Assembly: GCA_030323885.1 (NCBI GenBank)
Contig: CM059187.1
Coordinates: 87,711,726 to 87,775,725, forward strand
Length of the DNA: 64,000 nt
Source of the DNA: Branchipolynoe longqiensis
Lineage: Eukaryota; Annelida; Polychaeta; Phyllodocida; Polynoidae
Reading direction: 5' to 3'
Under the pieces are notes generated by a model, which searched no databases, was not told where the DNA came from, and saw only the letters and a list, made by a program, of their open reading frames with translations. This document shows, piece after piece, positions 1 to 64,000 of the stretch (positions are counted from its first letter, which is position 1; each line of letters begins with the position of its first letter). The translations under genes and the position numbers were made by a program.

Positions 1-104
1 CTTAGTGCCAATATATACATGCTATATGAGGGCATATAACATGGACGGGAGTTCCGTTACCTGTTAAAGTAGGAGAGATCTAAGTACAATTGTACATTTT
101 AGGT

Positions 105-215
105 TTGTTTGTTGTTGTTTTACATCCTAGCAAACCTGAGGTCACATAAGGGCGGGTTCCGACTTGTGACAGTGCGCACTCATGGCAACTTGATAGTACT
201 GCCCCATTCGTTCAT
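105..215 (-). repeat. SINE-A 3' fragment
   Basis: Minus-strand fragment of the commonest SINE in the window, here called SINE-A. It starts with the T/G-rich complement of an AACA-rich tail and then shows the family words for 'cctagcaa', 'ggtcacat' and 'gacagtgcgcactcatggc'. Only the 3' body is present; the tRNA-like head is missing. The bases just after it (about 207-243) hold two imperfect copies of a 19-bp unit starting cattcgttca. Confidence 0.6.
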
Positions 216-243
216 GCTATCACCATTCGTTCACGCTATCACT

Positions 244-694
244 AGACGGTGCCCTGCCTGATTTGACATAAGATTTTGCTAGGATGAACAACCTACAACA
301 GTGTGTAAAGACTAGGTCTCCATAAAGTAAAGTTGAATCCTTCCTCCAACTACTAGTTTTACCACTCATCGTGGTCACCAGTATGTAAAGTCTACTGCTC
401 GAATCTGTGGTTGTGTAGGCAGGCTATAGTGAAATCAATACAGGCAAAGAGAAAGGAAGAGTACAAAGTGTGAAAAAAGAGAGACAGTCAAGCCCTCTGG
501 TTTATTATTTATATGGTACATGGATTCAATGTAGAGTATCACCCCACCACATTCTCCCAATGAGAAACAAGCATTCTTAGCTCTACCAATACAGATCCAG
601 CATTCCTGGTCCCCATGGTTACCAGTGATCTGCCCACCACCACCAAGCTGTGTGGCTCCCCTGGCCACCACCTGCCTTGAGCCATATGTATATA
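244..694. other. no gene seen
   Basis: I find no recognisable gene or repeat here. Small open frames on the minus strand have no family resemblance. Confidence 0.4.
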
Positions 695-840
695 ACTGAC
701 ACTGGTGTACATCCGGTGAAGGCAAGGAGACGGCAGGCGGCGCCACCGGTACAGTGTTGGGTCTTAGAGAGTATAACAATAATGATAATAATTCCCTCAC
801 GTATCTTTATACTCACATAATTCGTTATACATCATATATA
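695..840 (+). repeat. Repeat D, diverged copy
   Basis: Shares with the copies at 18,140, 49,503 and 56,285 a GGCGCCAC word followed about 70 bases later by a block of the type 'ttccctcacgtatctttatactcacataa...ttatacatcatata' (broken up here), and like them runs into an AT-rich end. It is the most diverged of the four. I do not recognise the family. Confidence 0.4.
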
Positions 841-1109
841 TCACACACTACAATCATGTTGTCGAAGACAGACATACTACACATTTGTATCAAGTGCATG
901 GCAAATTATGCTAGTCCCATAAATAAATAGTTATAGCGACTACCGCTGTGGCGCCACCTATGTGGCAAGGTCACTGCATACCGCGTGACCTTCTCTTTGC
1001 TGATATTGCCGCCTGGCGGTAAGTGCATTCGTTATGCATTAGGCCAAAGAAAACTCGGTCAGAATGAGAGCCATAATGTCAGTATTAACAATTGATATTA
1101 ATTTCCCTA

Positions 1110-1555
1110 CATGGGGTTGACAGGGACATGCCAGGATGGCATAACTGGCAGAGTACCCGCTACCCAGTGTCAGAGGTCGGAGGATCAATCCCCGGCCGCG
1201 TTAAACCAATGTAATATAATTTATGCTGGTCACCACCTTGCCGAATCGATTAAAGCGCTTGCTTTCCACGCGCAAGGTCGGGGATTCGAATCCCGGTTGA
1301 TTCACACCAATGGCTTACAAACTTGATCTTCGTCGCTATCTAACCTGGGGCTCGGTATTACTAGGATAGAGCCAGGACTGATTTGCTCAGTGCCAGGATA
1401 AAGTGAATGAGTGGGATATTGGGTTACGGTACTGGCGGTCCGGTCTTTCAGTGGGGAAGCACTATAAAATCGTCATCAGTGCGGAATGTAACAAGTCGGA
1501 ACCCGTCCTGATATGATCTGATATGTTACCAGGACGCAAAATCCCAACAAACAAA
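1110..1555 (+). repeat. SINE-A with two tRNA-like heads
   Basis: Two RNA polymerase III promoter-like heads lie in tandem. The first (about 1,138-1,205) has an A-box-like TGGCAGAGTACCCG and a B-box-like GGATCAATCCC. The second (about 1,234-1,307) has CCGAATCGATTAAAGCGC and the canonical B box GGATTCGAATCCC. The shared SINE-A body follows: 'caccaatggcttacaaactt', 'tattactaggatag', 'actataaaatc', 'cctgatatgatct', ending in an AACAAAC tail near 1,553. Other copies in the window carry a single head, so this is a dimeric-head variant. Confidence 0.75.
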
Positions 1556-2050
1556 CGGGTGGTGATAATGAGAACAAGAGGAATATCATGGTAATGGTGA
1601 TGGCAGCGTAACATCCAAGTTTGGCGGAAGGGCAACACTATAAAGTCGCACTGAGTTGTGCATTGTCATAAGTGAGTGCGCACTGTCCAAAGTCGGTACC
1701 CCTCCTGATATAATCGGATATGTTATTAGGACGCAAAACCCCAACCCACAAACGGGTGGTGATAATGCGACCGAGTCATCAGATATCAGAGTCATGGCGA
1801 TGATGGCGTCACATCCATGTTTTGGGGGAAGGCGAAGCACTATAAAGTCGCAATGAGTGTGCACTGTCATAAATGAGTGTGCATATATACACAAGTCGGT
1901 AACCTTGCTGATATGATCTGATGCTACTAGAATCCAAAAGCCCAACAAACAAACGGAGCTGGACATAAGGGAGTCCGCAGTGTCACAAATCGGTACCGGT
2001 CCTGATAATATGACGGTAAATTTGGCATAGGGTGTCAAACCCCAACAGGC
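1556..2050 (+). repeat. Tandem array of SINE-A 3' bodies
   Basis: The 3' body and tail of the preceding SINE recur without any head. The landmark CACTATAAA occurs at 1,460, 1,636 and 1,838, and each is followed by a GTCGGTACC-like word, a CCTGATAT-like word and a CAAACGG-type tail. A last partial copy runs to about 2,050. Units are about 176-202 bp. Some units contain an extra GGTGATAATG-type segment not seen in most other SINE-A copies. Confidence 0.65.
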
Positions 2051-3440
2051 CACAATACACAGCGAGCGGCTGCCGGGTGCAGCACCCTTCGGTGGGCGAT
2101 GTGTGCTGAACGGACGGTGCAACCGGTACCGCGCCCGGGCGCTGCCGGCGCGCCGAGCCGCGCCGAGCCGCGCCCCCGGCACCGATCCGGTACGCTTCAC
2201 AGGCACGGCACACCGCTGCCGCCGACACCACTGGTACGAGAGGGGAGGCGCAGGCGCATGCGCGCCAGGCAGGAAGGCGAGGTACGCAGTGTATTCGGTA
2301 GGCGGCATCGGTGTGACACGGTGCCACCCCGCGAGGCCTGCAGAGAGGCGGGGGAGAACTGAGGGAGCGCGGGAGGAAGGAGTATGCTTCTGTACAGGTG
2401 GCTACCATAGGCTGCTGGAAGGAGGAGGCAGCGGCCGGACGTGCAGGAGCGGGAGGAGGAGGCGGCGGCCCGGGATACGGGGATACGGGAATACGTGGAT
2501 CCGGGGATACGGGGATACAGCGGCAGGCACCAAGCCTCACACGGCAGCTGCCAGTCGGGGCGGCGCTCAATTCTGGAACTGCTCCGGGCCGAGAAGGCAG
2601 CAGCAGCGGGTACTCTGCCAGAGGCCGCGAGGGGGCGCCACTGGAGCCGCCGTGCCTGGCGCATTGGCGGGAGCAGGGAATAGGAGGAGCAGGAGCAGGA
2701 GCTGACTGCGGGAGGAGGTGGAGGAGGTGGAGGAGGAGCAAGGAGAGTAGGAGTCGGAGGAGCAGAAGCAGGGGAGGGAAGGAGCACACCAGCACACAGC
2801 TGTGCCTGGCAGGACGAGTTGGAGTTAGAACCGGGGGGGCCTGTTTGTTGGGCGCCTCCCGAACCCCGCCCGCCCGCCCGTCTGCTCGCCCGCCCCCGTG
2901 CCCCGCCCTTGAAGCGACCACTGCCCGGTGAAGGACACACCCGCTACGGGCAGACTAGCAGCCGCCGGACGACGAGGCAACCAGGACTACCGCCCGCCCG
3001 CCCCGCGCCCAGTCCCGCCAAGCCCCACCAAGCCCCGCCAAGCCCCGCTCTGGGGAGGCCGTGTGAATACTGAGGTCTCTCGGCGGGCGACGCGTGCACC
3101 ACAGGAGGAGTAAGGTGGTGGCCGGTCGTCAGTCGTGTGTGGGCCGCCGCATCCTTCACAGACCCGGGCGCCTCCCTCCATCGATGCGGACGCCGGGGGT
3201 GCTGTGAGCGGCGGGTGGTGGTGGGCTGCCACCAACCACCATGACCCACCGTCCGGCGGCTGTTGTTGTATCCGCGCTGGACCACGCCACCGCTGCTGCT
3301 GCAAAGAGAACCGCCGCCGCCACCGCTATCGCCGCCGCCACCACCGCCACCAGCACCACCATCCTTCCGGGGCTCGCCGTTCGGAGGGCGTGCTAGCACC
3401 ACCACTTATATCGTAACAATCACACAGGTGAGTACAAGAA
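2050..3440. promoter_or_regulatory. CpG-island-like stretch, candidate promoter
   Basis: About 1.4 kb is GC-rich with many CpG dinucleotides, unlike the AT-rich DNA around it. It contains a palindromic NRF1-like GCGCATGCGC near 2,254-2,263 and no convincing TATA box. Long open frames occur on both strands but only because stop codons are rare in this composition; their proteins are Pro/Arg/Gly-rich and resemble nothing. A CpG-island promoter with a non-coding first exon is one reading; GC-rich junk is the other. Confidence 0.35.
3421..3433 (+). other. Candidate splice donor
   Basis: The bases CACACAG|GTGAGT at the downstream edge of the GC-rich stretch match the animal 5' splice-site consensus well. 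If the island is a promoter, this would end a first exon. Such matches also arise by chance. Confidence 0.2.
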
Positions 3441-4100
3441 GCGGCCTAAGTAACAATAAACAACACCCCGTAACCCCCACCCACTGCCCGCCTCCATACA
3501 CCGTACACCCGCCCCGCCAACAACTCCCCCCCCTCCCCGCGCCCCCACACCGCACATACTTTACATACTCCTGCTGTGAATTCCTGCCCGACCCTCATCT
3601 CCACACCCCCGCCTCGCCTCCCCAATGCTAGGCACCGAGTGCCACTGTGCTCGGGCGGTAGGAAGTGTCTAGACGTTGTCCATCGAGATGACAACCTCCC
3701 CCCCGTTCCCCCTCCCCCGCATCTCCCGCTGCTCTCTCGTAGTTTCCGGTTCCGATAACATCCCGCCATTCCTCCCGCCACCCCCTACTCTCCCCTCCCT
3801 TCTCCCCCCCCCCTCGCTGACGTCTGCTGCCAACGTTGGGCCGGCTGGGCCGAGTCCGCCCCGATAACGTCACAGTTCCAGAGCTTCTCATTCTAGATTA
3901 TTCCACGTACGAAAAGGAAGATTCCACATCCACACCCACCCCAACACCAACACCCACATTTCCACACTAACCCACCCACTCACCAACCCACCCACCCACA
4001 AACCCACCCGCCCACTCACACAGGGACACCAATGCATACACCCCTCGCCACACACCACACACCATACACCACACATCACACACTTACATACTCGCATAGT
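3441..4100. repeat. C/CA-rich low-complexity tract
   Basis: Pyrimidine-rich on the plus strand, with CCCACC-type reiteration between about 3,920 and 4,090. No gene is supported. Confidence 0.6.
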
Positions 4101-4329
4101 GACTGGCACCAACCCAGTTTCCCAGCCCCTTCCTTGGATCGATCCTGTACATCAGGACATGAGGGTTTTTTTGCCTGGAAGGCCATATCATTACAGCCAA
4201 GCCATAACATTACAATATTAGCATCATATCTGCCTTGTGTCTCCCCAATATTATCCCATAAGCAATCCGCTACCACACCCAGAGCTCGTCGCCGCCAGGA
4301 AATGTGTTTTTAGACTGTGGATTAAAGGG

Positions 4330-4707
4330 GGGCTCTAAAAATAGAACTGGTGTGGGGAGGAGGGGGGGGGGGAGCAAGTGAGGTTGGTGTGGTGGTGGCG
4401 CGGAGCAGGGTGAGGTTGGTGCGGTGGTGGTGGGGGGCAGAAGGAGGGATGGTGGAGAGTGGTGGGTTGCGGAGAGAAGGAAGGAGACGGAGAGGGCAGA
4501 GCGAGGGGTTGGGGGGGGGGGGGGGAGAGAAAGGAGGGGATGAGAGAATGGACGGGGCCGGGGAGGGGGAGGTTGGAAGGAAACAAGCCACGAGCTGAAG
4601 CGCTGCATAGACACTGGTACTCCGCGAAGAAATATCGTGGTTGGTTCGTGGTTGTTCCAGAACAGACAGTTTACCTTATTGATCAAGCTCGCGCCGCTGC
4701 CGTACCC

Positions 4708-4743
<36 letters not shown>

Positions 4744-5010
4744 GCCGCTCTCTCTCTCTCTCCCGGCCACTACCCCACCCAGCCCCACACCCATCGCCAC
4801 CGCTCTGCCCCCCCCCCCCCCCCCCCCCCTCGAACCCATCTCTCTCTCTCTCTCCCGGCCACAACCCCCCCCCCCCCCCCCCCCCCCACGCCGCTCTCCC
4901 AGCGCGGCACCGGGGCTTGTCAGCGGAGTGGGTTGCTAACACCGTGCCGGGGCTAGAGGTCGTGGGGTTTACAGGGCGAAGGACGGGCTCCTGCCGAGCA
5001 CCAGCCGCAA
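4330..5010. repeat. Poly-G/poly-C low-complexity stretch
   Basis: A GGT/GGAG-rich part (4,340-4,600) is followed by three long C homopolymers near 4,707, 4,808 and 4,867. Two of them are separated by a near-duplicated unit containing CTCTCTCTCTCCCGGCCAC. Proline- and glycine-rich open frames here come from composition alone. Confidence 0.6.
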
Positions 5011-5299
5011 TCATGCAATTAAAGCGGTCCGATCAGGTCACCGCGCCGTATCCATCACCACCGAGCAGCTCCCGGCCCTCCCTCCCTCTCCCGCACGCCT
5101 CTGTCCGCCCACTCCCCCCCCCCCCGTCCCCACCGCCACCCGCCCGCCCATCGCCAGCTCCGACAATGCCTCCCGCCCACCCCTCAAACACTGCCGGTCC
5201 AACCGGAGCCGCTCCCCCGCTGGAATCCAATATTCACATCGGGGACTACTCAAAGGCAACTGATCGCGACACGGCAAACACTGCTATGCCTCGTAGCGG

Positions 5300-5745
5300 C
5301 GGCTAGATTGTCCATCACCCCCTCCCCCTATCCATGTACTCCTCCCCAGCACCACATAGGCTTCCCACTGCCCTCAACTCTTCCCCAGCCCCACTCTCCT
5401 CTCTCTCTCTCCTACCCCCTCCGTCCCAACTCCTCCCACCCTCCTCCCTCCCTCCCACCCCTTCCCACCTACCACTCTCCCTCCCTCCCACCCTCATCCC
5501 TCCCTGCCACCCCACGCCCTGCCACCCTCCACCTTCTGCCACCCTCCTCTCTCCCAGACCCCTCCCCCTCTCTCCCCCTCCCTGCCCCCTTCCCCCAACC
5601 GCTCCCTCACACACCCTCCACTCCCCCCCTCTGAGCCCCACCCGCTCCCTCCCTCCTACCCCCTTCTACACCATCCCAGCCACTTCCCCTTCCCCCCGCC
5701 CTTCCCCCCGCCCCCGCCCTCACCCCCTCCCTCACCGATACATGA
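5300..5745. repeat. Polypyrimidine tract
   Basis: About 440 bases are almost only C and T on the plus strand (CCCTCC, CTCTCT). It could adopt triplex (H-DNA) structure. No gene. Confidence 0.7.
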
Positions 5746-5994
5746 TCACGCACCTCCAGCTGGCGATGAGCGTTAGCAGTTATAGCACTGACCTATATTC
5801 GAGAGCATCGTTCGCGTGTCGCTGATGCTAATTGACACAATGACCCGGTGACTGAAATCGACTGCTGTGTGATGATGACATCCATGCTGGTACCTCTGCA
5901 ATATAGCATGGTCGGGGATGGTAACGAGGATGCTGGTGCCTTTCTACCACTTGGATTGTTTTTAGTCTTTTTGTTAGCACTTGTCTGTTGTTAA

Positions 5995-6595
5995 GGCTCA
6001 GTCACACCTCACCGGATTGGGGAACCGGATAGAAACAGGACACTGTCCGGTGAAATACGTCAATGTCTGGTTTATATATGGTAGGCATCCAGCGTTTCCG
6101 TTCTCTGTTCGGTGGTGTATGGCTTGTATGGTGGCAAGTTTTGAACACGCACAAAACTTGTACCGGACACCACCGGACTGACGTGTACAGTTGGTGTCTG
6201 GTTTAAGTCTGTTTAGTCTGTTTTGTCCGGTTCATGTCCAGTACCCATCCATTACGTCTCTGGTTTGCTTCCTGAAGAGTCCGTTGACGGTGTTGCGGGA
6301 ATTTGGTCCGTCGGTTTTTTATATGTTTTCGGGGCGTCCGTGAACAGTCTGGTATGTGTCCGGTTGATGTTTGGTCCATCCATTTGACATTCGGTTGTCA
6401 TCCAGTTATCATCCGGTGGCTATTCGTTAATGTACGTTCCTTGTCTGTTTAGCGTTTGTTATGTCCGCTGGTCTTTGACTCAATAGCGCAATATTTCGAC
6501 ACATTTCCGTACATTTTGATACCAAACACCACCGGAATAGAAAATTCTTTGTCCGGTTGTGTCCGGTTCTCAATCCGGTAAGGTGTGACAGGCAC
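5995..6595. mobile_element. GTCACA inverted-repeat element 1
   Basis: A non-autonomous DNA transposon-like unit. The left end is TTAA|GGCTCAGTCACACCTCACC and the right end reads GGTAAGGTGTGACAGGCAC|TTAA. TTAA on both sides (5,991-5,994 and 6,596-6,599) is what piggyBac-type insertion leaves. The interior repeats CCGGT/ACCGG words: one orientation dominates on one side and the complement on the other. Near the middle (6,135-6,160) lies a palindrome with core GTTTTGAACACGCACAAAAC. It has no coding capacity. The copy at 28,367 uses the same words. Confidence 0.75.
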
Positions 6596-6599
6596 TTAA

Positions 6600-6920
6600 G
6601 CTTTGATGAGGGTGATGACGGAATAGAGGCTGAATGGCTTTATTATGTTTTTGTTTGAATATTCTGATTAATGTTATGCATGAATACTCGCATGATGGAA
6701 TGCATGTAGTTGACAGCTTACACAACAACTGAAAGTAATAACACAGGGGGAACCATGAGACTCTTACTGTCTAGCGGCGAAAGGAAGTCATTAGACTTAA
6801 CTGATATGGGCAGCATAAATACACCATCACAAAAGAAATGTTCTGCAATTGGAGTGGTGATTCGGAGAGGAAAAGCTTAAGACAAGGAAGTGTAAGTATA
6901 GTAGCGAAAGTTTATTTATG
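6600..6920. other. no gene seen
   Basis: Unassigned AT-rich DNA; nothing recognised. Confidence 0.4.
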
Positions 6921-7165
6921 GGTTGCTCTCTGTGGTGGAGTGGTTAAAGTGTCTGACTTCTTTCTAGTTCGGACTCCTAATCTGAAGGTCAGTGGTTAAA
7001 GTCCCTGTGCCCCCACCTCTGCCAATTAGGATTTCCACCGCTGTGTATAACTTAGAGCGTCATCAAAGGCCAGTTGCTCTCATACCATGTGTATGTTGTG
7101 TGGGAGGATAAAAATCCCTTGGATCGGTAAAAGTGTAGGCTCGGGCTTTCTAACGAAAAACTGTC
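6921..7165 (+). repeat. SINE-B copy
   Basis: SINE-B has a tRNA-Leu/Ser-like head (GTGGTGGAGTGGTTAAAGTG, then a B-box-like GGTTAAAGTCC) and a body containing 'ggatttccaccgctgtgtat', 'catcaaaggccagttgctct' and 'aaaatcccttgga'. The 3' end seen in the full copy at 63,592 (AGCAGTGGAATGAGG onward) is absent. The B box here is damaged. Confidence 0.75.
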
Positions 7166-7210
7166 TAATGGTGAAAAACTGTCTAATGGTGAAAAACTGT
7201 CTAATGGTGC
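7156..7210 (+). repeat. 18-bp unit, three copies
   Basis: The unit AAAAACTGTCTAATGGTG occurs three times in a row at the truncated end of SINE-B. Confidence 0.85.
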
Positions 7211-7339
7211 AGGGGGTAGGAGTCTGGGTGGACTTATCCATGATACGCAGTACAAATCTTCAAGAAAAAAAAAGAAGAAAAGAAATGGAAGGACAGAAGC
7301 GTTCAGGCCCAGCCCTAGGGTTAGTGACTGATGGTGTGT

Positions 7340-7490
7340 GGTGGTCTGCACTGACCTTTCAGGCAAGGAGCCACATAGACAGGTATGATCAAGGAGCCTA
7401 GGTAGTGCAATGGGTAACATGCTATCCCTGAAATGGCAAGAAATAGTATGGGTTAGAACCCTGCTTTAGGCACAATATTTCGCATTTTCA
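7340..7490 (+). repeat. SINE-C copy
   Basis: SINE-C shows the leader 'ggtctgcactgacctttcag', 'caaggagccacatagacagg', then a tRNA-like part (AGCCTAGGTAGTGCAATGGG ... GGGTTAGAACCCTGC) and ends ACAATATTTCGCATTTTCAT. The B box is mutated here. Confidence 0.7.
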
Positions 7491-7504
7491 TCACCACCAC
7501 GATA

Positions 7505-7790
7505 CTAACATGGTTTATATTTGCTGGCAACATAAATATAGTGAGATATTAACCTTATTGAGGATCCATTTTGTTAGTGAGTGATGATATTATGGTTTTG
7601 ATTTGCAGGCAACATAAATGTAGAGTAATATTAACCTCATTGGGGTCCCATTTGGTTAAAGAGTGATGCCAGTATGATTCAGATTCACTGACAACATAAA
7701 TGTTGTGTGATACCAACTTTATTGGAGTCTCATTTGGTTAGTGAATGATGTTAACATGGCTCTGATTTTCTAGCAACATCAATATGAGTG
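7505..7790 (+). repeat. ~82-bp tandem repeat
   Basis: About three and a half copies of a diverged unit built around 'ggcaacataaat', 'ttaacctcattggggtcc' and 'ggttagtgaatgatg'. Confidence 0.7.
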
Positions 7791-7799
7791 TAATCGGAG

Positions 7800-8220
7800 T
7801 TAGCGTCACACAGCTATATGACATGTGTTGATATGGCTTTAGAGTGGTGAAAATTGGGCGCGATCTATCCGTGTATTATCAGGTCTAGTTGAGATCAAAT
7901 GGATAAAGGCTGCGATGCAATCTAGGCGAGGAGGGTCCGACCGGTTGTCGGTAAGGTGTGGGGGTAATGAGGTCAGGGCGTGAGAGTAATTAAGCTGAGC
8001 CGGGTCTGGTGCAGGGGGTAGGAGTCTGGGTGGAGTGATTTACTGAGTGAAGCTTGGCGGGCAGGGTGACGCCGACTGGCCGCCGGCTGAGGTGAGGCAG
8101 TGTTGGGAGCAGGTCTGAGCAGCTTATTGATGCAGTGACACGTCATCCCGCACTGTCTAACCCCCAACCACCCGCACGTCCAGCTGCCGGTACCTGCCTG
8201 CCTCACACCTCGTTAGTTGG
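7800..8220. other. no gene seen
   Basis: Unassigned. The phrase GTGCAGGGGGTAGGAGTCTG at about 8,010 also occurs at about 7,208, so a short segment is duplicated 800 bp apart. Confidence 0.4.
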
Positions 8221-8224
8221 CCTT

Positions 8225-10115
8225 ATTCTTCACAGTAGTCCTGCCACCACGGTCACCACCACAACCACCAAAACCACCACCAGGACCAACACAGCCTCCA
8301 TAGCCACCACCATCACCACAACCACCGCAACCACCACTATCACTACCACAACCACCACAACCATCACCATACCGACTACAACCACCACAGCCACCACGAC
8401 AGCCACCACAACCACCAGAACCAGAACCACAACAACCATCAAAACCACTACAAGCACCACAACCACCAGCACTACCACACCCATCACCGCCACAACCGCC
8501 ACAACCACCATTAGAACCAATACAACCACCACAACCATCAGGACTATCACCACCACAATCACCACAACTACAACCACCACAGTCACCACAACCGTCAAAT
8601 CAACCACAACCCTCACATCCACCACAACCACCACCACCAAAACCACTACCACCACAAGCATCACAATTATCCCCACCACAACCATCACAACCACAACCAC
8701 CACCACCACAGTCACCACAATCATAACACCCACCACAACCACGACAACCGTCAGAATCACCACAATGACCACAACCATCACCACAACAACCACTATGACC
8801 ACAACGACCACCACAACCACACCCACTACAACCATCACCACCACAACCATTCACACAACAACTACTCCCACCACAACATTACCATCACAACCACTACCAT
8901 CACAATCACCACAACAACCACAACCACTACAACAACCACCACATCCACCACAACAACAACGGCCACCACAACCACTACCGAAACCACGACCACCACTACA
9001 ACCACCACCACAACTACCTCCGCCATCACCACCACCACACAATCGGAACAAAAGCCATCAGCACTACCATCGTAATAACCACAACGACCACACCATCTGC
9101 ACAAAACTCTCCACGCCTACTATACTATTCACCGCCAGCACCACCAGCACCAGCACCAGCACCATCACCATCAACACCAGTACCACCACCACAACCACTA
9201 TGCCATCTGAACAAACCCCATCATCAATACTATCATAATGATCACTACTGCCAATACTACAATCAGCACTACCACAACCACTGCACCAAATGCACAAAAC
9301 ACACCACCAGGATCATCATAATCATCACCACCAACACCAACAACACCACCATGTCCACCACAAATACTAGCACAACCATCATCATCATCATCATCATCAT
9401 CACCAGCACCACGAACACCACCAGCTCCACCACAAATACTACCACGACCATCACAACCATCACCACCACCAACCCCAACACCATCAGCTCCACCACAAAT
9501 ACTACCACAACCATCATAATCATCACCACCAGCAACACGAACACCATCAGCTCCACCACAAACACTACCACAACCATCACAACCATCAGAGCGATCACAA
9601 CGATCACAACGATCACAACCACCACAACGACCACACCGACCACAACCACCACAACCACCACAACCACCACCACAACCACAACCATCACAACCACCACAAC
9701 CACCGAAACCACCACAACCACCACCACAACTACCACAACCACATCCGCAACCACAATCACAACCGTCACAACCACCACAACCACCACCACCACACCCACT
9801 ACAACCACCACAACCATCACATCTATCACAACCACCACAACGACCTCAACCACCACAATCACCACAACCACCGCCGCAACCACACCCATCACAACCACCA
9901 CAGCCAATACACTATTGGAACAAAACCCAACACAGCTACAATTATGATCACCACCAGCACTGGTGTCACCAGCATAACCAGCAACATTACAACACCAATC
10001 ACTACAATCACCACCATCACAATCACCACCTCAACCACAAACAGCACAACCATCACCACTAAAACCACGATCCCCACCACCACTACTACTCGTCCTTCAT
10101 CTTCTCACCCATTTC
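8225..10115. repeat. CAN-triplet array (ACC/ATC/ACA)
   Basis: About 1.9 kb of degenerate trinucleotides, mostly ACC, ACA and ATC on the plus strand. The array gives Thr-rich open frames on one strand and Val/Gly-rich frames on the other. These come from the triplet period and the absence of stops, not from a protein. Short locally duplicated blocks (for example 'accatcagctccaccacaaa' around 9,415, 9,482 and 9,546) show recent unit-level expansion. Confidence 0.85.
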
Positions 10116-10137
10116 CTGTACCAACACTCTAATATCA

Positions 10138-10330
10138 AATGGCGCCATTCTCTCCCCGCCCTCCCTCTCTCTCCTTCTCCCCCACCATCCTCTCCCTCCA
10201 TCTCTCTTCATCCCTCCCTCCATCCCTCATCTCGCTCCGTACTTGTCTCCCCCCATCTTCCCTCTCTCTCCCATTCCTACTATTACCCATCCCCACCAGT
10301 ATACCTCTCAAACAATCTGTCCCAATCCAC
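10138..10330. repeat. Polypyrimidine tract
   Basis: C/T-rich stretch with CCCTCC and CTCTCT words. No gene. Confidence 0.6.
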
Positions 10331-10339
10331 ATGTCACTA

Positions 10340-10854
10340 TTGTCGATTTTAATTAGATGTCACGTGACCTCTATATGCACCGCCATTTTGGAAGGCAAGC
10401 CGCACCAAACACAAATATAATGGATAGACAATCTTTGGACAGCAACAGTATCGTTTCTACATGGGGGTTTGTTTGCTGAAGCTTGCAGTAGATAAACCAA
10501 GTGCAATGCCTCCAGTAGGCCTACTACATTTATTATCAGCTTAATGAATCAATGATTACAAAGTTCTCGTCCACACATGTAAGACTTTCTAGACGTACAA
10601 ATCTACATTCACAGTAAGAAGCACTAGCTTCTTTACTAATGGTAAATACGCCAACACTGTCCTGGTCATTTTGTCCTAGTATTACTTTTTATTCACGTCT
10701 GCATTATTTATCCTAGATCAGGAATGACAGAGAACAGTGATCATTGCATCCCATCCTGGATGACCACAGTTTTCTGCCATCCACAAAAGCCACGTGATCT
10801 GTGACGTCACAACCAGATCCTCAATACATCGTGTCTAGCGTCCACTGCCCACGC
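10340..10854. other. Unassigned DNA with promoter-like words
   Basis: No repeat or gene was recognised. It contains TCACGTGACC near 10,359 and, on the minus strand, CCAAAATGGCGG near 10,381-10,392, both of which resemble common promoter elements (E-box, YY1). Nothing downstream supports a gene. Confidence 0.25.
10791..10809 (+). promoter_or_regulatory. E-box plus CRE-like pair
   Basis: CACGTG at 10,791-10,796 and TGACGTCA at 10,802-10,809 are perfect E-box and cAMP-response-element cores five bases apart. No gene start is evident nearby, so function is unproven. Confidence 0.25.
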
Positions 10855-11195
10855 ACCCCCTCCCGCCCCCCCCACCCCCACACACAGCTCCACCTCCACA
10901 TTTCCTAGTCCTCATTGGGCGCCAACACCTATATGTTAACAGCAAAGGCCACCCAATCTCCCCCACCCAACCACCCCCAATACTCAACTGGTGGAGGCCC
11001 AGACAACAAGTGTGTGTCTGGGGAGGCGACGTTAGGGCGAGCAGTGGGGGGGGGGGGTACTCCTAATTTGCGCGGTTTTATATTTAGCCGCACAGCATGC
11101 CATGACATTTAGGTCCAACCTCCCCCCCCCCCATCACACATAAACTCCTCCCGCACACACACACTCCCCCCCCCCCTCCTCTCCCCTCCAAGTCA
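10855..11195. repeat. C-run-rich stretch
   Basis: Several C (and one G) homopolymers and CCACC words; no gene. Confidence 0.5.
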
Positions 11196-11327
11196 CACCT
11201 TTGCACTCGCTGAATTGGGGACACAACTCAGACGTGCTTTATTCAAATTTGGTTTATTTCTTATCGCACTGTTCTTTCCTGAGCCCGACCTGCCCGGAAT
11301 TAGAAGGTGCTGAGCTCGGTGGGTCAG

Positions 11328-11810
11328 CGCTGTCACAAACTCCCGGCGCTCGGCGGGTCGACGCTGTCACAACCTCCCAGCGCTTGGTGGGTTGGGGCTG
11401 TCATCACCTCCCAGTGCTTGGTGGGTGGGTCGGAGCTGTCACCACCTCCCAGCGCTCAGTGGGTCAGCGCTGTCACAACCTTCTGGCGCTCGGCAGGTCA
11501 GAGCTGTCACCACCTCCCAGCGCTTGGCGGGTCGATACTGTCACAACCTCCCAGCACTCGGTGGGTCGGCGCTGTCACAACCTCCCAGCGCTCAGTGGGT
11601 CGGGGCTGTCACCACCTCCCAGCGCTTGGTGGGTCGGGGCTGTCACCACCTCCCAGCGCTCGGTGGGTCGGGCTGTCACCACCTCCCAGCGCTCGGTGAG
11701 TCGGTGCTGTCACAATCTCCCAGCGCTCGGTGGGTGGGTCGGGGCTGTCACCACCTCCTGACGCTCAGTGGGTCGGCACTGCCACCACCTCCTAGCGCTC
11801 GGCGACTGCT
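11328..11810 (+). repeat. 34-bp minisatellite
   Basis: About 14 copies of a unit that begins GCTGTCACAACCTCCCAGCG and continues CTTGGTGGGTTGGG, with small length variants. The unit is not a multiple of three, so each reading frame cycles through all three translations. This explains the long open frames here. Confidence 0.85.
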
Positions 11811-12075
11811 GCTGACAACGGCAGGTGTAGACAGGCAGCCTGGTCCGCACTCAGAATAGACGTAGACGACTACAGTACACGTGTGTGCGCGTGTGTGTGG
11901 GTGGGTGGTAGGAGGACAGAGAGGAGGAGTGCTGTCGTCTGTCTAGAAATGCACAGGATCACAGTAACAGTGATAGCGCTGTGACACAGGCCTGGTATAA
12001 ATGTCTGCAGCTTTGATTATTCAGACAACTCTTATCGCTACTTAACAATCTCTCACTACTTATTGGTTTTCAGAT

Positions 12076-12573
12076 TGCAGATTAGATGCTAACTAGTCCG
12101 ATGAAAGCATCACATTTTGATATAAAACCTCACCTAGATTTAAGTCGATATTTAATTAGGGACTTGTCACTCATTCAGCATGTATAGAAGGGGATACCAA
12201 GTTAATATAAATGGACCTATCACTGCTGCTGAAACCTATGGTGTGATACCTTCTAAATGCAGGACCAGATTTATTTCTTATCCAAAACCTCACCTAGATT
12301 TAATCCGATATATCCAAATTAGGGACTGGTCACACATTAAGCATGTATAGAAGGGGATACTTAATAGAACCTGTTCCTGCTGCTGTAAACTATGGCATCA
12401 CTTTCTACAGGCAGGACAAAACTGAGTTCTTCAAATATCTCCAATGTTAACCATTTATAAGAATATTTACTTTAAGATAAGATAGGTTATATCGACCAAT
12501 CTTATATGTTTATCTCAAATAATGGTAGAAACAAACAAAAACAACAAAAAACAATTGGCCGATGTAACTTTAA
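12076..12573 (+). mobile_element. MITE-M copy
   Basis: MITE-M is the most abundant short inverted-repeat element in the window. Its ends read TTAAAGCTGCATAGTCCGAT and the complement ATCGGACTATGCAACTTTAA. This copy is diverged (CTAACTAGTCCGATGAAAGC at the left, GGCCGATGTAACTTTAA at the right). An internal segment of about 163 bp, containing GCATGTATAGAAGGGGATAC, is duplicated in tandem (12,177 and 12,339). Confidence 0.65.
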
Positions 12574-12651
12574 TGTCTTGCTTTTTCTTGTGGATGAGAT
12601 AAACATAAATATAAATATTCTGTATATGTCCCAATAGATGCGCACTGCACC

Positions 12652-12664
12652 AGTGCAGACACAT
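12652..12664. other. LINE target-site duplication, left copy
   Basis: AGTGCAGACACAT matches 14,338-14,350 exactly. The 13-bp direct repeat flanks the LINE and marks its insertion point inside the MITE. Confidence 0.8.
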
Positions 12665-14337
12665 TGATTGATTGATTGGTGGTTGCTTTATGCCGTGTAG
12701 GCAGCATAGGCCATATTCACGGCGAGAAATATTTGTTTTTTGTTCAAACCATCGCTTTTACATGTAAAAGCAGACAATCAATGATGTGCCAATAGACACT
12801 CATTAAATTAGAAAGCTCACAATCATATATTTGTGGTGAAGGGAAACAAATTCCCATAGAAAAAGAAAAGTTATATTGATAATTGATAGAATCTATTTAG
12901 TAAACTATATGAGGTGGTACAGTCCAGCTGCCCTCAAAAAGGCTAAAATGTTTTCCTGTTTTACCTTAGTAAAAAGGTCATGCATACTGTCTGCCGTGTA
13001 GAACTGTTGGCGCAGGGCCAACAAATCAATGCAACTTAGTAAAATGTGTTTGAGTGTCAGTGGGGACTGACACCCAATACATTCAGGGGGAGGTTCCCCC
13101 TTGAGCAGAAAAGCATGTGTAAGCCATGAGTGGCCAATACGGCAGCGGCTAAGGACCACTTGGTCCCACCGACCTCCCGCATGAGTCTGTGGTGGCTTTC
13201 CCACAGATGGTTCAATTTCTTTAAGGTTATTAATGTTTTCATCCCACTCATGTTGCCATTTGGATTTTATGTGGGTGGCTATTAGTGGTTTCAGATCAGA
13301 TTGAGGGATCAGACACAGTTCAAGATCACAGTTCAGGGCCTTCTTCGCAGCCTGATCAGCTCGTTCGTTTCCTTGTATGCCGGCATGCCCAGGCACCCAG
13401 CACAGGTGGATGTCATACCCATCGTTGTCAGTTGGTTCATTTTATAAATGACCGTTGCTAGAATAGGGTGATTCGTTTTCAGTCCAGCAACAGCCAGGAG
13501 GCAAGAGAACGAATCTCTGTATATAACATAGTTAGTGTGGTTGGATACCTCGATACACTCCAATGCGAGAAGGAGTGTTCGGGCTTCTGCAGTGAAAATC
13601 GAGCACATTAGTGGTTTCAGATCAGAGTGAGGGATCAGACACAGTTCAAGATCACAGTTCAGGGGCTTCTTCACAGCCTGATCAGCTCATTCGTTTCCTT
13701 GTATGCCGGCATGGCCAGGCACCCAGCACAGGTGGATGTCATACTCATCCATTGTCAGTTGGTTCATTTTATAAATGACCGTTGCTAGAATAGGTTGATT
13801 CGTTTTCAGTCCAGCAACAGCCAGGAGGCAAGAGAACGAATCACTGTATATAACATAGTTAGTGTGGTTGGATACCTCGATACACTCCAACACAAGAAGG
13901 AGTGCTCGGGCTTCTGCAGTGAAAATCGAGCTCTGATCGGGCAAATGTACACCAAATTTTTCCCGTTGGCAGACTACCGCAGCAGCTACCCGGCTTTGGT
14001 CTTTCGAACCATCAGTGTATATGGAGAGGTGGTCTGCAAACTGGCCTTGAATCTCTGCATGCAGTCCTTGGTACTCTAGTGGATGTGTCCCAGACTTCCT
14101 CAGTTCTGTGAGTTGGAGGATAACCGATGGCTTTCTCAACGACCACGGGGGATGTTCTGGGACTTTGGCATCCTCCAACACATCCAAATCCACGCCCAAG
14201 GCCTCCAAATGAGATTTCATTCGGAGCCTCAGTGGCCGGATGTAATTCGGCCTGGCTTCATACCTGGATTCGTCATGTTGCTCGAATAGACAATTGTGTG
14301 CAGGATTCAATGCATTAGTTTTTATCTTGACTACATG
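12662..14337 (-). pseudogene. 5'-truncated I/Nimb-like LINE, RNase H end
   Basis: The 3' part of the ORF2 polyprotein of a non-LTR retrotransposon, read on the minus strand. The upstream frame (13,687-14,337) has a post-RT segment and an RNase H domain with YTDGSKD, FTAEARALLL and IYSDSFSCL, which carry the acidic catalytic positions. The downstream frame (12,905-13,396) has GHAGIQGNERAD and a terminal zinc-knuckle-like C-x2-C-x7-H-x4-C. RNase H in this place is known for I-clade elements. The 3' UTR ends with 'gcctacacggcataaagcaa' followed by CAAT-type tail repeats, a pattern familiar from I/Nimb elements. Endonuclease and reverse transcriptase are missing. The reading frame is broken by an internal tandem duplication. 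13-bp target-site duplications flank it. Confidence 0.85.
13281..13931. repeat. 326-bp tandem duplication inside the LINE
   Basis: Two adjacent copies (13,281-13,606 and 13,607-about 13,931) both start ATTAGTGGTTTCAGATCAGA. The length is not a multiple of three, so the RNase H frame is interrupted and partly repeated. Since only this LINE is affected, the duplication happened after insertion or in the source copy. Confidence 0.85.
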
Positions 14338-14350
14338 AGTGCAGACACAT
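14338..14350. other. LINE target-site duplication, right copy
   Basis: AGTGCAGACACAT, the exact partner of 12,652-12,664. Confidence 0.8.
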
Positions 14351-14627
14351 GGATGCACATCTATTTATTTCCCATGGGCGTAAAGTAATTATTTGTGATG
14401 GTTTGTTTCAAATTAACATGAATTATGATTACATATGCAGATATTGTGAAACATTCATCACTGTTTATTATTTCATGGATTTGTTTTTGCCATGCCTCTG
14501 AAATAAAGTGGGATTGTCTTATTTTATATGCATTCAGTCTGAATATGATTGTAGATTTGTGTGCGCTTTCAATCTTGAAATGGGGGGTGTGCTTTTATTG
14601 GGTAGCATGCTTCTATCGGGACATATA

Positions 14628-15010
14628 TATGGTAAATATAAATCCAGACTGACATCACCTCGCACAGGTGATACAGTCCAGTTGTTCTTTGGGACGCTAC
14701 AATGGTTGGAATGCAATCCCTTATTTAGCAATGCCAGTATTTGGTTTTAAGCACATATCCAAACTCTCACCAAAGCCGTCTGTATATGGTTCAAACTCAG
14801 ACTTTACCAGCTCATCACCAATTGTTATATTGTTACTAGACATGTCCATGTATTGCAACTTGTCTACCCTCCAGGATCAACCAAGGACCTCATTGGAACT
14901 CAATATGGTCAGATATTGTTGCAGTTTACAGTTTATTGCTAAACACAGAGGACACTCCTTCCCCTCCTGCCCTCTCCTTCCCCCTCCTTCCCCCTCCTTC
15001 CCCCTCCTGC
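14628..15010. other. no gene seen
   Basis: Unassigned sequence; no repeat family or gene recognised. Confidence 0.4.
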
Positions 15011-15019
15011 TACTCCCTG

Positions 15020-15530
15020 CCACTCATGCGCAGGGTATGAGGGGCATGAGAGGCATGAGGGACATTAGGGGCAGAATGGACAGGAGGGGAAGGAGGAACA
15101 GGAGGGTCGGGGGGAAAGGGGTGGCAGAAAGGGTAGGAGGGGCAGCAGAGAAGGAGGGGCAGGAGAGAAGAAGGGGCAGCAGGGGCGGGAGGGGCATGGA
15201 GAGAAGGAAGGGAAGGAGAGAAGGAGGGGCAGGAGAGAAGGAGGGGCGGGAGGGAAGGAGGGGCAGGAGGGGCATGGAGAGAAGGAGGGGCGGGAGGGAA
15301 GGAGGGGCAGGAGGGGCATGGAGAGAAGGAGGGGCGGGAGGGAAGGAGGGGCAGGAGGGGCAGGAGGGAAAGTGGACAGGGAGGCCAGGAGGAGGAGGAA
15401 GGGCAGGATGGGCAGGATGGGTAGGGGATGGAGGAGGGGTAGGAGGTGCATGGTAGGGAGGAGGGACAGGGGGGGGGGCAGGGGAGGGAGGAGGGGCGGG
15501 AGGGGCAGGGTAGGGAGGCATCGAAGGGGC
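15020..15530. repeat. Polypurine array (GGGGCAGGA words)
   Basis: About 510 bases are nearly all purine on the plus strand, with reiterated GGAGGGGCAGGAG and GGCATGGAGAGAAGG words. Long frames on both strands are compositional. The tract could form triplex or G-quadruplex structures. Confidence 0.8.
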
Positions 15531-15713
15531 ACAGGGGAGTGTTTAACAAATATGCCTTTGTTCATTTGTTGCCAAACTCATTAACTAATAGACAGCTGTT
15601 TTCAGATATTCCATCTGTACCGTCCCTATGTGAGATTCAACCTAGCAAACACAATATAGACGGCTTCGGCCTCAGTCAAATTCATCATTCACTAGACTGC
15701 TGATGAACTCACT

Positions 15714-15965
15714 GGCTGCCCCGCCCCGCCCCGCCCAGCCCCGGCCCGCCCCACCCCGCTGGCGGGCAGGATTAGCGCCAAGTCGGTAAACCCGGCGTGT
15801 CCGGCGGGCAGCAGCCGGCGGCGGGTGCTCGGTGTCGGGCGGGCCGCGGAGGGCCGTGCGGGGCGCACCTCTCGCCAACATAAATAGCCGGTATCCCACG
15901 ATGATCTAACGCTCTGCTGGCCGGCCCTGCCGGCGAGGGGAGGCCGGAAGGAGTTACGTAACGCT
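15714..15965. promoter_or_regulatory. CpG-rich patch, possible promoter
   Basis: A sharply bounded GC-rich segment full of CCGCCCC and GCCGG words, with a TATA-like CATAAATAGCC near 15,880 on the plus strand. No adjoining coding exon is visible. Confidence 0.25.
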
Positions 15966-15975
15966 CGTTATAATC

Positions 15976-16600
15976 GGGTGGGTGTGGGGATGGGTGTGGG
16001 TGTGGGTGTGGGGTGGGTGGGGGTGTGGGTGTGGGTGTGGGTGTGGGTGGGTGGGGTGTGGGTGGTGTGGGTGTGGGTGTGGTGTGGGTGGTGTTGTTGT
16101 GGGTGTGGGTGTTGGTGTGGGTGTGTGGGTTGGTGTGTGGGTGTGGGTGTGGGTGTGGGTGTGGGTGGTGGGTGTGGGTGTGGGTGTGGGTGTGGGTGTG
16201 GGTGTGGGTGTGGGTGTGGGTGTGGGTGTGGGTGTGGGTGTGGGTGTGGGGTGGGTGGTGGTGGTGCTGGTGTGGGTGTGGACGTGGGTGTGGGTGTGGG
16301 GATGGGAGTGGGGATGGGAGTAGGTGTGGGGTGTGTGTGTGGGTGTGTGTGTGGGTGTGGGTGTGGGTGTGGGTGTGGGTGTGGGTGTGGGTGTGGGTGT
16401 GGGTGGGTGTGGGTGTGGGTGTGGGCGTGGGTGTGGGTGTGGGTGTGGGCGTGGGTGTGGGTGTGGGGATGGGAGTGGGTATGGGAGTGGGTGTGGGTGT
16501 GGGTGTGGGTGTGGGTGTGGGTGTGGGTGTGGGTGGGTGTGGGTGGGTGTGGGTGTGGGTGTGGGTGTGGGGGGTGGTGGTGCTGGTGGTGGGGTGGGGG
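15976..16600 (+). repeat. (GTGTGG)n array
   Basis: A 620-bp hexanucleotide array, G/T on the plus strand, with GTGGGGATGGGA variants near 16,297 and 16,467. It is not the TTAGGG telomere repeat. Cys/Gly/Val/Trp-rich frames across it are artefacts. Confidence 0.9.
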
Positions 16601-17160
16601 TGAGAGTGGAGTACTGGTGGTGGCTTCTGGGTGCAAGGGTCGGGGTTGGGTGGTAACGGGGTAGGGCTGGGTAGAGGGTGGGTTGTATGGGTGGGTTACA
16701 AGGCTGCTGTGTGTGGTAGTGCGGTTAGGATATGGGTGTATATGGTGCAGTTGGGGTGTGCGCGTGTGGTGTAGGGGTGTGATCATAGTTGGGTTGGTGT
16801 GTGTGTAGTATTTCTAGGCTGTAGGGCTGCAGGTGGTTAGTGTGGTTGGTGTGTGTAGGGTGTGGGGGTTGTAGGGGTGAAGTAGTAGCGGGGTTGGTGT
16901 GTGTAGTAGGTGTATATTGTAGGGTTGTGGGTGTGGGTGATTAGTGTGGTGGGGATGACTTTTTCTTAGTGGGTTGTAGGGGGGTGTAGTGTGTAGTGTG
17001 TAGTGTGTAGTGTGTAGTGTGTAGTGTGTAGTGTGTAGTGTGTAGTGTGTAGTGTGTAGTGTGTGTGGGCTGTAGTGATTGGGGTGAGTATAGGTGGAGG
17101 TGGTGGTGAGGTGGGGTGGGGTGGGGGTGGGAGTGGGGGTTAATATAAGGCTGGGGATGG
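16601..17160 (+). repeat. G/T-rich stretch with a 7-mer array
   Basis: Diverged GGTTGTGTG-type sequence continues from the hexamer array. Between 16,985 and 17,065 the heptamer GTAGTGT repeats about eleven times without interruption. Confidence 0.75.
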
Positions 17161-17261
17161 GAGTGGGATATTACTAGACCCTCTTAATTACCATTGATTG
17201 ATATGCGCCGTCTTGGGAGTCGCATAGTGTGAGACAGACTTTGGGCCTTGCATCATGATGC

Positions 17262-17612
17262 GTAAAGCTGCCTAATCCGATGAAGGATCAAATTGTCAAA
17301 GCTAAGGCAATTATCTAGATTTGATTCTACATTCCTCACTTTGATATTGGCGCACTTATAAAGCATGTGTTGCTACATAGAAGGCAATTCTGAGTCCAGA
17401 TAATAAAACCTCTTACTGCAGAAGTAAACGGTGTCAGAATTTTGGCATGCTTGCCAAAATTAATTTAGTATGTTTGCACTTCAAAAATCTCAAAAGTTGG
17501 CAATTTACGATGAAAGTTACTTCGAACTAAAGTAAGGTAGATTATACAATCAATTTAATATCTTTATGTCAGAAAAATGACAGAAATTCAAAACCATTGG
17601 ACTATGCAACGT
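17262..17612 (+). mobile_element. MITE-M copy
   Basis: Left end TAAAGCTGCCTAATCCGATG; right end CAAAACCATTGGACTATGCA. The interior has the family words 'ttatctagatttgattctac', 'aagcatgtgttgct' and 'aaaaatctcaaaagtt'. Confidence 0.75.
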
Positions 17613-18130
17613 TGACTCACCGCTGTGTGCATATCATTAGGACGTGGATGTATACAAATCAAAACAAGCGACTAAAAAATAGGAGAGAAAGAAGTAGCCA
17701 TATGGCATATAGAACTGCAATCGAGATGGACTGCGCAGATCTAGTACTGCAGCTACGCCCTGAGAGGTGCAGAGAGTTTCCTAAATAACACGCTTTGAAC
17801 TGTGATCACACGGCACGTGATGTCGCATTGCCAGCAGCCTTTCGCATTGGCACTCCTCTTGCCACTGAAACTAAAATCAAATTATTATGACCGCTACATC
17901 AACCCCTAAGTCAGCAGTTTCGGCATTTGTTTAAATGAACAAACACCACAAAGCTAACAACCGGCATGAAATTGTCATTTTAGCATAAAATTCAACCTGT
18001 ATGTCTATATATATGTATTTATAGATATAAATTACAATATACATATACACACGCAACCATATATATACATACATATATCTAGTTGAGATAAATATATTCT
18101 CTGGCATTGGGAATATGATGCCCTAGGCTA
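17613..18130. other. no gene seen
   Basis: AT-rich DNA with TATATG microsatellite pieces (18,000-18,080). No gene or family recognised. Confidence 0.4.
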
Positions 18131-18139
18131 AAAAAAAAA

Positions 18140-18330
18140 AGCCCAGGCGCGAGTGACAGTGTAGCATTCCGCTTAGAATCGTGCCGTTGGCGGCGCCACT
18201 TGTCACGTGTTGGAGGGGGGGCCATACAGCAAGTAAGCCACCCCATCTATAATAAGGTAGTAAATAACATATAATCCCTTCCGTGCCTTTATACTCACAA
18301 AATCCTTATACATCACATATATGTATATGT
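18140..18330 (+). repeat. Repeat D copy
   Basis: Contains GAGTGACAGTGTAGC, GGCGGCGCCACTTGTC and the 3' block CGTGCCTTTATACTCACAAA followed by a TATA-rich microsatellite. It matches 49,503-49,690 and the reverse of 56,285-56,465. The family is unknown to me. Confidence 0.6.
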
Positions 18331-18450
18331 ACATATATATACATATACACAAGATACATATATACACAAAAACATATATATATATATTATATACATATAT
18401 GCATGTATGCATATATGTACATATATACCATATATATATATATATATATA
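18331..18450. repeat. TA-rich microsatellite, left of the YR element
   Basis: Irregular TATACA/TATG repeats end in a pure (TA) run at the left border of the YR element. A (TA) run resumes at 23,762 on the right, so the element sits inside one microsatellite. Confidence 0.7.
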
Positions 18451-18660
18451 TATAGAGAGTATAATGTATTATACGTATATAAAAGGGGCGGAGCTCTCGC
18501 TGGTTTATCTGTAATATTATTACGATATTATTCTGTTATTTATATTGTCCAATCTCTGACTTGCCCGGATTTGCCCCGGTTCTGGCTACCCCAGCGCCAC
18601 CACCTGTGGGTTCCTGGCACTACTTGCCCGGGCTGTCAGTCTCTCTCCTGCCTTTGAAAA
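18451..18660 (+). repeat. YR element repeat A1
   Basis: A 210-bp segment starting TATAGAGAGTATAATG and ending CCTTTGAAAA, repeated at 23,444-23,653 with a constant offset of 4,993. I see two substitutions between the copies. It includes the presumed promoter. Confidence 0.92.
18476..18486 (+). promoter_or_regulatory. TATA box of the YR element
   Basis: TATATAAAAGG followed by GGCGGAGCTC is a strong TATA box. It predicts transcription starting near 18,507, inside A1. The same box is repeated in A2 near 23,469. Confidence 0.6.
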
Positions 18661-19079
18661 GACAACACCTACACTCCAAGCTCCCAAACAGTCTACTTGT
18701 TACCTGTTTGCTACCTGGAGACTACTTTTTCGTGCCTGTCTTCCGCGATCCGGACGACCGTGCCTCTGAGTCGATTACCTTGTTGGACACCATTAGGATC
18801 GATCTACACAAGAATTCACATGGAAGACGGTATCGTGCCTTAGTTAGATTCGTCGGTCGCTGATTACGACCGTCGATCAGCTCATAAGTGTGTCGACTGT
18901 ATTCATTCACAGGGGAGGGACCATAACTTTGAGAGTGTCGATATTGCCGATTGAAATCTATACGTTAAACTGAAATAAGTTCTGATCGTACGTATATTGG
19001 GCTCTATCGACCCAGAACTCTACTCCGTTTAAATGTAACGGCTCCTAGGTCGCCGGGTGCAGGTTACAGCTGAACGATT

Positions 19080-19107
19080 AATCCGCTTAATCCGCTTAAT
19101 CCGCTTA
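19080..19107 (+). repeat. 9-bp leader repeat
   Basis: ATCCGCTTA occurs three times in a row just before the Gag start, and GTCCGCTTT follows 7 bp later. It may be a structural leader or packaging element; no function is shown. Confidence 0.6.
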
Positions 19108-19123
19108 CCTCGGGTCCGCTTTC

Positions 19124-20188
19124 ATGCCTGGGGGCCTCTATTGTTCGGAGTGTGGTTCGAACCACGACAATCAAGACCAATGTACTTGTGCTAAAACGAT
19201 CGACACACCTATAACCAGGTCAGGTATGGCTACGCGTAGTAGCACAGTGAAGAATGCGAGATCGGTAGGTAGTGTCGACGAACTTGATTCGACCGTTTCC
19301 AACTTCGCCGATTTGTCGCTGGAGGAGCGCGAGTCGAGTGCTCGAGCGGCCATCGACAAACTGAAGGCAGAGATGCGGGTCACAGCCCTGGAGGACGAAC
19401 TGGACGATCTCCGAGCGGAAAGAGACAGACGACGCAACAGAAGGCGGACGACCATGATGGAAGAACAACACGACGTTCCGGCAAAGACAACCCGTGACGA
19501 CGCGGAAGACCGACTCCAGCTAAAGGATGAACGACGGACGACGGACGCAGCACCTTTACCGCCGAGTTGGACGAGAGGGACCGACCACGTCGACTCGACC
19601 CACGGTCGATCGCGTCGACACTCAAGGGGGTCGAGTAGGAGAAGGAGGCGGGATTCCAGGTCGAGCAGTGACGGCAGTTCGTCACGAAGGCGGCGCAGTA
19701 AGTGGTCGTTGAGAAAGTATGGGATGGGAAAGGATGTCAGGAAAATGAACCCCCATGAACTTGTGAAGGCTTCATGTGACTGGTGCCTAGACATTACTTC
19801 CCTTACAAAATCTGACTACAGATCATTTATTCAACACATCGGTTTCATATCAACGCGGGCGCGTGAAGATCATTACAAGGACGTTGCCCATGTCAACCAC
19901 GTGCTTGCCATTCGCAAGCTCGGTGAAAGCATCGGGTTCGCGGCTTTCTCCAAAGCCCACCAAGATGAAAGTATTGAACATTACGGCCCACACAATATGA
20001 AGATCAAGAGACAAGCGACTAACACATACAGTGCTCGGAGAAGATCACCGGGCACCACCCCGAAGAAGGCTTGTTACGCCTGGAATGGCGATTCAGGCTG
20101 CCTAAGATCGGACGACGAGTGCCGCTTCGCCCACGCTTGCTCAAGATGTGGCGCTAAATCGCACAAAAGGTCAAGATGTAAAGATTGA
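19124..20188 (+). CDS. YR retrotransposon Gag-like protein
   Basis: The 354-residue first protein, starting at ATG 19,124 in CTTTCATGC. It is expected to bind element RNA and form the particle. An N-terminal metal-binding-like cluster (C7, C10, H14, C20, C22) is followed by a charged, probably coiled-coil segment (about 64-115) and an Arg/Ser-rich tract (about 162-192). The C-terminus has a CCCH finger, C317-x8-C326-x6-C333-x3-H337, directly joined to a zinc knuckle, C339-x2-C342-x4-H347-x4-C352. The CCCH-plus-CCHC pair at the C-terminus is typical, in my recollection, of invertebrate YR-element Gags. The stop is UGA followed by C. The same frame stays open beyond it into RT-RNase H. No frameshift is visible. 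Confidence 0.88.
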   Translation: MPGGLYCSECGSNHDNQDQCTCAKTIDTPITRSGMATRSSTVKNARSVGSVDELDSTVSNFADLSLEERESSARAAIDKLKAEMRVTALEDELDDLRAERDRRRNRRRTTMMEEQHDVPAKTTRDDAEDRLQLKDERRTTDAAPLPPSWTRGTDHVDSTHGRSRRHSRGSSRRRRRDSRSSSDGSSSRRRRSKWSLRKYGMGKDVRKMNPHELVKASCDWCLDITSLTKSDYRSFIQHIGFISTRAREDHYKDVAHVNHVLAIRKLGESIGFAAFSKAHQDESIEHYGPHNMKIKRQATNTYSARRRSPGTTPKKACYAWNGDSGCLRSDDECRFAHACSRCGAKSHKRSRCKD

Positions 20189-22474
20189 CGTGCTCGGACC
20201 TTCAACAAGTATAGCCCCCCGACTACTACGGTCCTTCCAGCATCAATTCGGACCCGTCCCCGCTCCGCTCCGGTCAGGACAGTGGATTGGGAAAGAGACC
20301 CACAAATTGAATTGGGGAGGGATTGCCGGATCGGTGATAATAATCGCAATTCTGAAGTCGTTACTGGCTATAGTCATAATGTTGAATTTCTTTGCAGCAG
20401 TGATCATTCTAAAGATAGCAGTGATTCTAGGACTGTCAACCCTAACCGGACTGAACATCGCAACTTCTCTGATAATGATTGCATGCCATGTCTTGCTCTT
20501 TCAGCGGGGGTCGAGATCTGTGACGGTGCGGGGGGGGTTGAGGTCAGTCTTACTCATGATCGGAGTAAGGTCTTGCGCTGGGAGCAGCCTGAGGGCGCCA
20601 GCAAGGAGGATCGCCTATTTGTAGAGCAGACCGCATCGGGTGGCCTGCTAGTCTACGTTAGCGAAACCAAAGGGGCGCCTCCACAGAGTTTTCAGGTATC
20701 CCGCACCTGTGTGGACGGGATCTGCACTTGTAGCCACTTGATAGCGGGCAAACCGAGCCAATTCAAACCGTGCAGGTGGTTCGCTGAAATATGTCTTCGT
20801 GGCGATTGGGACCCAGATTGGGTTTATCTGTTGATAGGCGTCACTTTTGGTTTTAGGGTGATTAACCCAGGGGTTGAGGTCTCCTATATTCCAGACAAGC
20901 CCAGGAGGAAGGCTAAGTGGGAGCGTGACATAATTAATAAGAAATTCCTCGAGGAGGAACGGGAGGGCCTCATTTCTAGGGTAGATGCCCCCCCTCTCTG
21001 CACGCACGAGGCCTTCGTCGTTCCTAAAGACGATGGCGGAGGTCGGGTTGTTATCGACTGCAGTATGCCTTCGAACGAATCCGTGAACAACTTCACTGAT
21101 GAAGTCCGGACCAAATTCTCATATAAGGGCCTCGATGATGTAACCGAGATGCTCGAGAGGGGTGACTATATGGGGACGATAGACATAAAGGACGCCTATC
21201 GCGCAGTCCCCATCCACCCTGATGACCGCCAGCGTCAAGGCCTTCGCCATGGTGATGAGAACCTCGATTACTTTGTTGATAATCGGTTGAGCATGGGCCT
21301 GTCATCGAGCCCCTTTATCTTTTCCAAGGTTTCGGACTTCATCGTGAGATGCGGTGTTCGCGAAGGCTTGGCCAGAGTCGTAAACTACCTGGATGACTTC
21401 TGTCTAGTCGGGGGGACGCGTTCGGAGGTCCAGGGCGCTCAGAGAACCCTCATCCACATCTTGAGAAGACTGGGGTTTTTTGTTAACTTCAAGAAGGTCA
21501 GTGGTGTCGAGACCAAGGTTAGGTTCCTTGGCATATTCATAGATTCTGTACGCCTCGAGCTTAGCCTTCCTCCGGATAAATTAGAGAGAACATTAGAGAT
21601 CCTCCGCAAACTACGTGGGCGCAGGAAGGCCAGCAGAAAGGAGCTGGAGCAGGTGGGCGGGTTGCTCGCTCACTGTGCCAAGGTCGTCCGGGGCGGGCGG
21701 ACCTTCTCTAGGCGGATCTATGATCTCATGTCTAAACTCAAGCAACCTTTCCATAGAACGAGGCTAGGCACTGGAGTTAGGGAAGACCTCGACTGGTGGT
21801 TGAATTTTGCAAGTAACTTTAACGGGAAAGCCAAGATTCTCGGTAAATTTGCCCCAGTTGTATCCTGTTACAGCGACTCTTCCAAGTGGGGCTTCGGTGC
21901 CCTGCATGGCAGCGATTGGACTGTCGGTGCATACACAGACGCGACGGAAGACATCCTTGACGAGTACGTTGGTCATCACCACTTCCGTCCTCCGGAGGAT
22001 GTCTGGACCGCCCACATCAACGTGCAGGAGATGTGGGCGGTCTACGCATCCTGCGTCCGTTGGAGTTCGGGCTGGGGCGATACTGCGGTCATTTTCGTCA
22101 CCGATAGCTCTGTTGTGCAGGCAGCCCTTAATACTGGCAGGTCTAGGAGTGCCGAAATCATGCACTTCTTGCGCAGAATATTTTGGTTCTCGGTTCAATA
22201 CAATTTTACCTTTACTTCTGTTTATATACGTAGTGCTGTTAATGTAGTATGTGATGCCTTAAGTAGACTGTGTGACAAGGATAGTGCCGCTAGAATCAGG
22301 AGTGTCGATGGTGCCAGAATGCTCTGTTGCAGCGACACTTTTGACCAATCACTCGTCTCTTTCAGTGAGGGCAGCCCTGAGAGCCGAGCAGCAGCAGTAC
22401 CAGCATCAAGCATACGCTCAAAACTCAACAATAGCGAGGGCCACGCAAATCAAGAAATATTTAAGATATGCTGA
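20189..22474 (+). CDS. YR retrotransposon reverse transcriptase-RNase H
   Basis: Makes cDNA from the element RNA and removes the template strand. It lies in the same frame as Gag, open from the codon after the UGA; the first in-frame ATG is only at 20,483. Counting residues from 20,282: RT motifs include FVVPKDDGGGRVVIDC (245-260), DIKDAYRAVPIHP (catalytic D301), LSMGLSSSPFIFSK, and YLDD at 369-372. RNase H follows with YSDSSKWGFG (D532), NVQEMWAVYA (E583), FVTDSSVV (D608) and VVCDALSRL (D658), a complete acidic tetrad. No methyltransferase or aspartic protease is seen. Likely expression is UGA readthrough from Gag; initiation at 20,483 is the alternative and would still keep the RT core. Confidence 0.93.
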   Translation, partial: RARTFNKYSPPTTTVLPASIRTRPRSAPVRTVDWERDPQIELGRDCRIGDNNRNSEVVTGYSHNVEFLCSSDHSKDSSDSRTVNPNRTEHRNFSDNDCMPCLALSAGVEICDGAGGVEVSLTHDRSKVLRWEQPEGASKEDRLFVEQTASGGLLVYVSETKGAPPQSFQVSRTCVDGICTCSHLIAGKPSQFKPCRWFAEICLRGDWDPDWVYLLIGVTFGFRVINPGVEVSYIPDKPRRKAKWERDIINKKFLEEEREGLISRVDAPPLCTHEAFVVPKDDGGGRVVIDCSMPSNESVNNFTDEVRTKFSYKGLDDVTEMLERGDYMGTIDIKDAYRAVPIHPDDRQRQGLRHGDENLDYFVDNRLSMGLSSSPFIFSKVSDFIVRCGVREGLARVVNYLDDFCLVGGTRSEVQGAQRTLIHILRRLGFFVNFKKVSGVETKVRFLGIFIDSVRLELSLPPDKLERTLEILRKLRGRRKASRKELEQVGGLLAHCAKVVRGGRTFSRRIYDLMSKLKQPFHRTRLGTGVREDLDWWLNFASNFNGKAKILGKFAPVVSCYSDSSKWGFGALHGSDWTVGAYTDATEDILDEYVGHHHFRPPEDVWTAHINVQEMWAVYASCVRWSSGWGDTAVIFVTDSSVVQAALNTGRSRSAEIMHFLRRIFWFSVQYNFTFTSVYIRSAVNVVCDALSRLCDKDSAARIRSVDGARMLCCSDTFDQSLVSFSEGSPESRAAAVPASSIRSKLNNSEGHANQEIFKIC

Positions 22475-23351
22475 GCTTTTCCATTCTTCTAGGTCCCCCA
22501 TACCATGCTCCGAGGAGCAGGTGGCCCTATATGCCGCCTGGTTGGCAAGGGACCTCAAGTATGTATCGGTCATCAACTACCTCAGCGGCCTAAATTACTT
22601 CCTTAAGCAAAACGGCGAAAGGCCTATAGACTATACAAACTTTGTCCTATCTTCCACGCTCAAAGGTATTCGTAGAGCTAAGTCTGATATCCCGAGGCGC
22701 GCTATGCCCCTCCTTCCCCATATGCTTCGCAAGATCTTCGCCTTGTTAACTAATAACCCCGGCCACGTCGCCTGGCGCGCAGCAGTCCTCTGCTCATTCC
22801 GAGGGCTGTTGCGTAAGTCCCAGGTCACCTTGTCGGATTCCTCCTTATTGAGATCAGACTTCCAGTTTTATGACTGGGGGCTGGTTTTGACTGTCCGCCG
22901 CTCCAAGACGATCCAGTTTAGCGAAAGGGTCCTCGAGATCCCTATATCTAGGTGTCTTGATACTGACATGTGTGCGGTTTATTGGACCGAGCGGCATTTC
23001 AGCCAGATTGCCGCCAAACCATCTCAGGCAGCCTTCCGCATTCCATGCGGCGGCGGGAGTTCCGCCCCCTTCCCCTACTCGGCCTATCAGGAGACCCTAA
23101 AGATTTTCTCAGCCAGGGCGGGGCTCGATGCCGCCTCCCTCTCGTCCCACTCACTTAGGAGGGGGGGTTGCACCTTCCTTTCCATGTGCGGAGCCACCAT
23201 AGAGGAGCTGAAGGTCCGGGGCGACTGGGCGTCCGAAACTGTCTATTCATACCTCAAGACACCGCTCGGCACAAGGATTGTGAACGACATGAGGGTCGGG
23301 GTGGCGCTATGTTCGAGTCAGGCTGGCGTTGGGTTGGGGGGAGACGCTTAG
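22308..23351 (+). CDS. YR retrotransposon tyrosine recombinase
   Basis: The integrase of the element; it should insert a circular DNA by site-specific strand exchange. The open frame starts at 22,263 and the first ATG is 22,308 (347 residues). It overlaps the end of RT-RNase H by about 167 bases in another frame. Numbering from 22,272: the box I arginine is probably R181 (FRGLLRKSQV), the beta-hairpin lysine K212 (RRSKTIQF), box II H293 and R296 (SHSLRRGG), W319 at the position often held by His/Trp (RGDWASETVY), and nucleophile Y327 (VYSYLK). All catalytic positions are present. An SAM-like N-terminal core-binding region with 'ISYLSGL'-type residues (INYLSGLNYF, 101-110) precedes them. Expression may use reinitiation, a frameshift or a separate RNA. 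Confidence 0.92.
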   Translation: MVPECSVAATLLTNHSSLSVRAALRAEQQQYQHQAYAQNSTIARATQIKKYLRYAELFHSSRSPIPCSEEQVALYAAWLARDLKYVSVINYLSGLNYFLKQNGERPIDYTNFVLSSTLKGIRRAKSDIPRRAMPLLPHMLRKIFALLTNNPGHVAWRAAVLCSFRGLLRKSQVTLSDSSLLRSDFQFYDWGLVLTVRRSKTIQFSERVLEIPISRCLDTDMCAVYWTERHFSQIAAKPSQAAFRIPCGGGSSAPFPYSAYQETLKIFSARAGLDAASLSSHSLRRGGCTFLSMCGATIEELKVRGDWASETVYSYLKTPLGTRIVNDMRVGVALCSSQAGVGLGGDA

Positions 23352-23362
23352 GCGTCTCCTTG

Positions 23363-23447
23363 GCCTATATTTTGCTGCCCTGACGCAAATAAAGTCTCCT
23401 ACCCATCACCGCTCTTGTCTCTCTCCTTGCCGTAGCCCAACTTTATA
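23363..23447 (+). repeat. YR element repeat B1
   Basis: Starts GCCTATATTTTGCTGCCCTG and ends CCCAACTTTA. It is repeated identically, as far as I can see, at 23,678-23,762 (offset 315). It begins just after the recombinase stop. Confidence 0.92.
23388..23393 (+). terminator. Poly(A) signal in B1
   Basis: AATAAA 37 bases after the recombinase stop, followed by T/C-rich sequence. It would end the genomic transcript in B1 or A2. Confidence 0.5.
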
Positions 23448-23653
23448 GAGAGTATAATGTATTATACGTATATAAAAGGGGCGGAGCTCTCGCTGGTTTA
23501 TCTGTAATATTATTACGATATTATTCTGTTATTTATATTGTCCAATCGCTGACTTGCCCGGATTTGCCCCGGTTCTGGCTACCCCAGCGCCACCACCTGT
23601 GGGTTCCTGGCACTACTTGCCCGGGCTGTCAGTCTCTCTCCTGCCTCTGAAAA
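23444..23653 (+). repeat. YR element repeat A2
   Basis: Second copy of A, overlapping the end of B1 by the shared TTTA/TATA bases. It carries a second TATA box. It may direct transcription into right-flanking DNA. Confidence 0.92.
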
Positions 23654-23677
23654 ATTTTGTTTTCTTTTTTACCGGTA

Positions 23678-23762
23678 GCCTATATTTTGCTGCCCTGACG
23701 CAAATAAAGTCTCCTACCCATCACCGCTCTTGTCTCTCTCCTTGCCGTAGCCCAACTTTATA
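23678..23762 (+). repeat. YR element repeat B2
   Basis: Second copy of B, the right end of the element. A 24-bp T-rich spacer separates it from A2. It contains a second AATAAA at 23,703-23,708. Confidence 0.92.
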
Positions 23763-23784
23763 TATATATATATATATATTATGC

Positions 23785-23898
23785 AGCAACAATTGTTTAA
23801 TAGGTGCATTAGTATTTAAGTTGAAACTGTAGGATCAAATCTAGCTAGTCGTTTTAGTTTGTTTAATTCTATTTCTTCTTCGGACTATGTAGCTTCAA
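23785..23898 (-). mobile_element. MITE-M fragment
   Basis: Right part of a MITE-M copy in reverse orientation: TATGCAGCAACAATTG, 'aggtgcattagtatttaagt', then TTCGGACTATGTAGCTTCAA. The left part is not found next to the YR element. Confidence 0.55.
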
Positions 23899-24116
23899 AG
23901 CCGGCAGTGACTGGCGAGGAATCAAGGGATTAAAGGCAATTTAGCAGTGAAAACGACCATCTTAAGCAATTCCATACAAATAATGTTAGCGTTGTATGAT
24001 AACCGAAAGCAAAAACAAGGCGCTTCACTCTTCCTCCTTATAATATTGGCCGAATGAATACAATGTTTCTTAAATCTTGTACCTATCTATGACATTCTCA
24101 ATAGTTGATTAACAAC

Positions 24117-24455
24117 CATCTGAGAGGTTGCAGTGGGTGACTTGGGAGAGCATGGGCCTCACATGTGGAAAGTCAGGAGTTGCGTATCCCAGTCGAGTCA
24201 AACCAATGACTTAAAAATTGATACTTGTCACTTCCTAGCTTTGCGCTTGGCATTAATGCTAATAATAGGATAGGGCAAGGTTAGCTCAGGATAGTGTGAC
24301 TGAGTGGGCTATCGGGTTATGGTGCCAGCGGCCTGATTTCCCAGTGGGGTAGCACTATAACATCACCATGTGTGCCTACTATCACAAGTCGGTACCCGTC
24401 CTGATATGACCTTAGATGTTGCCAGGACGTAAAACTCCAACAACCAACCAATCTG
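24117..24455 (+). repeat. SINE-A copy
   Basis: Nearly full-length with a damaged head (CAGTGGGTGACTTGGGAGAG, TTGCGTATCCCAGTCGAGTC) and a well-preserved body: 'caaaccaatgacttaaaaat', 'taataataggatagggcaag', 'gactgagtgggctatcgggt', 'gtcggtacccgtcctgatat' and a CCAACAACCAACC tail. Confidence 0.8.
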
Positions 24456-24960
24456 CAGTCAATCCCTTATATCGCCTAGTATCAACCAGACTTTGCAACC
24501 ACCCTTAAAAAAAGAAAAGAAATGCCAACAACTAATCAACAACAACAAAGGTGGATCCACTCAATAAGCCTATTATTGCATGAACCACATAGTTTATTGC
24601 TTTTAAGCCACACCATGCCTCAGTGAATAGCTGGGTGGCGGTGGTCTCTGGTGCAGCTGCAGATAATTTAATAAAAGATAACAGAAACAACCCAGGTTTC
24701 GATACCAAATGGCGATGATGGTGCATTTACGCTCTGCAAATGCATTGTGTAACACGCAAAAGCCACACGCAACACAACATTCATCAGAGGCTGTCGTGAG
24801 TCAGGCACCCTGGCCTCTTCCTAAATACGCAGTGCGCATGCTCGCGCATAGCAAATGGCACATTCATGCACAGGAAAGCGCAGTCCATAGAACTGGTGAC
24901 GCGCCAGTGCCTGCTGCTTTCTGATACACAGCGGGAACCCATGTCGTCATGGTGAGTAAA
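24456..24960. other. no gene seen
   Basis: Unassigned. An NRF1-like TGCGCATGC near 24,834 stands alone; no gene is visible around it. Confidence 0.35.
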
Positions 24961-24962
24961 AG

Positions 24963-25905
24963 CTAGGATTCCATGTATGCGGTATGCGGTATGTGGTATG
25001 TGGTATGCAAATGTGACATGACATGGACAACAAGAAATACCATAGCTTTAAAGCTAAGATTCTATATATGCGGTATGCGGTATGCGGTATGCGGTATGCG
25101 GTATGCGGTATGCGGTATGCGGTATGCGGTATGCGGTATGCGGTATGCGGTATGCGAATGTGACATGAAATGCAAAACAAGTAAATGCCATAGCTTTAAA
25201 ACTACGATTCCATATACGTGGTATGCTGATGCAAATGCGAATGCGACAACAAAATGGAAAATCATATAAACGAACAGTAGTTCGGTTGCTATTTGCTAAT
25301 GCGGCTGTGGCTGCGAATGCGAATGCGAATACAAATGCGAATGTGAATGCCTGGATGGCAAAGTGGATCATTCAATGGACCGATCGGTGCAAATGCTAAT
25401 GCGAATGCGAACGTGAATGCGAATCCAAATGCAAATGGCATGCTGCATATCGCGTATATGGAATCTTAGCTTGATTCCATATGTCCGACTGGGAATGTGA
25501 TTTGTGTAGATAGCAAACTGGATCGCTCCACATAGCAGTTGATGCGAATGAGAACCAAGTGTGGCTTTTCCAACACAAACAGTGACAAAGTTGCCACACT
25601 CCACATCACATACAACATATATGGAATCCTAGCTTAAGGTTAAGATTCCATATACATGGTATGTGGCATCACATTCGGATTTGCATTCACATTTGCACCT
25701 ATCAGTCCATTGAGCGATCCATTTTGCCATCCACGCATTCGCATTCGCATTCGCATTCGCATTCACATTCGCATTCGCATTCGCATTCACATTCGCATTC
25801 GCATTCGCATTCGCAACCAGACATATGGAAGCACCAGTGTGCGTTTACATGCTTTTCCAGATTTAGTCGCATTCGCATACCACATACCAGGTATATGGAA
25901 CCTTT
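24963..25905. mobile_element. Composite of GATTCCATATA inverted-repeat units
   Basis: The terminus GATTCCATATAYGTGGTATG or a close variant occurs on the plus strand at about 24,968, 25,060, 25,207 and 25,644. Its complement occurs at about 25,455, 25,615 and 25,885. Between them are arrays of GGTATGC (25,068-25,155), GAATGC (25,235-25,345 and 25,395-25,440) and the complement GCATTC (25,735-25,815). This looks like several short inverted-repeat elements nested in or joined to one another, each filled with short reiterated words. No coding capacity. Confidence 0.6.
25068..25155 (+). repeat. (GGTATGC)n heptamer array
   Basis: About twelve uninterrupted copies of GGTATGC inside the composite element. 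Confidence 0.9.
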
Positions 25906-25915
25906 GCTTTGTTAA

Positions 25916-26767
25916 GGCCCTGTCACATTACGACGCTTCTGCCGGCGCGCCGGCAACGCGCAAAATATTTGCAACCCGTCGAGAAACGTCGAACTTTTCG
26001 GCGCTTTGGGAGAAAGTTTGACACGGCGCAGCGTGTTAGTGGCGTGTTGGAGGCGCGTTATTGGCGCGTTATTGGCGCGTTATTGGCGCGTTATTGGCGC
26101 GTTAGTAGCGTGTTATTGGCGCGTTGTCGGCGCCCTGGTGGCGCGCTATCGGCGCGTTTACAGCGTGGAGGGAGCGCGTTGGTATCGTGTTAGTATTGCG
26201 TCAACCCGTACATACCCGCCAGCAACACGTTAGGACGCGCCCGCAGCGCGTCCACAGCGCGTCCACAGCGCGCGGCCAACGCATCCAGGCGCGCCGGCAA
26301 CACGTCCAACGCGCCGAGAAACGCTGGAGCAACGCCAATGGCATGCCCACAACACGTCGATGGGACGTTCCCGACGCGCCGACGGAACGCTCCCATTTTT
26401 GGGGAAAAAGAGCCAACGTTAACCAACATTGATCAACGTCCTGCCAGCGTTCCGCCGGCGCGCCGCCAACGCGTGTCGACGTGTTGCTAACGCGTCCGTA
26501 ACGCGCCCTCCAACCCGTTGGCGCGCGTCGCCGCGCGTCCAAAGTTTTGTGCATGCACAAAACCTCGACGCGCCGCGCCGCGCACCGACGCGCGCCGACG
26601 TTTCCATTCACTACGTTGCTATGTACCGACGCGCCGGTAACGCGCCGGTAACGCGCCGGCAACGCGCCGGCAACGTACCGGACGTGTACCGACGTTTTGA
26701 ACAAAAACCAGACCCGTCGGCACGCGTCGAAGCGCGTTGGTGAGAAACGTTGTAGTGTGACAGGGCC
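25916..26767. mobile_element. GTCACA inverted-repeat element 3
   Basis: Left end TTAA|GGCCCTGTCACATTACGAC; right end GTTGTAGTGTGACAGGGCC|TTTA. The flanks suggest a TTAA duplication with one change. The left half reiterates GGCGCGTTATT-type words (26,040-26,110); the right half reiterates their relatives in the opposite sense (AACGCGCCGGC). Near the centre-right, 26,544-26,563 is the perfect palindrome GTTTTGTGCATGCACAAAAC. No protein is credible. Confidence 0.75.
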
Positions 26768-26771
26768 TTTA

Positions 26772-27214
26772 GCCTGCATGGCCGACACCATCAGCCTTGG
26801 GCAGTGAGTAGTATATAAACAGTGGCGTCGGCTTCTGGCTATCTGGTTGGCAGGAAGGAGTGCATCCACGATAAGGAACCAGAGGTCCCGCGTCCCCCAG
26901 CACCACGTGACTTGACAATCTCACGCAGCTGTCACGTAACAAGGGCCAGCTGCAGGTCACTGTGGTCATGTAGCTGTCTTCTCAATGTGTTGAACCTAGG
27001 TTCAATCCCCATAGAATGAGGGCGACGTGTATAACACTGTGTAAGGGTTGGGTGATGATTTTCGCGTCAAATTGAGAAAAGCCCCGAGGCGCCATCTAGT
27101 GTAGTGCACAGGAACCTCTAAACCCGACGCATGGGTGGCTAGTGTCTTCCTGGCTTCTCATGCCCTACACTGACTGGGTCACACGGAAGTCAACCGGAAG
27201 TCACCCGTTGTCGT
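26772..27214. other. no gene seen
   Basis: Unassigned. GGTTCAATCCCC near 27,000 resembles a B box, so a tRNA-derived fragment may lie here. Confidence 0.3.
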
Positions 27215-27465
27215 CTGCTCATTGCTCCGTAGCAATTACAGAAGCAGCTGTGGTTTGGGGTTTTCCGTTCTAACAGCACCCGAGGCAGAACAACGCCCAC
27301 CGATGTAGCCCCCGCAGGCACCATCGCGTGATATCCCACTCAGTCAACACTATCCTGACACTGAGCCAACCAGTGCTAGTAATGCCGTACACATCGCACA
27401 GAGTCAGTTTCATAAGTCCCCAGTTTGACTCTACCGGTGATCCAAATTGAGGAAATGGAGAAACA
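27215..27465 (-). repeat. SINE-A fragment
   Basis: Minus-strand body words: 'gatatcccactcagtcaaca', 'cctgacactgagccaaccag', 'agtttgactctaccggtgat'. The middle is rearranged and the tail is diverged. Confidence 0.6.
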
Positions 27466-27529
27466 AATAATCACCTGCACCCATCCATCCACCACTGAAC
27501 AAAAGTCCAAGAAAAACCGCACACTAAAC

Positions 27530-28360
27530 TAAAGCACACCGATATAACGTGCTGGGGTCTGACTCGGCGTGCTGTAACGTGTAAGTGGCGTGTTTGGGAC
27601 CAGCCCCGTCTGCCAGCCCGGCGTGCAGAGTCACGTGATTGCTGGGAACACGGAGGGATGTGTGTGTCGGGGGGAGCGGGGCGGGGGGAGGTGAGGGGGG
27701 GGGGTTAGTAGGGGGTAACACTAACAGTAGCAGATCGAAGTCTTCCTTGGAACACACACGCATACAGCAGCCACTCACCCGCCCATACCCGGCAGGCCAA
27801 GCCAGAGCTGTCTCGACACGAGCCCACCTCACTAAACATTTTGTTGTCATTGTAATTATAGTTTATTAATTGAATAAAGTCGTTTGTCAGCGCCGTGGCA
27901 CTGGTATTCCAGCCATGTGATATTACAGTTATTTACAATATATGTAAATAAATACAATATATGTAGTCTGACATTGGCATCAGCAGCTAGCTGAAATCAG
28001 CTGAAATAACCTGATAACAATATTAATCATTCCAAAACTTCCATATGGTATAAGAAAACAATTCACCTATAACTATGAGATTAACCTGTAACCCATCAGG
28101 CAAAATTACCTCTTACCGTCTGCCAATATTATAGACAATGCGCTGAAATGTGGGAAATCACCAGCTGTTGTAGTACTTCACTGAGTGCAGTGATTATCAA
28201 GTTTAGACAAACATGGTTCTGTGATTGCGCACGGTGTGATTGTGTTTGTTAGGTCATTTGTGAATGAAATGCAGACCTGGTAAAGTAAAGTTTGTTGGCC
28301 TAACAAATCACACACTGCGCACTAGGTAATGTAATTATTATGTACAAATCAATAGAGGGT
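27530..28360. other. no gene seen
   Basis: A G-rich patch (27,655-27,715) followed by ordinary AT-rich DNA. AATAAA at about 27,873 is not linked to any gene. Confidence 0.35.
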
Positions 28361-28366
28361 ACTTAA

Positions 28367-29011
28367 GGCCCAGTCACACCTTACCGGATTGGGGAAACGG
28401 AAAGAAACCGGACCTAGACCGGTTTCAATACATCAATGTCCGGTTTCAATATGGTCAGCATCCAGTGTTTCCGTTCTGTGTCTGGTGGTGTCCGGCATGT
28501 ATGGTGGCAAGTTTTGGACATGCACAAAACTTGGAATGGATGCCGCCGGACTGACGTCTACGGTTGTTGTCCGGTTTAAGGTCGTTTAGTCCATTTTGTC
28601 AGGTTCATGTCCGGTACCCACCCGTAATGTCTCCAGTTAGCTTCCTGAATAGTCCATTGACGGGAACCTGACTGGACATAATGGAGTTAAACCAGAGAGC
28701 TATGGGGAGACCTATCGGTTCATCCGTTTGACATTCAGTTTTCACCCGTCGGTTCACCGTTGCTTGTCCGGTACAGCGTTCATTACATACATTGCTATCC
28801 AGTGTCGTCCGCCTATTGTCTGTTGGCTATTCATTCATGTACGTTCCATGTCTGTTTAAGCTTCATTTCGTCCAGCAGCCTTGACCCGATAGCGCAACAT
28901 TTCGACACATTTCGATACATTTTGATACTTATCATGCCCGAACACCACCGGACTAGAACATTCTTTGTCCGGTTATGTCCGTTGCTCAATCCGGTAAGGT
29001 GTGACTGGCAC
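28367..29011. mobile_element. GTCACA inverted-repeat element 2
   Basis: Left end TTAA|GGCCCAGTCACACCTTACC; right end GGTAAGGTGTGACTGGCAC|TTTA. It is a close relative of the element at 5,995, with the same CCGGT/ACCGG interior vocabulary and a palindrome GTTTTGGACATGCACAAAAC at 28,511-28,530. Non-coding. Confidence 0.78.
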
Positions 29012-29133
29012 TTTACAGTTGCGCGTTTGAGAATAGAGTTTAAAGGTCAGATAATATGAAGTGGAACAATCCGAACAGTGGTGCATGTACAATTAAATAT
29101 ATTTCTTGATATATTATGTACATATGTACATGT

Positions 29134-29256
29134 GTGCAACCGGACGCAGTGACCGAATAGGTAGAGTGCAGGCTTCTAGTAATCGGGAGTTCGAATCCCA
29201 GCCGAGTCAAACCAATCACTTACAAAAATTGACACTTGGGGCTACCTAGCCTGGTC
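29134..29256 (+). repeat. SINE-A head, plus strand
   Basis: Well-preserved head: GCAGTGACCGAATAGGTAGA, B box GGAGTTCGAATCCC, then 'cgagtcaaaccaatcactta'. It stops where the next SINE begins. Confidence 0.8.
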
Positions 29257-29525
29257 CTCATGGCGACTTTATAGTTCTGCCCCACTGGGAAATCAGACTG
29301 CTCCTGCCGCCCATGCCGCCACCATGGCCCGATTTCCCATTCAATCACATTATCCTGATACGGAGGTACGCCTTCTTGCCCTATCATAACAATGCGAGCG
29401 CCTGGCTAGGGAGCAACAAGTATCAATGTTCTAAGTCATCGGTTTGACTCGACCGGGAATCGAACTCCCGACCATCCAGACGAGAAGCCTGCGCTTTACC
29501 GATTCGGCAACTACGCCCGGTAGGC
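29257..29525 (-). repeat. SINE-A copy, minus strand
   Basis: Body and head in reverse: 'catggcgactttatagttct', 'gactcgaccgggaatcgaac' (complement of the B box), 'ctttaccgattcggcaacta'. Together with the preceding head it forms an inverted pair. Confidence 0.85.
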
Positions 29526-29940
29526 ATTTAAGTGAAACCTATTTAAAATACCCCTTGAATGTTTAAATAACGCTATGATCCATTGTCACCCCCCCCCCCC
29601 ACACACACCCTTCAATGATGTTATAGCGAAACGACATTGAATAAAACAACGTTAATGGGGGAGGTTACATAGCGATAATCGCTATTACCACCATTAAAAA
29701 ATAGGGACTGTCTAGTGGTCACCTACCACCCCCATCTGTGAATGGGGTATTCCACTTCGTCATTGTCTTCATGCACTCCTCAATTTCAAAAGTATATCCA
29801 ACCCCCCCCCCCCCCCCCCCCCCCCCCAACAAAAAAAAACAAAAAACAGCCTGCACCATAGAACATCCAATAGACACAACTAACACGGGGTACACCTACA
29901 GAAAACACCCCGGTATGTGCGACTTGTACAGGCGATAGCT
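29526..29940. other. no gene seen; poly-C run
   Basis: Unassigned DNA with a poly-C run near 29,801-29,827. Confidence 0.4.
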
Positions 29941-29959
29941 TTGGTGGCGGGCGAAGGGT

Positions 29960-30440
29960 TCTCCTGGTGGGCGGGGGGCGCGGCGAGGCGGGGCGAGGCG
30001 AGCCGGGGCGAGGCGGGGCGTGGCGTGGTGTGGGGAGAGGGTCTGGGAGGGTCGGGGGAGGGGCGGGAGGGGGGACGGGGCGAGGCAGGGCGAGGCGGGG
30101 CGATGCGGGACGGAGCGGGGCGGGGCGGGGCGGGGGCGGGGCGGGGCGGGGCGGGGCGGGGCGGGGCGGGGCGGGGGGGCGGGGCAGGGCGGGGCGGGGC
30201 GCGTGGCGGGGGCGCGTGGCGGGGCGGGGTGTGGCGGGTCTGGGAGGGGCAGGGAGGGGCAAGACGGGGCGAGGCGGGGCGAGGCGGGGCAAGGCGGGGC
30301 GGGGCGACGCGGGACGGAGCGGGGCGGGACGGGCTGGGCGGGGCGGGGCTGGGCGGGGCGGGGCGGGGCTGGGCGGGGCGGGGCGGGGCGGGGCGACGCG
30401 GGACGGAACGGGACGGGGCGGGGCGGGGTGGAAGATATGG
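29960..30440 (+). repeat. (GGGGC)n array, G-rich strand plus
   Basis: Pentamers GGGGC mixed with GAGGC and GACGC variants. G-quadruplex-prone. Long Gly/Arg/Ala-rich frames are artefacts. Confidence 0.9.
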
Positions 30441-30599
30441 CAGAGGAGAGGGGTGGGTGGGGTGGGGCGCATGCGCGGTGGGCAGGAGAGACTGTGTACG
30501 GTGAATGCGCTGTGTATTGCGTCCGACCGTCGAACTGCAGCTGGTTCAGACAGCACCGCCCGGGGTGCGGCTATGGCACACAAACGAGCCGATGGCGTG

Positions 30600-30830
30600 C
30601 ATGGCCGTACGCCTGCCCCCCCCCCCCCCCCCCCCCGTCCCCGGCCTCCCCCCTCCCCATCCCGGCGCTATCCCCCGTACGCCCCACCTCCCCACTTTTC
30701 CTTCCCGGTCTCCTCCCCCCCCCCCCCCCCCCCCACACACACACTTCCCCACTCGCCGCCGCCGCCCGTACTGCCGCACCCCCCTCTACCCAGCCCCCCC
30801 CCCCCCCCCCCCCCCGCCGGCCACCGCCAC
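30600..30830. repeat. Poly-C runs
   Basis: Three C homopolymers in GC-rich DNA (near 30,618, 30,716 and 30,797). No gene. Confidence 0.7.
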
Positions 30831-30924
30831 TCCCCGTGCGTACCTGGGCACGGATGAGGACGCGGGGCGCATACGGAGCCCACGTTATCGTACCAAAATT
30901 ACGCAACGCTGTCTGTATATATGA

Positions 30925-30990
30925 CCATAGCTAGGATCTAAAACCCCAACAAACAAGCAGTTTTCATCGGACTATGCAGCATTAAACATA
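30925..30990. repeat. SINE-A tail and MITE-M end fragments
   Basis: AAAACCCCAACAAACAAGCA (SINE-A tail) is followed by TTTTCATCGGACTATGCAGC (MITE-M end). Confidence 0.45.
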
Positions 30991-30999
30991 ATAGTTCAT

Positions 31000-31410
31000 C
31001 GCTATGTTTGCAAGTACACTATTCATTTTATCTACCCCTCCTTCAATCCCTGCCTCCCGCTCCCCTCTCCCCGTCCATCCCCCCCCCCCCCTCCCCCCCC
31101 CCCCCACCACACACACACACTCTCCAACCACCATCCATCACGTCCATCACCACACCCTATCTCCGCCGACTTTGCTCCCACAAGACTCCCAGGCAGTACT
31201 ACAAAACCATTCAGACAACACCCAGTGGGAGCTGGGATTCTCTTTTAGTAGCAGTCGGCTCAATTCACTGCAGTCTATTCTAGTTAATGATTTATTAATC
31301 TAATCATTTCTATCTTTCTTCTTGTTCTCGGGTGAATGAGTCAGCTTCTGCAGCTAATGCGTGCTAACACGCCTGGCTCTATACAAGTCTCTTCTTTGTT
31401 TGTGTCTGGC
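31000..31410. other. no gene seen; C-rich part
   Basis: C-rich to about 31,120, then unassigned DNA. Confidence 0.4.
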
Positions 31411-31414
31411 TTAT

Positions 31415-32373
31415 GGGGCTGTCACATTACGATGCATCGCACAAACGTCTGGCGATATATGAGATTTGTTGCCGCTATGTCGGGATACGTCGTTATGCAT
31501 TACGCGTGCGTTAGGTGTGCGTTGGTATACGTCAATGTACTTCGACATTCATCGACATATGGTGGCATGCATCAGGGGGTCGGCAAAGTTTTGTACATGC
31601 ACAAAACTTTCAACGTATGACAATGTTACACCTATGTTACGCATATGCTACGCCTACATTAAGCATACATTAAAATATGTTAGACGTGTATTGGAGGAAC
31701 GTTGTTCTTACGTTGTCCTATGTTGACTTTCATTCCTCTGACAGAGAGCGTTCAATGCATGGATTGGCAATGTAATGCCAATGTATGACAATGTTGTTCT
31801 AACGTATGCATAACATATGGCCGATGCACGGTTGGTGTTTCTCCACCATGTCTCGACGTATTTGACGTATAGGGCGCGTGTCTGCCACTCGCTTAATGTA
31901 TATAAAGTTCGCTGGCATTCTGCGAATGTGCCATGAGGATTTTGTGGGTGGGTTGGGTGCCCCCTGCACGTTGGCATACATAACTCACGCATTACGCCAA
32001 CGTGAAATGCGCTGGACTGTCATTGGACATGCATTGTTCATGCGCTGGCACTACGCTCTCATATGTTGTGCAACACGTTTAACAGTCACTAGCAGAACAT
32101 TGGGGGTGCCTTATACCAATGCTAGGTAAACGCTGCAATGCGAGAGGTACATTAGCCACATATTGTGCCAAACGTTTTTTTGTTTTTTTTCTCATGCGTC
32201 GACATACGTTACCACTATGTCAGACTGACGCTGCTACACTTATGTCCACTACGTTGTGCTGACATTCAACCTTTCCCCCCTCCGCGCCGAAAAGTTTGAT
32301 GCATCTCGACGTAAAAGAGTGATTTTACACATTGGTGGTGCACTTGCGAGATGCGTCATAATGTGACAGGGCC
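31415..32373. mobile_element. GTCACA inverted-repeat element 4
   Basis: Left end GGGGCTGTCACATTACGATG; right end CGTCATAATGTGACAGGGCC. The flanks are TTAT and TTTA, so the site duplication is eroded. The interior reiterates TACGTCG / TATGTC / ACGTTG words. Palindrome GTTTTGTACATGCACAAAAC at 31,588-31,607. It is the longest of the group. Non-coding. Confidence 0.7.
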
Positions 32374-32715
32374 TTTACATACCCTCCCCGCATACCCCAC
32401 TCTCTCTGGTCGTCGCCTGTTTATGCACACACATAGCTTCGACTACGTTTACATTGTGTATTCCGTCCTGATAGGACCCTATATGTTGCCTGGGACGCAA
32501 AACTCCAATAAACAAACATCGTGTATTCGTTTTCTGGAACCTTCTCGAGCGCTTCCCCCAATTTCCCGAGGAAAGGTAGCCTCCCTGACCAGTCGCTTTA
32601 CCGATAGGTGTACATTCCAGTCGATATCGTAATCAATCAGGCCCTCAATCGGTCAATCAGTCAATCAGCCCGTGTGCCTACTTAGTCAGTCGACCGGTAA
32701 CCCTCGTTACCTGAT
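32374..32715 (+). other. Unassigned, with a SINE-A tail fragment
   Basis: Positions 32,464-32,515 carry the SINE-A 3' end (GTCCTGATAGGACC ... GGGACGCAAAACTCCAATAA). GGTCAATCAGTCAATCAG-type short repeats occur near 32,650. Confidence 0.5.
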
Positions 32716-32739
32716 CGCCCTTGTCCATCCCGGCGGCAG

Positions 32740-33010
32740 CAGGTCAGTCTCCCGCCCAGTCTCCCGCCCACACAGTCTCCCGCCAACAGTCACCCGCCCA
32801 CAGTCTTCTGCTGAGTCTCCCACACACAGTTTCCCAACCACACATTCTCCCACCCACACATTCCCCCACTCCCACAGTCCCCCACCAACACAGTCTCCCA
32901 CCCACCCATTCTCCCACCCACATTGTCTCCCACCCACACAGTCGCCCACACATAGTCTCCCACCCACAGTCTCCCACCCACAATCTGCAGCACCCAGTCA
33001 CCCACCCACA
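32740..33010 (+). repeat. CACAGTCTCCCACC minisatellite
   Basis: About fifteen diverged copies of a 15-16-bp unit of the type CCACACAGTCTCCCAC. Confidence 0.8.
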
Positions 33011-33235
33011 CAGCCTCACATGCACCCGCATATCCGCAACACACCCACACACACATACATTTCCCTAACCCCACATATTCACCCACACGCACCCACCCCA
33101 CCACGTGCCGACCCACGCGGCCATTTCCCCGGTCAGTGTGGTGGTCGATATGGTATTCGCTCTGCTCGCCCGGCACCTATTCCAGCTCCCGGCACGCCTA
33201 CCACTTCCGGTCCCGATAGCCGGCTACCCCACCCC

Positions 33236-33490
33236 AGGCCGCCCCGCCCCGCCCCGCCCCGCCCCGCCCCGCCCCGCCCCGCCCCGCCCCGCCCCGCCCC
33301 GCCCCGCCCCGCCCCGCCCCGCCCCGGCCTGCCCGCCCCGCCCCGCCCCGCCCCGCCCCGCTCCGCCCCGCCCTGCCCCGCCCCGCCCCGCCCCGCCCCG
33401 CCCCGCCCCGCCCCTCCCCGCCCCGCCCGCCCCGCCCCGCCCCGCCCCGCCCCGCCCCGCCCCGCCCAGTCTCGCCCCGCCCCGCCCCGC
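33236..33490 (-). repeat. (CCCCG)n array, G-rich strand minus
   Basis: Uninterrupted CCCCG pentamers for most of 250 bases. The same pentamer as at 29,960-30,440 but on the other strand. Confidence 0.92.
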
Positions 33491-33714
33491 CTCCGCCTCT
33501 TTCCGCCGCCTCCCGCCCATACCATCTTCTCGCCCCCGCCCCCCCCTCCCCCCCCCCCCCCTGCGTCCGATGTACGCAGCTCCATCAGGGTGTATGTGCA
33601 CGCGTATGTGTATGTATCGGTGCCTGTGTGTGTCGGGGTGGGTGGGTTGTGGCATTGTTACCCGCCTGGTGGTCGATGTCACCTTAATCCACATAATGGT
33701 CCGCATGGACCGGT

Positions 33715-33800
33715 GGCGGGCGGGCTGTCGGGCTGTCGGGCTGGCGGGCGGGCTGGCGGGCGGGCTGGCGGGCGGGCTGGCGGGCGGGCGGGGCGCCGGG
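33715..33800 (+). repeat. GGGCGGGCTGGC array
   Basis: About six copies of a 12-bp GGGCGGGCTGGC unit, preceded by GGGCTGTC variants. Confidence 0.9.
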
Positions 33801-33982
33801 TGGCCGGGCACCGGGTGGCCATGGACGCCGATAGTATTTGATTAAAGTTAAACAAAGGTAAAAGCGAGCCTCAGCCATTAACCGAACTCTATTTGAGAAG
33901 AGTGCGACAGCTGTGCACGACGCGCCACATGTCCCGTGATGCGCATCGAACCACACACAACAAACTGCCCCCCGGCTTGTTA

Positions 33983-34317
33983 CCCCAGTCACACTACTGC
34001 CAGCGTTCACTTGCGATCTTCTTGTGACCGAAAGCTGGTGACGTCCTTGCGACCTCCTTGCGACCAATACACAAAGACCATGGTTGGCGACCAATCATCG
34101 ATCGGTCCCCGACTGGTTGCGGAGCTCGTGGTCGCTGGCGCTTTGGTCAAAGGTTTTTTTTGGTGAAGCAGCTGCAACCTTCTGGCGACTAAAATGGACC
34201 AAAATGGTCGACAACTGGTCAGCGACCAGTCGAAAAGTGGTCGCAAGGTGGTCGCAAAGTGGTCGGAAGACGGTCGCAAAGTGGTCGCAAGCGAGCGCAG
34301 GCGTAGTGTGACTGGGG
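33983..34317. mobile_element. GTCACA inverted-repeat element 6
   Basis: Left end CCCCAGTCACACTAC; right end GTAGTGTGACTGGGG. The left half carries CTTGCGACC words; the right half carries the complement GGTCGCAAG at least five times. It is the shortest of the group, and its centre (about 34,150) has only a weak version of the palindrome. Non-coding. Confidence 0.72.
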
Positions 34318-34319
34318 CC

Positions 34320-34655
34320 TAAATTAGTGTGAACGCCACCCGCAACAGCAGGACGCCACCTGCGTTCCTGCGTCCCCCAGCTGCATCCATGCAACCCCGT
34401 AACTTAGCAACGCCCGTATTTACGCGGGAAACATGCCTGTCTTTAAAAAAGTCATTGCGTGTATTATTAATGCGAAATTGAGAATTCAACCAGACTACAT
34501 TAGAACTAGGATAACTCATGGAATATGTACCAGACATTAATCATGCATTTACATTGGTAAGAGTTTTCTGCAACTATGATACCTTATGATATCGCGTGAG
34601 TGCTGTTCTCCAAAAGAGTGTTGGGCAATAGCTACAAGCCAAATGAAGGGATGTT
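34320..34655. other. no gene seen
   Basis: Unassigned DNA. Confidence 0.4.
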
Positions 34656-34988
34656 CAAAGTTTGATAATCTGGTTGGTTTTGAGTTTCTGCCATTTTCTA
34701 TGATAACTACATTAGGTTGATCGTGATAATCTAATTTATTTTAGATTGAAGTAACTTGTATTTTAAATTGCTAACTTTTGGCGGTTTTTGAAGTGGACAC
34801 ATGCCAAATAAATTTTAGAAAGCACATCAAAATTCGGCCACCATGTGGTTCTATCGGATTGACTTATATGCAGCAAAACCTGTTTACTAAGTGCACCTGT
34901 ATTTAATTTGAATATGTGGATTCAAATCTATGTAAATGCTTTGGTTTTAGAAACCTTGATAATTTTATCGGACTATGCAGGTTTAAAC
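34656..34988 (-). mobile_element. MITE-M copy
   Basis: Reverse orientation. Interior 'ggttttgagtttctgccatt' and 'aagtgcacctgtatttaatt'; right end TTTATCGGACTATGCAGGTT. The left terminus is eroded. Confidence 0.65.
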
Positions 34989-35039
34989 TTGGACAATAAC
35001 GAAACCATTCATATTCATTTAATCACAGGGTTATATCAT

Positions 35040-35460
35040 TCAACACATTTTGTTGTTGTTGTACATTAGTTGAGTAAGCTGGGGAAATTTCAATCGCGAA
35101 CGATTGGTCTTCCTCATTCCATTGCTCCTTGCCCTATCCTAATAATGCCGAGTGCCAGGCTAGGAAGCGAAAGTATGAATTTGTAAGTCATGGTTTGACT
35201 CGACCAAGGTCTGTCTATGTGCCAAATTACTGCTTTTCACCTGCTTTATTATTCTCTGTTGTAATCATTGATTAACAGTGGGAAATTTCAACTGTAGACA
35301 CTTAATTGGTGTTCCTGATTCCACTTTTCCTTGCCCTATTTCCTAAATATCGGGTGCCATGCTGGTTAGGGAAAAGTCATTGGTTTCACTCGGCCGAGAT
35401 TCGAACCCGCAACCTGCTACTCAAGAAGCAAGTGCTCAACTCATTCGCTATCTTGTCTGA
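35040..35460 (-). repeat. Chimeric SINE-A/SINE-B remnants
   Basis: Two minus-strand copies in a row. Each joins the SINE-B tail ('gggaaatttcaatcgcgaac', 'ttcctcattccattgctcct') to the SINE-A middle ('gccctatcctaataatgccg', 'gtttgactcgac'). The second has a B-box complement GAGATTCGAACCCGC. The two families therefore exchange 3' ends. Confidence 0.65.
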
Positions 35461-36295
35461 TTGGACCCTTATTTTCCAGAAGGGATCTGTTAAAGTGCAT
35501 TCACTGTGTCAAGTGCCTTGACTTAAACACTTTGATGAGCACATCCAAGTGCTGGCTCATGGAAAATCGCCGTCTTGTCAAAGTTCTCACGCCTCTATTA
35601 TTTCTTCCAAGCCCCACCAAAAACGCATTCACTGACCATAGTAGGGTTACTAGGGAGGGGCTGGGCTGCGTAGCCCCCTTACCACAATAATGCAATATTA
35701 TGCTATTATCATGCAGCAGAATACAGATTATTTTGGAAAGGAATTGTACCCAGAAGGGGCCATTGCCCACCCTACGAATTGATAGATTGCACTAAGAAAT
35801 TGGCAACACTCATGTTAAACTACTGGGCCGTATAGGATTGACAAAAACCGGCGAGAATTCAACTGAAGACATGATTTTTATAATTTATTTAGTCGATATC
35901 TTGTCTTCAGGAGACAAGGAACCTTCAGGAGAGAAGGAACATTCCGCATACCTGCCAGCAGTATATATATGCTGAATAAGTAATTATACTAGATTTATAA
36001 GGCTGGAAGCCTCCCTCTGTTCCTCAGACATAACTCCTCTCTTAGTCATCGACTGGAGGAATCTTGTTCTAGTCATCTACTGTTCCGGTCTAGTCAACCT
36101 CAGATCCGTTGGGGGCGCCACCCGTCTGGTCACGCACCACTGCCCTCCCCCCACATACACTCACTATACCGCCTATATTACTTTGCTTTCTCGTTTACAT
36201 ACAAGTATTTGCAACAATACCCACAATCCACCACGATATGCTGATGTGTTTTCCATCATAAACACATGGTGAGCGCACAGCTGTTACTTACTAAC
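35461..36295. other. no gene seen
   Basis: Unassigned AT-rich DNA; no family recognised. Confidence 0.4.
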
Positions 36296-36299
36296 ATCC

Positions 36300-36510
36300 C
36301 AGCAGCGCCACCTAGTAGCGCCACCTAGTAGCGCCACCTAGTAGCGCCACCTAGTAGCGCCACCTAGTAGCGCCACATACAAGCGCCACCTACTAGCGCC
36401 CCCTATTAGCGCCGCCTATTAGCGCCGCCTATTAGCGCCACCTGGTAGCACCACCTAGTAGCACCACCTAGTAGCACCACCTAGTAGCACCACCTAGTAG
36501 CACCATCGCT
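36300..36510 (+). repeat. 13-bp minisatellite
   Basis: About fifteen copies of AGCGCCACCTAGT and variants (AGCACCACCTAGT, AGCGCCGCCTATT). Variants are clustered in blocks. Confidence 0.9.
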
Positions 36511-36689
36511 GTAGTCTTGATAAATGCTCTAATAAAGGCCCACACCCGCCACATTTAGTTCCCTATACCACCGCCAGGCTTCTTTCCGCTTACCCTACTC
36601 TATTTAAAATTGACATTCTATGATAACATGTACAGGTGTCATTTACAGTTCTCAAACAGGATTCTCCAATTAGTCTAAGGACATTTAGA

Positions 36690-37078
36690 ATTAGATAAGC
36701 CAATGGTTTTGATTTTCAGCCATTTTCTGAGATAAATACATTATGTTAATCGTTATAATCTATTTTATAACTTTTATTTTACATGGCTAACTTTGGAGAT
36801 ATTCGAAGTGAAAACATGAACAATTCATTTTGCCAAACACATAAAAAATCTCAATCCATAGGCTTCAGCCGTAACGAGTTCTATTAGATTGGCTCAGTAT
36901 ATCATTCTATGCAATAACACAGAACAATATTTAAGTTAGACAGTACCATTATTTAAGTTAGCACCATAGTATAGTTAGTATTTAATGCACCAGTATTAAC
37001 GTTAGACACATATGATTAAATCGAGTAAGTGCTTTGTTTTTGAAAACTTGATCCTTTAATCGGACTATGCAGCTTTAA
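36690..37078 (-). mobile_element. MITE-M copy
   Basis: Reverse orientation: CCAATGGTTTTGATTTTCAG near the left, 'gccaaacacataaaaaatct' inside, ATCGGACTATGCAGCTTTAA at the right. Confidence 0.68.
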
Positions 37079-37124
37079 GGTGGAAATATCGGGGAATCAT
37101 GGGCTCCATTGTGTACTTATAATA

Positions 37125-37500
37125 TATGTCCCAATAGAAACACAGACCCCCATTTCAAGATTGAAAGCATACACAAATTTACGATCATATTCAGACTGAA
37201 TGCACATAACATAAGACAATCCCACTTTATCTCAGAGGCACAACAACAACAAATAAAATGTATGATCATATTTAGACTGAATACACATAAAATAAGACAA
37301 TGCCACCTTATTTCAGAGGCACAACAAAATCAAATAAAAATGTATGATCATATTCAGACTGAATGCACATAAAATAAGACTATCCAACTTTATTTCAGAG
37401 GCACGATAAAAACAAATCCATGAAATTCTTTAACTTTGAATAGACGCGCATCCATGTGTCTGCATTTGCGCAGTGCAAGTCTATTGGGACATATATGTCA
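37125..37500. mobile_element. GTCCCAATAGA MITE with internal triplication
   Basis: Ends ATATATGTCCCAATAGAAAC and GTCTATTGGGACATATATGT. An 82-bp internal unit starting GATCATATTCAGACTGAATG is present three times in tandem (37,181-37,420); the copy split by the LINE at 12,624 has one. Confidence 0.78.
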
Positions 37501-37508
37501 TAGTATAT

Positions 37509-37760
37509 GAGCCTGTCTCAAAAGGTGATAACATTTTTTTTTGTCCATTGTAATGATTGACACAAAACAGCACAGAAACGGTTACACTGAAAACACAAGG
37601 ACATTTGCTTCAAATCCATATGTATTCTATTGGGAATATGAAACACCATGTAAAAAACAAATCAGTTTATCCTGACCAAATGCATAAGCAGATAGTATGT
37701 TGATTGTTACAATGAACAAAGTTTTGTCCCATATTGCTTAGCACCTTCTGAGACAGTCTC
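37509..37760. mobile_element. MITE with GAGCCTGTCTC ends
   Basis: A 252-bp element with ends GAGCCTGTCTCAAAAGGTG and CACCTTCTGAGACAGTCTC, inverted repeats with two mismatches over 19 bp. Subterminal TTTGTCC/GTCCCA words also tend to pair. Non-coding. Confidence 0.65.
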
Positions 37761-38299
37761 GTATCGGAAAAGGCACCCCTAGCAGGTAGTGATCTATAGT
37801 GAGTGGCAGTGTTTTCACCCTGCACACTTTGCCCGAAAAAGGGTGTTCTCCACCCGACGCACGTCCGAGGCCTATAAGCTGTTGGGCACCAATCTCCACA
37901 CCAGAACTCATAACTTACGCATCCTACTTACCAACCGATATGAGATGTCATGAGGGTCTGCTGAAAAACGACTCTTGCCTGCTGGCGAAACTTAATACCT
38001 GAAAAATGGCAATGTAGAAGGAAAAAAACACGGACAAACCTGAATATATTTACGATAGTCAATACAGGCAACGCTATTGAGATACCACTCTGTCATTCTG
38101 ACGAGTTCCCTTGTGAATATATATATAGATATATATATATATTTAAATATCTTAATATATAATATATAAATAAATACACATGTAAACATATATATATAAA
38201 TATAAATAAATATATAAGTATATATATGTCTACATATATATTCCGAAAAATTGAGCATTTACAGTAATTTATATAGAGCTCTATGTCTACAATTAAATC
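37761..38299. other. no gene seen; TA-rich part
   Basis: Unassigned, with a TATA-rich microsatellite at 38,115-38,240. Confidence 0.45.
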
Positions 38300-39770
38300 T
38301 ACCAAGAATTTAAATCCCACACACTCCTGCACGCCCGCACTACCTACACATAGATGTACACACAACTTAAATCCCACACATGTTTACAATTACACCATGT
38401 GAATGCCTACCATTAGATGTACCGACAGTTCAAATCCCACCCACCATTGCACCATGAGACTACCTACAATTATATGTACAGACAGTTCAAATCCCACCAC
38501 CATTGCACCATGAGACTACCTACAATTAGATGTACCGACAGTTCAAATGCCACCCACCATTGCACCATGAGACTACCTACAATTAGATGTATCGACAGTT
38601 CAAATCCCAACCACCATTGCACCATGAGACTAGCTACAATTAGATGTATCAACAGTTCAAATCCCACCCACCATTGCACCATGAGACTACCTACAATTAG
38701 ATGTACCGACAATTCAAATCCCACCACCCATTGCACCATGAGACTACCTACAATTCGATGGACCGATAGTTCAAATCCCACACACCATTGCACCATGAGA
38801 CTACCTACAATTAGATGTACCAACAGTTCAAATCCCACCCACCATTGCACCATGAGACTACCTACAATTCGATGGACCGACAGTTCAAATCCCACCCACC
38901 ATTGCACCATGAGACTACATACAATTAGATGTATGGACAGTTCAAATCCCACCCACCGTTGCACCAGGAGACTACCTACAATTAGATGTACAGACAGTGC
39001 AAATCCCATACACGATTGCACCATGAGACTACCTACAATTAGATGTACGGACAGTTCAAATCCCACCCACTGTTGCACCAGGAGAGTACCTACAATTAGA
39101 TGTGCAGACAGTTCAAATCCCATACACGATTGCACCATGAGACTACCTACAATTAGATGTACAGAGAGTTCAAATCCCAAACCAGATTGCACCAGGAGAC
39201 TACCTACAATTAGATGTACCGACATTTCAAATCCCACCCACTATTGCACCATGAGACTACCTACAATTAGATGTACCGACGATTCAAATCCCACCCAGCA
39301 TTGCACAATGTGAATACCTACAATTAGATGTACCGACGGTTCAACTCCCATACACGATTGCACTATGTGACTACCTACAATTAGATGTACGGGCAGTTGA
39401 AATCCCCCCCCAGCATTACACCATGAGACTACCTACAATTACATGTACCGACAGTCCAAATCCCACACACCCTTACACCATGTGACTACCTACAATTAGA
39501 TGTACCAACAGTTCAAATTCCACATACCCTTACACCATGCGACTACCTATAATTAGGTGTACCGACAGTTCAAATCCCACACAGCATTGCACTATATGAC
39601 TACCTACAATTAGATGTACCGACAACCTGAAGCCTCCCCACCCTTACACCGTATGACTACTTACAATTGGATGTACCAACAGTTCAAATCCCACACACCC
39701 TTACACCGTGTGACTACCTACAATTAGATGTCCCGACAGCATGAAGCCTCCCGACCCTTACACCGTAGCA
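38300..39770 (+). repeat. 57-bp satellite, about 25 copies
   Basis: The unit contains ACCATGAGACTACCTACAAT, TAGATGTACCGACAGTTCAA and ATCCCACCCACCATTGC. Most copies are 57 bp, exactly 19 codons, so a frame stays open for 298 residues on the plus strand (38,417-39,313) and 255 on the minus strand (38,470-39,237). Outer copies are the most diverged. I regard it as non-coding satellite. Confidence 0.92.
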
Positions 39771-39774
39771 ATGA

Positions 39775-40290
39775 CATGCTTAATCATGCCTCACATGTCA
39801 CTAGAAGACAAACGGCCCGCTACCACACTTAGCACATCGCGGTCTCTTTAAGTGGCACCCCATTAAAAGTTCCCAACTGATTACCTGCCAGCTAAGTGTA
39901 AGAGCTATCGTCGAGCTTCCCATATTGATTGCATCATTGTCAGAGCCCTGCTGGAGCCTGCACCGTCGTGTTATTATCATCTCCTCTCTATGTTGAGTCC
40001 ACCTATCAGTGTCTGAGGTTCGCCATCCGCTGGTAACCCACTCACTCTGCCAAATTAACCACTCACCGAAACCAGGCTGTCGTCTGCCCAACAGCTGACC
40101 TACATAATCGCGGCGCACTGTTCGGGGTCAGCGAATGGACGTGTACGCGTGCGCATGCGCGCCGGTTATGACGCGGGCGAGATCTGCGCCAGTGTAACTG
40201 AAGGGATGACTGCAGTGGAAAAGCAGATATTGGGAAAGAGAAAGAGAGAAAGAGAGAAAGAGAGAGAGAGAGGAGGGTGGGGGTGGGGGG
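39775..40290. other. Unassigned, with a CpG/NRF1 spot
   Basis: Contains the palindromic NRF1-like TGCGCATGCGC at 40,150-40,160 inside a short CpG-rich segment, then a GA-rich run (40,235-40,275). No coding exon recognised. Confidence 0.35.
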
Positions 40291-40293
40291 AGA

Positions 40294-40436
40294 AGTGAGT
40301 GATTGAGTCAGATTATATTGCAAGTACTCTCCAATTTGTGTAGATGATACAAGCGGGTTGTGTGAAGTGAGTGATTGAGTCAGATTATATTGCAAGTACT
40401 CTCCAATTTGTGTAGATGATACAAGCGGGTTGTGTT
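40294..40436 (+). repeat. 71-bp tandem duplication
   Basis: Two near-identical copies starting AGTGAGTGATTGAGTCAGAT. Confidence 0.92.
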
Positions 40437-40574
40437 AGAATATATGTGTATTCTTATGGGATATATCACACTTTATTGAATCGATTAAAAGAGGAGGTAA
40501 AGAAAACAAAGCAAACATCTCTTGAACAATTTCAATCTGTTCTCAAGCCTCCCCTGTTTAAAGGTACACAGCTC

Positions 40575-40660
40575 GGTGAAAGTGTGGTGGGAAACATACC
40601 ATCTAGAGCAGGATTCGAGCACACTTCCTGCCATTCCAGAATAACATTCTAATCATTATA
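40575..40660 (-). repeat. SINE-C-like head fragment
   Basis: Minus-strand tRNA-like sequence: complement of GTATAATGATTAGAATGTTA and GCTCGAATCCTGCTCTAGAT. Confidence 0.55.
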
Positions 40661-40664
40661 CTAT

Positions 40665-41170
40665 CTTCTTCTTCTTCTTCTTTTCGTTCGCCTTCAATTA
40701 CACTTGGAGCCCAGTTCAGTTGAATTTGTCTCCAAGTGTCATATGGCTGTGTATGTGTGGTACCATGGTTTGTTAGGGTGCGGCTTGCGGCCTGCTACCT
40801 CCGACTTCAGCACTCGAGGTTTTCTCTTCTTAGGGTTACCTCACCCTTAGCTCCTGATCAAAGGACCTACCTTGGGAGCACAAGGGGCTTGAGCTTATAA
40901 TGCGGCTCTTGCTCGCATGATGTACCTGTCATGGGACACATGAGGTATTTCAATGAGGACACCAGTGCCAACCAGTTGCCCACTCCTCGTCCTGTTAGGA
41001 TCATCGCCAGTTGGTCCAGGGCTGTTTATTCGACTGGGCAAGCCCACCTTATTTCACAGCTAACCATATTTAAAGGCCATGTCGCTATCCGCCACCTGCC
41101 ACCCGCTGGGTTGGGGATGGTCGCCTCGGGGATGATCGCCCCGTAGCCCAGATTACACTATCTAAGCTTC
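40665..41170 (-). repeat. Probable retroelement 3' end with GAA tail
   Basis: On the minus strand the segment ends GGCGAACGAAAAGAAGAAGA and further AAG units. Such tails occur at 3' ends of non-LTR retrotransposons or their SINEs. No protein motif is visible in the 500 bases upstream of the tail. The family assignment is a guess. Confidence 0.4.
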
Positions 41171-41215
41171 CTGATGAAATGACCCTATTCATGCCTACCT
41201 ATATATGTGGTTCCT

Positions 41216-41285
41216 TACCTGAGGTGGTTTCTGTTGGAGCTTTACGTACTGACAACATCTAAGGTCATATTAGGATGGGTCTTAC
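41216..41285 (-). repeat. SINE-A tail fragment
   Basis: GTTGGAGCTTTACGTACTGA, then 'caacatctaaggtcatatta': the complement of the SINE-A 3' end. Confidence 0.65.
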
Positions 41286-41446
41286 CGGAGAGGTTAGTGC
41301 AGATTGCTACAAAATCATCGATTTTCAATTTCAAAACACTAATCTAGATTTGATTCTAAATGTCCAACTTAGATACCGGTGCATGTATTAAGCATATCTT
41401 GTTCACGCAAGAGAATACTAAGTCAATGTTATGCTACTGAAGACTA

Positions 41447-41525
41447 TAATAAATAATAATAAAACATTTATATAGCGCCTGATCCAGCAAGGCGTTCTCA
41501 GGCGCTTTACATAACAAACAAATAT
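41447..41525 (-). repeat. L2/Deu-type 3' tail motif
   Basis: On the minus strand: TTATGTAAAGCGCCTGAGAA, then AGGCGCTATATAAATGTTTT and ATTATTATT. This 3' motif is known from L2-like LINEs and the SINEs that use them. Confidence 0.6.
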
Positions 41526-41714
41526 AGGCGGAACAGCAGCTGGCATAGTAATTCCAGCAGAAACAGCAGCTGGTGCCGGCTGTGTTACTTTGGTGGCAAT
41601 TGCTGCTTGCAATAGACCTTATGCAGCAGATGTCTTTGGCATCTTAACATTAACAATAACTGCTGATTGCTCACGTCTTAGTACCACAGTTCCCTTCTTT
41701 GTGGTAGTAGAGGT

Positions 41715-41930
41715 TTAGGAAATTGTTCTCCAGTCCCACTGCATGGTATTGTCATGGGGGTGATGAAAATGGGAAATATTGCGCCTAGAGTGGGACTCGA
41801 ACCCAGATCTCTTTGCATTCCGGGCCAGTGTGCTAACCATTACACCACCTAGGCTCCCTGATATCAACACACTACCCACGCCTACCTGTCTATGCGGCTC
41901 CTTGCCTGAGAGGTCAGTGCAGACCACTAC
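41715..41930 (-). repeat. SINE-C copy
   Basis: A good tRNA-like head on the minus strand: GAGCCTAGGTGGTGTAATGG, B box GGGTTCGAGTCCC, acceptor-like TCTAGGC able to pair with GCCTAGG. Preceded (in its own sense) by 'gcagaccactacactcgtcc'-side leader words and followed by CAATATTTCCCATTTTCATC. Confidence 0.78.
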
Positions 41931-41999
41931 ACTCGTCCCCCTGGAATTGTAAGTCTTTTAATTGCTTACAATTACATACATACAGGCAATGCAACGCAC

Positions 42000-42250
42000 T
42001 TACATACACAGGGTAGGTTCAACAACTATACAGCGCATAGCTTGTACAGGATCATGGTCACGGCAACCAGTGTCGTGGGGGTGATGAAAATGGGAAATAT
42101 TGCGCCTAGAGCGGGACTCGAACCCACATCTCTTTGCATTCCGGGCCAGTGTGCTAACCATTACACCACCTAGGCTCCCTGATATCAACACACTACCCAC
42201 GCATACCTGTCTATGCGTCTCCTTGCCTGAGAGGTCAGTGCAGACCACTA
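42000..42250 (-). repeat. SINE-C copy
   Basis: Nearly the same head as the previous copy (GGGTTCGAGTCCCGCTCTAG). The two minus-strand copies sit about 300 bp apart in the same orientation. Confidence 0.78.
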
Positions 42251-42515
42251 CAGTATTCTATCACTAGAGAGGATTCCTCTATGGATAAAAAATGGACATA
42301 TTCGACTGGGACCTTTGGGGTGGACCTGCTATGGTGTCAGAATGTTGAGATGCATGCCAAGATTAACATTATATGTTTTCTCTTTAAATATATCGAAAGG
42401 TAGCCATTCATAATAATTTACTTCAATTTATAAAAAGGTAGATCATAACGATCAGCCTGATATATTTATATTAAAAAAATTGCAGACACTCAAAAGTATC
42501 GGAAATATGTAGCTT

Positions 42516-42960
42516 TTTCTGGTAAATTAGATTTCTCTATCTTTCAACTTCTTTGGTAAAACAGGGTGGAAATTAAATCATTTGGTTTGATCGTACAGTG
42601 CTTGGAATAGTTTCTGCTATTACGGGCGCTCTATTAAATTTACATTATTATCATTGTTATACTATGAGCAGTATATGGGAAGATCCCCTTGGCACAGGCA
42701 GTAGTTTCAGGTTGGAGACCATTGGCATTCAGAGAAGATGTAAATTTAGGAGAGGCAGGCTTGGTTGCAGGCAAGAATGCCAGTAATCGGTTCAGTGTTG
42801 GGGGAGTGAGGTCCGTATAACCAACGCATTGTGTATAGCTTCTGTGTGTGTCTATGTAAATAATTAATTGCTTAGGCAAATAACCATATAATTAATCCAT
42901 CCACAATCAGTAATTCATGCAAAAAGGATCGGTATGAACAACTGCCCTAGACTAGCACGT
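42516..42960. other. no gene seen
   Basis: Unassigned DNA. Confidence 0.4.
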
Positions 42961-42962
42961 TG

Positions 42963-43305
42963 ATTGGCTGTTGGAGTTTTATGGCCTGGCAACATCTAAG
43001 GTAATATCAGGATGGGTACCGAATTGTGACAGTGCGCACTCAAGGCAACTTTATAATGCTGCCCCACTGGGAAACTAGGACGCCAGCAGCATGACCTGAT
43101 ATCCCACTCAGCTACATAATCCTGACACTGAGCAACCCAGTCCTTTCCCTATCATAATAATGTCGAGCGCCAGACTAGGAAGCGAATAGCATACCTTTTT
43201 AAGTCATTGATTTGTTTCGACCAGAGTTCGAACTCGTGGGTTCGAATCCCACATCTACTAACACGGGAGATGGATGCTCAACTCATTCGGCCACCCAGTC
43301 TGGTC
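42963..43305 (-). repeat. SINE-A copy with altered head
   Basis: Minus strand: body words 'ggcctggcaacatctaaggt', 'gtgacagtgcgcactcaagg', 'cactcagctacataatcctg', 'gtcattgatttgtttcgacc'. The head contains two B-box-like words (AGTTCGAACTCG, GGTTCGAATCCC) 10 bp apart. Confidence 0.8.
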
Positions 43306-43352
43306 GCCAGAATAGCAGACTGACCCGTTTACCTTTTTTGGAATTCGCCCAC

Positions 43353-43705
43353 ATTTGGTTTGAGGCTAGATTTTCTTATGTTTTTACCCTATTTGTAATA
43401 TGACCATATTTGGTTTGAGGCTAGATTTTCTTATGTTTTTACCCTGTTTGTAATATGACCACCGTTGGTCGAGGCTAGATTTTCTTATGTTGTTACCCTG
43501 GTTGTAATGTGACCATATTTGGTTTGAGGCTAGATTTTCTTATGTTGTTACCCTGTTTGTAATGTGACCATATTTGGGTTGAGGCTAGACTTTCTTATGT
43601 TCTTACCCTGTTTGTAATATGACCACAGTTGGTTGAGGCTAGATTTTCTTATGTTGTTACCCTGTTTGTAATGTGACCATATTTGGGTTGAGGCTAGATT
43701 TTCCT
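43353..43705 (+). repeat. ~55-bp tandem repeat
   Basis: About six and a half copies of a unit with GAGGCTAGATTTTCTTATGT and CCCTGTTTGTAATATGACCA. It abuts the left end of the FEN1-like element. Confidence 0.9.
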
Positions 43706-43858
43706 ATTTAGTTCAGGAGCATTAGCTACCAGAACAGTAAAACCCGGAAAAAAATAATGTCAAGCTAATTTTTTTTATATAAGCTTAGTGTAGTATATTA
43801 AACAAAATATCAAAAGTCCCCTAAAATCCAACCCTTGCTTCATCGCTAAAAAGATTAT

Positions 43859-43871
43859 GTTGCCTAGCAAC
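43859..43871. promoter_or_regulatory. X-box (RFX-like) site in left TIR
   Basis: GTTGCCTAGCAAC fits the RFX X-box form GTNRCC-N-RGYAAC. The mate in the right TIR (GTTGCTAGGTAAC, 47,235-47,247) also fits on its complement. It may serve the element's own DNA-binding protein instead. Confidence 0.35.
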
Positions 43872-44018
43872 CATCGATGCATGCTAATGGCCCAGATAAT
43901 GACCTTATAAATGGACTTATTGCATTATGAACTTAACATATGCTTGTAATTAACATTCTAATTAATAAGCAAGTAAGATAATACATAGAACAACACCATA
44001 CATGATTATTATACATCG

Positions 44019-44033
44019 GTAACCAATGGCAAC
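44019..44033. promoter_or_regulatory. Second X-box-like site in left TIR
   Basis: The complement reads GTTGCCATTGGTTAC, an X-box with a longer spacer. It is conserved as the same 15 bases at 47,073-47,087 in the right TIR. Confidence 0.3.
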
Positions 44034-44169
44034 AGCATACATATCAATGATTGTTCAATGAAATGCTTGAATTTTGTTCATTGCATATCGATATATATAT
44101 ATATCAGGAAAGTTATTAGTTATGTAATCCTGATGTATGAGCGATCAACTGATCAACCAACACTTGAAT

Positions 44170-46685
44170 TTACTCGTCCTCGCCAGTACCGAGTTCCTCA
44201 GCCTGTGGGGCGTTGCTGCATCCGATTCCCATACATTGTGAACACATTGCAGAACAAGCCATTCCTGCCTGTCTGCACCCACAATGACTCATGCATCCTG
44301 CCTTACAGTTGCAGCTTATGAGCTTTATTAGTTTCTGAGGTGCCGATTTTCCATCCCCACTCAGTCGGTGAGGGATCCTTTCCCAACCATTGTTGCACCT
44401 GTAAGTAGGTCCGCAAAGAATGTTGTCGTGCAGCTGCGCTGGTGGGTGGCAGAGTGGCTAGAGTGAACTTGGCACCCACTGACTTGCCAGCAATGTTCCT
44501 CTTATAGGCATAGTATCTGTAGTCATTCAGTGTATTGAACCTTGTTCCACCATATAATGCAAGAAGAAACTTTTCTCCAGCTGCTGAGACATCAGTGGGA
44601 TTCAAAGTTTCCATATTGAACGATCTCATTTCCTTAGCAAGCTCTTCATTTGACATGAGCAACCGAAACACCTTTTTCTTGCCTTGTCCATACAACGCAG
44701 ATGTGGTATCACACCCTGTGATGGCGTGAAGAAAAAGCAAGTTGTGTTGTTTTTCTCCAACAGCTTGCTGTATCGCGGTGATATTGAATAATTTTGCCGG
44801 TTTATTGTTCATACTGGGACGAAGCATGAATAGCTTTGTATTGGTTGGTGTCCGAGCAACGAGCATGACCAACCGGTCTGTGTCAGTCCCAACCAACACA
44901 ACTGTCTCCCCATTGAATGCAAGATCAAGAGCTGTAGACATGATCATTGTGTCAGCATCAGCTGTGGCCTGTGCAACATGTATACAGACATCACAGAGAC
45001 CAGAAGATACAGCAAGAATAAGGCAGGATTTATTGTTTCCATTTCCAAGAAACCCTGCCTGTGTTGTCATAGTGTGCATGCTGCCAGTGAAGATGATATC
45101 TGCGGAGAATGCCTTGCTTGCCCTTCGATTTTGTTCAACAGATTTTGTTGAAGGAGGGCCATCATATCCATCAAAGACAACTGTTGCATTTGACTGGTAG
45201 TGCTTGAGGTACATTTGACAGATTTCATCATAAGTTGCTGGACGTGGCCAAGTCACTGAGTGAAGAAGATGTCCACCATCAACAACAAAAAGAGCCTCGC
45301 CTGGCATATTATTGTCACTGGGTACCAATGATTCTAGCAGAGTAGCTAATGCAGCCTTTGTCAATTTTCTCATTGACACATCATCAAACAATGATGGGGG
45401 TCGTGGCGCCAGTTCATACTTCAAGAAGCTGGACAACTCGGAGCTCGAGTTAATAATGCAGGCGATTTGACTGAACAGTTGCAGTGGATTAACGGTGACT
45501 TCATCGTTGCAAATTTTTACAGTGTTTGTCATTGCTGCAAGCGGTTTTACTTTGTCATTCCGTCGAAGTTTTATTCCTGCAAACAGTTTACCAACCATTT
45601 CCTGCATAGCTTTGAATCCATGACGTTCAGCTTCATCGCAGTTAATGGTTTTGTGTGCTACAATTCCAGTAGCAAGGGAAACCAAGGTATTATCTGGTTT
45701 GTTCACAAAGGGAGGGTGTGCTTCTAGCCATTCCAGGGAGGAGTTCAAGTCATGATTGTCTCTGGTTTGTCTTGAGGTAAGAACCTCCTTATGCTCTTTG
45801 TGCTGCTCAGATGTACCTGGGTTGATGCCAGTGAATGTTTCCAGGGCATTACATAGTGGTACACACAGCGGTAGAGCAAGCACCCACTGTGCAAGTGTGC
45901 TCTCGCTGATTCCACGGCCACGGGTTAATCCTCCCGAGGTCTTGATAGCTCCATCAGTACCTGTTCGATGGTCATGTCAGACCAAACTCCACACCAGAAC
46001 TTGTCACTTCGGCGGATTGTGAAGAAACCCCTGTTTGTGAACATGTTGTATTCTTCCGAAGTCATCCTCTTTGACAATTCTGTCATTTGCTGTACATATA
46101 GATGTGCCGATTTTGCGTATGGAAGATGTCCTGCGGCATGCGGGTGTGGAAGCATTTTCATGACAGTATAGCGGTGAAGCTCCCAGTCACTGTCCTCTCT
46201 ACTCTGACAAATAATCGCATGATGTTAACTTGCTCAAAGTATTGGATCCAGAGTTTAGCTGTTCGAGATATAGCTTTGGCGTGGTCAGACAGCTGTTTGA
46301 GAAGTTGCTTCAGTTGACTAATAACAATAGTCCCCAATCCATCTTCCAACAGATGTTTCCTCTTTCAGAAGATCCTGATAAAGCTTTGTCAATGTGCCTT
46401 TGTCATCTTCACTAAGGCAGTCTGGTGTTTGCAGAAGGATAGTGGCCAGAGTTTCTTGAGTAATATAGTGAGCACGCAGAGCACGGGAATATGCATGTCC
46501 AGTTGTCATGTCTGCAACAGAGGCTTTGGCATATATTGTGCTCCACAGTTCTTCTAATCCACTGCCTGACATTATGTTGCCAACAGCTCCCATATAAGAC
46601 ATCAATAGGTGGAAGCCACCTAATCTAACAACAACATTGTCCAGTTCATCTGAGGCAGCCACGATCTCAGATGGATCGATATGCA
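44170..46685 (-). pseudogene. FEN1/XPG-like nuclease with Cys-rich tail, broken
   Basis: Belongs to a large family of uncharacterised invertebrate proteins. The longest intact frame is 44,303-45,950. Counting from codon 45,883, the motif order is that of FEN1: VDGGHLLH (D202), VFDGYDGPP (D238), QNRR (253-254), DADT (D309, D311), GTDTD (D334, D336), and GCDTTSALYGQGKKKVF (D392), the last like the helix-two-turn-helix of FEN1. Next come LPPTSAAARQH and EWGWK, typical of the family. The cysteine tail (C-x-C-x3-C-x3-C-x-C, CXC/tesmin-like) is in another frame at about 44,170-44,315. Further frame changes lie near 45,946, 46,196 and 46,340. Upstream pieces contain VVRLGGFHLLMS and GSGLEELWSTIYAK. 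The usual N-terminus is gone, replaced at 46,685-46,790 by GGAT-type repeats. At least four breaks make it a pseudogene. Confidence 0.85.
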
Positions 46686-46790
46686 TGGGAGGATGGATGG
46701 ATGGACGAGTGGATGGATGGACAGACGGATGAACGAAAGGATGGCAGGACGAACGGACGGATTGATGGATGAAGGAAGGAATTAATTCAT
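46685..46790. repeat. GGATGGAT-type microsatellite
   Basis: Degenerate GGAT/GGAC tetramers where the N-terminal coding region would be expected. Confidence 0.75.
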
Positions 46791-47059
46791 TAGCATATAT
46801 TACACACCTAATAATAAAACCATAATATGGCGCTAAACAATGGACATGCATTTCAATTACGCTGGTTGCTATGCATATGTTTGGACATAGGTTGTCATTG
46901 ATCAGCATAATTCACAGATATGAAACGGTTTCAAACAAGATATTGACCATTTGTACTGTTTATATTTTGTACTAATAATAACATGATCTACTACACTTTC
47001 ATCGCGACATAGTTTGGATGTGGTTGCTAATATTCATGCTAGCGCTACCATACTTTGGC

Positions 47060-47388
47060 TGCAATGTACGCTGTTGCCATTGGTTACCATGTATAATAAA
47101 TATGTATGGTGTTGTTGTATGTATTGTTGTACTTGCTTATTAATCAGAATGATAAATACAAGTAAATGTTAGATTAATAGTGGAATTAGTTAATCCATAA
47201 GGGCATTTTCTGGGCCATTTAGCATTCAGCTATGGTTGCTAGGTAACACAATTTTTTTAGGAATGAAGCAAGGGTGGGATTTTAGGGGACTTTTGATATG
47301 TTACTCAGCAAGATGAACTGAGCTTGTAAAAAAAAATTCAGCTTGACATTATTTTTTTCCGGGTTAAAACCTAATGTTCCTGGACTAA
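47060..47388. repeat. Right terminal inverted repeat
   Basis: Partner of 43,708-44,040, ending CCGGGTTAAAACCTAATGTT and CCTGGACTAA. Confidence 0.85.
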
Positions 47389-47516
47389 TTAGTGCTATAA
47401 TAACTTATATATAACAACTATGTCCAGGGATGGATATCTTGTGTAAGTAGTATGTGGAGAAAGGCATATTAGCCAGGCAACGATGTGTAGAACCAATGGA
47501 GGTATTCTTGTTGATA

Positions 47517-48100
47517 CCCCGGTCACACTACAACATTTCTCTCCAATGTACGTCGACGTGTGTCAGTTTTTGGCGAAACGTCAGGAAATGTCGGGAAACA
47601 TTAGGGGGATGTTATGCGAACGTCGGTACATGTCGGTACACTATCCTGGACGTCGACAGTCATCGGAGGACTGCGGCGCGCGTAGTTGGTCGCTCAATGT
47701 TTTAAGCATGTAAAAAAACAGCGACGATCCACAACGCGTGTCAATGCGCGGGTTCCAATATTATGGCGACGTCAGAAGGATGTCAACAGCACTGGAATAA
47801 CGTTATGCGAATGCTAGGCAGTCGCCGCGCGTGCATGACAGTCGTTCTTACATGTTGCGCCAAACTGTTGCTTTGTTGTTTGATGTCCTAGCTACATCTA
47901 AGGTCATATGAAGACGTCACACCAAACTTCTTTTTTTTTTCCTCACGCGTCGACACCCGGTGGCTGCGCGTGAATAACGCGCCATGCTGAAACCAAACTT
48001 TTTCCCCAAACCGCTGAAAAGTTGGACGTGTCTCGACGTGTAGAAGATATTTTGCGCGCTGATGGCGCGCCGGCGAGAAGCATCGTAGTGTGACAGGGCC
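47517..48100. mobile_element. GTCACA inverted-repeat element 5
   Basis: Left end CCCCGGTCACACTACAACAT; right end GCATCGTAGTGTGACAGGGC. The interior mixes ACGTCG/CGACGT words with GCGCGC words. Near 47,698 the sequence TTTTAAGCATGTAAAAAAAC looks like an eroded central palindrome. The flanks (GATA, ATTA) show no clear duplication. Non-coding. Confidence 0.68.
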
Positions 48101-48514
48101 ATTAGTAAGAACCTAAAAACGTAGACTCATTTGGTGAAATTTGCTTCTTTGTGACCTTTGATTACGGTTCTTTTAATAGCTGACCCGCTCCAGGGAACCT
48201 GCTAGCAGCTTCAATCCAGAGTTGTGCACTATCACCTAATATAGCCTAGAGACGACAGCGATATTTACCTCATAGTGACAGTGTTTATCAGGTCTTATTT
48301 ATGGAGTTGTGTGTGCGTGGAAACCCAGCGGAATGCTATGACCTTAACGTCCTCAGATTAGCTAGTTCATTCAGTAGGCTTGAGTCTGGTATCCCTCGGT
48401 GTGCTAAACATTATGGGACATGAACTGAGTAAGTAGCAAACATGCTTACTGAGATTTAAGTAAATTTGTCGACATCGCAGAATATGTGGCAATTTTGAGA
48501 TATGAAGCAAGTTT
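48101..48514. other. no gene seen
   Basis: Unassigned DNA. Confidence 0.4.
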
Positions 48515-48795
48515 GTTTGTATGTTCTAACAACATCTAAGCTCATATTAGAATGGGCACCGTCTTGTTAGAAGGCGCACTCATGGTGACTTTATAGTGTT
48601 GCCCCACTGGGACACTGATCTGCTAGCACCATGAACCGATATCCCACTCAGCTACATTATCCTGATATTAATGAAACCGGCTGGGGCCTCATCCTATTCA
48701 TGCCGAGTGCCATCGTGGGTAGAGACAGATATGAATTTTGTAAGTCATTGGTTTGACTCGGTCGGGGTTCGAACCGAAGCCTCCCCCCTCCTATG
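48515..48795 (-). repeat. SINE-A copy
   Basis: Minus strand: 'aacaacatctaagctcatat', 'catggtgactttatagtgtt', 'tttgactcggtcggggttcg'. The outer head is replaced by unrelated GC-rich sequence. Confidence 0.75.
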
Positions 48796-48941
48796 GGAAG
48801 GCAGCTAGGGTGGAAGGCTGGCCGGCGTCACAACCAGACGACATGGTGCTGAGGTAAGTCGTCCATGTGTCTGCAGTGTGTGGAGAAAAAGGGGAATTGA
48901 TGTCGACACAACCGGCATCGCTACATGCATCGGCCCTAGAA

Positions 48942-49298
48942 GTTAACGTTGCATAGTCCGATGGTCTTTGAGTTTTATTGACATTTTATTTAAGATAAAT
49001 ATATTAGGCTGATTAGTGATTGCTATAATCTGACTTGCTTTAGTTTGAAGTACCTCTTCTCATAGACTTAATATTTGAACTTGAAATATGCAAAATTAAT
49101 TTTCGGTATGCACACCCAAATAGTGACACCATAGGCTTGAGTCATAAGAAGCAGGTTCAATTATATGTATTTAATATTTCCTTCTAGGCAGGAAGCCATG
49201 CTTCATAAGTTCATGTTATCTAACTTGGGTACATAGAATCAAATAGGTGAGTGTTTTCCTTTTGAAAATGTGACACTTCATCAAATTATGCAGCTTTC
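48942..49298 (-). mobile_element. MITE-M copy
   Basis: Reverse orientation: GTTGCATAGTCCGATGGTCT at the left, 'caggaagccatgcttcataa' inside, CATCAAATTATGCAGCTTTC at the right. Confidence 0.72.
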
Positions 49299-49502
49299 AG
49301 TGCAATGCATTATCTGTGTTAAACGTGTGATAGGATGTCACAGAGGGAGCTGGCACATTAACCAGGCCAACGGAAATAGAAACAGAAACGCACCAGAAAC
49401 ACTCGCACGGACTGTGTGGTCAATTGGTTCCAATTGTCAAATGTGCTTAATTCAGCATGGACTGATAAAGCAATCTCCCCTCTGTCAAAGTGAATATGTA
49501 TA

Positions 49503-49690
49503 GAACAACATTTTCCAGTGCGCAAGTGACAGTATTCGTGGCACTGGTAGTGCTGGGGGTGGTGGCGCCACCTGTCCCACCGTGAAAAAGGGGGTCACCC
49601 ATAAAGTAGTACACAACATATGGGTGGCCAATATAGGGAATCTTCCCTTACGTGCCTTTATACTCCAATAACTTTCATACATCACATATA
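49503..49690 (+). repeat. Repeat D copy
   Basis: The best copy: GCGCAAGTGACAGTATTCGT, GGTGGTGGCGCCACCTGTCC, CTTCCCTTACGTGCCTTTAT, ACATCACATATATATATG. The GGTGGCGCCACC core is a perfect 12-bp palindrome. Confidence 0.68.
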
Positions 49691-49699
49691 TATATGGGG

Positions 49700-50085
49700 A
49701 TGCTCTACTCCGCTCTACACCCACATTGCCCCACATTGCCTGCTCAATCCTTCCACACCACGTGGCGGGTGTGTGTGGTGGGGAGCCTTTACTCTGCTCT
49801 ACCCCCACATTTCCCCCACATTGCCCTGCTCAATACTTCCACACCACGTGATGGGTGTGTGTGGTGGGGAGGCTCTACTCAGCTCTACCCCCACATTGCA
49901 CCCACATTGCCCCCACATTTCCCTGCTCAACCCTTCCACACAACGTGGCGGGTTTGCGTGGTGGGGAGGCTCTACTCTGCTCTACCCCCACATTGCCCCC
50001 ACATTGCCTTGCTCAACCCTTCGACACCACATGGCCCGTGTGTGTGTGATGGTGAGCCTCTGCTCTGCTCTACTCAGGGCTCTTC
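49700..50085 (+). repeat. ~86-bp minisatellite
   Basis: About four and a half copies of a unit with CTCTACTCTGCTCTACCCCC, repeated CACATTGCCCC and ACACCACGTGGCGGGTGTGT. The number of ACATTGCCCCC sub-units varies between copies. Confidence 0.88.
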
Positions 50086-50264
50086 CTTGGCTGGAACTCC
50101 TATCACCAAAGTGAGCCAGTGAAGGCCTTAGTGGCGTCTGACTGTGCCGTGGTGAGACAAGAACGCTGTGTGGATTATTCAACCCGGGACGTGCTGGACA
50201 CGCAGTTATTGAACGCGCCAACAGTTTGCGGTTCGTCGACCATTGAACGAGGCCCCGCCTGGTG

Positions 50265-50360
50265 GCGGGCGTGTGTGTGTTGTGTGGACGTGTGTATGTT
50301 GTGTGGACGCGTGTGTGTTGTGTGGACGTGTGTGTGTTGTGTGGGCGTGTGTGTGTGGCA
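50265..50360 (+). repeat. 18-bp GTGTGTTGTGTGGACGTG array
   Basis: About five copies with small changes. Confidence 0.85.
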
Positions 50361-50424
50361 CCGGAGATTTACACGGTACACAACTGAACTGCTTAATGAC
50401 CAAGCCTGCCACCGGTTGATTGTT

Positions 50425-50485
50425 TGTTTGTTGTTGTTTTACGTCGTAGCAACATCTAAGGTCATATCAGGACGGGTCCACCGGT
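50425..50485 (-). repeat. SINE-A tail fragment
   Basis: TTGTTTGTTTGTTGTTGTTT, then 'tagcaacatctaaggtcata' and 'tcaggacgggtcc'. Confidence 0.7.
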
Positions 50486-50524
50486 TGATATTCTCTTCGT
50501 ATTTTACTTGATCGCGCGTATACT

Positions 50525-50855
50525 TCCAGTAGGTTGGATGGTTGTTGGGGTTTTAGTCCTGGAAACATCTAAGGTCATAACAGGATGGGTACCGACTTGT
50601 GACAGTGCAAACTCATGGTGACTTCATAGTGCTGGCCAAATGGGAAATCAGGCTGCCAGCACCATGACCCGATATCCCACTCAGTCATATTATCCTGACA
50701 CTGAGCTAACCAGTCCTTGGCCTATCCTATTAATGCTGAGTGCCATGCTAGGAAGCAACAAGTATCAATTTTAAAGTCATTGGTTTGACTCGACCGGGAA
50801 CCGAACTCCCGACCTTCCACACGTGAGCCCCGCGCTCTACCGATTCGGTCGTTAA
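50525..50855 (-). repeat. SINE-A, full-length
   Basis: Minus strand, complete from the tail complement (GGTTGTTGGGGTTTTAGTCC) to the head (complement of the A box: CGCTCTACCGATTCGGTCG; of the B box: GGGAACCGAACTCCC). A good reference copy. Confidence 0.88.
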
Positions 50856-50859
50856 CTTA

Positions 50860-51055
50860 AGATATGTGGTGTGAAGATAATTTGAACCTGGGTGACTAGG
50901 TCGAGTCAAACGAATGACTTACAGATAGTTATTTTTCGCTACCTAACCTTACATTTTGTATTACTAGGATAGGACAAGGAGCAGTGGAATGAGGAATACC
51001 AATTGCCAGCGATTATAATTTCCACTGCTTAATCATCTAATCTACCAAAAATAAA
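50860..51055 (+). repeat. Chimeric SINE: A middle with B tail
   Basis: SINE-A words ('ggtcgagtcaaacgaatgac', 'tattactaggataggacaag') run directly into the SINE-B 3' end ('gagcagtggaatgaggaata', 'tttccactgcttaatcatct'). Confidence 0.72.
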
Positions 51056-51665
51056 AACACATGCTATCAGCATTATCTTGTGTATCAACGAGTGGTTTTT
51101 ACATTGGTTTAACAAATAATTTATTTAGCTCAATATCATTGCGGCACCAGGGCATTGGTGTTCCATCCGTTTGACCTTAGCTCTATATATATATATAGAA
51201 ATTGCTCACCACAGTGTATGACCGAGCCCTGTCATTGGTCTAATAAAACGCACAATAAACATATCTTTCACGGATATATAAAAAAGGAAGAAAGAAGAAT
51301 GGCATCGTACATTGCATGCTATATCTTTGAAGCCTCGTTAGATCTTTCTTTATTTTCAAGAGTATACCAAGATAGAAGGTTGCTGTGGATGGGTGGAGTG
51401 TCGGTGGGTGGGGTTAGGAGGGGGTCGAACCTACAATATAAAATGGAGTCGGTAAGTCTGTCTGAAAAGGCCATCGATGTGATCTTTCAAAGGGTATGTA
51501 TGCCTGGAAGCTATTACGTGGAATTTCTCTCAACCCTCGATCAAACAGATTTGTAGCAAATTTATTTCCGCGTATTGTACGGCGCCCTTCTGTGCCTGTT
51601 GAGACTAATAAATAACTGCAATAACTTTCTTCGGCGTATCCACCTGTATGCACTCTGCCCGCCCG
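51056..51665. other. no gene seen
   Basis: Unassigned. A 133-codon plus-strand frame (51,155-51,556) has no recognisable motif, and its upstream part overlaps a TA microsatellite. Confidence 0.35.
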
Positions 51666-51669
51666 ACGC

Positions 51670-51850
51670 CTTCCCGGGCGGGATGGCCGGGTTGGTAGAG
51701 CGCTCGCTTCCCATGCGGGAGTTCATGGGAATTAATCTCTGACAGAGTCAATCCCAACAAATTTAAGATAATTTATTCTTCTCGCCACCTTGCATATGCT
51801 GCTCAGCTTTACTGGAATCGCGAGGACTTGTCAGTTGGTTCAATGTCAGG
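51670..51850 (+). repeat. tRNA-headed SINE, short type
   Basis: Head GGATGGCCGGGTTGGTAGAG with a CGCTCGCTTCCCATGCGGG arm, then 'tttattcttctcgccacctt', which resembles the linker of the dimeric-head copy at 1,110. Confidence 0.62.
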
Positions 51851-51855
51851 ATATC

Positions 51856-52195
51856 TTAAAGCTGCATAGTTCGATGAAAACATCAAACTTGAAAAACCAA
51901 AATAATTATCTAGATTAGATTTTGCATCTTCAACTTGTATACTGGAGCATGTATTACACATCTGTGGGTGAAGGGAAGCCTGAGGTAATTTAATAAAACC
52001 GGTTACTGAAGAAGCCTGTTATGGTGTCAGAGTTTTGGAATCCTTGCAAACATTACTTTTGCATGGTTGTACTTTAAATATCTCAAAAGTTAACCATTTA
52101 AGATAAAAGGTAGGCTGTACTGACCAACCTAATATATTTACCTCAGAAAAAGACAGACTCACAAAACCATCGGACTAAGAATATGCACATTTAAA
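51856..52195 (+). mobile_element. MITE-M copy
   Basis: Left end TTAAAGCTGCATAGTTCGAT; right end ACCATCGGACTAAGAATATG, extended by a small insertion. The words 'gaagcctgttatggtgtcag' and 'accaacctaatatatttacc' are family-typical. Confidence 0.78.
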
Positions 52196-52225
52196 TGAGT
52201 GGGATATCGGGCCATGGCACCAACA

Positions 52226-52557
52226 GCCCTTTTTTTTTTCTTTTTTTTTTTGGTCCATTAGTTGTTTAAGCAGGGGAAATTTCAGTCATAGACGACTGGT
52301 CTTCCTCATTCCACTGCTGGTCAATAGAAAGCCCGAGCCTACACTTTTACCGACCCAAGGGATTTTTAACCTCCCACACCACATAGACATGGAATGAGAG
52401 CAACCGGCCTTTGATGACGCTGTAAGTTATACACAGCGGTGGAAATCCAAATTGGGAGAGCTGGGGGCATGGGGAATCGAACCGCTGATCCTCAGATTAG
52501 GAGTCTGACCTAGAAAAAAGTCAGACACTCTAACCACTCTGCCACAGAAAACGCCAC
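52226..52557 (-). repeat. SINE-B copy
   Basis: Minus strand, nearly complete: 'gttgtttaagcaggggaaat', 'cagcggtggaaatccaaatt', B-box complement GGAATCGAACCGC, and the complement of the head (AGTCAGACACTCTAACCACT). Confidence 0.85.
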
Positions 52558-52680
52558 GAGCCCTATCTCTATTAACCTAATATATCTTTAAAAAATGATA
52601 GAAACTCAAAACCATCGGACTAAGATTATGCAACTTTAAATGAGTTGGATATCTGGTCATAGCCCCAGCAGCACTATCGC
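52558..52680 (+). repeat. Repeat of the MITE-M end and flank
   Basis: The right end of the MITE at 51,856 and its flank recur here on the other side of SINE-B: 'aaaaccatcggactaagatt' then 'gagttggatatctggtcata', against 52,165-52,230. A local duplication is the simplest explanation. Confidence 0.65.
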
Positions 52681-52828
52681 TCCCAGTGGGTGAGTATGAC
52701 TCTTCTGCGCCCTGTCGTCACAAGAAACTTGGTACCCGTCCTGATATGACCTTGAGATTTTTGCTCTGAGGCCGAACCCTGAAGAAACCAAGTGTGAGAC
52801 ACGGTTACTCACAGCAGTCAAGATGCGC

Positions 52829-53313
52829 CCGGTGTTGCAGTTTCCGCGGCACACCAGTTTGCGAGGGAGAGATACATTCAAATGCATTGTCAATGGCCGT
52901 GAGCGAATCTTCATACAGAAAAAGTCAAATATCTCACACCCCCTAGAAGCAACCCACTTGGAACACATATAGAAAACATATTCAATGAATAGGTTATATT
53001 AAATTTATAAGGTTAGGCTTCTGCACTTCTATTAATTTTGAATAAAACTAATGTTTTACAGTGCGCATACCGTCAAACTCAAGGCACTGTCAATGGTCAT
53101 GAGGAATCTTCATACAGAAAATACAGAAAAAGTGAAATATCTCTAAAACCACACCACCTAGAAACAAATCGCTTGGTACACATATAGAAAACATCTTTAC
53201 CAAAAACATTATATTACATTTATAAGGTTAGTGACGATGCTGTTCTATTTGACGCATGTGCAAAAGCGATGTGTCCCTCGCAAACTGGTGTGCCGCGGAA
53301 ACTGCAACACCGG
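52829..53313. mobile_element. 485-bp element with perfect 40-bp TIRs
   Basis: 52,829-52,868 and 53,274-53,313 are exact reverse complements, beginning CCGGTGTTGCAGTTTCCGCG. The interior holds two diverged direct copies of about 130 bp ('attgtcaatggccgtgagcg'/'actgtcaatggtcatgagga'; both with 'gaatcttcatacagaaaa', 'cacatatagaaaaca' and 'atttataaggtta'). No target-site duplication is evident. Non-coding; the apparent peptide match between the two ends is just the inverted repeat. Confidence 0.75.
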
Positions 53314-53589
53314 CCTTACTTATTCAGGGAAGCCGGGGTTGCCTCTGTGGCACAGATGCGCGCGCCGCTCGCTGCTTGCCTCGTGTGTGCTTCTGTCGGG
53401 CGGAGGCTGGCGGCGAAATGGGACGGACGTTCAGCGAGGAACAGCTGCAGTACGACGCACACCATTAAAGATTCAGGGCACCCGGTTGAGCATCTGAACG
53501 CGCCCACTAGCAAAATAGAATTAGCCATCTCCCGCCGGATCGACAGGAGCGGGGAGGGGGGTGGGTGCACGTCGACGTATCGGTAGAGG
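53314..53589. other. GC-rich unassigned segment
   Basis: CpG-rich, with short open frames only. It follows directly on the right TIR. No promoter or coding evidence. Confidence 0.35.
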
Positions 53590-54130
53590 TTGTGCGGTGA
53601 GTTTATGTTGGTGGGGTGCTTAGTGTGTGTGCTACGTGTGTAGTTAATGTTGGTGGGGTGCTTAGTGTGGGCGATATGTGTGTATTGTATGTAATGGAGT
53701 GATTAGTATGTGCGGTGTATGAATGGGGTGCGTCTGATGGGGTGCTTAGTGTGTGCAACATGTGTGTAGCGTATGTGATGGGGTGCTTAGTCGGTGCAGC
53801 GTGTGAATGGGGTGCGTGTGATGAGGTGCTTAGTGTGTGCAACATGTGTGTAGCGTATGTGATGGGGTGCTTAGTCGGTGCAGCGTGTGAATGGGGTGCG
53901 TGTGATGGGGTGCTTAGTGTGTGCAATATGTGTGTAGCACATGTGATGGAATGCTTAGTGTGTGCAAAAAGTGTGTAGCGTATTTGATGGGGTGCTTAGT
54001 GTGTGCGTCATATGAGTAGCATATGCGATGAGGTGCTTAGTGTGTGCTGTGTGTGAATAGTGTCTGTGTATGTGATGGGGTGCTTGGTGTGTGCAATATG
54101 TGTGCAGCGTATGTGTTTTTTGTGTGTGTA
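53590..54130 (+). repeat. ~43-bp minisatellite
   Basis: About twelve copies of a unit containing GATGGGGTGCTTAGTGTGTG and CAACATGTGTGTAGCGTAT. Two copies of a higher-order 105-bp unit sit at 53,735-53,945. Confidence 0.88.
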
Positions 54131-55130
54131 TGTACATATACAACATATAATTACTATCTCATATATGAATTGTCAAACTGTACCATATGTAAGTCTTGAA
54201 ATGATTAATATTGTTATTTCAACTGACTTGAGCTAGCTGCTCGTAACAATATCAGACTATCTATAAATATATTATAAATAATTGTTATGTCACTTGGCTG
54301 GAAAACCAGTGCCACAGTGCTGATGAAAGACTTTATTCAATGAATAAACTAGATTTACAATAAAGATAGTGTATGTGATGGGTGCTTAGAGTGTACAACA
54401 AGTGTGTAGCATATATATGTGATGGGTGCCTAGTATCTAACACAGAGGTGTCTGGAATACACAAACTAAAATATATGCATCCGATAAAACGAATTGAGCT
54501 TACATGGCGTTATACGTAATGAGGTGCTTAGTGTGTGCAGCGCATGTGGAACGTGGATAATGGGGTGCCTAGTGTCTGAAGTAGAGGTGCCTGGAATGCC
54601 CTGACTAAAATATTTGCATCCGGTAAAGCTAAGTAAGCTTACAATTTACATAGTGTTATATGTACAGTGATGCAAGGTTATGTCTGTCGTAGTACCCGAG
54701 TCCTCCTGCAGTTCCCTCTAGCGGGAAGAGAGGAAACTACTCGGTAATGGAGTGTTTACTACATTGGTCTCAGGCTCTTACTACATTGGTCTCTTGTGCC
54801 ACTGGTGAAGGTTTGGGCCGCTGGAGCGCCTTGGCTACCAGCTCAATGCCACCAATACGGGGGGAGGGATAACGACTCGGGGGAGGTCACGTGCACTCGT
54901 GCTCCCCCAATATCTGCCTCACTCGCGCAGAATTTTGACTTTAATAAAGCGGATGGGCCTTTTCAGGAGGGTCCAGCCAGAGATAGCTCAACCAAACTAA
55001 TTGCACAGTCTTCTCATTTACGTGGTAGATACAAAAATACCTGTGTAAAACAACACTTGTTCTATTTAGTAGTCTGTTCGATTAATTTCTTAGGGTAAAT
55101 CTACTTCATCTATGTCAGGTGAAAAAATGA
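54131..55130. other. Unassigned, with scattered minisatellite relatives
   Basis: Diverged copies of the preceding unit occur at 54,367-54,440 and 54,515-54,580. A second pair of diverged repeats containing 'ctaaaatatatgcatccgat'/'ctaaaatatttgcatccggt' lies at about 54,445 and 54,583. No gene. Confidence 0.5.
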
Positions 55131-55134
55131 TTTG

Positions 55135-55465
55135 ATTGTTTTGGAACATTGTGCCCTGTTAACATCTAAGGTCACATCTTCACATGTACTGACTTTTGAC
55201 ACTGCGCAATCTTGGTGGCTTTATAGTGCCCGCACACTGGAATACCACGCCACCAACAGCAACACCAGCTGTACCAGCACAATACCACAATGTCCGACTC
55301 AGTCACATTATTCCACTGCTGAGCCTGTTCTGGGTAACGCCAAGCACCAGGCAAACGGAAATTGTGTTAGTCTTGCTGTTGATTTGGCCAGGAGTCGATC
55401 CCACGACCCTCAGCATGGGAAATGAACTCTAACCGCTAGGCCATTCTATCTGGCTTGGGCTACAC
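55135..55465 (-). repeat. SINE-A copy, diverged
   Basis: Minus strand: 'gttaacatctaaggtcacat', 'ggtggctttatagtgcccgc', 'gccaggagtcgatcccacga' and 'atgaactctaaccgctaggc' (A-box complement). The middle is rearranged. Confidence 0.68.
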
Positions 55466-55837
55466 CAGCTGGTCTCCGCCGCTCAATTTACCACTAAACC
55501 AGAGAGAGGTTCCTTCGGGAATTTAGGCAACAAAGCAGCATATGGGGGCACGTAAAATAGGCGTACTGCCTGGTAGGGCGGCCATTTACTTAATACAGAT
55601 ATGTGGTATTAGTTCGTTGGAGAATGGCAGCCGGAGCTGCTAGGGGCTCCAGTGATCTATTGCTCTGGGAGAACTAATATAATTATTCTGGCAGCACGGG
55701 AGTTATGGAGGGTAGCGTGTTTTTAAAATTAAATTTAAATTGTTTTCAAACTTATTTTCGGTTGTGTACTTTAGAAGCGAATGTCCAGTGGAAACTTTCC
55801 GACTGCAATGCGGAATGAGTCTCTTTACTTGTTTGCG
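55466..55837. other. no gene seen
   Basis: Unassigned DNA. Confidence 0.4.
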
Positions 55838-56175
55838 ACTGGACGCGGTGGGTGAATTGGTAGAGCGCAGGCATCCCATGCGAAACGTCAGGCATTACAT
55901 TCCGAGTCAAATCAAACCAATGACTTACTAAATTGATACTTGTCGCTACCTAGCCTGGCATTACTAGGTAGGAGAGGGAAAGGACTGGTTAGCTCAGTAT
56001 CAGGATAATGTGATTGAGTGGCAAATCTGGTCATGGTGTCAGCGGCCTGGTCTCCCAGTGGGGCATACTTTAAAATCACCATGAGTTTGCACTGTCATGG
56101 TCGGTACCCATCCTGATATGACCTTAAATTTTGCCAGGACGTAAAATGCCAACAAACAACAACAACAACAAACAG
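55838..56175 (+). repeat. SINE-A, full-length
   Basis: Plus strand, complete: A box GGTGGGTGAATTGGTAGAGC, a damaged B box, body 'acttgtcgctacctagcctg', 'gtgtcagcggcctggtctcc', 'ggtacccatcctgatatgac', tail CAACAAACAACAACAACAAC. Confidence 0.85.
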
Positions 56176-56284
56176 CTTGCTTGCGATACAAATTGTCAAT
56201 AAATTTAGATACACTTTAATGATAACTTAAATTTCCCAGAAGGCCCTTACTGGCATAAACCTCCTTTCTAAGGCACTGTCCATT

Positions 56285-56465
56285 AGAACCACAGTGTGAT
56301 GTATAAAAGTTATGCGAGTTTAAAGGCGCGTAAGGGAAGATTCCCTATATTGATCACGCATATCTTGTGTAGTACTTAATGGCTGACCCCTTTTCATGGT
56401 GGGACAGGTGTCGCCACCACCCCCCAGTGCTACCAGTGCCACGAATACTGTCACTCGCACACTGG
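56285..56465 (-). repeat. Repeat D copy
   Basis: Complement of the copy at 49,503: ACAGTGTGATGTATAAAAGT, 'gcgcgtaagggaagattccc', 'tcatggtgggacaggtgtcg', 'cacgaatactgtcactcgca'. Confidence 0.65.
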
Positions 56466-56711
56466 AATTAGTTTTTAAAGGAAGTTTGAGGATAGAAAAC
56501 ATTCATTTTCCACCCAAAAAGCGAACATGAACAGATGAGTTCTGAGGATATCCGAAGTTTTGATTAATATTTTAGGTTTTGATTAAAATCTTTCAAGAGA
56601 AGATGCTTTTCTTACCTCCTTTGGTAAGATCATGAAGTGGGACCTGTCATACCGAGGTCACTAGATAAAACATTCACCCCTACCCAGAGTAGGGTTCAAT
56701 GGCATCTATGC

Positions 56712-57066
56712 TTAAAGCCGCATAGTTCGATGAAATATCAAATTTTAAAAACCAAACCAATTATCTAGATTTGATTTGACATATCTAACTTAGATACTAG
56801 TGCACTTATTAAGTATTTGTTTCTGTGTAGAAGGCAATACTGAGTCAATTTAACAGAACCTGTTACTGCAGAAGTCTATGGCATCAGAGTTTTGGCAAGC
56901 TTGTCAAAACTAATTTTCCATGTTTGCACTCAAAATATCGCAAAAGTTTACCATTTAAAATAAAAGTAACTTTGAACTAATGTATAGTAGATACTAGTGA
57001 TCGATCTAATATATTTATCCCAGAAAAAATACAGAAATTCAAAACCATCGGACTATGCAACTTTAA
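56712..57066 (+). mobile_element. MITE-M, best copy
   Basis: Ends TTAAAGCCGCATAGTTCGAT and ATCGGACTATGCAACTTTAA give TIRs of about 20 bp. Interior: 'ttatctagatttgatttgac', 'ctagtgcacttattaagtat', 'acctgttactgcagaagtct'. The reference for the family. Confidence 0.82.
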
Positions 57067-57119
57067 ATCCAAGCAAAAATTGCTTCAAATAGGAACTAAC
57101 TGTGGAGGTAGTGTTTGCA

Positions 57120-57235
57120 ATGCGCAGTGTAATTGGTGTAAAGTTGAGAAATTGGTAGAGAATGGAAAAACCAAGATGGCGGCGACAGAAAGCTCCCGAT
57201 TCAACTTTCAAGGCCTATTAATTTAGAATATTTAA
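57120..57235 (+). promoter_or_regulatory. TATA-less promoter-like segment
   Basis: ATGCGCAGTG (NRF1-like, 57,119), two ATTGG words (inverted CCAAT boxes, 57,132 and 57,151) and CCAAGATGGCGGCGAC (57,171-57,186), the YY1-type element often found at start codons of housekeeping genes. The ATG in the last word opens a short frame, MAATESSRFNFQGLLI, ending at 57,229. It could be a first exon. No downstream exon was recognised. Confidence 0.3.
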
Positions 57236-57750
57236 TAACATCTTCAATAAACAAATAACGGGTTATGATAAATAAGCATTTTAGGTATATATTTAACACA
57301 ATATATTACAAAATCATGTGGTTATGTCGATATCCCAGCTAGTCAGGAGGCAGAATCCAGAAAGTGCCTTAATAAAAGTGACCCTAAAGCCATCCGACAC
57401 TTTTTTAATGTATTGTTCAGCAGCCCTATCACAGGAACAGGGCTGTGGAAGTAAATAAGTGGGCACAATCACCATATGGTTTGTGTGAAGACAGATAAAC
57501 ATGATATCTGTGTAGATAATCTGTCAGTTCAGGATGACTGTTTTAGAGAAACAGGCAATTTTGCGCAGATATGCTGAGCCCCATCATTGATTGCTGTATA
57601 GGTGATTTGTATAATTTTGATGCAATGCCCTGCTTAATGACAACAAATGCTAATTCTGAATAACTTGTATGTGTAATACTGTATCATGAGGAACTGATTT
57701 GAGTAATAGCATATAGAGTACCTAGTCTAGATCTTAGGTTGTTCCACTGC
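57236..57750. other. no gene seen
   Basis: Apparently unique AT-rich DNA. A 62-codon minus-strand frame (57,314-57,502) has no known motif. Confidence 0.4.
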
Positions 57751-57754
57751 TATT

Positions 57755-57860
57755 TTCTGTTGGTACATTAGTTGTTTAAGCAGGGGAAATTTCAATCGCA
57801 GATGATTGGTCTTCCTCATTCCACTGCTCCTTGCCCTATATTAATAATGCAGAGTTCTGA
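57755..57860 (-). repeat. SINE-B/A chimeric fragment
   Basis: 'ttgtttaagcaggggaaatt', 'ttcctcattccactgctcct' (SINE-B tail) followed by 'gccctatattaataatgc' (SINE-A middle), as at 35,040. Confidence 0.65.
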
Positions 57861-58014
57861 ATCCATGCGTAGAAACCAAGTCACTGTCCAGCCTCATGTC
57901 GATGACAACATGATCAGCGAGTACGTCCACACGGAGAAAATATTGAACTATATCGATGGAACCTTTGCATCATTATATCAGGCGCCCATTTAAATTGTGT
58001 AGTAGTGTTCACTG

Positions 58015-58345
58015 ACTGAGGGAGCCTAGGTAGTGTAATGGTTAGCACACTAGCCCTGGTAGGTAATAATCTGCACTGACCGCTGAGGCAAGGAACCACT
58101 TAGAAAAGTAGGCATGGATAGGGTGATTGCATCAGGGAACCTAGGTAGTGTAATGGTTAGCACCACTAACTCTCGTATGTCGTAGTCTGCACTGAACTCT
58201 TATGCAAGAAACCACATAGACAGGCAGGCATGGATAGACTGATTGCGTCAGAGGGCCTACACAGTCCACCGGTTAAAGCGCTATCCACGGAATGGAAATA
58301 TGTACAGGTTCAAATCCTGTTCTGGGCGCAATATTTCCCATTTGT
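58015..58345 (+). repeat. SINE-C tandem trimer
   Basis: Three head units about 115 bp apart (58,019, 58,134, 58,246), each with GAGCCTAGGTAGTGTAATGG or a variant and separated by 'ctgcactgac...aaggaaccac' leader words. Only the last has a full B box (GGTTCAAATCC) and the CAATATTTCCCA end. Confidence 0.78.
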
Positions 58346-59290
58346 AAAACCAAAATTACCTCATGGCAGGATGTTCGCAATATATATCCAATTTGGAAAA
58401 ACTCCAAACACACACTCATGATAATATGGTACTTTGCAGAGATATTAAGACCCCCAATAGACAATGTTTATTTTTGTGTGCTGGGGGGTCGTTAAACAAA
58501 CAAACAAATTGTACAGATATTCAATGCCTAACATACAAGGTAGTTGGCTAGCTACGTGGAAGTCTGAACTTCCCTGGTACCTGCGACATGAAATGAGAAT
58601 TCCATAGAAGGTGCTCCAGTATTCTGCGACATCTATTTAGAACAACTCACATTTGTGTCCTAATCTCGAGTCCTTTCAAGGCGAAGGTTAAAATATTAAA
58701 TCTGCAACAAATATTGTCACTGACAGGAAGAACTCATGCTGAGGTCGACATTTTGTCTAAATGTTCAAGTCCGTCAGGCGCCCAGACGGCCTCGTAACTA
58801 GCCATTTGGTATTTGAACTGACCTTAAACTGTGTGTAATCTCATAACCAGTCATCCTAAGTTCAAAGCCTGCAGCCACCCAACTTAGAAACAAGCAGAAA
58901 TGGCAGCATTGTCATCCACTTTTGGAACATAGTATTAACAGCCAGCGCTGTCTACTATTACTTTTATTGCAAACTGTTTTTATTTTATTTTTGGGTCGGT
59001 TACAATTAACTAGTCCTCCGTTGCTTCAGATTCTGAACAAAAAACCCGCCCCCAAAGCTATAGGCATGTTTCAGGAAAGCCGCCATATGAGAGGTAGGCG
59101 TAATGATTCCAATCAATATCCAATTTCATTAAATGATTATGAACCAAATAGAAATCATAATTAATATTCAATCTACTAAAATACTTCCATAGATCATTAT
59201 TGGACAAATATATCATCGCAGGAAGAAAAAACTAAAGAATTAAACATTGAAATGAATTGAGTCTTTAATATATACTTTGCTTTCTCCTAA
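58346..59290. other. Unassigned; short A-rich tail near 58,500
   Basis: GGGGGGTCGTTAAACAAACA near 58,483 looks like the 3' tail of the preceding SINE or of another retroposon. The remainder is unassigned. Confidence 0.4.
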
Positions 59291-59296
59291 ATCAAT

Positions 59297-59653
59297 TTAA
59301 AGTTGCATAGTCCGATGGTTTTGAGTTTCTAGCATTTTGTGGGATAGATATATGAGGTTGATGATTATAATTTCTCTCACTTTAGTTTCAAGCAACCTTT
59401 GGTTTAAATGGCTAGATTTGGAGATATTTTAAATTCAAACATGCACAATTAATTTGGGCATGCATGCCTTAAAACTGTGACACCATAGGCAATAGCAGTA
59501 ACATACTTGATTAAATTGACTCAGTGTTCCCTTCTATGTCGCAACACATGCTTATTAAGTGCACCAGTATTTAAATTAGCTCTGTACGATCAACTGTAGA
59601 TAAATGCTATTCTTTAGAAAAGTTTAGGCTTTTATTCGACAATGCAGCTTTAA
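59297..59653 (-). mobile_element. MITE-M copy
   Basis: Reverse orientation: TTAAAGTTGCATAGTCCGAT, 'acatgcttattaagtgcacc', TTATTCGACAATGCAGCTTT. Confidence 0.8.
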
Positions 59654-60295
59654 TAGAATATAGCTTTAGAGCGAAAAATAAAAAATGATAACTTTCAGCT
59701 CCAATTCATCTGAAATCCCCACACCCACCCACACACTCTCAGATAATACAACATGCCTACCTTTGTATAAAATCATGTCTTATCATTCTACTTCCTGTAG
59801 CCACTGTGCATCACAGTTTCCCAATGCGATGAAACTTGTCACGCTATCTTCCTCTCAACGATACTCTCGTGTTATATTTGGCTGATTATGCTGTCTAGAA
59901 TACTAGATGACGACCTACATATGGTAATTAGCAAAGCGCATGCTATATCTGTGCATAGTGCACATTGTCCCATTGACAATAACTAAATAACCAGATCGTT
60001 CATCACAGTATTGTTCTTACATTCATTACGTTGAAACGATTAATGGTGATGTATTTGATGACGATGAATAATTCACAGTAGGACATACTGCTACTGGACT
60101 CGAACAGACCTCACTGCGTTTGGAGCGCCGGTAGTGCTGACTACAGCTGGCAAGCGGCCAAAATATCAAAGAGAATCTTCACGATGCTGAGGCCTGAGGC
60201 ACACGATTGGGATCGACACATAAAAAAAACTAGTATTACCCGAGCAGTAGGTTGGGGAGTACTCACCTTCAGCTGAAACTTCAAGGACTGCTCGT
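59654..60295. other. no gene seen
   Basis: Unassigned DNA. Confidence 0.4.
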
Positions 60296-60299
60296 CAAT

Positions 60300-61015
60300 A
60301 ATGAAGTGTTCAGAGAAGGTGGTGAGGTGAGGGTGAGGTGATGGTTTGATGGTGAGGTGGTGGTGATGTTAAGGTGAGGTGATGCTGGTATGGTGGTGTG
60401 GTGGTATGGTGGTGGTGGTGTGGTGGTGAGGTGATGGTGAGGTGATGGTGAGGTGATGGTGGTATGGTGGTATGGTGGTGTGGTAGTGAGGTGGTGGTGG
60501 TGTGGTGGTGAGGTGGTGGTGGTGTGGTGGTGAGGTGGTGGTGGTGAGGTGATGATGATGTGGTGGTATGGTGGTGTAGTGCTGTGGTGGTGTAGTGGTG
60601 TGGTGGTGTGGTGATGTGGTGTGATGATGTGGTGTTGTGAAGTCTCCAGAAGTAGTGGTGGCGGGGTGATGTGGTGGTGTGGTGATGTGGTGGTGGGGTG
60701 ATGTGGTTGTGGTGTGGTGGTGTGCCGTGTGGTGGTGGTGTTATGGGGTGGTGGCATGGTGGTGTGATGGCATGGTTGTCGTGTGGTGATGTGGTGGTGT
60801 GGTGGTGTGGTGATGTGGTGGTGTGGTGGTGCGGTGGTGTGGTGGTGTGGTGGCGTGGTGGTGTGGTGGTGTGGTGATGTGGTGATGTGGTGATGTTGTG
60901 GTGTGGTGGTGTGGTGGCTTGGTGGTGTGGTGTTGTGCTGGTGTGGTATAGTGGTATGGTAGTATTGTGGTGGTGTGCTGGTGTGGTATAGTGGTAGTGT
61001 GGTGATGTGCTGGTG
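60300..61015 (+). repeat. GGTGGTGTGGTGATG low-complexity array
   Basis: Degenerate G/T/A array of GTGGTG, GTGATG and GTGTGG words. His/Thr/Pro-rich minus-strand frames are artefacts of it. Confidence 0.88.
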
Positions 61016-61019
61016 GAGG

Positions 61020-61260
61020 AGGTGGGCGTGGCTGGGAGGCGGTTGCTGCTACCGTTGAGCATTGCGTCTCTCCTACCCGCCCATCTGCCTTCCCCTCTCT
61101 CCTCCACGCGCCTGCGCATTGGTCCCTTCCCCGCTGACGTCCGGTGAGGGGGCACCGGCCGCCGGGCCATGCGCAGTGACGGCATCCGGCCCCGGTGCCG
61201 CTACCGCCGTCTAACGGCCCGGACATGACCTTTGGAGCCGCAGTTTCCATTAAGTTGGAT
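61020..61260. promoter_or_regulatory. CpG-rich patch, possible promoter
   Basis: High CpG density, a CTGCGCATTGG NRF1/CCAAT-like word (about 61,111) and ATGCGCAGTG (61,169). A GACGTCCGGTGAG word (about 61,136) also resembles a splice donor. No exon is established. Confidence 0.3.
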
Positions 61261-61429
61261 CTTGAATGTTTTATGTGAGGCAGCCTTCAATAAACAGGCT
61301 GCTGCATTAACCCGGCCGACCCATCAAGTACGCCACGCGGGTAGCGGGAGGTGGTCGCGGCGGGAAGGGGAGCTCCAGGAGGAGGGAACGGGAGGGGGTC
61401 AGGGAGATGTGGGGCGGAGAGAGACTAAG

Positions 61430-61810
61430 GAGAGCGGGAGGTGGTGGAGGCGGAAAGGGGAGGGGCTAAGGGAGATTGGGTGGGATAAGTGGGCTGGAGA
61501 TAAACTAAGGAGAGCGGGAGGTGGTGGAGGCGGAAAGGGAGATTGGGTGGGATAAGTGGGCTGGAGATAAACTAAGGAGAGCAGGAGGTGGTGGAGGCGG
61601 AAAGGGAGATTGGGTGGGATAAGTGGGCTGGAGATAAACTAAGGAGAGCAAGTGGTGGTGGAGGCGGAAAGGGAGATTGGGTGGGATAAGTGGGCTGGAG
61701 ATAAACTAAGGAGAGCGGGAGGTGGTGGAGGCGGAAAGGGAGATTGGGTGGGATAAGTGGGCTGGAGATAAACTAAGGAGAGCAAGTGGTGGTGGAGGCG
61801 GCCGGAGAGC
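61430..61810 (+). repeat. 67-bp tandem repeat
   Basis: Five to six copies of a purine-rich unit: GGAGGCGGAAAGGGAGATTG, GGTGGGATAAGTGGGCTGGA, GATAAACTAAGGAGAGC. Alternate copies carry GGGAGG or AAGTGG, so some expansion was by two-unit blocks. Confidence 0.92.
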
Positions 61811-61814
61811 TCCG

Positions 61815-62285
61815 GGAGGAGGGAAGGGGTGATGGGGTGGAGAGATACTAAGAGTGAGAGGGGGCGAGGGAGAGAGCTGAGAAAGGGGAAGAAATGAGAA
61901 AACTGAGCGAAAAGAGAGGCCGGAGAGGGGGAAGGGAGAGGGGTGAGCATCGACGAGAATGGGGCGAGAAGCGATAGAGGAGACTGGAGGGGCGAGAGGG
62001 GAGGGGCGAGGGGCGAGGGACAAGGGAGTAGTGGCGAGGGGCGAGGGGCGATGGACGAGGGGCGAAGGGCGAGGGACGAGGGTCGAGGGTCGAGGGTCGA
62101 GGGGCGGGGGGCGAGGGGCTAGCGGCGAGGGGCGACGGGAGAGGGGCGAGGGGCGAGGGGAGAAGGCCGAGGGGCGGGCGCGAGGGGCGGGGACGAGGGG
62201 CGAGAGGCGAGGGGCGAGGGGCGAGGGGCGATGGACGAGGAGCGAGGGGCGATGGACGAGGGGAGAGGAGCGAAAATGGTTTGAA
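61815..62285 (+). repeat. GAGGGGC purine-rich array
   Basis: Heptamers GAGGGGC with GATGGAC and GAGGGTC variants, densest at 61,990-62,265. Confidence 0.88.
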
Positions 62286-62454
62286 ATGAGCCTGTGTGAG
62301 GAGGGTCCGTCCTCTGTGGAGGGTTTGAACCTCTGATCTGGCCACTGCTAACATTTCATATTATGTACTGGGGTCTAAGCTATTTGGAGTTACATGGCTG
62401 TTGTTTGTGCACGAGGAAAACATACAGGCTGATCCATAATGTAGGTGCAAGAGT

Positions 62455-62840
62455 CCGCATAGACAGGCAGGCATGGATAGGCTGATTGCATCAGGGGTCC
62501 TAGGTAGTGTAACCTGGATGCTTAAAGGTATGCACTCTATGGTCGTTGAACCTACCCTGTAAGTGCATTGCCTGTATGTATGTAATTGTAAGCATTAACA
62601 TGATTTATCGATGTAAGACATTTAAAAGACCTACACTTCCAAAGCGGACGAGTGTAGTAGTCTGCACTGACCTCTTATGTAAGGAGCCACATTCACAGGT
62701 ATACATAGGTATAGTTATCGCATTAGGGAGCCTAGGTAGTGTAATAGTTAGTGTGCTAGCCTCAGAATGGCAAGAACAGTGGGTTTGAATCCTGCTCTAA
62801 GCACAATATTTCCCATTTTCATCATCCCCATCCCACGAAA
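62455..62840 (+). repeat. SINE-C copies
   Basis: A leader and head fragment (62,455-62,525) and a fuller copy (about 62,655-62,840) with GGAGCCTAGGTAGTGTAATA, B box GGGTTTGAATCCTGC and ACAATATTTCCCATTTTCAT. Confidence 0.75.
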
Positions 62841-62902
62841 GAATTATTATCACTACCGGTAATGACTACAAGCCACAATGATGACTCAGATGGCTCGTAC
62901 AG

Positions 62903-63240
62903 CTTGTTGTTGTCGTTTTACGTCCTAGCAACACCTAAGGTCATATCAGGACGGGCACCGACTTGCGACAGTGTGCACTCTGGCGACTTTATAGTGCTGC
63001 CACGCTGGGATCCCAGGCTGCCAGCACCTTGGCCTGATATCCTACTCAGTCACATTATCCTGACACTGAGCCAACCAGTCCTTGTCCTATCCTAATAATG
63101 CCGAATGCCTGGCTAGGAAGCAACAAGTATCAATGCTTAAGTCATCGGTTTGACTCGACCAAGGTTCGAACCCAGGATCCCATGGTCTACCAACACGGGA
63201 GATGGACGCTCTAACTCATTCGGCCATCCCGTCTGGTTGA
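62903..63240 (-). repeat. SINE-A, full-length
   Basis: Minus strand, complete. Tail complement CTTGTTGTTGTCGTTTTACG; body 'ggtcatatcaggacgggcac', 'atcctaataatgccgaatgc'; B-box complement GGTTCGAACCCAGG; head 'ctctaactcattcggccatc'. The head resembles that of the copy at 42,963 more than that at 50,525, so at least two head subtypes exist. Confidence 0.88.
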
Positions 63241-63591
63241 TGGCTTGTACAGTCAGTGACACATGGTGCAAGGGCGGAAATGGAACCCTGGTGGCCACCA
63301 GATGGAGAGTCACAGCCAAAGGTCAAATGGCTGCATAACTGACCTCTGACATATGTGGGTTATCTCATTATTGTCGTCAGTTGACACAAGTCTAACCACT
63401 TCGAAATTACACCAGAGCCGGTTTTTGAAATCATTGGACTTAGATCTGACCATTTCGGAATTTTTCGTAAATTTCAATGTATACTTGTGGATGTGATTAG
63501 CAAGATTGACAGAATTGATCACACTAGCTTTTCACAATGAATATGACCCTCGCAGCTGACATGGTGCTAAACCTCCAGTAATCTATTGATC
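63241..63591. other. no gene seen
   Basis: Unassigned DNA. Confidence 0.4.
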
Positions 63592-63905
63592 GTTCTCTGT
63601 GGCGGAGTGGTTAGAGTGTCTGACTTTTTTCTAGGTCAGACTTCTAATCTGAGGGTCAGCGGTTCGATTCCCCATGTCCCCAGCTCTGCCAATTTGGATT
63701 TCCACCGCTGTGTATAACTTACAGTGTCATCAAAGGCCGGTTGCTCTCATACCATGTCTATGTGGTGTGGGAGGTTAAAAATCCCTTGGGTTGGTAAAAG
63801 TGTAGGCTCTGGCTTTCTATCGACCAGCAGTGGAATGAGGAAGACCAGTCGTCTCTGACTGAAATTTCCCCTGCTTAAACAACTAATGGACCAACAAAAA
63901 AAACC
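63592..63905 (+). repeat. SINE-B, full-length
   Basis: Reference copy. A box GTGGCGGAGTGGTTAGAGTG, a long variable-arm-like TTTTTTCTAGGTCAGACTTC, B box GGTTCGATTCC; body 'ggatttccaccgctgtgtat', 'gtgtaggctctggctttcta'; 3' end AGCAGTGGAATGAGGAAGAC, 'ctgcttaaacaactaatgga', then poly-A. The head most resembles tRNA-Leu or tRNA-Ser. Confidence 0.88.
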
Positions 63906-64000
63906 TAAAAATTAGTCTCATTGGTATTTGAATACTCCAATATACTTAGGACCTCTACATGCAACTGTTACAGAAGTACGGGGACAGGGGCAGGGGGAGG

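What the first reader, a model, noticed from the sequence alone, without database searches (positions are those of the whole stretch)
43708..47388. A FEN1-like nuclease gene carried between 330-bp terminal inverted repeats
The minus-strand gene keeps every acidic motif of a FEN1/XPG nuclease in order (DGG, VFDG, DADT, GTDTD, GCDTTS plus a GQGKK turn) and had a CXC-type cysteine tail. I know this family as abundant, unannotated proteins of marine invertebrates. Here it is the only gene inside an element with matching inverted ends. This suggests the family is, at least partly, the protein of a DNA transposon that uses a structure-specific nuclease. Academ transposons are the nearest precedent, but I see no DDE domain.
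Basis: partly seen in the sequence, partly recalled or inferred. Interest (0 to 1): 0.82.

Follow-up and report, generated by a model that had tools for sequence, protein, structure and literature searches.

The report
Broken copy of an Academ-type transposon
This is a broken, recently multiplied copy of a jumping gene whose complete relatives fuse a cut-and-paste transposase to a flap-cutting (FEN1-like) nuclease; the kind of element appears to be already known, but it explains a common unlabelled protein family of marine animals and insects.

The parts
43706..43708 (.). left copy of the 3-bp target-site duplication, ATT
   Evidence: read; scored
43709..47387 (-). whole element, 3679 bp; gene on the minus strand
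43709..44042 (+). left terminal inverted repeat (3' side of the gene)
   Evidence: 294 first-look places in the host genome, 40 scored at 98-100% identity
44170..44330 (-). CXC-type cysteine tail, out of frame with the nuclease
   Evidence: 95-aa frame 44170-44457; aligned to full-length relatives
44345..45949 (-). C-terminal part of the transposase gene with the FEN1/Exo1-type nuclease (inside a 557-aa open frame, 44303-45976)
45952..46689 (-). frameshifted remnant of the transposase part: keeps GGFH and the TIEQ glutamate region, lacks the first two DDE motifs
46673..46852 (.). deletion scar: about 180 bp, largely GGAT-type repeat, where L031 has about 593 bp and L033 about 570 bp holding the first two DDE motifs
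47064..47387 (-). right terminal inverted repeat (5' side of the gene)
   Evidence: 95.9-99.7% identical in 17 of 20 fetched copies
47388..47390 (.). right copy of the 3-bp target-site duplication, ATT
   Evidence: read; scored

Best explanation
A non-autonomous, frameshifted deletion derivative (3679 bp) of an AcademX-type cut-and-paste DNA transposon. Complete relatives encode one protein of about 1450 aa: N-terminal cysteine motifs, an RNase H-like DDE-type transposase part with a large helical insertion, a FEN1/Exo1-type nuclease, and a CXC cysteine tail. Shown: mobility, 3-bp target duplications, the nuclease fold, conserved DDE-type motifs in relatives and in longer copies of the same family, and shared lesions in the amplified copies. 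Inferred: intact copies supply the protein in trans; the DDE centre nicks the 3' ends and joins them to target cuts staggered by 3 bp; the fused nuclease removes the 5' strand or flap that the DDE centre leaves, a job done elsewhere by a separate nuclease (TnsA in Tn7) or by host FEN1 (both recalled). I put this step of the mechanism at about 0.4.
Confidence: 0.85

Rival explanations
1. A host FEN1-like gene trapped by chance between two repeats.
For: The gene is broken in the window and the two repeats differ by 17%.
Against: The same TIR-gene-TIR unit recurs at 17 of 20 fetched places on different chromosomes with target duplications and empty sites; relatives L029 and L030 repeat the arrangement with homologous outer ends.
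Confidence: 0.02
2. A transposon that moves by the FEN1-like nuclease alone, without a DDE transposase.
For: The 17 complete copies all carry the nuclease part, most at 3.4-3.9 kb, and the window keeps a 557-aa nuclease frame.
Against: Most of the amplified copies share three frame changes that break the gene; longer copies and relatives have a conserved DDE-type part; dN/dS among six copies against the window is 0.52-1.32, near neutral.
Confidence: 0.03
3. A DDE-nuclease transposon of a separate superfamily, convergent with or only distantly related to Academ.
For: No direct sequence link to Academ was tested. The nearest solved fold is the P element, and the only recurrent Pfam match is the unnamed DUF6589 (6 of 31 members at E <= 0.01, best 3.9e-6).
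Against: A nuclease and 3-4 bp duplications are how AcademX is described; curated bivalve Academ elements average 5565 bp (PMC10294476, passage) and L029 spans about 5.4 kb.
Confidence: 0.1

Closest known systems
AcademX lineage of the Academ superfamily (Kojima 2020, not held; described in a passage of PMC10045372; original description by Kapitonov and Jurka 2010 recalled)
   Same: DDD/E transposon that encodes a nuclease, 3 or 4 bp target duplications; length of full-length relatives close to that of curated bivalve Academ elements
   Different: this copy is truncated and frameshifted; sequence relationship to a reference Academ was not testable here
AcademH (same sources)
   Same: same superfamily if the filing is right
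   Different: AcademH encodes a helicase and makes 9 or 10 bp duplications; no helicase match was seen in 31 full-length relatives scanned with Pfam at E <= 0.01
P-element transposase (6pe2, 6p5a)
   Different: 10% identity; no FEN1-like nuclease; 8-bp duplications in P elements (recalled)
Kolobok lineages with accessory nucleases (PMC9587614, passages)
   Same: DDD/E transposons that also encode a nuclease
   Different: their nucleases are lambda-exonuclease-like, DnaQ or His-Me finger; TTAA target sites (recalled)
FEN1 / Exonuclease 1 / XPG
   Same: fold and metal-binding acidic residues of the nuclease part
   Different: here fused behind a transposase part and followed by a CXC tail

Membership tests
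AcademX | encodes a nuclease (FEN1/XPG type, type recalled) with the transposase | tested here: met
AcademX | 3 or 4 bp target-site duplications | tested here: met
   14 of 17 exact 3 bp, 1 of 17 4 bp, 2 of 17 only 2 bp; mismatched pairs 9 of 272
AcademX | DDD/E (RNase H-like) transposase domain | tested here: met
AcademX | terminal inverted repeats | tested here: met
Academ superfamily | sequence match of the transposase to reference Academ elements | not testable with these tools
   no Academ reference sequence or profile held; Kojima 2020 and Muszewska 2017 not in the library
AcademH | helicase domain and 9 or 10 bp duplications | tested here: not met
   3-bp duplications; no helicase among Pfam matches of 31 members at E <= 0.01
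P element | 8-bp target-site duplication (recalled) | tested here: not met
   duplications are 3 bp
P element | P transposase or THAP domains by sequence | tested here: inconclusive
   no such Pfam match in 31 members, but resemblance in fold
Kolobok | TTAA target sites (recalled) | tested here: not met
   duplications vary (GTA, CTG, TAT, CTA, CAG and others)

The most novel reading that the evidence does not exclude
Full-length members are single polypeptides that divide the two strands of excision between two unrelated active sites: a P-element-like DDE centre for the 3' strand and an Exo1/FEN1 centre for the 5' strand or flap. This would be a eukaryotic, covalently fused counterpart of the TnsB-TnsA pair of Tn7 (recalled) and could explain why the nuclease lineage makes 3-4 bp duplications and the helicase lineage 9-10.
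Probability: 0.3. Interest if true: 0.65.

Novelty: new member of a known kind. Interest (0 to 1): 0.42.

Why it matters
Several hundred unlabelled or mislabelled proteins (112 and 328 matches) are explained as parts of DDE-nuclease-CXC transposases. Among the named ones are proteins of a sea spider, thrips, stick insects, an octocoral, an annelid and a whelk; labels such as 'Tesmin/TSO1-like CXC domain-containing' and 'histone-lysine N-methyltransferase EZ1' probably come from the cysteine tail (inference). The predicted structures put two active sites in one protein and make their division of labour directly testable.

Tried and rejected
Host-gene reading: rejected by dispersed TIR-gene-TIR copies. 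Nuclease-only transposon: rejected by longer copies and relatives with a DDE-type part. Introns as the cause of the frame changes: rejected because neighbouring aligned pieces abut or overlap within a few bases at two of the three breaks, and the third gap has about the length that the missing residues need. Relatives with DNA in genome contigs (2 scans) and viral contigs (2 scans): none confirmed. Pfam and PDB sequence searches of the window frame alone: nothing meaningful. NCBIfam: only weak matches to DNA polymerase I / flap endonuclease Xni, far below their cut-offs. Papers: Kojima 2020 and Muszewska 2017 not held; four searches combining Academ or transposons with XPG, FEN1 or flap endonuclease gave no paper whose listing showed Academ together with XPG or flap endonuclease; this says nothing about papers outside the library. 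Seen only as passages: PMC10045372, PMC10294476, PMC9587614, PMC10799480, PMC8905726, PMC8290104, PMC9783078, PMC5753468.

Full report
What is there. Two inverted repeats of about 330 bp lie at 43709-44042 and 47064-47387; they are 83% identical over 303 aligned positions. Their outer ends read TAGTTCAGGAGCATTAG and TAGTCCAGGAACATTAG, and ATT stands on both sides. Between them, on the minus strand, lies a decayed gene: a 557-aa open frame (44303-45976) with the nuclease motifs, a cysteine-rich tail in another frame, and a frameshifted upstream part that reaches 46689.

It is a mobile element. In the host assembly (1.85 Gb) the left repeat has 294 first-look candidate places; the 40 that were scored, the window among them, are 98-100% identical. 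I fetched 20 of these 40 with flanks. Seventeen of 20 have a right repeat 95.9-99.7% identical to the window's with gene sequence between; in some the gene is partial or interrupted, and in L017 the outer end of the right repeat is cut. L011, L015 and L020 lack the right repeat. Both outer ends could be read in 16 of the 20 copies and the window. Of these 17, 14 have an exact 3-bp duplication, one (L022) a 4-bp one, and two (L013, L026) only 2 bp. Pairing left and right flanks from different copies gives a 3-bp match in 9 of 272 cases. Seventeen joined flanks were compared with the loci held at that time and the window. Five gave a spanning match, of which L009 only to tandem repeats at its own place. 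The other four are L024 to L025 (91%, 297 gap-free positions), L021 to L019 (90%, 213 columns), L012 to the window itself at 41812-42131 (84%, 321 columns; also L025, L015 and others more weakly) and L022 to L036 (84%, 191 columns). The first two are clean at the junction; the others have small gaps nearby.

Longer relatives in the same genome. A protein search had 2952 first-look candidates, of which 32 were scored, and I fetched eight loci. L031 is the same family as the window (93-97% DNA identity over the matching pieces). It has one 963-aa open frame with the DDE-type motifs, the nuclease and the tail, although about 87 residues are missing inside, one nuclease motif is changed, and the outer part of its 3' repeat is gone. 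L033 (from the first motif on, broken) and L035 (from the second motif on, broken) are the same family with only the 5' repeat. L029 and L030 are divergent, broken, nearly full-length families with their own long repeats and outer ends like the window's; L029 (about 5.4 kb) has the duplication TAG, while L030 shows no clear one. L032, L034 and L036 showed no complete repeat pair. Where L031 has about 593 bp and L033 about 570 bp with the first two motifs, the window has about 180 bp of mostly GGAT-type repeat.

The amplified copies are broken. Seventeen sequences (16 copies and the window) are 94.0-99.5% identical to their majority, which carries three frame changes against intact relatives. 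The window, L010, L017, L021 and L024 lack the third. dN/dS against the window is 0.52-1.32 for six such copies, 0.66 for L031 and 0.80 for L033 (where overlapping pieces were counted twice), but 0.11 against the divergent family L029, where dS is saturated and the value is rough. The simplest reading is a recent burst of non-autonomous copies moved by protein from other copies.

What it is. PMC10045372 (passage) says that AcademX makes 3 or 4 bp duplications and AcademH 9 or 10 bp, and relates this to the nuclease and the helicase that they encode. PMC10294476 (passages) reports curated bivalve Academ elements with a mean length of 5565 bp. Nuclease, DDE-type part, duplication length and size all agree. 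The original Academ papers were not held, and no Academ sequence could be compared, so membership is well supported but indirect.

How it probably works (inferred, untested). The DDE centre exposes 3' ends at the TAG termini and joins them to target cuts 3 bp apart. The fused FEN1-like centre cuts the non-transferred 5' strand or trims the resulting flap. The CXC tail and the N-terminal cysteine motifs probably bind DNA.

Noticed in passing
window 19100-23351 (+): Three consecutive long open frames: a gag-like frame with a cysteine-histidine motif, a reverse transcriptase frame (Pfam RVT_1 E 2.7e-12) and a 362-aa frame that looks by eye like a tyrosine recombinase but had no Pfam match; resembles a DIRS-type retroelement with unbroken frames.
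   Followed up: partly
window 12905-14364 (-): Retroelement fragment with an RNase H domain (Pfam E 1.8e-11) containing a 327-bp tandem duplication at 13281-13931.
   Followed up: partly
window 43349-43707: A 55-bp tandem array (6.6 copies) ends right at the left end of the element.
   Followed up: no
L031 (G000:C12:8702000-8708600): Same-family copy with a 963-aa open frame holding DDE-type motifs, nuclease and cysteine tail, but with one nuclease motif changed and the outer 3' repeat gone.
   Followed up: yes
proteins P0131 and P0173: Relatives of this animal transposon filed under a Sedimenticola metagenome assembly, probably contamination by the animal host.
   Followed up: partly
alignment A3; Pfam PF20231: The transposase part weakly matches DUF6589 (6 of 31 members, best E 3.9e-6), which suggests that this Pfam family of unknown function may be a transposase core.
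   Followed up: partly
L024 (G000:C12:7124273-7133603): One copy carries about 1.36 kb of extra sequence within the gene, apparently a nested insertion.
   Followed up: no
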